A DNA stretch of 42,545 nt. Source: Candidatus Sungbacteria bacterium RIFCSPLOWO2_02_FULL_51_17 (GTDB lineage: Bacteria > Patescibacteriota > Minisyncoccia > Sungbacterales > GWA2-42-14). The notes beneath the pieces are model-generated. The model did not search any database. It was not told where the DNA came from and worked only from the letters and a program-made list of their open reading frames with translations. Positions 1-42,545 of the stretch are shown here, piece by piece. A program made the translations under genes and the position numbers. Within the stretch, counting starts at the first letter, position 1; the number at the start of each line of letters is the position of its first letter. The stretch is taken from positions 19,641 through 62,185 of the forward strand of contig MHQW01000041.1 of assembly GCA_001820785.1 (NCBI GenBank), in the 5' to 3' direction.

Positions 1-227
1 GAGTCGTGCGTGTCTGCCATTCCACCACCCGGGCGATCATATAATATCCGCTTCACGGACTTGTTGCTGTTGTGCCGGGTGGTGTCAGCTCTGCTGCTCG
101 TCCGGGGCATACTGCCCAAGACCGACCGCAAGCTCATCACTCATCACAACAAAGAAATAGTATCTGAAAATGCACCAAAACTCAACAGTTGTCAAAACGC
201 CCGATTTTTTGTATGCTTACAAGGATC

Positions 228-1013
228 ATGGTGCGCATTATCTCATTTTTTAACCAAAAAGGCGGCGTAGGAAAGACGACAAGCGCGGTCAATACCGGCG
301 CGTATCTCCGCGCATTCGGAAAAAAAGTGCTCATTGTTGATATTGATCCGCAGGCGAATGCGACATCGGGCATCGGAGTAAACCCGCGAAAAGTTGAACG
401 AAGCACCTACGACGTGCTTATGGGAAGATCCGCCGTGCGCGATGCGATCCGAAAGACCAGAACGGGCGGCATTGATGTTCTTCCAGCAACCGCCGATCTT
501 GCAGGAGCCGCGATTGAGCTCGTGGCAGAGCGGGGCCGTGAATTCAAACTCCGCGAGGCATTGCGAGCCGTGACAGACGACTATGACTATATTATCATTG
601 ACTCGCCGCCCTCATTGGGCCTTCTCACGCTAAACGCCCTTACGGCATCGCACCACATTATCATACCTGTGCAGTGCGAGTACTACTCGCTTGAGGGCCT
701 TGCACAGCTGATGCAGACAATTGAAATGATCAATAAAAATCTTCGCGCAGATGTTTCGGTGTTGGGGGCGCTTCTTACCATGTTTGACAGAAAATCGCGG
801 CTGAACCGTGCGGTAGAAAACGAGATCCGCTGGAAATTCCCCGGCTATGTGTTTGAGGCAGTCATCCCGCGTAATATCGGCCTTGCAGAGGCGCCATCCC
901 ACGGAAAAACGATATTCCATTACGACCCCTATAGTCACGGAGCAAAGGCCTATAGAAAACTCGCCCAAGAAATTATAAAATTAGAGGGTATTAAAAAAGC
1001 ATTCATCGCATGA
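228..1013 (+). CDS. parA: ParA/Soj-family chromosome partitioning ATPase
   Basis: Deviant Walker A FFNQKGGVGKTTSAVNTGAYL and DYDYIIIDSPPSLG; start moved to ATG at 228 (MVRIISFFNQKGG). Confidence 0.93.
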   Translation: MVRIISFFNQKGGVGKTTSAVNTGAYLRAFGKKVLIVDIDPQANATSGIGVNPRKVERSTYDVLMGRSAVRDAIRKTRTGGIDVLPATADLAGAAIELVAERGREFKLREALRAVTDDYDYIIIDSPPSLGLLTLNALTASHHIIIPVQCEYYSLEGLAQLMQTIEMINKNLRADVSVLGALLTMFDRKSRLNRAVENEIRWKFPGYVFEAVIPRNIGLAEAPSHGKTIFHYDPYSHGAKAYRKLAQEIIKLEGIKKAFIA

Positions 1014-2215
1014 GACCACTTGGCCGGGGGCTTGATGCCCTCATACCGGAACTGCCGGAAAAACCCGACACCGCGCCCGCCGCATCTTCTCGCCATGAGA
1101 ATATTTTGCTCGTGCAGGAGGCCCTTCACGAACAAAGCCACACTATTTCGTACCACGATGGAAATTTGGATGTGCGTTTTTGGGAGGAGAACGTGCCGCA
1201 AGCCGCTCTTGCCTCACACACAACCCTCTCTCCGTCATTTGCCTCCTCGCCGATAGCGACACTCGCATCACGACCGGAGCCCCCCTCCCCCGCCCATCAA
1301 AACCCTGCAGATCAAAAGATAAAGCCCCCGCCCGAGCCGACAAGGAACAAGGGTGGAAGACCAACAGTTGAGGAGGTTGCAAGCCGAAGACCCGTGGAAA
1401 GCATTTTTTGGATAGAGATAGATAAAATTGTAAATAACCCCTATCAGCCGCGCCGCGAGTTCAACCCCGACGCGCTCCAACAGCTTGCAAACTCCATAAA
1501 AATGTACGGCATTCTTGAGCCGCTCCTTGCCTACAAGCACGAGGAGGAGACCCCGACCGGCCTTCGCGTCCGCTATGAGCTTGTCGCCGGAGAACGACGG
1601 CTTCGCGCCGCCCGCATCGCAGGGCTTCGCGAGGTCCCGGTCATTATCCGCCGAGGTGAGGAGACCAATCGTTTGAAGCTGGAACTTGCCATCATTGAGA
1701 ACGTCCAGCGAGAAGACCTGAACGCCATTGAGCGCGCGCTTGCGTTCCGCCAGCTTGCGGAAGAATTCTCTTTGAGCCATCGCGAAATCGCGGAAAAAAT
1801 AGGAAAATCCCGCGAATACGTTTCAAACTCGCTTCGTCTCTTAACGCTTCCCGAAAACATTCAAAACGCCATAAAGTACGGAAAACTTTCCGAAGGGCAT
1901 GGACGCGCCATCCTTACGGGAGGAAACCATGAGGCCCAGGTGGAACTTTTGGAGGAAATTCTTGCCGGTAAATTGAACGTGCGCGAAGCGGAGCTTGCGG
2001 CCCGTGCAAAGACAGGGCACCGCGACATGCCCCAGAGGCGCGACGTAACGCTTCTTGATCACGCATCGCGCTCCTGGCAACGGCAACTGGAAGAAAAACT
2101 CGGCACCCGCGTATCACTTCAAAAACTTGATGGCGGCAAGGGAAAAATTATCGTAGAATTTTATTCTGACGAAGAACTGCAGGCGATCCTCGGAAAGATG
2201 ATCAGAGAGAACTAA
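1010..2215 (+). CDS. parB: ParB/Spo0J-family partition protein
   Basis: ATGA overlap with parA; MRPLGRGLDALIPE N-terminus, NPYQPRREF, GERRLRAARIAGL, IENVQREDLNAIERA, HTH region, GHGRAIL. Confidence 0.93.
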   Translation: MRPLGRGLDALIPELPEKPDTAPAASSRHENILLVQEALHEQSHTISYHDGNLDVRFWEENVPQAALASHTTLSPSFASSPIATLASRPEPPSPAHQNPADQKIKPPPEPTRNKGGRPTVEEVASRRPVESIFWIEIDKIVNNPYQPRREFNPDALQQLANSIKMYGILEPLLAYKHEEETPTGLRVRYELVAGERRLRAARIAGLREVPVIIRRGEETNRLKLELAIIENVQREDLNAIERALAFRQLAEEFSLSHREIAEKIGKSREYVSNSLRLLTLPENIQNAIKYGKLSEGHGRAILTGGNHEAQVELLEEILAGKLNVREAELAARAKTGHRDMPQRRDVTLLDHASRSWQRQLEEKLGTRVSLQKLDGGKGKIIVEFYSDEELQAILGKMIREN

Positions 2216-2218
2216 TAC

Positions 2219-2746
2219 ATGACGCTTACAACCCACATTATTATCGCAACCGCCCTTTCAAAACCGTTCTTTCATGCGGATCCCGCTCTCGTATTTTTCA
2301 TAGCGCTATCCTCGCACTACCTTTCCGATGCCATCCCCCATTGGGATTATCGGCTCGGCGCAGTCCGCCACATAGAGGGGGGCGACATCGGCGAACACGA
2401 AGTGCTTCGTGACCGCGCGCTCATCACGACCGATCTTATGAAGATCGCCTGCGACATAGCGCTGGGGTCTGCCATCGTATACCTTGCCGTACAACCTGAA
2501 CACACCATCGCAGGACTTCTTCCGTTGACGCTTGCCATTGCAGGAGCCGTTCTTCCCGACTCTCTTCAGCCCGTCTATTGGCTTGGGGGTCGCTGGCCCA
2601 TTACCTGGATACATCGCTTTCACACATTCATGCATGCGAGTATCCGCCTTGGGCGCGACCGATGGACAGACAATAAGTTCATTTTGATAGGCAAGGTCTC
2701 GCAACTCGCCCTCCTTCTCGCCGCACTTTCCCTTGCCATTTCGTGA
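2219..2746 (+). CDS. Membrane protein resembling YdjM-type metal-dependent hydrolases
   Basis: N-terminal TTHIIIATALSK, SSHYLSDAIPHWDYR, hydrophobic segments. Confidence 0.55.
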   Translation: MTLTTHIIIATALSKPFFHADPALVFFIALSSHYLSDAIPHWDYRLGAVRHIEGGDIGEHEVLRDRALITTDLMKIACDIALGSAIVYLAVQPEHTIAGLLPLTLAIAGAVLPDSLQPVYWLGGRWPITWIHRFHTFMHASIRLGRDRWTDNKFILIGKVSQLALLLAALSLAIS

Positions 2747-2769
2747 TCATGTTCTTATCACGACAAAAC

Positions 2770-2990
2770 CCCGTCCTTAAAAGGCGGGTATTAGGTATAG
2801 AGCGTAAAACATCGTTTTGTGCCATAGCGAAACGCGTCATTCGCCGTAAAATAAAACCCCGCTCCTAAAAGGCGGATCGTATGTACAGAGCGCAAATAAA
2901 TAATATATGGAGGTTCAACCTCCATATATTATATGCGGCATGTGGTGCAAAACAAAATCCCGCCTTTTAGGGGCGGGTATTGATATACCA
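2770..2990. repeat. Cluster of three related GC-hairpin repeats around a 16-1-16 perfect palindrome (2900-2932)
   Basis: ccccgtccttaaaaggcgggta, ccccgctcctaaaaggcgg, cccgccttttaggggcgggta; palindrome ataatatatggaggtt-c-aacctccatatattat. Confidence 0.75.
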
Positions 2991-3008
2991 AATGATTCTA
3001 GCATCGGA

Positions 3009-4079
3009 TTACGCCGGCGGCGGCAGATACTGGAACGCGCCGCGCTTCTTTTTATCTATATCAACAATAAACTCTAAAAAAACCGAGGCGAGAGGAACCG
3101 CCAAAAAGATGCCGAGAATACCACCAAGGTTCGCGCCTACGAGAAGCGCGAGCACGACAACAATAGGATTCAATCCGACGGAACGCCCCATCACCACCGG
3201 CACTATCACCTGGGACTCTATCTGCTGTACCGCAATATAAATAAGCACCGTAATGAGTCCAAGATACGGATCAATAAGGAACGCGGTCAATACCGCCGGC
3301 ACCGCCGCAAGAATCGGGCCAATGACGGGAATGACCTCAAACACCGCCGCAAGCAGTCCGAGCAAGAACGCGTACTGAATGTGCTGTCCGGTCGCAAACC
3401 CAAGAATAATGAGCGAAAAATACACCAATAGCCCCACGAGAACCGCGAGCAGAAGCTGTGCCCGCAACCACTGGCCCATTTTTGCCTGGGAACGCGACCA
3501 CAGGTCTATCATGTACTCCTCATATTCAAGCGGCGTTACAACGCGCAAAAAATTCTCAATACCCCGCTCTTGGGCCGCAAGATAAAATGAAACGACTACA
3601 AGAATAACGCCCGACACTACGCTTCCGAATACTGTTGAAATGATCTGGAATATGTTTCCGGTAAGCGCGCCGAACTGCCCGAGACCCCCGCTAAAAACGC
3701 CGGTTCCGTTCTTCTGAATGATCTCAAGAATTTGGGAGAATGGCACGTTCTGAAAATTTTCTGCGCGAAAAGCGGAGAACTTGCTAAAAAACCCGTCTGC
3801 CTCTTCAATGACCGTCGGTACAATCATATACAACACCCCCGAAACGATGCACACCATAAGGGCATATATCATGATGACGGCAAGCGTTCGCGGAATACGG
3901 TACCGCCGAAGCCACAAGATGGCCGGTTCTATACCGGATGCGATGACCACGGCAAATAGAAGTGCTGCAACAATGTTCCGCAAAAAATACAAAGACACGA
4001 TCACACTGATCGCGATAAAAAATTTAATAAACACCTTATATGAAATGTCTATGGGATGCGGGTTGGGTGAGCTTTGCAT
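3009..4079 (-). CDS. AI-2E family transporter (PerM-like)
   Basis: Polytopic; IPVIGPILAAVPAVLTAFL and GRSVGLNPIVVVLALLVGANLGGILGIFLAVPLASV typical of the family; start uncertain. Confidence 0.85.
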   Translation of the reverse strand: MQSSPNPHPIDISYKVFIKFFIAISVIVSLYFLRNIVAALLFAVVIASGIEPAILWLRRYRIPRTLAVIMIYALMVCIVSGVLYMIVPTVIEEADGFFSKFSAFRAENFQNVPFSQILEIIQKNGTGVFSGGLGQFGALTGNIFQIISTVFGSVVSGVILVVVSFYLAAQERGIENFLRVVTPLEYEEYMIDLWSRSQAKMGQWLRAQLLLAVLVGLLVYFSLIILGFATGQHIQYAFLLGLLAAVFEVIPVIGPILAAVPAVLTAFLIDPYLGLITVLIYIAVQQIESQVIVPVVMGRSVGLNPIVVVLALLVGANLGGILGIFLAVPLASVFLEFIVDIDKKKRGAFQYLPPPA

Positions 4080-4191
4080 AAAAAAGCGATAAGGCACCGG
4101 CCGAAACACTGCCGCGAAAACACCATCAAACACATACTGGATACCCTTCGGTATCCAGTATAACAGGTTTGAAATAAAAAAACACGGACCC

Positions 4192-5460
4192 CTACAGCTT
4201 CAACAATCCCTCAAACGGCTTGGCATCCTTGTAGGGGCCGACCACCGCAAGGTTGAGAGCGGATGGAACAAAGAGTTTCCGCGCTACCCGGGAAACATCC
4301 GCAGGCGTTACCTTCTCTATATTCCGAAATACCTCGTCTACGGTTAAGGGGCTCCCAGTAATGATCTCCTCTATGCCCACAAAATCGGCAACGGCGTCTG
4401 ACGCCTCAAGCCCAATGAGCGTTTTCCCCTTAATAGAGTCAACGGCAAGCTTCAGCTCTTTTGCACTAACGGGTTTTTCGGCGATCCTCTTATATTCGCG
4501 CATCATAGCGCCTATCGCCTTTGTCGCGTTTTTATGGTCAACACCGGCATACGTCGTGAATGTTCCCCGATTGGAATCGGCGTCGCTATTCGTCCAAACG
4601 GTATAGGCAAGCCCGAGCTTATCGCGCACAACATCCCACATGCGGCTTGACCAGTTCCCGCCGAGAAGCGTTGCCAGCACATCAATGACATACCGATCGG
4701 GGTGCCCTGCTTCGTATGCACGAAATCCGAGTGAGATGTGGGTCTGGTCGGTCTTTTTATAATGAACGCGCGCAACCGGCTGCTTCTGATCAAAATGCAC
4801 GGCGGGCTTTTGCCTGATGGGCGCGGCATCGCGCACGCCGGCAAAATAATGCTTTATTTTCTCTACCGTGGCACCTTCATCAAAATTTCCCGCGACAACT
4901 ACGATGGTGTTTTGCGCGGAATATTGGTTATAAAAGTAATTGACGAAATCGTCTCGCTTAAGCTTTCGCAGAACATCCTCTCTGCCAAGGATCTTCCATC
5001 CGGCCGGCTGATCTCCCCATAACACTTCTTCCCAGAGGTCCCATATGGAGCGGGTTGGCGTGTCATTGTACTGATGCATCTCCTCCATGACAACCTGTTT
5101 TTCGCGGTCTATTTCTTCCTGCTTCAGGAGAGAATTCCTGTAGATATCGGAAAGAAGGTCCAGCGAAAGATCAAGAAATGTTTTTCCCGCCTTTATCCAA
5201 TACCCGGTGAACTCATGAGTCGTAAACGCGTTTGACACGCCGCCGATGGAATCAAGCTCGTTTTTGATGGTCATTGCCCGTGGGCGCTTCTTCGTGCCTT
5301 TGAAGAACATATGCTCCAAAAAATGGGAAATGCCGTTATCCTCGCGGGTCTCGTAGTCAGAACCGGTCCCCACAATAACAAGCGTCGTAACGGTGTTCGT
5401 TCCCTGCATGGGCGCAGTCATAACGCGAAGCCCCGATGGTAGTAGTGTTTTTTTGAACAT
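4192..5460 (-). CDS. M16-family zinc peptidase
   Basis: HFLEHMFFKGTKKR (HxxEH), LGGNWSSRMWDVVRDKLGLAYTV. Confidence 0.93.
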   Translation of the reverse strand: MFKKTLLPSGLRVMTAPMQGTNTVTTLVIVGTGSDYETREDNGISHFLEHMFFKGTKKRPRAMTIKNELDSIGGVSNAFTTHEFTGYWIKAGKTFLDLSLDLLSDIYRNSLLKQEEIDREKQVVMEEMHQYNDTPTRSIWDLWEEVLWGDQPAGWKILGREDVLRKLKRDDFVNYFYNQYSAQNTIVVVAGNFDEGATVEKIKHYFAGVRDAAPIRQKPAVHFDQKQPVARVHYKKTDQTHISLGFRAYEAGHPDRYVIDVLATLLGGNWSSRMWDVVRDKLGLAYTVWTNSDADSNRGTFTTYAGVDHKNATKAIGAMMREYKRIAEKPVSAKELKLAVDSIKGKTLIGLEASDAVADFVGIEEIITGSPLTVDEVFRNIEKVTPADVSRVARKLFVPSALNLAVVGPYKDAKPFEGLLKL

Positions 5461-5478
5461 GGTGATATATGTCCACTG

Positions 5479-6813
5479 TTATGAAATATGTTTCTCAATA
5501 TACCCAAGCAACTCGGCAACCGCCAGGCGCTCCTGCTTCATCGTATCGCGATCGCGGATGGTCACCGTATCGTCCTCAAGGGATTGATAATCAACCGTTA
5601 CGCACCACGGCGTTCCTATTTCGTCCTGCCTGCGGTATCTTTTGCCGATATTTCCGATGCCGTCCCAGGTCGCGGCAACCCACTCTTTCAAAAGTCCGTA
5701 CACCTCCCGCGCCCTACCTGCGATCTGTTCTTTGTTTTGCACAAGCGGAAAAACGGCTACAGTGTAGGGCGCAAGGCGGGCCGGTAGTTTTAAGACCGTC
5801 CGCACATCGCGCGCCCTTCCGTCCGAGGCGGCACCATCTCCAGAAGGCACTTCTTCTTCCGCATATGCATTCACGAGAACGGCAAGCACCGTACGGTCCA
5901 CACCGAATGTCGGCTCTATCACATGCGGCACGATCTTCTCCTGTGTTTCTTCATCTAAGTACCAAAGATCGTGACCTGATGCTTTGCTGTGGTTCAAAAG
6001 ATCAAAATCGGTGCGATACGCCAATCCGTACAGCTCCTCGCGTCCGAATGGAAAATCAAAATCAATATCTATCGTCCGCTTTGAATAATGCGCCCGATCC
6101 CCCTCCGGCACCTCGCGAAGCGAATACTTCCCGGCAAGTCCGACGAACGAGAGCCACTCTTCCATGGCGCTCTGCCATGTCGCGAAGTGCCTTTCCCACT
6201 CTGCCTCCTTTACAAAATACTCTATCTCCATCTGCTCAAATTCCCGGGAACGGAAAATAAAATTCCCCGGGGTGATCTCGTTCCGAAACGCCTTGCCCAT
6301 TTGTGCGATCCCGAACGGCAGTTTCGGATGAAAAGAGTCGACGACATTCTTAAAATTAACGAACATTCCCTGAGCGGTTTCCGGTCGCAAATATACCGCG
6401 GACGCCGTATCCTCAACGGGCCCGGCGTTCGTCTTGAACATCATATTAAAGGGTCGGGCATCGGTAAAATCCTTCGCGCCGCACTGCGGACACCCCTTCG
6501 CAATGTCCAGCGCATCGGCCCGAAAACGGCTTTTGCACTTCCGGCAATCAATCATGGGGTCCGAAAAATTTCCTACGTGCCCCGACGCTTCCCACACGCG
6601 CGAACTCATAAGGATTGCTGAATCAACCCCGTACACATCGCTTCGCGCACGCACGAACCGCCGCCACCACTCCTGCTTAATATTGTTTTTGAGCTCAACC
6701 CCAAGCGGTCCATAATCCCACGTGCCGGAAAGGCCGCCGTACAACTCCGAACCGGGGTAAATAAAACCGCGCCGTTTCGCGAGTGATATGATATTCTCCA
6801 TGGAGTTCTTCAT
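5479..6813 (-). CDS. glyS: Glycyl-tRNA synthetase (single-chain dimeric type)
   Basis: RRGFIYPGSELYGGLSGTWDYGPLG, RPETAQGMFVNFKN, FRNEITPGNFIFRSREFEQMEIEYF. Confidence 0.95.
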   Translation of the reverse strand: MKNSMENIISLAKRRGFIYPGSELYGGLSGTWDYGPLGVELKNNIKQEWWRRFVRARSDVYGVDSAILMSSRVWEASGHVGNFSDPMIDCRKCKSRFRADALDIAKGCPQCGAKDFTDARPFNMMFKTNAGPVEDTASAVYLRPETAQGMFVNFKNVVDSFHPKLPFGIAQMGKAFRNEITPGNFIFRSREFEQMEIEYFVKEAEWERHFATWQSAMEEWLSFVGLAGKYSLREVPEGDRAHYSKRTIDIDFDFPFGREELYGLAYRTDFDLLNHSKASGHDLWYLDEETQEKIVPHVIEPTFGVDRTVLAVLVNAYAEEEVPSGDGAASDGRARDVRTVLKLPARLAPYTVAVFPLVQNKEQIAGRAREVYGLLKEWVAATWDGIGNIGKRYRRQDEIGTPWCVTVDYQSLEDDTVTIRDRDTMKQERLAVAELLGYIEKHIS

Positions 6814-6945
6814 AGACCTTCAGTGAACGCCCATCCCCATGCATACGCACACGAATGGCGCTTCACAACTTTTTCCTTTTAAAAAATAGCGCCTCGTTCC
6901 GGGCTCTCGTGTGCGCCCGGCAAAAAACGTGGCACCACTACCCGA

Positions 6946-8868
6946 CTAGGGCTGAACATTCCATTCATCGGTCTTGGAGCGCGGATCTTCCCGCAGTTGC
7001 GTATCAAGAGCATTCGCTTTGAAAAGATAACTCTTCTCCGTGAACGCATCCACGCCCGATATAACAAGATTGTCCAAAAGCAACGGCGCTTGTCCCACAA
7101 GATTTTCGCCAGGAGTCAAGGACACCATGAACATAATGGTCAGTCGTGGCAATAAAATGCCCGTCCCAGCATCCAGTATCCCGATATCCCATACAATCTC
7201 GCCCGTGCTTTCGTTCACGCGAAGCTTTTCCGTCTTGTCGCCCGTGAGGATAGTAAGCCATTTCACATTTCCTGGCAAGCTGGCAGTGACCTTGGTTTCT
7301 TTGACGGCATTTCCAAGATTTCCGACCTGCCAGATAATGGTATACCCCGTTTCTTTGCCAACACTCGGTGGCAGAGTTCCCCGCACTCCAAGGGGCGAAC
7401 CATAATGGGTCGCCCGCGCAAGAAGAGACGGGCGGGAGTGTAATTTTATATCAACATCATCGCGATACTCTATCTGCACGCCCGCAAGAGATGCAAGAAC
7501 CGCCTTCGTATCAATGGTTACGGACGATCTCAACATAAAATTCTTGTCATCCGCTGTGCGGATAGGCGGTTGCTTTTTGAGCCGGACGATAAACGAAAGA
7601 TCTCCGGATTCGCCCGGTGAAAGCTCCTTTAGGCCGGCATTCGTTCCCGCGTTCCAAACAATCTCGTGCGAATTGCCATCATAAAACCCATCTTTAATAT
7701 TGAGAGTTGCCATCTCAAGAACCGCCTCGGTTAGTTTCGCTTTCACAAACACATCCTTGATCGCCTCGCGATAGCTATTCCGGTACTTCAGAACAAAATG
7801 CAATTCTTCTCCCGGATCGGCCATATACACGGCCTGCCCGTTCACCTCCTGACGAACGTATAGGGGCGCCCCCGCAATGCGGGAATCCTTTCTCACCTCG
7901 GCATATGTCGTCCACTCGCGCGTGTCATCGGTATACGTTCCTATGCGTCCGACGAACGCCTTGATCTCTTCAGGTGATCCCTTAATGCGCCCCCGAACGT
8001 GTATCTTTTTGGTAGCGCGCGGATGCAGGTCCCCCAAAAACCAGATATTTTTTGTCTCAAACGACGGAGCGATATCCGAAGAAATATATTCAAACCCCAC
8101 CGGATAATCAAGACCAAAAGAAATATTTGGAAACAGCGACTCCGAAATAGAATCAATGGTCACATCAATATCAACCTCCTGGCCGGAACGCACTTCTTCG
8201 GGAAACGACACCGCAACAACGACCGGCACCTTCGACAAAATAGTCGTCCAAGAAAATTTCTCCGTAAGTTTTGATTGCAAATGCTCCGGCCGATAAATAA
8301 GCAGTGCTTCCGCGCTCTTTTCTTCCTGTTCTAGTCCAAAAAGTTCCGCAGAAAATTCATAGCGCTTGGTCTCGCCGACCTCTACGTCGCCGATCTTGAC
8401 CCGCTCCCGAAGCGAGCTTTTCGCCGAGGCCGATTCCGTCACGGGTATTGCGCCCTTCGGATAGGTGAACACCAGCTCCACATCTTTGAACGGAACACTG
8501 CTTCTGTTCTCCACTAACACCTCCCACCGGACCCTATCCCCCACACCGGCCTCGGCGCCGGAAAGTATGACAAGGCCCGCCTCAATGCGAGTGGAATTCA
8601 GTTGATAATAGATGAACACTCCCAACCCGAGAATGACCAGCGCGCCAATGCCAATGAAGGCATAGAGCAGACGATGCGACGGTTCCGCCTCCGCCTCGCT
8701 GTACGATCGCCGAAGAAGCCCGTCGTCGGTAGTGCCGGTCCAGGTGTGCTTCGTGCCATCATCTTCATGGCGACGCGTTATTTCAATGAAGTCCTCGTCC
8801 TCGGAACGGCGGGACTCGACGCCTTCCTTTGAATATATTTTTTTTTGAAGATCCTCTATTTTTCCCAT
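6946..8868 (-). CDS. Large single-TM protein with DUF11-like beta-sandwich repeats, probably surface exposed
   Basis: N-terminal charged cytoplasmic segment, TM (LLYAFIGIGALVILGLGVFIYYQL), then repeated blocks such as RVRWEVLVENRSSVPFKDVELVFTYP. Confidence 0.6.
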   Translation of the reverse strand: MGKIEDLQKKIYSKEGVESRRSEDEDFIEITRRHEDDGTKHTWTGTTDDGLLRRSYSEAEAEPSHRLLYAFIGIGALVILGLGVFIYYQLNSTRIEAGLVILSGAEAGVGDRVRWEVLVENRSSVPFKDVELVFTYPKGAIPVTESASAKSSLRERVKIGDVEVGETKRYEFSAELFGLEQEEKSAEALLIYRPEHLQSKLTEKFSWTTILSKVPVVVAVSFPEEVRSGQEVDIDVTIDSISESLFPNISFGLDYPVGFEYISSDIAPSFETKNIWFLGDLHPRATKKIHVRGRIKGSPEEIKAFVGRIGTYTDDTREWTTYAEVRKDSRIAGAPLYVRQEVNGQAVYMADPGEELHFVLKYRNSYREAIKDVFVKAKLTEAVLEMATLNIKDGFYDGNSHEIVWNAGTNAGLKELSPGESGDLSFIVRLKKQPPIRTADDKNFMLRSSVTIDTKAVLASLAGVQIEYRDDVDIKLHSRPSLLARATHYGSPLGVRGTLPPSVGKETGYTIIWQVGNLGNAVKETKVTASLPGNVKWLTILTGDKTEKLRVNESTGEIVWDIGILDAGTGILLPRLTIMFMVSLTPGENLVGQAPLLLDNLVISGVDAFTEKSYLFKANALDTQLREDPRSKTDEWNVQP

Positions 8869-8899
8869 GAGAACTCGTGTCTACCCTAAAAAAGTAGTG

Positions 8900-9478
8900 C
8901 TATACTACCCGCAGTATATCAGAGAACGGCGCCCAGGTACATCCAAGATGCTCCCGGACAAGAGATCGTACCAAGGCGGCCTGCGCTCCGCCCTCGGGTA
9001 GAAGGCCCAGAACGGAAAGAAGCTCCGCTTGAAAACGAAGCAGGGTGCCCTCAATGCCGTCGCCTCTCGGCGCGGTACCATCGGACAGCGCCCCGCCTGC
9101 CCCGGCCTCAAGCTCCAGAAGCGTTGCAGATGCCAAATCAAACAAACGCGGGTCATCCCGCTCCTCAAAAATATTCCGATCAAGCATGTCCACAAGCGTT
9201 GCGGCACCATGAAGCGCCGGCGGATGCCGGCGTATCTGGGGAAAAAACATCTTCATGTCGGCTGATGTAAGCCGATACATATTCTTCCCAATAACAAAGC
9301 CGATCGCGACATGTGAAAACACCTCCATGTGCCCTTTAAGTTTCGCCTCCTGTTTGCGAACCCCTTTGGCAACGCACCGTATCTTCCCAAAATCATTCGT
9401 GAGAAATGTAAAAAGCGCATCGGCTTCCCCATGCGGCTCTTTTTTGAGAACGATCCCCTCCGTAAAATGTATACGCAT
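8900..9478 (-). CDS. recO: DNA repair protein RecO
   Basis: TEGIVLKKEPHGEADALFTFLTNDFGKIRCVAKGVRK N-terminal OB fold. Confidence 0.85.
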   Translation of the reverse strand: MRIHFTEGIVLKKEPHGEADALFTFLTNDFGKIRCVAKGVRKQEAKLKGHMEVFSHVAIGFVIGKNMYRLTSADMKMFFPQIRRHPPALHGAATLVDMLDRNIFEERDDPRLFDLASATLLELEAGAGGALSDGTAPRGDGIEGTLLRFQAELLSVLGLLPEGGAQAALVRSLVREHLGCTWAPFSDILRVV

Positions 9479-9548
9479 GATGACTTAGTGCTTGTGACTA
9501 ACAGCAAACGAACAATACGATTATCGCATTTTTTAGGTAAACGAAAAA

Positions 9549-9568
9549 GGCCGGCGTTATGCCGGCCC
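9549..9568 (-). terminator. Intrinsic terminator overlapping the gene end
   Basis: Minus strand GGCCGGC-ATAAC-GCCGGCC then TTTTTC. Confidence 0.8.
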
Positions 9569-9850
9569 GCCATCTTGGACACTTGTTGCTGCTGATCCCA
9601 CGGGATCAGCAGCTTCTAAGACGTAGAGGTTCGCCCCACAGAAAGGGCAAAACCGGATACGCGCATCAGCCATGTTACAACCCCCTGACCATGAAGACAA
9701 ATCTTCGGTAAATATCATCATCCGCCAGCGCGGCTCCCCCCGATAGTCATCGAAGACAATCTTGGTATCGTTGAGGGCAAGACCTTCTGCCCGCAACAGT
9801 TCGCAATCGTGTTCCTCTTGATGCCCGCCGTCAAAATCTTTCATGCCCAT
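9557..9850 (-). CDS. Small protein with a C-terminal zinc-ribbon-like FCPFCGANL motif
   Basis: MGMKDFDGGHQ... CNMADARIRFCPFCGANLYVLE; stop lies inside a terminator hairpin; upstream gaaaggag. Confidence 0.65.
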   Translation of the reverse strand: MGMKDFDGGHQEEHDCELLRAEGLALNDTKIVFDDYRGEPRWRMMIFTEDLSSWSGGCNMADARIRFCPFCGANLYVLEAADPVGSAATSVQDGGPA

Positions 9851-9887
9851 TTGGCATCTCCTTTCTTACAACATTTTAACACTTCTA

Positions 9888-12800
9888 CTATACTTTGTCA
9901 ATACCAACCCACACCGAACCACCCTCCGCCTCAAGTTCCCGCTCGGCCTTGAACATTTTTTTTCCGCCGATGACGAACTGCTTCGCTCCCGCCTCCTTTT
10001 GTATAAGTGCCTTCCAGCGCAATAGCATATCGTCAAAATGCGTTGACGAAGAAAATTGCACACGAATCGCGTCCTGTGGATTAAGTCCGAGGTCTTTTCG
10101 CATCTCTTGGATGTTCCGCACGATCTCACGTACAAATCCTTCTTCTTTAAGCTCACTCGTTATCACCGTATCAAGAGCCGAGACGTTGCCCCATTCAACT
10201 CCTTTTACATTGATTTCATCCTTCAAAATATCTAAAAGCGCTTGAGCAAATGGCTCTTTTTTTCCATAATCGCTTTTTGCAATTATAAACTTCGCAAGAG
10301 GTTGCCTAACTTTTATACCAGCACTAGCCCGCTGCTTCAGCGCATCTGCCGCCCACGAACGAACTTTGTCCATTTGCAACTCAAGTGAGATTCGCTCTTT
10401 TTTTACACCAGCCGGCCAATCCGCAAGGTGAACACTTACCTCCTTCAATCCCAGTTTCTTTCGCGCGCCCTGCCATATCGCCTCCGATATAAAGGGAACG
10501 AACGGGGCGGTTAGGCGCACAAGCACCGACAGAACATATCCAGTGGTCGCCGCCGCCTCCTCTTTTTCTTTCTTTGTCTCGGGTTTCTGGAACCGCCGCC
10601 GCGAACGCCTGATGTACCAATTAGAAAGATCACCAATAACAAATTCTTCTATGGCGCGCGCCGCCCCTCCGACGTCATAGGCGTCAAGAAGAGTACTAAC
10701 ATCACGCACAAGAGTGCCAAGCTTCACCAACACCCACACGTCAAGAACATTTTTACTTTTTTGATGAGAAGTAATTTTTACAGAATCAACATAGGTATCA
10801 AAAAAGACGAACACATTCCACAAGGTGCCGAGAAAACCGCGTACTTTATTTTGCAGGTCTTTTTCGTCAAATCGTTTCGGATCACCCGGCGCGTTGATGG
10901 TGTAAAAATACCACCGGATGGCATCCGCTCCGTATTTTTGTATCATTTCATCCGGCTTGATAGCATTGCCTTTTGATTTTGACATCTTCTGCCCGTTCTT
11001 ATCCAACACGTGCCCGAGCGAGATGACATTTTTATACGGCGCGCCACGCCCGAGAAGCGTTGCCACCGCAAGCAGTGTGTAGAACCATCCGCGGGTTTGA
11101 TCTATGGCCTCCGAAATATACTCGGCGGGAAACGAAAGTTTCTGCGATTCTTTAGAAAACGGCCAATGGGCCTGTGCAAACGGCATTGAGCCCGAATCAA
11201 ACCATACGTCAACCACCTCCGGAACGCGGCGCATTGTTTTTCCGCACTTTGCGCACGGAAGCGTGAAGTCGTCCACGTACGGACGATGAAGATTGGCGGT
11301 CCCCGTTTCATCACGCGGAATGTGTTTGTACAAAAATTCTTCCGGCGCGGCAAACGTCACAAAATCCTCTCTCCTCTTTCCCGTGCGCGCAGCGATTGTT
11401 GCCTCATCGGACCACCCAAGCGCCCCCGACCACAGCATCCATATCGTGTACTCATGCGAAACGATGAGAATCTTTTTTCCATGATACTTCTGTTCTATAT
11501 CGCGCATAAAATCCATCACGCGCGCGCGAAGTTCGGAAAGCGTCTCGCCGTTCGGCGGCCGTTTGGTGAACTTTTCCAGATAGGAGGAAAAATATGAGTG
11601 GTACATGTGCCCGGGATGCCCCTCAAAGTCCCCCACGTTCACCTCAAGAAGCCGGTCGTCAAACGCTACCGGCAGCCCCAGGGCCTTCCCAACGATTTCG
11701 GCGGTCGCGCGCGTGCGCTCAAGCGGCGAGGCGAATATCAGATCAATGCCCTTTTTCTTAAGGCCTTTTGCTACTTGCTCCACCTGCTTTCTGCCCTTAA
11801 GCGTAAGTTGATACCCATTTCGTGCGGCGCATACATTTTGTATATTGGAAACCGACTCCCCGTGCCGCATCGCGATATATGCGTTATGAGCGCCCCCGCT
11901 CTTTGTGTGAAGTTCTTCCAAAGACCCGATAACATCTTCGTGTAAACATGCGGCACAGCGCCACACCGGTAACGGCGTTCCCCAGAAACGCTCCCGCGAA
12001 AATGCCCAGTCGCGAAGCTCGCGCAAAAATTCACCGAAGCGGCCATCCTTCAGGTGCGCAGGCGTCCAATTGACGGTTTTGTTGTTGGCAAGCAACTGAT
12101 CCTTCACCTTATTCATACGTATCCACCACGCGCGTTTTGCAAAATATAAGAGCGGCGTATTGCATCTCCAACAATGGGGATATTCATGCTCATAAGGTTT
12201 TATGAAATATAATACTTTTCTCCGCCCAAGTTCTTTTATGATCTCGGGGTCGGCGGTCTTTGCGAACACGCCCGCCCCCGTCGTTCCTGCCTTCATGGCG
12301 CCATCAGGGTTCACGGTAAAGAGTATCGGATATGCCTCGCCAAATGCTCTTTTTACCGCCCGCATGTCGTCATCTCCGAATGCTGGTGCGATATGCACCA
12401 TGCCAGTCCCCTCCTCCGTGGAAACAAAATCCCCCGGAATAACCATGAAAAAATCCTTTACATTGCCCCGCCGATACGCGGGGTTCCGAAACAACGCCTC
12501 GGAAAGTGGAAGTGCTGGCGCGTACCGCACGCCAAGCAGTGCCTGTCCCGATACTTTTTCTACCAGTTCCACCTCCTCGCCCGCGTTAAAAGGCGGCGTG
12601 GTCGCAGACCACACGACGCATGCCTTGCCCGAACCGCGCCAGTTTTGTATCCTCCATTTTGAATATTCAATAGTGGGATTCACTGCAACGGCGACATTTG
12701 CCTGAAGGGTCCAGGGGGTCGTTGTCCATATAAGAAGATGTTCCTCTTCGCCCCGTACATCCTTTCCTCCGCCTGCACGCACGATCACGAGCATCACATA

Positions 12801-13421
12801 CACTGAACGTTCTTTCAGTGTTTGATATGCGCCCGGCTGACCCAATTCGTGGGTTGAAAGCCCCGTCCCACAACGCGCACACCACGGCACCACCTTAAAA
12901 TCCTCATACAAAAAGCCCTTCTTCCAAATTTCCTTCATGATCGCCCACAAACTTTCCATGTAATCGGTCTGGTAGGTGATGTAGGGGTGTTCAAGATCAA
13001 GCCAAAAACCGATCCGCTTCGTGGATTTTTCCCACTCGCCCTTGAATTGCCATACGGAATCGCGACATTCTTTGTTAAACGCCGCAACGCCGAACGTCTC
13101 AATGTCCTTTTTTGACGTAAGGCCCAGTTTCTTTTCCACCTGTATCTCAACGGGGAGTCCGTGCGTGTCCCACCCGGCCTTCCGGGCAACAAAGAATCCG
13201 CGCATCGTCTTGTAGCGCGGCAGGACATCCTTAAACGAACGTGATTCAAGATGGTGAATGCCCGGAGCGGCGTTGGCCGTCGGCGGACCTTCATAAAACA
13301 CATAGGGGTTTCCTTTGGCGGTCTTTTTGAGCGTACGCGCAAAAATATCGTTCTGCTCCCAGAATGCGAGTATTTTTTCCTCCCGCGCTGGCGCGTTAAG
13401 TTGTTTGTCATCTTCCTGCAT
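9888..13421 (-). CDS. ileS: Isoleucyl-tRNA synthetase with an internal histidine-phosphatase domain
   Basis: FYEGPPTANAAPGIHH, WDTHGLPVE, DVWFDSGSMPFAQ, DKNGQKMSKSKGN; internal IAMRHGES...SPLERTRATAE...IVSHE. Confidence 0.95.
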   Translation of the reverse strand: MQEDDKQLNAPAREEKILAFWEQNDIFARTLKKTAKGNPYVFYEGPPTANAAPGIHHLESRSFKDVLPRYKTMRGFFVARKAGWDTHGLPVEIQVEKKLGLTSKKDIETFGVAAFNKECRDSVWQFKGEWEKSTKRIGFWLDLEHPYITYQTDYMESLWAIMKEIWKKGFLYEDFKVVPWCARCGTGLSTHELGQPGAYQTLKERSVYVMLVIVRAGGGKDVRGEEEHLLIWTTTPWTLQANVAVAVNPTIEYSKWRIQNWRGSGKACVVWSATTPPFNAGEEVELVEKVSGQALLGVRYAPALPLSEALFRNPAYRRGNVKDFFMVIPGDFVSTEEGTGMVHIAPAFGDDDMRAVKRAFGEAYPILFTVNPDGAMKAGTTGAGVFAKTADPEIIKELGRRKVLYFIKPYEHEYPHCWRCNTPLLYFAKRAWWIRMNKVKDQLLANNKTVNWTPAHLKDGRFGEFLRELRDWAFSRERFWGTPLPVWRCAACLHEDVIGSLEELHTKSGGAHNAYIAMRHGESVSNIQNVCAARNGYQLTLKGRKQVEQVAKGLKKKGIDLIFASPLERTRATAEIVGKALGLPVAFDDRLLEVNVGDFEGHPGHMYHSYFSSYLEKFTKRPPNGETLSELRARVMDFMRDIEQKYHGKKILIVSHEYTIWMLWSGALGWSDEATIAARTGKRREDFVTFAAPEEFLYKHIPRDETGTANLHRPYVDDFTLPCAKCGKTMRRVPEVVDVWFDSGSMPFAQAHWPFSKESQKLSFPAEYISEAIDQTRGWFYTLLAVATLLGRGAPYKNVISLGHVLDKNGQKMSKSKGNAIKPDEMIQKYGADAIRWYFYTINAPGDPKRFDEKDLQNKVRGFLGTLWNVFVFFDTYVDSVKITSHQKSKNVLDVWVLVKLGTLVRDVSTLLDAYDVGGAARAIEEFVIGDLSNWYIRRSRRRFQKPETKKEKEEAAATTGYVLSVLVRLTAPFVPFISEAIWQGARKKLGLKEVSVHLADWPAGVKKERISLELQMDKVRSWAADALKQRASAGIKVRQPLAKFIIAKSDYGKKEPFAQALLDILKDEINVKGVEWGNVSALDTVITSELKEEGFVREIVRNIQEMRKDLGLNPQDAIRVQFSSSTHFDDMLLRWKALIQKEAGAKQFVIGGKKMFKAERELEAEGGSVWVGIDKV

Positions 13422-13496
13422 ACATATAATAGTAAAGAAAACTAAGCGAAAAATCAAAAAATTCCGCCGTGCTGCCACGATGGCCCGCCAACCAAA

Positions 13497-13515
13497 AAGC
13501 GCCTTCCGGCGCTCA
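13497..13515 (-). terminator. Intrinsic terminator
   Basis: Minus strand GAGCGCCGGAAGGCGCTTTTT. Confidence 0.8.
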
Positions 13516-13519
13516 TGCA

Positions 13520-13693
13520 CTATTCCATGCCACACATCTCCTTGCAATCGGCGACATGCAACTCATACAACGATTTAGTAATGTTTTTCCTGCAATACGC
13601 GCACACCCTACAGCACGCCATAAAGTGGCTGACACGCTCGCTCGTATGACAATCGCACTCGCACTCATCGTAGCCCCTGCCGCAGTCCTTCAT
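13520..13693 (-). CDS. Cys-rich 57-aa miniprotein, not in the supplied ORF track
   Basis: MKDCGRGYDECECDCHTSERVSHFMACCRVCAYCRKNITKSLYELHVADCKEMCGME; SD AAAGGAG 7 nt before ATG; terminator immediately downstream. Confidence 0.7.
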   Translation of the reverse strand: MKDCGRGYDECECDCHTSERVSHFMACCRVCAYCRKNITKSLYELHVADCKEMCGME

Positions 13694-13705
13694 CTCGTCT
13701 CCTTT

Positions 13706-14092
13706 CTATTTCCAAACAATAGCAATAAGAGCGCACGCAAGAAAGAATACCGCAACTATGGCATTTTTTGCAGGAAGTTCGCCGAGATACAGCCACCCAA
13801 CAAAGAACGTAACAACAAGAGCGGCAAGCCATACCGACTCCTGAACGTGCCAGGCCCGTCCGGGAAACACCACATGATACCCATACCAGTACAGATAGAA
13901 AAAGAGGTAATTAATCGGAAAGTACACGACAACCATGACGGCACTGAAAGCGAGCCAAAACGTCCACACGCTTGAAAAATGGTACCCAAACAATATGAGG
14001 TTGGCGGCATGCTTAACCTGCCAAAACTGTACGCCGAGAATCGCCGCGTTGGCAACCAGCGCCAGCGTGAAAAACCACAACCACTGAAGCAT
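13706..14092 (-). CDS. Small polytopic membrane protein
   Basis: MLQWLWFFTLALVANAAILGV... four hydrophobic stretches; GGAGAG upstream of the second ATG. Confidence 0.65.
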   Translation of the reverse strand: MLQWLWFFTLALVANAAILGVQFWQVKHAANLILFGYHFSSVWTFWLAFSAVMVVVYFPINYLFFYLYWYGYHVVFPGRAWHVQESVWLAALVVTFFVGWLYLGELPAKNAIVAVFFLACALIAIVWK

Positions 14093-14558
14093 TGGCATCT
14101 CTCCGGGAAAACAGCGCAAAGGATCCACCACAAAAGTACCACGCTTTCTGTTAAAACACCAACGGCGGCCGCGCCGCACTTCAAGCAATGTTGCGCGAGA
14201 GTAAAAAAACCATTGGCTATCGCCGGTGGTCTTTTTATCTTGCCAATTACACCGATGGGAACATAGAAATGATCAGGGATTACGTTTCCATTTAACAATT
14301 CTCTAGAATTGTTACATAGTTGATCCAAAGGAAAAAGATCGGGTTACCATTGCTCATCAACAAAGAAGTAGAATTGCCCTACCCACCATTCTCGCATCTG
14401 TGCACTATCAATGACCAATGCGGTAACAAAATCTACTGTGCGACACCTCGCGCCCGACTCGCGACCTTGCTCTGCCAAAGTGGCTATGCATAGGCGATGC
14501 AGAAACAGACCCACGCATCAGCTAAAGCTAGGGTTTTTACTTGCAAGAAAAAACAGCC

Positions 14559-14702
14559 CTATGGCTGTTTGGGACCGTATTGATCAGCATGTTCTTTAAG
14601 AAAATGGACGTCAATCTTATTATGGCAGTGCCTACAAAACTTGCAGCAGATAAGATCAGTAACATACTTGTATGCGATATTCATGCATTCACCGTATGCC
14701 AT
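14559..14702 (-). CDS. Cys/His-rich 47-aa miniprotein related to 13520-13693
   Basis: MAYGECMNIAYKYVTDLICCKFCRHCHNKIDVHFLKEHADQYGPKQP; hairpin AAACAGCCATAGGGCTGTTTTTT at the stop codon; weak SD. Confidence 0.5.
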   Translation of the reverse strand: MAYGECMNIAYKYVTDLICCKFCRHCHNKIDVHFLKEHADQYGPKQP

Positions 14703-14740
14703 TGGTACCGACCAGTAGAGAAAGAACTATGCTTTATATA

Positions 14741-16459
14741 TCACATCTCATCCGGCGCATCAATGCCGAGACACCACAACCCGCGTTCAAGCGTTGCCGC
14801 GACCGCATCAACCAACGCAAAACGAAATGCGCGCTTTGCCGCATCTGCCTCCTGCATAACAGGATGCGAGTGGTAAAATTCATTCGCAAGATGCGCAAGC
14901 GCGGAAAGATAGTTCGCAAGAATATTCGGGGAGTATGTTTCCAACGAAGCCCCTATCGCCTCCGGCAGGCGCAGAAGCATGACCGAGATGCGATGCTCAA
15001 GTGCATCCGGCGAAATGCTTTTCAGAATTTTCGGTTTCTTCATTTTCGCTTTCCGCAAAATACTTTTCAGACGCGCATGGGTGTATTGCAAATAGGGGCC
15101 TGTATTTCCCTCAAAGGAAAGGGCGTCCTCCCACCGGAACACGATGTCCGATCGGCGATTGTGAGAAAGATCAAAATATTTTATCGCGCCAAGCCCCACA
15201 GACCATGCGATGTCATCGGCGTGCTTCACATTCGGATTTTTTTCGCGTATAACGGCGAGCGCTTTTTCATGTGCCTCGCCAAGAACGGCGACAAGCGAAA
15301 TGGCGTTCCCTTTGCGAGTGCTCATGTTCCCTTCGGGTAGCGACATAAACCCGAATTCAACGTGCACCGACTCGCCCACGCCGTCAAAACCAAGTTTTTT
15401 AGCTACAGAGAAAACCTGTCTAAAGTGATGGGATTGCCGTACATCAACAAGATAAATGTTCTTCTGAAACGCATGCCTGTTCTTTCTATATAGAATAGTA
15501 GCAAGATCGCGCAAAAGATACGTCGTAGCACCATCTGATTTTACGAGTACCGCCTCATCAAGCCCCTCTCCCGATAGGTCAGCGATAATAGCCCCGTCAG
15601 ACAGCTGTTTGGCAACGTGTTTCTCAAGCGCCATCTTCACAATGCCTGGCATAGCTTTTTCGTAGGCACTTTCTCCCATGTGCTCGTTGAATTTCAAAAG
15701 TCCTAGGCGACGAGAACTTGCCTCCAAATTTTCCATGGAAACATCCACCATCCACTTCCAAATCTTCCTGTTTTCCTTGCCGCCGCGCTCAAGCTTTGCG
15801 AATTCCAGCTTTGCTAATTCCCGCCTGTTCGGGTCAGCGGTAATGCGCTCGTTCTCTTTGATATACAACCCCTCAAGAACGCCGAATGGATCGGCGCGAA
15901 GAGTTGCATCACTGGTCTTCATGCCTGACCCCTTGAATGCAAGAAGTAATATCCCAAACTGCGTCCCCCAATCCCCCACATGCGTATCGGAAATGGTATG
16001 ATAGCCCGCCAAAAGAAACATTCGTTTCAAGGAATCACCGATAACGGCAGAGCGCAGGTGTCCAATGTGGGGGCGCTTGGCGATATTTAACTGAAAATAC
16101 TCCACAATGACCTTTTTCCCCTTCCCCGCCCTCGTGTTCCCCCACGTCTTCCCTTTTTTTAATACATCAGAAATTTTTTTTGCGAGCACATCGTCAGCAA
16201 CAGTGAAATTAATAAAGCCCGGCCCCGCCACAGCGACCGAGGAGAAGTCCTTTGCCCCGCGTAAGGCGCCTGCGAGAACCGTCCCTATTTCATGCGGACT
16301 TTTTTTGAGCACTTGTGAGAGCACCAGTGCAGCATTTGTGGAGTAATCACCATGTTCCGGATTTTCCGGCACCTCAACGATAAAAGGCGGCAACTTCACG
16401 CCACCATATGCCTTTCGCACCACCCCGAGAAGAAGTTTTGATATCTCCTTTCGCATCAT
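14741..16459 (-). CDS. argS: Arginyl-tRNA synthetase
   Basis: VIVEYFQLNIAKRPHIGHLRSAVIGDSLKRM, HVGDWGTQFG, KMSTRKG-type NMSTRKGNAISL. Confidence 0.96.
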   Translation of the reverse strand: MMRKEISKLLLGVVRKAYGGVKLPPFIVEVPENPEHGDYSTNAALVLSQVLKKSPHEIGTVLAGALRGAKDFSSVAVAGPGFINFTVADDVLAKKISDVLKKGKTWGNTRAGKGKKVIVEYFQLNIAKRPHIGHLRSAVIGDSLKRMFLLAGYHTISDTHVGDWGTQFGILLLAFKGSGMKTSDATLRADPFGVLEGLYIKENERITADPNRRELAKLEFAKLERGGKENRKIWKWMVDVSMENLEASSRRLGLLKFNEHMGESAYEKAMPGIVKMALEKHVAKQLSDGAIIADLSGEGLDEAVLVKSDGATTYLLRDLATILYRKNRHAFQKNIYLVDVRQSHHFRQVFSVAKKLGFDGVGESVHVEFGFMSLPEGNMSTRKGNAISLVAVLGEAHEKALAVIREKNPNVKHADDIAWSVGLGAIKYFDLSHNRRSDIVFRWEDALSFEGNTGPYLQYTHARLKSILRKAKMKKPKILKSISPDALEHRISVMLLRLPEAIGASLETYSPNILANYLSALAHLANEFYHSHPVMQEADAAKRAFRFALVDAVAATLERGLWCLGIDAPDEM

Positions 16460-16558
16460 GCCATTCCACTGTAACAAAAAAACCTACAGGAAAAAAGAGG
16501 GTTCTGGGTGCGCGTTGCCATATTGTTCTTGGGCCCCGTATGATATATTTTCATATAT

Positions 16559-17002
16559 ATGACGGTTATCACGACAAACAAACGCGCATATTTTGACTAC
16601 GAGATCCTTGAAACGTACGAGGCGGGCTTAAAGTTGCTCGGATTTGAGACCAAGGCCGTGCGCGACGGGCGTATGAACTTATCAGGATCGTTCGTCGTCA
16701 TCCGGGGCAATGAGGCATTTTTGCTCAACGCCTCCATTCCGCCCTACCAGCCGAAAAATACGCCGGGCGACTACGACCCGATGAGAACGCGAGTTCTTTT
16801 GCTTCACAAGAAAGAAATTCGCACGCTTACCGGAAAAACGGCAGAAAAGGGCTTGACTTTAGTACCCCTTCGGGTTTATAATAAAGGAACACGATTAAAG
16901 TTGGAATTCGGCGTTGCGCGCCACAAGAAGAAGCACGACAAACGAGAAACGATCAAAAAGCGTGAGACCGAACGTGAAATCCGCCGCGACTTTCATGTAT
17001 GA
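16559..17002 (+). CDS. smpB: tmRNA-binding protein SmpB
   Basis: TNKRAYFDYEILETYEAGLKLLGFETKAVRDGRMNLSGSF, GVARHKKKHDKRETIKKRE; tmRNA gene downstream. Confidence 0.97.
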   Translation: MTVITTNKRAYFDYEILETYEAGLKLLGFETKAVRDGRMNLSGSFVVIRGNEAFLLNASIPPYQPKNTPGDYDPMRTRVLLLHKKEIRTLTGKTAEKGLTLVPLRVYNKGTRLKLEFGVARHKKKHDKRETIKKRETEREIRRDFHV

Positions 17003-17274
17003 ACTGGCATGTCTACATTTTATACAGTCAAAGAGATAAAAAACTATACGTTTGCTGCACGAATAATCTAGAATCTCGCATCAAGCGACATCACGCCGGT
17101 CAAGTGCTTGCTACGAAAAACAGAAGGCCGCTAACACTGATACATAAAGAATATTTTGAAGAAAAATCCAATGCATTCCACAGGGAAAGATTTTTGAAGA
17201 GTTTGTGGGGCGCTCGAGACAAAAAGAAAATTTTAAAAAACTACTTAACCAAATCTAGTTCGCAAAAATTTTAG
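16999..17274 (+). CDS. GIY-YIG nuclease domain protein
   Basis: WHVYILYSQRDKKLYVCCTNNLESRIKRHHAG; ATGA overlap with smpB. Confidence 0.9.
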   Translation: MNWHVYILYSQRDKKLYVCCTNNLESRIKRHHAGQVLATKNRRPLTLIHKEYFEEKSNAFHRERFLKSLWGARDKKKILKNYLTKSSSQKF

Positions 17275-17278
17275 GCTA

Positions 17279-17405
17279 AAGCCCCATCCATAAATATAAT
17301 TATAGGATGGGGGCTCGCTAAAATAATCTGTCCATGCGGTGGGGCTAAATCAATTCCGGCAGCCGGAATTGATCGCCCGAACACCCCATCGGATGGGGTG
17401 TTTTA
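17279..17405. repeat. Three successive inverted repeats directly upstream of tmRNA
   Basis: agccccatcc/ggatgggggct; ATCAATTCCGGC-a-GCCGGAATTGAT (17349-17373); AACACCCCATC-g-GATGGGGTGTT (17380-17402). Confidence 0.8.
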
Positions 17406-17838
17406 GGGGGCGCAAGGCCTCGATAGATCATTAAGAGTACAGGAGACCAGGCCGAGGACGTACGGTCACCTCGTAAATCATCCGACAAAAAAATAAGTGC
17501 AAACTTATCTACATGGCAAAAAGCTTTTGCTGCCTTCAACGGTCGCATCGGCTTTGCGCCGGCTTTTGCCTAACAAGGCATAGCTCCATCCCGCTTTTCA
17601 TTTGAAAAAATGAAGCGGGACATCGTCCTCACTGGCGCCTGACCGGGGAGTACACGGTGTTATACATTCGGGCTTGGCCGCGCGTGTTTCCGAACTTCGC
17701 GGCGACATCTTTCGGAAGAGCACAAAGGTTTTCCTCCCGGCTACCATCCTTTATGCTCTAAAAAATTCAGCCGGGATATGTCTGTACCATCTCTTGCACC
17801 GTATGATCTACACGTGGGTTCAATTCCCACCGTCTCCA
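17406..17838 (+). ncRNA. ssrA: tmRNA (ssrA), CCA not encoded
   Basis: 5' GGGGGCG pairs with 3' CGTCTCC; T-arm GTGGGTTCAATTCCCAC; P2 TAGATCAT/ATGATCTA plus AGAG/CTCT and TACAG/CTGTA; tag reading frame at 17499-17573; smpB adjacent. Confidence 0.93.
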
Positions 17839-17944
17839 CATGATAAAATTACCGCTTGGACAGCGGTAATTTTGGTATAGAGATAACGGGAGGGAAAACT
17901 ATAGTTATAAATGCTAGTAAATACTTGACTGTTTGTATTTTTTC

Positions 17945-17973
17945 TTGACTTTTTAACATAGAAATGTTATAAT
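17945..17973 (+). promoter_or_regulatory. Sigma70-type promoter TTGACT-17-TATAAT
   Basis: TTGACT 17945-17950, TATAAT 17968-17973; another TTGACT at 17925. Confidence 0.8.
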
Positions 17974-17983
17974 AGGACGAGTA

Positions 17984-18060
17984 GATTTTCAGGTGGCTTC
18001 ATGATGCACAGAGGTACGAGAGTTCGCCGTGTGTTTCTGTGTCTCATGAATCTGAAAAAC
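17984..18060 (+). promoter_or_regulatory. Long 5' leader hairpin upstream of the zinc-ribbon gene
   Basis: TTTTCAG/CTGAAAA, TTCATGA/TCATGAA, CACAG/CTGTG nested in order, starting near the predicted +1. Confidence 0.65.
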
Positions 18061-18087
18061 TAAACCTGCCCCACACGGAGGATACGA

Positions 18088-18507
18088 GTGGTCAAACACT
18101 GTGGAGAGTGCGAGAAGCGGCATGACCCAAAACGCCCTCATTGCCCAAAATGCGGGAGTGCGATGGTTCACCAACAGAGAGACTGTTTCTCTGGTTGGGG
18201 TTGCGGGAATCAGTGGCATAACGGATGCGGCTGTTGGATTCCGGATAGTCCCCGTCACAGCAAAACCGGATCAAGGTCTGGTTACGGCGAACGTAACCAT
18301 TGCAGAGCGTGCGACAACTACACCCCCCACCACTTCTGGATCTACGACGTAGCGGTTCAGGGAGGCGGAAAGTGGCGCACGAGTGACTGGTTTTGCGTGA
18401 CATGCTACGGACCCCTGCCTGAAGGTCGGGAAAATGTCCGAAAGGATATGCCGTGGCTGAACCGCCCCGAGCGTCTCATCGCAAGCCCGCGCCCCTCCAG
18501 CATGTGA
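18088..18507 (+). CDS. Cys-rich multi-zinc-ribbon protein (139 aa)
   Basis: CGECEKRHDPKRPHCPKCG, CGNQWHNGCGCW, CRACDNYTPHH, CVTCYG; GTG start; promoter and terminator present. Confidence 0.7.
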   Translation: MVKHCGECEKRHDPKRPHCPKCGSAMVHQQRDCFSGWGCGNQWHNGCGCWIPDSPRHSKTGSRSGYGERNHCRACDNYTPHHFWIYDVAVQGGGKWRTSDWFCVTCYGPLPEGRENVRKDMPWLNRPERLIASPRPSSM

Positions 18508-18517
18508 GATCAACGAG

Positions 18518-18549
18518 CCCCAAAGAGAAGCATCTCTGCGGGGCTCACA
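18518..18549 (+). terminator. Hairpin terminator after the zinc-ribbon gene
   Basis: GAGCCCC..AGAGA-agca-TCTCT..GGGGCTC then tactttt. Confidence 0.6.
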
Positions 18550-18562
18550 TACTTTTATAAAC

Positions 18563-18710
18563 CAATATTTACCAACTCAAACTCCTGCATAAGAAAAACC
18601 CTGTATATCTGACCAACAAGAGTTTTTCTTTCAACAAGCTCAAGATAAACCATACGTCCTCTAGGCCGGCTTGGCGCCAGCCGAGCTAGGCCGATCAACT
18701 CCAACAGATT
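18563..18710 (+). repeat. Intergenic structured repeat, copy A
   Basis: accaactcaaactcctgcataagaaaaaccctgtatatctgaccaacaagagttttt...catacgtcctctaggccggcttggcgccagccgagctaggccgatcaactcca. Confidence 0.8.
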
Positions 18711-18778
18711 TTGTTCAAAAATCCCAACCGATATGGCTGGGGTTTTTGACCAAATAATTTAGCTCCTTATAGAGCTTA

Positions 18779-19816
18779 CTATTGAGTAGCGCGCCCCCTC
18801 CTTATCATAGAGTCAACAGCCTGATTCGCATTGATGGATTGAATTTCAATGCTAGGGTGTTCATTCTTAAATACCCGAAACACTTCGTCCACAAATGCCC
18901 GACCAACAGATTCCACCCCTTTAAAATCTAAAACAACTTGTTTAAATTTCTCAAGACCCATGAGTAGACGTTTTGCCTGAGAGCGAGAAACGTGAGGATC
19001 GTTTGGGTCGGCGCTAAGCGCGACCGCAACTATTGTCTTGTCAAATCCAATTTCTTGGTCTGTATATTGGTCGAATATTTCCTTTGGTGTTTTTTTTGAA
19101 TTCAGGGATAAAACCATGTTGATATAAGTTCCATGACCAAAATCTTCCCCTTTTTCTGAAGAAAGAAACCAATCTCTGTCTTTGAATGTATAGAACATAT
19201 CATCCGAAAGAATTGAAAAGCTGTCGAATATGCGGGAACTAAAAAATATTCCTTCGCCAGTATGTTTTCTCGGGTCAGTTGTAAACTTACCCTTTGAAAG
19301 ATGGAGAATTGCCTCCCTCATGGATTCCAAATGTAATGCGTTCTGGATTTTTCTGAATATCCCCACACCGTTATCCATTATCGTTATTTTGAGCTCGCCA
19401 TCGCTAATTTCAATATTGGTATAAATTGTAGTTCCTTGTGAGTGATCAATCGCATTGTTGAAAATTTCAGTAAATCCATAATTGCTGATTTTCTGAATAT
19501 TTTCTGGATATTTTAACAGCATCGGCTTTACATATTTAGACCACACCCGATCTTCCTCCAGGCCGTGCGCTATCTGTAACCTAAATTCAATGTGTTTCCC
19601 GCCTACAAGAAAATAGCGAGTTCGCCTTGTAGTGCCGATTTTGATTATTTTTCCACCCCCCACTTCTCTAGCCACATACGCGTGTGCCCTTTGTCTTGAA
19701 AATCCAAATTTCTCAGCAACAAAAGATGCCAAATCTGATGGATGGTGTTCTACTTGGCTAAGAATGAAATCTCTTATTTTATTGCTATTTTCTGTCATTA
19801 ATCCATTGTAAACCAA
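18779..19816 (-). CDS. HTH + HATPase_c + C-terminal STAS-like (DUF4325-type) protein
   Basis: SRQRAHAYVAREV (wHTH-like), GFTEIFNNAIDHSQGTTI and ITIMDNGVGIF (HATPase N/G1 boxes), LDFKGVESVGRAFVDEVFRVF (STAS-like); TTG start with AAAGGAG 6 nt upstream. Confidence 0.75.
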   Translation of the reverse strand: MVYNGLMTENSNKIRDFILSQVEHHPSDLASFVAEKFGFSRQRAHAYVAREVGGGKIIKIGTTRRTRYFLVGGKHIEFRLQIAHGLEEDRVWSKYVKPMLLKYPENIQKISNYGFTEIFNNAIDHSQGTTIYTNIEISDGELKITIMDNGVGIFRKIQNALHLESMREAILHLSKGKFTTDPRKHTGEGIFFSSRIFDSFSILSDDMFYTFKDRDWFLSSEKGEDFGHGTYINMVLSLNSKKTPKEIFDQYTDQEIGFDKTIVAVALSADPNDPHVSRSQAKRLLMGLEKFKQVVLDFKGVESVGRAFVDEVFRVFKNEHPSIEIQSINANQAVDSMIRRGRATQ

Positions 19817-19918
19817 CCCATGCTCCTTTGTAAACCCCTAAAGCTTTCTTTGTAAACTCATCAAATCAAAGAGAAAAATAGATATATTATGCCCAAGCAA
19901 GACAAGTTTCTTCCTATA

Positions 19919-20062
19919 GAATATTCACCAACGAAAACTCCAATACCACAAAAACCCTGTAAATCTGACCAACAAGAGTTTTCCATACGTCCCCCTAGGC
20001 CGACCGGCTGTGAGCCGATCAGCCGGGCTAGGCGGTCAACTCCACATGATTTCAGTTTTTCA
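19919..20062 (+). repeat. Intergenic structured repeat, copy B
   Basis: accaacgaaaactccaataccacaaaaaccctgtaaatctgaccaacaagagttttccatacgtccccctaggccgaccggct...agccgggctaggcggtcaactcca. Confidence 0.8.
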
Positions 20063-20207
20063 GACGATGGTTTTATCCCATTTTCCGTTGCAAAAAGTGC
20101 TCGAAAGAGTGCTTTTTGCATAGGTGATGACAATGGGCAAACTCAAAAATATAAGCAAATTTGACGATTCCACCTTAGATACGAGTTTTTGCCGGATTTG
20201 GGAAACC

Positions 20208-20236
20208 TTGCATAATATATTTTTATATGTTATAAT
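20208..20236 (+). promoter_or_regulatory. Promoter TTGCAT-17-TATAAT
   Basis: Upstream of the GTG-started cassette gene. Confidence 0.75.
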
Positions 20237-20280
20237 TTATGTTAAGTTATCCATCAATCAAACGCCAAAAGGAGGATGCT

Positions 20281-20772
20281 GTGGACAGAACCATCACGCC
20301 GGAGTCACTCATCGAGACAAGAGGTCTTTCACGAGCTGCGATTCTCGCGACACTCTACAATGCAGCTAGCAAGGTCGGCCATGGGACTAAGAACCCAGGA
20401 CCCGACACGATGACCGAGGAGGATGCGAAGGCGTGCATGGCCTCATCACCATGCTATGCCTTCGACTACCTCAACGGGAAGCGGCTGAAGATCGACCTCA
20501 CGGATTCAGCAGTCGGGATCGTGGCTGGTCAGTACGACTATGGCCAAGGTCACGGTACGGCGAAACGAGCAATCGAAATCCTACGCTCGACCGGCGATCC
20601 GAGCCATCCCGACATCGCGGCATTGCAGGTGGTGTCGAAGGCGGCCGCGGAAGTCGCGTCTGCGCCCCTTCGGAAGTCAGGGACCATAACCTATAGCCCT
20701 CTCGAGAAGGCGCTCGGGGTTCCGAGTCCTGTGGACTGCCCAGATGCACCCTGCATCACAATCAATCTCTAG
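20281..20772 (+). CDS. Small protein of unknown function, paralogue of 26581-27111
   Basis: GTG start (VDRTITPESLIETRGLSRAAILATLYNAAS...) matches the paralogue N-terminus; SD aaaggagg; the track start at 20239 is upstream of this. Confidence 0.8.
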   Translation: MDRTITPESLIETRGLSRAAILATLYNAASKVGHGTKNPGPDTMTEEDAKACMASSPCYAFDYLNGKRLKIDLTDSAVGIVAGQYDYGQGHGTAKRAIEILRSTGDPSHPDIAALQVVSKAAAEVASAPLRKSGTITYSPLEKALGVPSPVDCPDAPCITINL

Positions 20773-20796
20773 CAACAAGGCTGAGCAACCTCTGCT

Positions 20797-20830
20797 CCCC
20801 CGCCAAAACACCGGCGGGGTTCTTCTTTTT
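20797..20830 (+). terminator. CCCCGCC-N-GGCGGGG intrinsic terminator
   Basis: ccccgccaaaacaccggcggggttcttcttttt. Confidence 0.9.
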
Positions 20831-20852
20831 GAGAATTCAGACAAACGAAAAA

Positions 20853-20926
20853 TCCAAACTCATATTTTGCAAGTAAATACTGTATATTTCACTCACCAGA
20901 GTTTTCCACCTGTCTCTATCGTCTCC
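20853..20926 (+). repeat. Intergenic repeat, degenerate copy C
   Basis: ccaaactca...actgtatatttcactcaccagagttttcca aligns with copies A and B. Confidence 0.6.
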
Positions 20927-20929
20927 ATT

Positions 20930-20981
20930 AAAACGACAAAAAGCAGCTTGCCCTTGTGGTAATCTGTTTTTTGTTTGATGT
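20930..20981. repeat. Terminator-like direct repeat 1 flanking the TA pair
   Basis: acaaaaagcagcttgcccttgtggtaatctgttttttgtttgatg. Confidence 0.65.
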
Positions 20982-20989
20982 GGCTCCTC

Positions 20990-21262
20990 CTATCGCCGCC
21001 TCTCCGCATTTTCATATACCACCGAACGATGCTGGATGACAAAAATTTTTACCGTATTCCCTTCGATCCGGAAAATAACACGATAATCGCCAACGCGAAG
21101 TTTTCTGTATCCTTTGAGAGAGCGCCGCAGGGGTTTCCCGTACGCCTCTGGCCGAGTAGTAAGTTTCTCTTCGATCGCGTGTCTAATTCTTTTTTTCCAA
21201 GCCGAAGACAACTTTGGAATATCTTCCTCAACTACACGGTAATGGTAGATGATCTCAAACAT
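20990..21262 (-). CDS. RelE/ParE-family toxin
   Basis: MFEIIYHYRVVEEDIPKLSSAWKKRIRHAIEEKL...GKPLRRSLKGYRKLRVGDYRVIFRIEGNTVKIFVIQHRSVVYE. Confidence 0.92.
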   Translation of the reverse strand: MFEIIYHYRVVEEDIPKLSSAWKKRIRHAIEEKLTTRPEAYGKPLRRSLKGYRKLRVGDYRVIFRIEGNTVKIFVIQHRSVVYENAERRR

Positions 21263-21481
21263 TTACCAAGCTTTTTTATGCGAAGTAAATCGAGCGCCCT
21301 TTCTATCACGTTTTTCGGCGATTTCATTCCAAACCATGTCTTCTTCAATTTCAAGAGCCGCGGTCATAAGATGTGCCGCCTTCGTAGCCGTAGGCATACG
21401 ATCGCGCCTGGCTAGCTTAACAAGAGAGCGCTTCAGTTCGTCAGAAACACTTATGTTTATTCTTTGTTTTGTAGTGGGCAT
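21263..21481 (-). CDS. Ribbon-helix-helix-type antitoxin
   Basis: TTKQRINISVSDELKRSLVKLARRDRMPTATKAAHLMTAALEIEED; stop abuts the toxin ATG (TAAATG). Confidence 0.85.
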   Translation of the reverse strand: MPTTKQRINISVSDELKRSLVKLARRDRMPTATKAAHLMTAALEIEEDMVWNEIAEKRDRKGARFTSHKKAW

Positions 21482-21508
21482 ACTGGTGTCATTTATTAGT
21501 GCACCCTA

Positions 21509-21538
21509 AGTGTATCAAAAATGTGCCACCCTTGTCAA
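21509..21538 (-). promoter_or_regulatory. Promoter of the TA operon
   Basis: Minus strand TTGACA-18-TACACT. Confidence 0.65.
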
Positions 21539-21631
21539 TAGACCATGAGAATCTCTAGTATAATTCTTTTTGCTAGCAATGAACCAGAAAATCAAAGCGT
21601 TCATGATCGCTCGCATTTAAAAGGATAACTG

Positions 21632-21681
21632 CAACAAAAACAGATTGCCCACACAAGTAATCTGTTTTTACTTGATGCAGT
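21632..21681. repeat. Terminator-like direct repeat 2 flanking the TA pair
   Basis: acaaaaacagattgcccacacaagtaatctgtttttacttgatg. Confidence 0.65.
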
Positions 21682-21798
21682 CAAGTGAAAATTGAGAGGG
21701 CATACTAACCGGCAACAGCGCCGACCCGCCTTCATCTGCTATGAGTTCCGATGTCTTTCCAAAAAAACTTTTTCTTCCTGTACCAATTCCATGTATTT

Positions 21799-22008
21799 CT
21801 AAACGTCATCTTTGGTATATCCACTATAATATCCCCACATAGAGCCCTCGTCATCGGGTGAAGTTTCAAGCATTTTTTGAAGATCTGCCAACAGACCGCG
21901 GATCTCTCCGCCAACCGTATGAACATGGTCTCTTGCTCTATCGCGCATCTCACCAATCGTGGGGCGTTTTGTATTTTCACCTTCCGCTTGGGAATTTTCG
22001 TAAGCCAT
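21799..22008 (-). CDS. Hypothetical 69-aa protein
   Basis: Open frame MAYENSQAEGENTKRPTIGEMRDRARDHVHTVGGEIRGLL. Confidence 0.4.
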   Translation of the reverse strand: MAYENSQAEGENTKRPTIGEMRDRARDHVHTVGGEIRGLLADLQKMLETSPDDEGSMWGYYSGYTKDDV

Positions 22009-22375
22009 ATAGTATAATTAAAACTATCAACCGAAAAGCTGTCCGCCAATGAGCGTATACCATGTAATTAAATTTTTTGTCAACCTTGCGAGTCAGCACA
22101 GACCATCTGATACTGTTTTTTTCGGACACAAGGTGCCTAGAACAAGGCAACTGGGCATCACAAGTTCAAAGGGCAAGAGCAGAGCGTCACGCTCCCCCGC
22201 GTAGCCGGGTGTCGGTAGCGAAGGCGGCTCCCACCGTCTACATGAAAGTTATCCACAATTAAGCCGATGGGGGTGCCTGCTTTTTTGCGGATAGACGACG
22301 GGACGGGGAACTTGACATTCGCATAAACAACTGATACGATTGATCTCAATAACACCCTTGTTCTTTGAGGTCAGC

Positions 22376-22729
22376 ATGCGCGACGACGGTGAGTTCAGGG
22401 TATATCGACTTTACTCGTTTTGGTCATTCCTAGGCGGGCTGGCAATTCTTTTGATCTATGCTTTTTCCTCGTCGCTGCCACAGTTCTTTGGTGAATTCGG
22501 GAAATTCCTTGTATTTTTGATTAAGCCATTTCCTTTTTGGCTCGCACTAATGCTTTTTGGGATCGGCTATATCAAAACCGGCTATACCTATTGGCGTTAT
22601 GCAACTTGGCGAGCATCCGGACCACGAGGATTTGTGCTTAACCCATCAGATGCCGTACCCGGTTATCTTGTATGGGCTTTCCTTTGGCAAATTATCGCCC
22701 CGATCAACAGACGCGTAACTGATTACTAA
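22376..22729 (+). CDS. Small membrane protein
   Basis: MRDDGEFRVYRLYSFWSFLGGLAILLIYAFSS...; three hydrophobic stretches; terminator downstream. Confidence 0.6.
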   Translation: MRDDGEFRVYRLYSFWSFLGGLAILLIYAFSSSLPQFFGEFGKFLVFLIKPFPFWLALMLFGIGYIKTGYTYWRYATWRASGPRGFVLNPSDAVPGYLVWAFLWQIIAPINRRVTDY

Positions 22730-22741
22730 CATTCGGACAAA

Positions 22742-22769
22742 CCCGCCAAAACATCGGCGGGTTCTTTTT
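22742..22769 (+). terminator. CCCGCC-N-GGCGGG intrinsic terminator
   Basis: cccgccaaaacatcggcgggttcttttt. Confidence 0.9.
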
Positions 22770-22770
22770 A

Positions 22771-22818
22771 TCAAAAATTTATTAACCGAAACTCCGGTAC
22801 AAAAAATCCTGTAAGCCC
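22771..22818 (+). repeat. Intergenic repeat, degenerate copy D
   Basis: aaatttattaaccgaaactccggtacaaaaaatcctgtaa aligns with copies A and B. Confidence 0.55.
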
Positions 22819-23070
22819 CACTCTTTCCGCTTTTCACCAACATATATTTCAAATCAAAATATAATGGTCTATCTGGCAACAAGCGCTACAGCAACTCAGA
22901 AAGGGCGGGGTAAATCGGGCTTATGAGAGTTTGCCATGTATCCCGAATAACTCCAATGTTTCACCTCGGCACGAATCAAAAAATCGTATTATTGTATCTT
23001 GGCTTTTTTGGTTCCAACTGATTCATATCTCTGTCCTGGAGGGGAAATCTGAACAATGGTAGAACCTCAT

Positions 23071-24648
23071 CTATGAGGCTACTTTAATAATACCTGCCTT
23101 ATCCCTCTTTCGTTTTAGCGGCGTGGTGACCAGAATATCTTTTTTCATCAAGCTGATTGCGTCATGGAACATTGTGATATACTCGGTCGCTGAATGCTCC
23201 CATGAGAAATCCTTCTTCATGGCCGCGCTTTGAAGTTTGCGCCAAGTTTTCCGATGCCGCCAATTCACGAAGGCACGCGTTAGCGCCATAAGAAAAACGC
23301 TTGGATTGAATTCATCAAAAAGGAACCCGGAACCCTTACCTGTTATTGGAGAATAATCCTCAATCGTATCGGCCAGTCCTCCGACTCTTCGCGCCACAGG
23401 AATCGCCCCATAGCGCATCGCTTCCATTTGTATTAGGCCCGAAGGCTCATATATCGATGGAACAAGTATCACATCCGACCCAGCAAAAACGAGATGAGGT
23501 TCATCATAGAACTGAAGATGGGCGCGCACTTGATCGGGATATTTTTTCTCTAGTTCCTGAAAGTATGTCATAAGTTCGGTGTCGCCCGTTCCTACCACGA
23601 TCAGTTGCGCTTTTGAGACGCGGAGGAACGGTTCTATCACCGGATTGAGAAGTGAAAAACCTTTTTGGCGGGTTAGGCGCGAAACAATACCAATAAGAAA
23701 TGTGTCCTGATTCTGCGAAAGACCGAAACGCTGCTGAAGCGCTAACTTGTTAGGACCTCTTTTTTCAAGCGCGTCGAAGTCAAACCGCTCCACAAGCGTC
23801 TGGTCTGTCGCCGGATTATTCGTCTCATAATCAATACCATTCAAAATGCCACGAAGACGGTCCCTCCGCTCCTGAAACAGCCTCTCAAGGCCCTCACCGA
23901 ATTCCTCCGTAGTAATCTCCTCAGCATATTTCTTTGAAACCGTATTGATAAAGTCCGCATACATTGCGCCTCTTCGCATAGGATTTATATTCAGCATGCG
24001 TTCGCTAAAAAAACTAGGTAGCGGCCCGTAACCATCATCGCGATCCATCTCGGGCGTGAACTTGTGGTTCTTGGAGGTTCCTTGATATGCAAGGTTATGA
24101 ATGGACAATATTGTAGCAATAGCAGAAAGTTTCTGATCAGTCGCGTATTCAAATTTCATAAAATTTGCCAAAAAACCCGTCATCCAATCCGTTGTGACGA
24201 TAATGTCAGGATTCCAAGAATCGGAGTGCCGAAGGAATTCAAGGGTGCCGCGAGAAAGAAGTGCGAATCTTGTCCTATCATCGGCATACCCATAGGCATT
24301 TGAACGAAGCTCAAAATACTCCTCGTTTTCAAGAAAGTATGTGGTGACCGGACTCCGCGGCTCATTGGAAGGATCAAAACGAAGAACATTGCAGATGAGA
24401 TGTTTTTTTTCATTTTCTCCTTCTGCTCCGGTTGGAACCGAAAGATGCTTATGTTCAAGTTTTAGCCCCCATTTTTCCCTATCAATCGTGCCATAGCGCG
24501 GCAACATGACTCTTGTGTCATGCCCCAGCTTTTTAAGGGCCCGCGAAAGCGAGAACATGACCTCTCCCAATCCCCCCATTTTCGCAAATGGTGCATGCTC
24601 TGATGTGACAAAAAGAATTTTTAGCTTTTTTTTCTTTTGTGAAGTCAT
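23071..24648 (-). CDS. glgA: Glycogen/starch synthase (GT5)
   Basis: KILFVTSEHAPFAKMGGLGEVMFSLSRALKKLGHDTRVMLPRY, SRLTRQKGFSLL, PSIYEPSGLIQMEAMRYGAIPVARRVGGLADTI. Confidence 0.93.
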   Translation of the reverse strand: MTSQKKKKLKILFVTSEHAPFAKMGGLGEVMFSLSRALKKLGHDTRVMLPRYGTIDREKWGLKLEHKHLSVPTGAEGENEKKHLICNVLRFDPSNEPRSPVTTYFLENEEYFELRSNAYGYADDRTRFALLSRGTLEFLRHSDSWNPDIIVTTDWMTGFLANFMKFEYATDQKLSAIATILSIHNLAYQGTSKNHKFTPEMDRDDGYGPLPSFFSERMLNINPMRRGAMYADFINTVSKKYAEEITTEEFGEGLERLFQERRDRLRGILNGIDYETNNPATDQTLVERFDFDALEKRGPNKLALQQRFGLSQNQDTFLIGIVSRLTRQKGFSLLNPVIEPFLRVSKAQLIVVGTGDTELMTYFQELEKKYPDQVRAHLQFYDEPHLVFAGSDVILVPSIYEPSGLIQMEAMRYGAIPVARRVGGLADTIEDYSPITGKGSGFLFDEFNPSVFLMALTRAFVNWRHRKTWRKLQSAAMKKDFSWEHSATEYITMFHDAISLMKKDILVTTPLKRKRDKAGIIKVAS

Positions 24649-24735
24649 ACGTAGTAACTTAATTCGGATAAAAAATCTCTCCGGCCGGAGAGAGCTGGGG
24701 ACGTTGGGAAAACGGGGGTCAATAACCCCGCATTC

Positions 24736-25170
24736 TTAAGCCCCGATAATTGCCGGACTTTGTATCAACCGCTGCGACCAACGCCTTAATTTTATCTGCC
24801 ATAAATAATGTATCTTAACTGGCAATTGCCGGAATGACCTGATCGTATCTGCCAATTCCGACCAATTTACTTTTCCCCCCAAAAAAAGAAGAAGCGACAA
24901 CATAAAGAAAAAAACGGCTGCCTGAAACAACTTTTGATTTTCCGAATTAGAAAGAAGCAGATTATGTATATATCCGCTACCCTCCCCTGAAGAAGACGGG
25001 GGACATGACGTCTGGTGAATAACAGCGCGCATTGAACAATAAAAGGCATAATCAGACCGGATCAAAGAGCCCAACAGGCCATGCAAAATAATTGCCCCGA
25101 GCATCAGTATAAGTATGATAGTTAGTGTGTTGTGTAAAAAAGTTAGTTTTTGCATATTTCTCAAAGACAA
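24736..25170 (-). CDS. Hypothetical membrane protein
   Basis: Two hydrophobic segments. Confidence 0.5.
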   Translation of the reverse strand: MSLRNMQKLTFLHNTLTIILILMLGAIILHGLLGSLIRSDYAFYCSMRAVIHQTSCPPSSSGEGSGYIHNLLLSNSENQKLFQAAVFFFMLSLLLFLGGKVNWSELADTIRSFRQLPVKIHYLWQIKLRRWSQRLIQSPAIIGA

Positions 25171-25332
25171 TACCTCTTACAAGTATATGCGAATTAGAAC
25201 TGCTAGACCACCCTGCGCCTATGTCAAAAAATGTTGACTAAAACAAAATGCATGTCCTAATGCGCCGATGGTTAAACAAACATGCCCCTAAAACAGTTCT
25301 GCATATTGCCATACATACACACGGCACGAAAC

Positions 25333-25698
25333 TTACTCAAACTCTTTCAGCGCCGCGCCGGTACTTTTATGTATGCGGTACCAGTTAAAAGTCGCTGTAT
25401 GGCTGTCCTCCCCTTGTTGGACGATCTCATACACTTGCACTGCCCACTCATCTCCGCGATCCTCAACATTGAACGCCCCGTGCGCTCCCGCTTCTTTGAG
25501 CATGGCAATATACTCCTCAACCTCGGGCATCGTACGAACTTTTTCAAGAGCGTCGTCCCGGCTGATCGTGCGGGAAGAAGACGCGCCTGGCGCATCGGGC
25601 GCTGATCCCGTTGGCCGGAATACTCCACCCATCCACACGATAGATAGTGCAATAATCACAACACCTACGAATATGATACGTATAGTTGTATGGCTCAT
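25333..25698 (-). CDS. Hypothetical protein with N-terminal TM/signal anchor
   Basis: MSHTTIRIIFVGVVIIALSIVWMGGVFRP...; overlaps the upstream gene by 4 nt. Confidence 0.6.
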   Translation of the reverse strand: MSHTTIRIIFVGVVIIALSIVWMGGVFRPTGSAPDAPGASSSRTISRDDALEKVRTMPEVEEYIAMLKEAGAHGAFNVEDRGDEWAVQVYEIVQQGEDSHTATFNWYRIHKSTGAALKEFE

Positions 25699-26165
25699 AG
25701 TATTTTATCTTTTAGTTGCAGCTGGTGCCATAGCACGAGCGCGATAACGCTATTGATAAGTAAAAGTAACGACGCAACGATGGGAGCGATAAAGCGGAAA
25801 GACAGCGTAACAGTTCCCGGAACAAGCTGGGTCATCGCAACTATCATCAATACTGCACCAAGACATTGCATGAGCGCGCCCGTCTTAAGAAGCGAGGTGC
25901 GCGGCACACAATACAACACCGACGCACTACATAACAGTCCGAATATGATCCACGCCCAATAATTCCCCCCACGCAGGAGCCCCAAACCTGTCGCGCCGCT
26001 CTCCGGGATCCACGGAAAGAAAAACAAGAAAAGCACAAGAACATTAACACCGAACGCCCCAATTTTTAGCGCACGAACATATGCCGTCTTATACTTGGCA
26101 TAAAACGTCCCCAGGATGATAAAAGACAGCACAGACCACGGGATCCAAAAAAGTAGAGTTTTCAT
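25695..26165 (-). CDS. Small polytopic membrane protein
   Basis: MKTLLFWIPWSVLSFIILGTFYAKYKT...; operon with 25333-25698. Confidence 0.65.
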   Translation of the reverse strand: MKTLLFWIPWSVLSFIILGTFYAKYKTAYVRALKIGAFGVNVLVLFLFFFPWIPESGATGLGLLRGGNYWAWIIFGLLCSASVLYCVPRTSLLKTGALMQCLGAVLMIVAMTQLVPGTVTLSFRFIAPIVASLLLLINSVIALVLWHQLQLKDKIL

Positions 26166-26176
26166 ATGATAGAAAG

Positions 26177-26431
26177 TTATAGGGGCACGGGCGTCTCCTT
26201 CGGAGTAAACCATCCCTTTTTATATGCGACGGCGCAACCGGCTATCAGCATGATCACTGTAAGCGCGCGCGAGAATTCACAGATATGCCCTGCGACATCA
26301 ACCGTTACATTCGGAAACTACCCATCCTTCAGGTTGTCGCAGTATTGTGCCATGAACTCAGCTCCGGCAAAATTCCCGGCGACTACTGCAATAACAAAAA
26401 CTCCAACGCCGATGAGAATACTGTTCTTCAT
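26177..26431 (-). pseudogene. Two-TM small protein interrupted by an in-frame TAG (26318-26320)
   Basis: MKNSILIGVGVFVIAVVAGNFAGAEFMAQYCDNLKDG*FPNVTVDVAGHICEFSRALTVIMLIAGCAVAYKKGWFTPKETPVPL*, both halves in one frame. Confidence 0.5.
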
Positions 26432-26495
26432 ATATCCATTATATACGCTTTCCGGTTGTTATTCATGCAGTACTTGTCCCAAAAATTGCTTGCTA

Positions 26496-26524
26496 TTAAC
26501 AAATAGTACTAAATGGTGTATAAT
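26496..26524 (+). promoter_or_regulatory. Promoter TTAACA-17-TATAAT
   Basis: Upstream of the second cassette gene. Confidence 0.75.
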
Positions 26525-26580
26525 GAAAAAATAGAGGCCCAAGTACCCGCCAGAACCAAAACCCACACGAAGGAGAGAAC

Positions 26581-27111
26581 ATGGACAGGACCATCACCCC
26601 GGAATCACTCATTTTCACCCGAGGTCTCTCCACTGCCGCCATCCTTGCCGCGCTCTACAATGCGGCAAGCGGGATGGGCCACGGAGAGAAGGGCCCCGGC
26701 CCAGACATGATCACATTGATGGAGGCCAAGAAGATCATTGCCTCCTTAATGGGCGCGTACATCTACTTTGACTACCTCGGTGGCAAACGGTTGAAGCTTG
26801 ACCTGACCGATGCCAAGCGTGATGGCATCGTGGCAGGTCAGTACGATTACGGTCAGGGTCGTGGCACCGCTATGCGCGCGATCGCCATCCTGCGCGCGAC
26901 CGGAGATCTGTGCCACCCCGACATCGTGGCACTCCAGGAGGTATCGCGGGCGGCAGCAAACACCGCCTCCGCACCTCTCCAGAAGTCGGGCACCGTCACC
27001 GAGGGCACGCTCGCCGATGCCCTCGGCATGAGGGATCGGAGCACCGAGAAAGAGCCAGACATATGGTACCAGCTCTTCCGCGAGGCGCCCTGCGATACGA
27101 TCAAGCTGTAG
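26581..27111 (+). CDS. Small protein of unknown function, paralogue of 20281-20772
   Basis: MDRTITPESLIFTRGLSTAAILAALYNAASGMGHG...FDYLGGKRLKLDLTD...GIVAGQYDYGQGRGTAMRAI; SD gaaggag. Confidence 0.85.
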   Translation: MDRTITPESLIFTRGLSTAAILAALYNAASGMGHGEKGPGPDMITLMEAKKIIASLMGAYIYFDYLGGKRLKLDLTDAKRDGIVAGQYDYGQGRGTAMRAIAILRATGDLCHPDIVALQEVSRAAANTASAPLQKSGTVTEGTLADALGMRDRSTEKEPDIWYQLFREAPCDTIKL

Positions 27112-27135
27112 CACGAGGCCGAACATCTTCGCCTC

Positions 27136-27168
27136 CCCCGCCGGAACATCGGCGGGGTTCTTTTTTTA
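27136..27168 (+). terminator. CCCCGCC-N-GGCGGGG intrinsic terminator
   Basis: ccccgccggaacatcggcggggttcttttttt. Confidence 0.9.
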
Positions 27169-27300
27169 TACCCCCCACACACACACCAACGCACGCTGTA
27201 ACACAAGAAAGTTTTGCAAAATATGAAAAAGGCGCCGATTGCACTACGGTCTGTTTTGCGCTACATTCCACACACGCACCTTACCAATAGGAGTGTCCAC

Positions 27301-28026
27301 ATGGCTAACAGAAAGCCCACGGGTCCGCCGCTACCAGACGACCCTGCAATTGACTTTAGGCAGTCAAACAATTGGCGGATATTTCGCATCATGGCCGAAC
27401 TGACGGAGGGGTGGCAGTTTCTTGCCGACTTTAAAAACACCATTACCTTTTTCGGATCGGCCCGCGTAAGAAAAGGGAATAAATGGTATGACGAGGCGCG
27501 AAAGCTCGGATGCTTGCTCGCAAAAGACGGCTATCACATCGTTACCGGCAGCGGCCCGGGTATCATGGGGGCGGCAAATCGAGGAGCCGTTGACGCACTA
27601 AAAGAAGCGACCGCGAACGGCACCGCAGATACGGTCGGGCGTTCCATCGGCCTTCATATCCAACTCCCCAACGAACAGCAAAAAAATAAATTTGTCACCC
27701 ATTCCCGGGATTTCCATTATTTCTTCGTACGGAAGGTCATGCTTTCGTATCACGGCTCCGCATATATTTTTTTCCCGGGCGGATACGGAACTCTAGATGA
27801 ACTTTTTGAAATCCTCACGCTCGTTCAGACGAAAAAAATGAGACGGGTACCGATCATTCTCGTCGGCAAAGAATATTGGGGCCCGCTCTTCCAGTGGATA
27901 GAAAAGGAAAGTTACCGAAAGCTTCGCGGCGTGGACAAGGAGGACTTGAGCATTCCATCGCTGGTTGATACCGCCGAAGAAGCGCAGGAGCTTATCAAAA
28001 TAAAACTCAACAAAACGGCATCATAG
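27301..28026 (+). CDS. LOG-family (TIGR00730-like, Rossmann) protein
   Basis: ITFFGSARV, TGSGPGIMGAANRGA, FFPGGYGTLDELFEILTLVQTKK (PGGxGT); aggag upstream of ATG 27301. Confidence 0.88.
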   Translation: MANRKPTGPPLPDDPAIDFRQSNNWRIFRIMAELTEGWQFLADFKNTITFFGSARVRKGNKWYDEARKLGCLLAKDGYHIVTGSGPGIMGAANRGAVDALKEATANGTADTVGRSIGLHIQLPNEQQKNKFVTHSRDFHYFFVRKVMLSYHGSAYIFFPGGYGTLDELFEILTLVQTKKMRRVPIILVGKEYWGPLFQWIEKESYRKLRGVDKEDLSIPSLVDTAEEAQELIKIKLNKTAS

Positions 28027-28235
28027 TCAGCATGCGCCCTTGCGGGCGCCTTTTTAAAAGGCGCTTGCGGAAACACCAATCAAGGAGAGCCCCGGGGCCG
28101 GTGTCTACTGCTACTGCAATACCCACAAACACTGATTAAAATGGTGATCAACAGAACCTCCGACCAATACACCCGACGGACAACATCCGGCGGGGTTTTG
28201 TTTTTGCATACTGGTGTGATAAAATCCCCTCAGTC

Positions 28236-28565
28236 ATGTTGCTGTTGATCACATCAAAAATCAGCGAAGAAGATCTGAAAAAAGCCGCAGAAGAGCTTGG
28301 TGGCTATATTAAGTATGTCGTAGATATCAAAAAAGAAATTACAACTGCCGGCGGCTCCCGCCATGTTCAGGGAGAAGAGCTTCTGCTTCACAACGGCAGT
28401 ACACAGGAAGATCTCTGGGGCGGCGGGCTTGACCTTGAAACGGGAGAGGTTGATTTTGACTCAATGATCAACATTCGCCCGAATCAAAACAATCCGAGTC
28501 GCGAAGTTCTATCGCCGGAAACCAGGAAAAAAATTGAGGAAATAGTTCGCAGATTACTGAAGTAG
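28236..28565 (+). CDS. DUF5674-like protein
   Basis: GSTQEDLWGGGLDLETGEVDFDSMINIRPNQNNPSREVLSPETRKKIEEIV; family assignment from memory. Confidence 0.65.
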   Translation: MLLLITSKISEEDLKKAAEELGGYIKYVVDIKKEITTAGGSRHVQGEELLLHNGSTQEDLWGGGLDLETGEVDFDSMINIRPNQNNPSREVLSPETRKKIEEIVRRLLK

Positions 28566-28570
28566 CCCGT

Positions 28571-28855
28571 ATGAGCACTCAAGATATTGTTTTGAATATC
28601 GCCGTCAACCTCGGAAGAATGTCACGCTGGGCGATTGACGGTAAACACGATCGCATAGATCAGTTTTTGGATGAAACCGAACGGTATATGGCCGAATTGG
28701 AACGCGCCCCAAAAAGCGTCAAATTTCAAAAAACGTTCAGTGCGTTTAAACTATATTTCGCATCTCTTAAAAACAATGCCCCCCGCGACGAAGCGTGGGC
28801 CGAAGCGATGCTTACCTGGGGGAACATTCTCGCACACCGGGCAAAACTCGCCTAG
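28571..28855 (+). CDS. Hypothetical 94-aa protein
   Basis: Immediately follows 28236-28565; MSTQDIVLNIAVNLGRMSRWAIDGKHDRIDQFLDETERYM. Confidence 0.6.
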   Translation: MSTQDIVLNIAVNLGRMSRWAIDGKHDRIDQFLDETERYMAELERAPKSVKFQKTFSAFKLYFASLKNNAPRDEAWAEAMLTWGNILAHRAKLA

Positions 28856-29103
28856 CAAGAACCACCAAGCATTAATACATAACGGCCGCCTCGTCTGCTA
28901 ACTCTCACCAGAACACCATTTGAGGAAAACTCCACGGACACATCAGGTGGAGATTTTTAATTTCATGTAACAACGCCCGCCCCGCATAAGACGTGCACCC
29001 CGTGATGACGACGGACGTCTCCATATTGTGGAAGCTAACGGAAACATTGACAAGTATATTATTTTAGTTTTAGATACAAACAGCACATTTACTGAGAATT
29101 CAG

Positions 29104-30147
29104 ATGTATGTGAAACGATCTCTTTGTTGTCTCTTCGGAGTGTTGTTTCTGACAAGCGTTACCGGATGCGTACAGTTTGAACGCATAAGCCCGGCGATAG
29201 AGACCGGCGACAACCCGCATGTTGCCACACAGAACAAAGACATCCGCCACTACGAAAAAAATCTCTCACCGATAGTGCTTGAACGGGTCCCGTATCGCGA
29301 CAGCAAGTACTACGATGCATACCGCCTTTCCACCCCATCTTCGGGCACGAACGAACAACCAGGAAATGTGGTAAGCGGCGAGTACCTTGCAAGTAGAGGA
29401 CTTGCCCGAAAAAAGTTGGTGATCATAGTTCCTATCTATGGGAGTTCATCAATCCCGCCTGAAAACCTGGCCATGCATCTTACCGTGTGGAACGGCGACG
29501 CAGACACGAACGTGCTATTGCTTCACGGCACGGACGATCTCTTCAACTGGAACGAGATGGCGCATTCTGCTACGCTTCAGGAATTTCTTGACGAGGTTGA
29601 TGCTTCGGCCAGACGCATCACCACAACGATCACCGACGTCCGGCGCCTTATTGACTGGGCAGAAACCCGCCCTGAAATTGACCCGAAGCGCATCGGCATC
29701 GCAGGGCTCTCTATCAGCGCAATGATCGGGAGTATGGTGATGGGGACGGACCCGCGTGTTGCCGCTGGCGTCTTTGCGATGGGTGGCGGCAACTGGCAAG
29801 ATATCTTCGTCCACTGCACATCAGAGGATGTGGCAACGGCACGGGAACACGTTATGCGGTCGTTCGGCCTTGCGCCGGAAGAGCTACGCATAATGCTTGA
29901 GCAACGTCTCCGCGCGGTAAACCCCATGCATGTCATAGGTCATGTGAATACGGCCCGCGTACTTATCGTGGACTCCCTCTACGATGATTTCATCCCCAGG
30001 AGCACACAAGATGCTCTCTGGCGTGCCCTCGGAAAACCGGAGCGCATAACATTGAAGTATGCGCACAAGGAGGCATTCCTGCGATCCATTATCGGTCTTC
30101 ATTTCACCGAACGGGTCTCCGCGACATTTTTCAAAGAGAAGCTATGA
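29104..30147 (+). CDS. Lipoprotein with alpha/beta-hydrolase fold
   Basis: Lipobox LTSVTGC; RIGIAGLSISAMIGSMV nucleophile elbow; LIVDSLYDDFIP acid region. Confidence 0.75.
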   Translation: MYVKRSLCCLFGVLFLTSVTGCVQFERISPAIETGDNPHVATQNKDIRHYEKNLSPIVLERVPYRDSKYYDAYRLSTPSSGTNEQPGNVVSGEYLASRGLARKKLVIIVPIYGSSSIPPENLAMHLTVWNGDADTNVLLLHGTDDLFNWNEMAHSATLQEFLDEVDASARRITTTITDVRRLIDWAETRPEIDPKRIGIAGLSISAMIGSMVMGTDPRVAAGVFAMGGGNWQDIFVHCTSEDVATAREHVMRSFGLAPEELRIMLEQRLRAVNPMHVIGHVNTARVLIVDSLYDDFIPRSTQDALWRALGKPERITLKYAHKEAFLRSIIGLHFTERVSATFFKEKL

Positions 30148-30258
30148 TGTGCCGCTCTACCCGCCGCCTTTACTGGTTTTTTTATCTACTTGTGTATTTG
30201 CAATTGATTCGTCGGCAGAATACCATAAAGACGTGATGGAAAATCTCAAAAGAACAGC

Positions 30259-30624
30259 ATGCATGAAGCCCCAAGAGAACACGAGGAGTACCAGCGCTAC
30301 CAGGAACTAGGCGGCATCATCAATGAAAAGGATTACGAAAGCGCTCTTCTGCGATCTAAAAACGCAGTCGCACCAAGTAGGTCGGTCGTACGGCAAGCGA
30401 AATTCATCGCAGAAACCGCCGGCATCGCACTAGCAAGTGAGACGAGTGCTGACAAAAGGGTCATCCTATACGGGATATTGCGGACCGACTCAAAGCCGAC
30501 GGATGTCAAATACCACCACAGCCAAATGAGCGACCAACGGCTTTTTGCGGAAGCATTGCGCATGGTGGGGGACGCGGATTCGCTTCATAAGTTACTAGCT
30601 GCGTTTCCTAATATCTCTTTCTAA
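30259..30624 (+). CDS. Hypothetical protein, possibly the C-terminal part of a frameshifted secreted protein
   Basis: Open frame with downstream terminator; signal-peptide-like frame just upstream. Confidence 0.45.
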   Translation: MHEAPREHEEYQRYQELGGIINEKDYESALLRSKNAVAPSRSVVRQAKFIAETAGIALASETSADKRVILYGILRTDSKPTDVKYHHSQMSDQRLFAEALRMVGDADSLHKLLAAFPNISF

Positions 30625-30634
30625 AGTGAGCACC

Positions 30635-30658
30635 GATCGGCCTTGGCCGATCTTTTTA
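30635..30658 (+). terminator. Intrinsic terminator
   Basis: GATCGGCC-tt-GGCCGATC-tttttatt. Confidence 0.85.
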
Positions 30659-30810
30659 TTCTCCCCGCCTTCCTCCCCGCAGCTTGCTGCGGGGAGGAAG
30701 GCGGGGAGAATACCCTTCCGAAGCTCGCCGCAGGCGAGCGAAGGAGGGTATTCCGCTACGGAAGAATTCCGCAAGATACCGCGTAGCACTGCTGCGCGGA
30801 GCTTCATTTT
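30659..30810. repeat. Tandem long inverted repeats (25-2-25 perfect palindrome plus two further hairpins)
   Basis: TTCTCCCCGCCTTCCTCCCCGCAGC-TT-GCTGCGGGGAGGAAGGCGGGGAGAA, then AATACCCTTC..GCTCGCC-gca-GGCGAGC..GAAGGAGGGTATT. Confidence 0.85.
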
Positions 30811-30877
30811 GACTTAATAAGCGATGGTGATACGGTAAGAACACTGGACCTTAAAAATTTGAAAAACCAGGCTTGCC

Positions 30878-31228
30878 ATGCCACGGATGAGTACAGAGAC
30901 GGCGCTTGAGATCATTGAGAAGTTTCAGCGTCAATTCCACTACGCCCAAGAATATCAGGAGTATATAGCAAAAACTAGCATCACCATCTGGCAATACATT
31001 CTTGACGACATTCGCTTTGGAGCGATTGTTCCTGAAAAAATGGTTGATATGACACATAAAGATCTCAATGACTTGGTTATTGAGGTGGGCCTCTGTAAGG
31101 CACTTCCCGACTCCCTCACACTACCGGATGAGTATCTTGGTGTCCCCGTTTTTGTGCATCTCATGACTCAAAAGCGTCTTCACGGAATAAGGCAAATGCT
31201 CTCTAAGGTCTTTGGAGTAACATTCTGA
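30878..31228 (+). CDS. Hypothetical 116-aa protein
   Basis: Open frame with terminator ACtCGTC/GACGGGTTTTTT downstream. Confidence 0.5.
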   Translation: MPRMSTETALEIIEKFQRQFHYAQEYQEYIAKTSITIWQYILDDIRFGAIVPEKMVDMTHKDLNDLVIEVGLCKALPDSLTLPDEYLGVPVFVHLMTQKRLHGIRQMLSKVFGVTF

Positions 31229-31310
31229 AATGTAACACTGCACAAACTCGTCAATTTATAGACGGGTTTTTTCTTTGCCGCGCGGAACGCGTGTTATCCG
31301 GTTTCCAAAC

Positions 31311-31339
31311 TTGACAATTAGTAACTAGTGATATATTAT
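31311..31339 (+). promoter_or_regulatory. Promoter TTGACA-17-TATTAT
   Basis: Upstream of the CPBP protease gene. Confidence 0.8.
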
Positions 31340-31381
31340 ATATCCCAGCCCCCTGACATCTGCATCATCGGAGCGTGCCTA

Positions 31382-32044
31382 ATGGAAAGAAAGTCGCCTG
31401 CTCTTTTCGCAAAGGGGTTGGTTACATTCTGTCTTGTAGTGGGGCCCTTCCTCCTTATTGGGCTTTTTCTCAACACCGCAAACGTTTCCGAACTGTTTAC
31501 AGAATTTGCCCATCTTGTCTTCGGAAACCCGGGCGCCGTAACTCCGGTCACACTGTACTGGGATAGCATCCCAACACTCTTCATTATCTCCGTGGGTGGC
31601 ATGGCGCTGGTATCAATTATTAATGACATAACCGCCGTCACCATCGGGTCTCCAAAGACCATTCCAGAGATAAGAGAACTCCTCACGGGCCCACCCCTGA
31701 AAACTCTGGTTAGTTTTGTCATTGTCATTGTAATAGAAGAGCTTGTATTTAGAGGATTTTTCCTAGGGGTCCTTCCACTACTGCTGACAGGAACAACAGC
31801 GCTCTACTTACTGGTACTTGCCAGTAACACTATATTCGGATATGCGCACATATTCAATTATCGTGGCAACACACGCATTTTGAAGTTTCTCCCATTTTTT
31901 CTTGTGTCGTTTGTCATCGCATTTGTCTTTCTGAAGTATGGACTTGTTGCATGCTTTCTTGTTCACCTCTTCCACAACCTTCTTGCAACAGCGAATGCCC
32001 GCCTCTACATAAAGTTTTTCGGCATGCACCCCAATCTGACCTAA
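31382..32044 (+). CDS. CPBP (CAAX) family intramembrane metalloprotease
   Basis: VIEELVFRGFFLGVLP (EExxxR), FGYAHIFNY, HLFHNLLA. Confidence 0.85.
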   Translation: MERKSPALFAKGLVTFCLVVGPFLLIGLFLNTANVSELFTEFAHLVFGNPGAVTPVTLYWDSIPTLFIISVGGMALVSIINDITAVTIGSPKTIPEIRELLTGPPLKTLVSFVIVIVIEELVFRGFFLGVLPLLLTGTTALYLLVLASNTIFGYAHIFNYRGNTRILKFLPFFLVSFVIAFVFLKYGLVACFLVHLFHNLLATANARLYIKFFGMHPNLT

Positions 32045-32065
32045 ATAGAAAAGATGCCTCACCCA

Positions 32066-32090
32066 CCGCCGCTTCGTCGGCGGATTTTTT
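32066..32090 (+). terminator. CCGCCG-N-CGGCGG intrinsic terminator
   Basis: ccgccgcttcgtcggcggatttttt. Confidence 0.9.
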
Positions 32091-32210
32091 ATTATGAATG
32101 AAAGACAGAGTAATCTATTGCACAACCGACGCGTAGAGTTCCCTTTCGCGCTTTTTTATGCTACGTTCATGACATATGCCGCTTGCGAAAATGCATCAAA
32201 CGGCGCCTTT

Positions 32211-33572
32211 ATGATAATGCCCCCGTATAAAACAAAAATGGTGGAACCGATTCGCATTCTCACCAAAAAAGAACGAATCGTAAAGATCCGACGAGCGGGG
32301 TATAACTTGTTTTTCTTAAAATCGGAAGACGTGACCATTGACCTTCTGACCGATTCCGGGACCGGCGCCATGTCGGAACACCAATGGGCGGCGCTCATGG
32401 AAGGAGACGAGTCGTACGCCGGCTCCACAAGTTTTTTCCGCCTCAAAAAGGCGGTCGCCGACATTCTCGGATTCCGCTTGGTCATTCCAACGCACCAGGG
32501 CCGCGGAGCGGAGGCGGCGTTCAATAAAGCGGTGCTCAAAAAAGGCGACATCGTGACCGGAAACTCTCCCTTTGACACGACCAGGGCGCACATTGAGCAC
32601 GTGGGGGCAACGATTGTGGACGCAACATGCAAAGAGGCATTCAGTTTCAAAAACACCTCCGCTTTCAAGGGCAACGTTGATATCAAAAAACTTGAACGGA
32701 CGCTTAAGCAATGTGGCGACACCGTTGCCTACGTACTCCTCACCATGACGTGTAACAGCATGGGCGGCCAACCGATATCGCTTGCAAACATCAAAGATGT
32801 TGCGCGCCTGTGTACGGCGTATAAACGGCCGTTGTATTATGACATTGCGCGATTTGCGGAGAACGCTTTTTTCATACAGGAACGCGAGAAAAAATACCGC
32901 ACATGGTCCGTTCACGCCATTGTACGGGAAATGATGAAACACGCCGACGGCGCGCTCATGAGCGCGAAAAAAGATGCCATTGTGAACATGGGCGGCTTCA
33001 TCGCTCTCAGAAGCGCGGAGCTCTACGGACGCATTAGCCCCTACTCAATTTTGAACGAAGGATTTCTTCACTATGGCGGCATGTCCGGGCGCGACATGGA
33101 GGCGCTCGCTGTTGGACTTCACGAAGGCACCGAGGAAAAATATCTCCGCCATCGGGTCGGACAAACAGCATATCTTGCAGAGTCGCTTCACCGCATGAAT
33201 GTTCCCGTCATCCGCCCCGCGGGCGGACACGCCGTCTACGTCAACGCCGGACTCATGCTTCCGCATATTCCATGGAATAACTTTCCGGCGCAGGCCCTTG
33301 CTATCGCAGTATATATTGAAGGCGGCATACGGGGAGTAGAGATCGGCTCAATTATGGAGGGACGCGATCCAAACACCAGGGAGTCGCGACGAGCTCATAC
33401 GGAACTGTTGCGCCTTGCGATCCCCCGCCGCGTCTATTCGCAAGAACACCTTGATCATGTGATAGAAACGTTCCGCGCAGTGGCACACCATAAAAAGCGC
33501 ATATCGGGTGTTCGCTTCCGGCACGAAGCCCCCATCTTGCGGCATTTTTCTTCCACATTCCGGCTCGCGTGA
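32211..33572 (+). CDS. Tryptophanase / tyrosine phenol-lyase family PLP enzyme
   Basis: LTDSGTGAMSEHQWAALMEGDESYAGS, PTHQGRGAE, LTMTCNSMGGQPISLANI, GALMSAKKDAIVNMGGFIAL (PLP Lys); start uncertain. Confidence 0.88.
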   Translation: MIMPPYKTKMVEPIRILTKKERIVKIRRAGYNLFFLKSEDVTIDLLTDSGTGAMSEHQWAALMEGDESYAGSTSFFRLKKAVADILGFRLVIPTHQGRGAEAAFNKAVLKKGDIVTGNSPFDTTRAHIEHVGATIVDATCKEAFSFKNTSAFKGNVDIKKLERTLKQCGDTVAYVLLTMTCNSMGGQPISLANIKDVARLCTAYKRPLYYDIARFAENAFFIQEREKKYRTWSVHAIVREMMKHADGALMSAKKDAIVNMGGFIALRSAELYGRISPYSILNEGFLHYGGMSGRDMEALAVGLHEGTEEKYLRHRVGQTAYLAESLHRMNVPVIRPAGGHAVYVNAGLMLPHIPWNNFPAQALAIAVYIEGGIRGVEIGSIMEGRDPNTRESRRAHTELLRLAIPRRVYSQEHLDHVIETFRAVAHHKKRISGVRFRHEAPILRHFSSTFRLA

Positions 33573-33728
33573 TATAACACGGTCATGCCTTGATTTAAAA
33601 CATTCAGCACACGATCTGTGTCTGTTTTTATTATAGTGATACGCAAGCATGTGCCGTATTGAAAAACTGTCATAGTATGTTACAGTCCGTCCGTACGTTC
33701 CGTTCTTTGCTAAACTGCGAGAAATGCC

Positions 33729-34139
33729 CTGAAAAGACCTGCCATCGGACCGCTGTTCCTTCTGTGTGCGATATGCGCCATCCTGCTCGTCGCCTGCTCA
33801 AAAGATAAGTCAACCGACCAGCCGCAAGACCGCAGCTCATCGGTAATCATCTCGCCACAAAGCGTGCCATCCCCTCACGAGATCGCGGCGGGCGAAGTCA
33901 CGTTCACAAAGGAGTGCCAGCCGTGCCACGGCCCGCGCGGACAAAAATCCATGCCGGGCATGAAGAAGGACGCCGCAAATCTTGCAAGCGAGAGGGTGCA
34001 GAAAAAGACCGACGCGGAACTTGCAAAGATCATCCGCGAAGGAAAGAAGGGAAATCAGGAAATGGCCGGCCACCCTTGGCTTTCCGAATCGGAGGTACAA
34101 AACCTCATCAGGTATATTCGTACGCTTAAAACACCATAA
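33729..34139 (+). CDS. Cytochrome c-type lipoprotein
   Basis: Heme motif CQPCH; upstream frame gives KRPAIGPLFLLCAICAILLVACSKDKS (lipobox LVAC), with no ATG/GTG/TTG before it. Confidence 0.75.
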   Translation: MKRPAIGPLFLLCAICAILLVACSKDKSTDQPQDRSSSVIISPQSVPSPHEIAAGEVTFTKECQPCHGPRGQKSMPGMKKDAANLASERVQKKTDAELAKIIREGKKGNQEMAGHPWLSESEVQNLIRYIRTLKTP

Positions 34140-34153
34140 GCGCCTACTATCAT

Positions 34154-34177
34154 CCGCCGATACAACGGCGGCTTTTT
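34154..34177 (+). terminator. CCGCC-N-GGCGG intrinsic terminator
   Basis: ccgccgatacaacggcggcttttt. Confidence 0.85.
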
Positions 34178-34249
34178 GTACCATAGCACGCGCTTGCAAT
34201 AATCATGCGATAGAGTACGATAAGAAAAGTCCTCAACACATGCGCGGCC

Positions 34250-34480
34250 ATGCAAGAACCCTGCTGGCACCTTCATCCTGTTTCCCCTCATAGGTTAGTG
34301 TTTGGTTCTCTTATTGAAGCGGGTGACATCTTAGAGGCAACCGATGTCTACGATTCAACAAGCAATAAGTGGGAGCGCTGTCCGTGCCCCGGGATTATTC
34401 TTGAGGTGACAAGCGATCATGTGCGCTGGGTACGACCGCGTCCTGTACTGGACGCACGCGCAGTACAAGATACTCCCTAA
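34250..34480 (+). CDS. Small hypothetical protein
   Basis: LIEAGDILEATDVYDSTSNKWERCPCPGIILEVTSDHVRWVRP; terminator AAAGCCCtttcgcGGGCTTTT downstream. Confidence 0.55.
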   Translation: MQEPCWHLHPVSPHRLVFGSLIEAGDILEATDVYDSTSNKWERCPCPGIILEVTSDHVRWVRPRPVLDARAVQDTP

Positions 34481-34546
34481 AGCCCTTTCGCGGGCTTTTC
34501 CTATTTATCACTCTCATATAAAAAACCGGCACATGCGCCGGTTGTA

Positions 34547-35128
34547 CTACTTTTCCGCTACGATAATGAAATAGGGGGGAAGGTTCCGAAGTTCATAATA
34601 CACCTTCACCCGTCTAAAATGCCGCTTCAGCACCGGCACCATGAGCGGCGTCGTCTGATACAGCACGAACCGGCCGCCGCACGAAAGATGCTTCCAGGTG
34701 TTTGAGACAACCTCTTCGCGTTGTTCTGGTTCCAAAAACGTGAACGGAATCCCCGAAACAACGCCATCAATACGCGGCAAGTTCAGGGCAGGCAAGGTGC
34801 GCGCGATAGAAGTCACGTCACCATGCACGACTTTTAGCCGCGAATCGCCAACAGCATGAAGATACGGAAGGAACGCCTCGTTCAACTCAACCGCAACGAG
34901 CGTCCCGTCCCGCGATAGTCCACGAAGGATCCTTTTGGTTATCGCGCCGTCTCCGGCGCCATATTCCACAATGTACGAAAACCCGCGCGACAGGCGCTTG
35001 ACGACGTTTTCCGCGGCATATCGTGAACTTGCGACAAGCGCTCCCGCCAATCGGAATTGCCGCAACGCCCCTTTGAGAAATGCCATGAGGGATGAGAGGA
35101 AGAGCTCATCAAAGAGTACAACATTCAA
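34547..35128 (-). CDS. Class I SAM-dependent methyltransferase (phospholipid/rRNA-methyltransferase-like)
   Basis: YIVEYGAGDGAITKRIL, VHGDVTSIARTLP, IDGVVSGIPFTFL. Confidence 0.8.
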   Translation of the reverse strand: MNVVLFDELFLSSLMAFLKGALRQFRLAGALVASSRYAAENVVKRLSRGFSYIVEYGAGDGAITKRILRGLSRDGTLVAVELNEAFLPYLHAVGDSRLKVVHGDVTSIARTLPALNLPRIDGVVSGIPFTFLEPEQREEVVSNTWKHLSCGGRFVLYQTTPLMVPVLKRHFRRVKVYYELRNLPPYFIIVAEK

Positions 35129-35212
35129 TACGTAAGGTCAAGCGATCGCGCGCGGATGCGATCGCAATTTCCGCGCCAATGGAAAAAGCCCTCTCGGGCT
35201 TTGCGGCCATCG

Positions 35213-36160
35213 TCACGGATCCATCGTGAACGGCGGCTCATCGGGGTATCCATACCGTATCTCATACGTTGCATCCAGATAATCAAGTCCGCGAAGGTAC
35301 CGTATGAGTTGGCGGCACAGTTCATATTTATGCTCCTGCTGTTCTTTCGTCGTGGTCTCGGGCGGCACCAAAAGCTTCATGTTGATCACAGCCATGTGAC
35401 GCCCCACGCGCATCGTACGGACGCTTGCGACATTCAGCACGCCTGATTTCCGCGCGATTTCCCAGATGCCCTCTTCATGCGCGTCATCAATGCGGCGCAA
35501 CAAAAGAGTATCTAGGGCGGGCACAATGACCTCGCGACTCGTCACAAAAAGCTTATACCCAAGAAACGCAACAACGATAAGTTCGGGGGCAACCGAATGC
35601 GTCAAAAAATTCGCCATGATCCCGAGAAACGTCAGCCCCTCTACCCACGCGTCACTCTTTGTTTCCTTGCCATCATCAACCATCAGCTGGCTTCCGAGAC
35701 GCTTGCCCGCCCGTATCTCAAACTTGCTCATGACAATGGAGACGGCGGTACTGCCAAGCGTTATTGCAATAAGTAGCGGCATGCGCGAGGGATCAAGCGT
35801 GGATTCGGTGTGATGCACGAATGAAAGTATCTTTCCGGCCCACGCGACGTGGAATAGCGCTACTGTGCCGGCGCCCGCGACAAGAAACATACGAAGCGAA
35901 AGCACGCCCAGCATGATACCGATGACAAGCGACCCCAAACTTTCAATGTTCATGTACCCCAACGGAAACCTGCTATTGGGCCGGCGTCTTGCAAGCGTCA
36001 TCGCCGTAATGATGACGACAACATCGGCTAGATCGCCGAAGTTATGAAATCCATCGGCCAAAAGCATCTCGGATCCGGCAATCATTCCAACGACGATCTT
36101 GCAGAGGATCTTTACCGCATACACCACTCCTACAACCGCCATAACCCAAAGGTAGCTCAC
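35213..36160 (-). CDS. Cation diffusion facilitator family transporter
   Basis: GSEMLLADGFHNFGDLADVVVI, RRPNSRFPLGYMNIESLGSLVIG, cytoplasmic domain. Confidence 0.9.
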   Translation of the reverse strand: MSYLWVMAVVGVVYAVKILCKIVVGMIAGSEMLLADGFHNFGDLADVVVIITAMTLARRRPNSRFPLGYMNIESLGSLVIGIMLGVLSLRMFLVAGAGTVALFHVAWAGKILSFVHHTESTLDPSRMPLLIAITLGSTAVSIVMSKFEIRAGKRLGSQLMVDDGKETKSDAWVEGLTFLGIMANFLTHSVAPELIVVAFLGYKLFVTSREVIVPALDTLLLRRIDDAHEEGIWEIARKSGVLNVASVRTMRVGRHMAVINMKLLVPPETTTKEQQEHKYELCRQLIRYLRGLDYLDATYEIRYGYPDEPPFTMDP

Positions 36161-36277
36161 AACATCTGCCCTCCTGAAACGCTCTATGAGGTAAAAGTAC
36201 TATAACATATCATTATGAATTAGTCAACTTATTATGCCGAGCGGCAAGCCGACCATCAGCGCCGACTTGGTATACAA

Positions 36278-36304
36278 AAAGGACTTGTGATTCAAGTCCT
36301 TCAC
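36278..36304 (-). terminator. Intrinsic terminator
   Basis: Minus strand AAGGACTTG-aatca-CAAGTCCTTTTTG. Confidence 0.85.
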
Positions 36305-36307
36305 ACT

Positions 36308-36514
36308 CTATCTAAATTTAGCGATGAATAGCAGGTATACTACAATCACTACTAAATTCAACGGAAAAGCCAAAAGAAGAGCGAGTAAGACATAGCTCAT
36401 CCTGTGAGTATACAGTGATACTCCCAGGCCAAGCACCCCAAGCATGAGCAATGTCCAAAATAGCATTGGTAAATACATCACTCTGACCAGGGCGATCAGG
36501 AAGTCCATGAGCAA
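36308..36514 (-). CDS. Small two-TM protein
   Basis: Hydrophobic 68 aa; terminator directly downstream. Confidence 0.6.
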   Translation of the reverse strand: MLMDFLIALVRVMYLPMLFWTLLMLGVLGLGVSLYTHRMSYVLLALLLAFPLNLVVIVVYLLFIAKFR

Positions 36515-36673
36515 ACGCTCCTTGTTTGGAGGTTTGAAACGTACAAAGTCGTTATACCAATAATTATGTTGTGTGTCAATAGCACTGGGTATTAGGCATA
36601 AAAATCTGCTTACACGCCTCCGGACAAAACAAAAGGCCCTCGTGAGGGCTTTTCTTGCTACACAGCATCACTA

Positions 36674-37957
36674 TCAATCAAGAAGATCCGAAAGACGTGC
36701 GGCGCAAAATGGGATAAGTAGCTCCTCCAAAGAAAGTCCGCCGTGCGTTCCGCGAAGCCGCGTCGGATCTTTGCGGTACTCCCGATGCCAAATAAGGTTC
36801 TCTCCACGCGGCAGAATAAGCACGTTCCCAATACGGTCAAGAAACCGTTGGCACGGCGTACCGATCCCGAAAAGGCCGCACGCTATCGCATCCTCCGTCA
36901 GAAGAACTTCAGCCACTCCATCAAGCACGGTCCGTAAATGCGCAACGCACTCCATTCTTCTTTGCGGGTTTACAAAAAGAAATGTGTCGCGAGCGGATCC
37001 CGTCGGCATGATCTTGGCGCCGTTTCCTCCCTTCACACAATACTCGCCAAGCGGCACCAGATCATCAAGGTACACGATATTCTCCGGCCGTACCGCTATC
37101 TGTCCGTGATCGGCAGTAAGGAGAAGAGACACTTTCGCCGCCGCTTCCCGGCTCATGCGACACTTTCGCAGGAACTCCTCCACGATAAGAGTTGAGAACA
37201 TGTTCGTCTCGGAATAATGTTCCGCGCTTTCGGGCCCGAATTCGTGTTCGGCGATGTCTATCGGGTCCCAGTAGACAAAAAAATATCCCGGCCCGGAATC
37301 GGCCTCCACCAATACCCGAAGTTTTACCATAAGGTCGAAGCCGCGCGTGAACGGCACGACGGAACTGCCACGAAACGTCGCACGAGAAAAAGTGCTTTCG
37401 GCATACCCTTTGTTCGCAAATACATATGAGGGCACGCCGACCCGCCGCAACTCTTCATATATGGTCGGGCCATCATAGAGCATCTCGGGAGTCCCGCCCA
37501 TCGCCAACAATTGGTCACGCTCCTTGCCATGATACGGCGTAAACGGAATCGTTTGAATCACCATGTCAAACTCCTTAAAATACACGTTCCACTCCGGAAG
37601 CCCATGCTCCTGCGGAGAAAGCCCCGAGTGCACTGCGGTAAGCCCGGCGGCGGTCGTTGTAGGAAATATCGTCGTAAGAGCGCTTATACTGCCGAATATC
37701 CTAAAAAGTTCAAACAGACGATTACCGGCGTTCCGCGCGCGCACCAGATGGTTGTATCCAAGCCCGTCGGCAAAGAAGAGAATGATCTTCTCGGCACCTG
37801 TGGTGTGTTTCAGATATGAGCTGTTTTGCAGTACGGGCCGCCCGTTACCAATGCCAAAGTGAGAAAGGACCATTGCGGGCACCTCAACAAGCGAGGCGCC
37901 GCCATAGCGCGGAAGCATGGGAAAAGAAGCAAGTTCTTTTGGAAGTTGTTTTTTCAA
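36674..37957 (-). CDS. Alkaline phosphatase-superfamily phosphodiesterase
   Basis: IILFFADGLGYNHL, IFPTTTAAGLTAVHSGLSPQEHGL, VSLLLTADHGQI, GTHGGLSLEELLIP. Confidence 0.88.
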   Translation of the reverse strand: MKKQLPKELASFPMLPRYGGASLVEVPAMVLSHFGIGNGRPVLQNSSYLKHTTGAEKIILFFADGLGYNHLVRARNAGNRLFELFRIFGSISALTTIFPTTTAAGLTAVHSGLSPQEHGLPEWNVYFKEFDMVIQTIPFTPYHGKERDQLLAMGGTPEMLYDGPTIYEELRRVGVPSYVFANKGYAESTFSRATFRGSSVVPFTRGFDLMVKLRVLVEADSGPGYFFVYWDPIDIAEHEFGPESAEHYSETNMFSTLIVEEFLRKCRMSREAAAKVSLLLTADHGQIAVRPENIVYLDDLVPLGEYCVKGGNGAKIMPTGSARDTFLFVNPQRRMECVAHLRTVLDGVAEVLLTEDAIACGLFGIGTPCQRFLDRIGNVLILPRGENLIWHREYRKDPTRLRGTHGGLSLEELLIPFCAARLSDLLD

Positions 37958-38084
37958 TGAGCACCTTATTCACCGATGTGAATATCCTATGCTATATCGC
38001 CATCCGCGCGCGGTCAACAGCGCCTTGACGGAAAAGATGGAATGCGCACATACTATTCATGGTACCTTTATACTAAAGGGATAT

Positions 38085-38567
38085 ATGTTCAGACCGAACG
38101 AAAACCGGATACTGCTGTGGGGAGCCATACTGTTCTTCGCGACCCTCATAGTGGGAGTAGCTCTTATACCGATGGGTGGCACAACCGTCACTAGAGAAGC
38201 GATACCCGATGAGCGGGTACAGCACGTTGAGCGGGTCCTCATCCATGATCTTGGCGATACGAACGGGAACTTCACCCTGTTCATACAAGAGCCAGGATCG
38301 CAAGAACTCAAACCGATGCGGATATATGCGAAAACGTATCGCGTCGTAAAAGACGTTCCTCGCAATAGCCCCATGTGGGCGATAAAAGGACAGCTCGTCA
38401 AAATCAAGCACAACGATCCCAGTTACGATTATGTAACAGTGGGATCTCTGGAACTTCACATCCGCAATGAGAAAGATCTGGAAGGAGCCGCATGGGAGCG
38501 AACGTACCACCGGAATAAATCAACCGTGACGGAGCGAGGCGCGACTATTGTTCTTTGTTGTCAGTAG
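38085..38567 (+). CDS. Hypothetical single-TM protein
   Basis: MFRPNENRILLWGAILFFATLIVGVALIP...; AAGGGA upstream; terminator CCGCC/GGCGG downstream. Confidence 0.65.
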   Translation: MFRPNENRILLWGAILFFATLIVGVALIPMGGTTVTREAIPDERVQHVERVLIHDLGDTNGNFTLFIQEPGSQELKPMRIYAKTYRVVKDVPRNSPMWAIKGQLVKIKHNDPSYDYVTVGSLELHIRNEKDLEGAAWERTYHRNKSTVTERGATIVLCCQ

Positions 38568-38574
38568 TAAGAAT

Positions 38575-38599
38575 ATCCGCCAAATACCGGCGGATTTTT
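38575..38599 (+). terminator. CCGCC-N-GGCGG intrinsic terminator
   Basis: atccgccaaataccggcggattttt. Confidence 0.9.
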
Positions 38600-38661
38600 C
38601 AGTATCGGCGCGCGGTTAAAGCTCTAAAAGCAGCTTACATACGCATTGGTACACCAAACTC

Positions 38662-38691
38662 TTGACATTTATGCTTTGCACATGCTACACT
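38662..38691 (+). promoter_or_regulatory. Promoter TTGACA-18-TACACT
   Basis: Upstream of the structured RNA and typA. Confidence 0.65.
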
Positions 38692-38707
38692 GCGACTGCG
38701 AGCAGTG

Positions 38708-38799
38708 CCCCCTCTTGTGGTCCCGCGCCAACGCGGGATGAAGCTCTGAAAAGAGCTTAGCCTCCTCGGAGGCAAACCACTGGAAGGGGTTCTTTTTTT
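38708..38799 (+). ncRNA. Candidate cloverleaf-shaped structured RNA / typA leader ending in a U-tract
   Basis: Outer helix CCCCCTCTTGTGGT/ACCACTGGAAGGGG; hairpins CCCGCG-CCAA-CGCGGG, AAGCTCT-GAAA-AGAGCTT, GCCTC-CTCG-GAGGC; then TTCTTTTTTT. Confidence 0.65.
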
Positions 38800-38843
38800 G
38801 AATGCACGACCGAAAGCAAACGCAATAATTTCTTACCCGCACC

Positions 38844-40661
38844 ATGAACATCAGAAATGTCGCGATCATCGCGCACGTAGACCATGGCAAAACCACATTG
38901 GTGGACGCCTTACTGCGTCAATCCCAGACAAAAATGACGAAGGAGATGTCCGATCGGGAATTTATCATGGACTCAAACGAGCTTGAGCGCGAACGAGGCA
39001 TCACTATTTTTTCAAAAAATGCCTCGGTCACCTGGGAGGGAACGAAAATAAATATCATTGATACGCCGGGACATGCCGACTTCGGCGGCGAGGTTGAGCG
39101 GGTCCTCACCATGGCTGACGGATGTCTTCTTCTCGTTGACGCAAAGGAAGGGCCCATGCCGCAAACCCGCTTCGTGCTCAAACAAGCGCTTGCAAAAAAA
39201 CTCCGCATCATCGTTGTCATCAATAAAATTGATAAACCCGATGCCCGCCCCGACTTTGTGCTTGATAAAACATTTGACCTCTTCATGGAATTGGGCGCAG
39301 ATGATGCAATCGCTGATTTTCCGGTGGTGTACGCCGCGGCAAAACTCGGAAAAGCCGGGGCAACGCCGGCTATTTCAGGCATGCGCGACATCACCCCCAT
39401 ATTTGAAGCGATCCTTGCGCATGTCCCCGCTCCTCACGGAGACCCAGCAAAACCGCTACAAATGCTTATCACAACCATAGGCGCAGACGAGTTCAAAGGG
39501 CGCATCGCCACCGGCCGCGTATATAACGGCATTCTTAGGGCGGGGCAAGACATCGCACACATCGCGCGCGATGGAAGCATAAAAAAATACCGCCTCCCTT
39601 CTATTATGACCTTCACCGGACTTGAACGGATAGATACAACCGAGGTCTTTGCGGGCGACATTGCCGCACTTTCCGGCATTCCCGGTATCACCATCGGCGA
39701 AACAATAGCCGATCCCGAACATCCGTCAGCCCTGCCGCTTCTTACCATAGAAGAGCCGACGGTGAAGATGAATTTCCAAGTCAACGATTCTCCTTTCTGC
39801 GGACAGGAATCGCAATTTTCCACATCACGCCAGGTGCGAGAGCGGTTATTCCGGGAACTAGAAACGGACACGGCGCTTTCGGTCGTTGACGGAACCGATA
39901 ATGATTGGATCGTATCGGGCCGCGGAGAATTGCATCTTGCAATCCTCATAGAGCGCCTGCGCCGTGAAGGATACGAATTCCAGGTATCGCGCCCGCAGGT
40001 CATCACCAAAGAAGCGAACGGAAAAACCATGACGCCATACGAACAAGTGTTCATTGAAACGCCAGAGGCATACGGCGGAAGCATCATACAAAAACTTGGC
40101 CAGCGCAAAGGCACGCTTCAGAACATGAGAACCGAAAACGGTATCGCATTTTTAGAATTCACCATCCCAACGCGCGGGCTTTTCGGATATCGCACGGAAT
40201 TTCTTACCGATACCAAGGGCCTCGGCATCATCAATACGATGTTTGACGGGTACCGCGAAGATCCGGGCGGATGGAATGAGCGCAACCAGGGATCACTTAT
40301 CGCACACGAAACGGGACTTACAAATATGTATGGCATGGTAAATGTGCAGGACCGCGGGACGCTTTTTCTAGGCCCTGGGATCAACGTGTATAAAGGTCAG
40401 GTGGTCGGACAGCACTCGCGCTCAAACGACCTTCACGTGAATGTGTGCAAAACAAAGGAACTCTCAAATATGCGATCAAAAAATGATGCGGCTGCCGAGC
40501 ACTTTAACGCGCCGCGCATCATGGACCTGGAAGACGCGCTTGAGTACATCGGCGACGATGAGCTTGTTGAGGTAACGCCCAAAAACATCCGCATCAGAAA
40601 AATGATACTGGACGCGTCGGAACATAAGCGCAAACAAGCCCTCGGATTCATCCCGCGGTAA
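38844..40661 (+). CDS. typA: Translational GTPase TypA/BipA
   Basis: NVAIIAHVDHGKTTLVDALLRQS, RERGITIFSKNASV, DTPGHADFGGEVERVL, full-length domain content. Confidence 0.96.
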   Translation: MNIRNVAIIAHVDHGKTTLVDALLRQSQTKMTKEMSDREFIMDSNELERERGITIFSKNASVTWEGTKINIIDTPGHADFGGEVERVLTMADGCLLLVDAKEGPMPQTRFVLKQALAKKLRIIVVINKIDKPDARPDFVLDKTFDLFMELGADDAIADFPVVYAAAKLGKAGATPAISGMRDITPIFEAILAHVPAPHGDPAKPLQMLITTIGADEFKGRIATGRVYNGILRAGQDIAHIARDGSIKKYRLPSIMTFTGLERIDTTEVFAGDIAALSGIPGITIGETIADPEHPSALPLLTIEEPTVKMNFQVNDSPFCGQESQFSTSRQVRERLFRELETDTALSVVDGTDNDWIVSGRGELHLAILIERLRREGYEFQVSRPQVITKEANGKTMTPYEQVFIETPEAYGGSIIQKLGQRKGTLQNMRTENGIAFLEFTIPTRGLFGYRTEFLTDTKGLGIINTMFDGYREDPGGWNERNQGSLIAHETGLTNMYGMVNVQDRGTLFLGPGINVYKGQVVGQHSRSNDLHVNVCKTKELSNMRSKNDAAAEHFNAPRIMDLEDALEYIGDDELVEVTPKNIRIRKMILDASEHKRKQALGFIPR

Positions 40662-40742
40662 CCACGTACATATCACATTTCTTCTTGACACACTCTGGAT
40701 ATGGGCGTACATATGAAATAGCACCTCCAATTCGCACACCGA

Positions 40743-41027
40743 ATGAAGCGGGCGATCGCCTCCATTCTCATTGTTGCCATCCTTGGCATTTCGCTTGTCG
40801 GATGCGGCAATACGAAGGTCATCAACGGAGTTGAGTACGACACCTATGGTCTTTTGAACCAGAATGAGAAACAGAATCCGAACATTCAGTATGAGCTCAT
40901 ACTAGGAAATTTGATCTGGGGCGTCGTTCTTGTGGAGACAGTTATAGCGCCGGTCTACTTCTTCGGTTTCTCGCTCTTTGAGCCCGTCGGCCCCAAGTCA
41001 GACATTAAGGGCAAGGTCGTTCGCTAG
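40743..41027 (+). CDS. Small lipoprotein
   Basis: MKRAIASILIVAILGISLVGCGN lipobox; CCGCC/GGCGG terminator downstream. Confidence 0.75.
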   Translation: MKRAIASILIVAILGISLVGCGNTKVINGVEYDTYGLLNQNEKQNPNIQYELILGNLIWGVVLVETVIAPVYFFGFSLFEPVGPKSDIKGKVVR

Positions 41028-41036
41028 CGCACATGT

Positions 41037-41060
41037 CCGCCCCTCCGGCGGCATTTTTTA
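41037..41060 (+). terminator. CCGCC-N-GGCGG intrinsic terminator
   Basis: ccgcccctccggcggcattttttattt. Confidence 0.8.
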
Positions 41061-41133
41061 TTTCTCGACGGGCCGCTCGCACAAATAAAAAAGCCCTTCG
41101 CGAACATGCGAGGGGCTTTGCGTTCTTGCTCTT

Positions 41134-42150
41134 CTAAGACATGAAGAGATAGGGCCGCACGATGTCGGGATTCGCTTTTATGTACATGAAAAACCCGTAC
41201 ATGAGTCCTGCCATAAGGACCCCGAGATAGGCGTAATTGATCCGATGCCTCACGGGGATCTCGGCGATCTTTTCCAGGACATACAGGATGAAGAACGTCC
41301 CGCCGATCTTCTGCAGCTCACCGATCTGCCAGACGGAACCGACAAACAGCGCGGCACAACCGGCAACGATCGTCACCACCTGAAAGACCCCATAGTTATA
41401 GCGCTTCTCATACCACCGGGATGACGCGATAAGAAGACCAAGATACCCTACAAAACTTCCGAGAAATAGCACGCCCGGCTCAAAGATCTTATACACCGGA
41501 TCGGATGCTCCGATGACGCGGCCCGCGACGAAAAGCGCGAGCATGACGAACGATGCGCTCGTCGCCCTTCCGAGCACATCCTTATTCTGAAATCCAATGA
41601 CATACCCGAGCCCGAGCATCATCACGGTAAATCCAAGCGCTCCCATGAGAGCGGCAACGGCAAGAAACCCGATGAGAGAACTTCCGTACCAGACAGCTGT
41701 TACGCCCCACGCGACCGCAAGACCACCGCACACTGCCCACCCGGTCGGCTCAATATTCCGCATGGTAAACGTAAATGCCAGGGCGCCCGCCAAAAGCGCG
41801 CACCCGGTAAGACCAACAAACGGTGCAACGCCGGGGCTAAGAGCATTCCCCCACCACATAAGACCAAGAGCTGCGGCGTAAAAAAGAACCTCATACAGCG
41901 AAAGCGGGATGAGAACAAAGATGGCAAGGAGCCATCGGCACCAATGAAAAATGATGACGCAAAGCGACAGCACACCAATGCCGATCGCCAACACCCACAT
42001 CGTGTTCACAAACGTGATGAACCCCGCGAACTTCTGCATGCCGGAAAGCTGTGAGGCGCACTCGGGCGAAAGCTCTGCCGCGAATACCGGAGCGACGACC
42101 GCAAGCAGGGCTACAACCAGGAATCCAAGCACAGAGCCGATCTTTCCCAT
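41134..42150 (-). CDS. Polytopic membrane protein with N-terminal signal peptide
   Basis: MGKIGSVLGFLVVALLAVVAPVFAAELSPECASQL followed by many TM segments; terminator AAAGCCCCTCGC...GCGAAGGGCTTTTTT downstream. Confidence 0.75.
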   Translation of the reverse strand: MGKIGSVLGFLVVALLAVVAPVFAAELSPECASQLSGMQKFAGFITFVNTMWVLAIGIGVLSLCVIIFHWCRWLLAIFVLIPLSLYEVLFYAAALGLMWWGNALSPGVAPFVGLTGCALLAGALAFTFTMRNIEPTGWAVCGGLAVAWGVTAVWYGSSLIGFLAVAALMGALGFTVMMLGLGYVIGFQNKDVLGRATSASFVMLALFVAGRVIGASDPVYKIFEPGVLFLGSFVGYLGLLIASSRWYEKRYNYGVFQVVTIVAGCAALFVGSVWQIGELQKIGGTFFILYVLEKIAEIPVRHRINYAYLGVLMAGLMYGFFMYIKANPDIVRPYLFMS

Positions 42151-42245
42151 GCGAACCTTCCTGTTTTAAGGGGTTGTCAATGAACCGTCAGAAATATAGC
42201 AGATAAACAAGAACTGTCAATAGATATGGGCCTTTTTGGCAGATA

Positions 42246-42274
42246 TTGACTTTTTTTATTAGATATGGTATAAT
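42246..42274 (+). promoter_or_regulatory. Promoter TTGACT-17-TATAAT
   Basis: TTGACT 42246-42251, TATAAT 42269-42274. Confidence 0.85.
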
Positions 42275-42353
42275 TGAGAGATACGGAGTGATAAATCAGA
42301 CCACTAGGTCTTTCCCATACAGAACCTTTCATCAACGTTAGGAGGAACTCTAC

Positions 42354-42545
42354 ATGATGAGCAGGGCGTCTTTGGAGGCGGCTCTCGCGCTGCAAAAGTC
42401 CCTGGCGGCCGACAAGACCGCCCAGGACACAGCAGATGATCTGGCAATTCCGCGCGCGGGTCTCGCGCTTGCGAACTTTCTCTCCTCCGAGGAGGGGAAG
42501 CTCGTCGGCAAGATCCTCGCGGCAAAGGGCACGAGGATTGAAATC
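42354..42545 (+). CDS. Partial CDS running off the window end
   Basis: SD AGGAGGA then ATGATGAGCAGG...: MMSRASLEAALALQKSLAADKTAQDTADDLAIPRAGLALANFLSSEEGKLVGKILAAKGTRIEI; open to the last base. Confidence 0.7.
   Translation, partial: MMSRASLEAALALQKSLAADKTAQDTADDLAIPRAGLALANFLSSEEGKLVGKILAAKGTRIEI

Follow-up and report, generated by a model that had tools for sequence, protein, structure and literature searches.

A terminator-like leader recurs in front of typA in Patescibacteria and may act as a promoter-proximal attenuator

The window, i.e. the entire 42,545-nucleotide stretch of DNA considered here, belongs to a 1.24-Mb MAG (G000) of Ca. Sungbacteria (Patescibacteria). On its forward strand, positions 38844 to 40661 contain typA/bipA, which encodes a translational GTPase of 605 amino acids that matches TIGR01394 with 847.5 bits (cut-off 757.3) and carries the BipA_C domain PF21018. 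The closest named relative is Ca. Sungbacteria bacterium RIFCSPLOWO2_01_FULL_47_32, with 81% identity between the TypA proteins. The 5' neighbour of typA is an ORF at 37917-38567 that matches no family in NCBIfam or Pfam. It is separated from typA by a terminator-like hairpin with a T run (38575-38600, forward strand; ATCCGCCAAATACCGGCGGAT TTTTC), which lies just 3' of the ORF. Elsewhere in the window, ARAGORN identifies a tmRNA gene at about 17406-17841 with the tag ANLSTWQKAFAAFNGRIGFAPAFA.

The region between this hairpin and typA has the layout of a leader. A promoter of the sigma-70 type, TTGACA-18-TACACT, had been proposed from the sequence in an earlier note and was recovered both by eye and by a promoter scan. 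It occupies positions 38662-38691 of the forward strand, with TTGACA at 38662-38667, an 18-nt spacer and TACACT at 38686-38691; it has 10 of 12 consensus matches and a TG in front of the -10 box. Judged from these boxes, transcription is expected to start near 38697-38699. A structured RNA follows (38707-38790, forward strand), and directly at the 3' side of its outer helix lies a U tract, TCTTTTTTT (38791-38799, forward strand), which reads TTCTTTTTTT if U38790, a partner in the outermost G-U pair, is counted in. The tract resembles the end of an intrinsic terminator. The spacer between the U tract and the start codon (38800-38843, forward strand) has 44 nt, and no Shine-Dalgarno-like sequence was read in the window ahead of the ATG at 38844. 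This agrees with the earlier description of a T tract straight after the structure and of a typA gene that starts shortly downstream without an obvious Shine-Dalgarno sequence. The promoter scan called nothing within the spacer, and by reading only a poor promoter-like match, TTGAAT-20-AATAAT, was seen there. The gene expected to be under the presumed control of the leader is typA.

The minimum free energy fold of the leader is a four-way junction with three perfect hairpins, in which every element of the previously described structure is present. The outer helix P1 (38707-38721 with 38776-38790) has 13 pairs and two mismatches, C.A and U.U, and is extended by one outer G-U pair relative to the original description. 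It pairs G38707 with U38790, C38708 to C38711 with G38786 to G38789, U38713 to U38715 with G38782 to A38784, and G38717 to U38721 with A38776 to C38780. P1 encloses P2 (38722-38737, CCCGCG-CCAA-CGCGGG), P3 (38741-38758, AAGCUCU-GAAA-AGAGCUU, with a GAAA loop) and P4 (38760-38773, GCCUC-CUCG-GAGGC), and the joints of the junction measure 0, 3, 1 and 2 nt. The fold of 38695-38800 reaches -52.5 kcal/mol, with a z-score of -5.07 against dinucleotide shuffles, and none of 200 shuffles was as good. Equal stability was found in 24 of 12,000 sampled 106-nt windows of the genome (8 of 3,355 when matched for GC), which places the leader among the most stable 0.2%. In a longer sequence context, the inner pairs of P1 have probabilities of about 0.95-1.0, except for the last one with 0.55, and the outer pairs of about 0.75-0.8.

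P1 is the closing helix of a multi-branched structure and in this respect differs from a classical terminator hairpin. When growing transcripts were folded, a weak 5' hairpin formed together with P2 to P4 before the 3' strand of P1 existed; apart from this weak hairpin, which precedes P1, the truncation series revealed no clear antiterminator that competes with P1. The suggestion that the RNA might be a thermosensor is not borne out in its simple form, because the predicted fold stays the same between 5 and 70 °C except for the outer closing pairs. The absence of tRNA, SRP, 6S or RNase P likeness holds: Rfam, with its riboswitch, T-box and ribosomal-protein leader families, returned no match to the leader stretch at gathering thresholds or at E<=10, and ARAGORN called neither a tRNA nor a tmRNA in it, the tmRNA near 17406 being its sole call in the window.

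The four-way junction was found in this genome only. BLASTN of the leader against 55 relatives produced just chance matches of 14-25 nt. A covariance model built from the single sequence and run on 286 class genomes retrieved itself and two marginal matches (E about 0.04) and no homologue, so the junction was seen in none of the 285 other class genomes by a search whose strict filters could miss diverged copies. The pairs of P1 to P4 therefore have no covariation support. Within G000, the junction matches itself once and has no further copy, and thus it is not a repeat family. As the nearest genomes compared belong to a different genus, the absence beyond the genus says little about a function inside it.

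The position of a hairpin with a T tract in front of typA is nevertheless shared by all six genomes of the window's family. Five of them have a compact version, namely GGCCTTTGGGCC-TCTTTTT in G001, GGCCCAGAAGGCC-TTTTTT in G002, CGGCTCATCCGGGCCG-TATTTGTTT in G003, GGCCATTGGCC-CATTTTTTT in G004 and GGGCCGGAACGGCCC-TTTTTT in G005, and only G000 has the four-way junction. With the compact form in five of six genomes, we infer that this form is probably ancestral and the junction derived, a polarity read from the distribution of the two forms over these six genomes. Conservation upstream of typA, which the earlier note had held to be decisive, thus applies to the architecture and not to the four-way junction.

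The same order recurs in typA leaders across the class: a promoter, a GC hairpin near the 5' end of the transcript, a T tract and the ATG. Typical examples are TTGACT-17-TATTAT...TGCCTTGGTCGCAAGGCA-TTTTTTT-ATG in L092 and TATAAT...GGCCTGGAGGCC-TATTTTTT-ATG in L087. In a strict scan, which demanded a promoter with at least 9 of 12 matches and a hairpin of -5 kcal/mol or better that ends at a T run no more than 60 nt from the start, 29 of 91 typA loci from 19 families were positive, whereas among the 969 other ORFs of the surrounding stretches only 13 were (odds ratio 34, Fisher p 1e-23), even though several start codons were allowed for each control ORF, a bias that favours the controls. By eye, many more typA loci fit the pattern although the strict scan missed them, e.g. 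L040, L195 and L196. In another scan, which covered 642 kb of DNA surrounding typA, the good matches were almost all at typA. Genome-wide terminator scans of G000 proved too permissive (6,412 matches) or were misled by in-frame start codons, and promoter-anchored and unconditioned tests were used instead.

The unconditioned test considered the strongest hairpin between the -10 box and the ATG, at -4 kcal/mol or better, and required no T tract. Such a hairpin was present in 43 of 51 promoter-bearing typA leaders and in 48 of 125 other promoter-bearing leaders from the same loci (p 2e-8), with mean z-scores against shuffled sequences of -2.1 and -0.6, respectively. In the 8 nt that follow the hairpin, the share of T was 62% for typA and 32% for the controls, and the 8 nt before the typA hairpins had 34%; at least five of the 8 nt downstream were T in 29 of 43 typA leaders versus 7 of 48 controls (p 4e-7). 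The loci share descent, by which all these p-values overstate independence, and it is safer to argue from the occurrence in 19 families. The typA hairpins begin at a median of 8 nt past the -10 box and end between 0 and over 50 nt before the ATG. In the relatives they are often short (-4.6 to -12 kcal/mol); such hairpins might terminate weakly or only stabilise the 5' end. Some typA loci have no leader hairpin, and at 45 of 96 typA loci no recognisable promoter was found within 160 nt. In a phylum-wide search, which did not require a promoter, 13 of 29 typA loci had a hairpin with T within 60 nt, one of the 29 (L206) being a class genome already counted; the trait may thus reach beyond the class, less cleanly.

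In the window and in its relatives alike, a promoter is followed by a GC-rich helix, immediately by a U tract and then by the gene, as expected of an attenuator. With moderate confidence, we interpret the typA leader as a promoter-proximal intrinsic terminator that is specific to typA in Patescibacteria and was elaborated in this species. Computation shows that the leader folds, that it has a U tract and a promoter, and that hairpin and U tract recur together in the class specifically at typA; from these features we predict that transcription can end at the tract and that read-through is regulated. The attenuator proposed in the earlier note thereby gains indirect backing. Its position, the U tract right 3' of the helix and the variable distance to the ATG argue for a leader terminator rather than for an element of ribosome binding, which would be expected at a fixed distance. 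Other genes carry the pattern far more rarely than typA, and this bias suggests an on/off switch dedicated to typA, seemingly one that has not been described.

Under this attenuator reading, RNA polymerase would start about 10 nt upstream of the structure and produce the folded RNA and the U tract. It would then either stop at the tract, releasing an RNA of roughly 100 nt, or continue into typA 44 nt further on. As the hairpins of the relatives start at approximately the first transcribed base, neither a separate sensor nor a leader peptide fits upstream of them, and thus control would act on the hairpin or on the polymerase itself. The most economical candidate for a regulator would be a cold-shock protein (Csp) that melts the hairpin, because in other bacteria BipA is chiefly important in the cold and is needed at low temperature (PMC6962249, PMC8313970). 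Csps act as antiterminators by melting terminator hairpins (PMC4956666), and G000 encodes one Csp gene; Csp-dependent antitermination at the typA leader is a plausible guess. In this species, the four-way junction may add a binding site for a protein or a ligand. More tentatively, and with less confidence than in the attenuator as such, we propose that the attenuator is class-wide and typA-specific, that a minimal 5'-end hairpin would serve as terminator and sensor at once, with RNA polymerase or an RNA chaperone as its reader, and that this species would have expanded it to a four-way-junction RNA that has gained a binding site.

Known leader attenuators in which an intrinsic terminator precedes a gene of translation or transcription include the rpsL- and greA/rnk-leaders (PMC2965389). 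The typA leader shares with them a terminator between promoter and start codon that is conserved in position and evolves fast in sequence; in contrast to them, its hairpin starts almost at the 5' end, and most members have no room for a sensor. The text of that survey does not name typA/bipA. Csp-controlled antitermination, as reported by Bae et al. 2000 (cited in PMC4956666), likewise involves terminator hairpins that precede genes required in the cold; for typA the parallel is an analogy, with one Csp gene shown to be present. A search of the open literature, with subscription papers and preprints outside the scope, turned up no paper that describes a leader of typA/bipA in Patescibacteria. 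Gene regulation in this phylum is almost unstudied, and a typA-tied leader, if true, would offer a tangible regulatory element, open to experiment, in a large part of it. TypA/BipA is a ribosome-assembly GTPase, and the position-conserved, terminator-like leader of its gene points to attenuation by a 5'-end hairpin without a sensor domain, unlike textbook attenuators.

A hairpin so close to where the transcript should begin (median 8 nt past the -10 box) is also what would be seen if the leader contained no terminator, its 5'-terminal stem-loop shielding the typA mRNA from 5'-end-dependent decay and the single-stranded U-rich stretch aiding ribosome loading at a start codon that lacks a Shine-Dalgarno sequence. 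The frequent contact between U tract and ATG points in the same direction. Protection, however, does not need the enrichment of T specifically right 3' of the hairpin (62% versus 34% before it), the spacing between U tract and ATG ranges between 0 and more than 50 nt, with 44 nt in the window, and the pattern is not displayed by the other genes of these stretches. We regard this explanation as unlikely.

Promoter, structured body and terminator also make up a complete unit for a trans-acting sRNA gene of about 100 nt, in which case typA would be read from another, weak promoter overlapping the T tract; the poor promoter-like match TTGAAT-20-AATAAT follows the unit. UpsM, an experimentally shown sRNA of Rhodobacter that is released at the terminator in the 268-nt leader of the dcw cluster (PMC5089854), sets a precedent: there, too, a promoter, a structured leader and an intrinsic terminator precede an important gene, and the typA terminator would likewise release a small RNA. 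The typA leader differs in that it belongs to an unrelated lineage, precedes an unrelated gene and is known by computation. The stand-alone sRNA considered in the earlier note has become less likely, because the T tract of the relatives often abuts the ATG, and a second promoter cannot fit where 0-10 nt separate them; moreover, no homologue of the RNA was found in the class by sequence (55 relatives) or structure (286 genomes), while the leader architecture is tied to typA. We rate an independent sRNA gene as distinctly improbable, while sRNA release could occur whichever way typA is controlled. Least of all do we believe that the structure is a common terminator cluster, or debris of hairpin-rich repeats, which belongs to the upstream gene and lies before typA by chance. 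Hairpins and inverted-repeat elements are indeed common in such genomes, and the latter also occur at the typA starts of several relatives. Yet the upstream ORF is already followed by a terminator of its own (38575-38600), a good promoter stands between that terminator and the structure, and the junction has no other copy in G000.

Short inverted-repeat, MITE-like elements with the termini ATCCCGTTAGA ... TCTAACGGGAT are located precisely at start codons. In their layout, ATGA-ATCCCGTTAGA ... TCTAACGGGAT-GAAC, the end of the element rebuilds the ATG. They were seen at the typA start of L062 (minus strand, ends near 7642 and 7759), in L063 (~9985), L075 (~936) and L082 (~2529), and in L036, L179 and L196, affecting typA in several families and also other genes; G002 has two in tandem. 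At typA, they separate the T tract of the leader from the ATG. In L174, L163 and L045, the real typA start is preceded by partial copies of its first codons (e.g. ATGGAAATTCGCAACACCC), a hairpin lies in between, and these partial duplications create short decoy ORFs.

Two further observations concern G000. On the plus strand of L156, near 10848, an ORF that by eye resembles rpsD (ribosomal protein S4) has a promoter, a strong hairpin and a T tract just 5' of its start. In the window, a 26-bp hairpin at 30655-30710, formed by ATTCTCCCCGCCTTCCTCCCCGCAGC and its complement around a 4-nt loop, adjoins the 3' side of a terminator-like hairpin at 30634-30657 and is the most stable structure among the 12,000 sampled windows of the genome.
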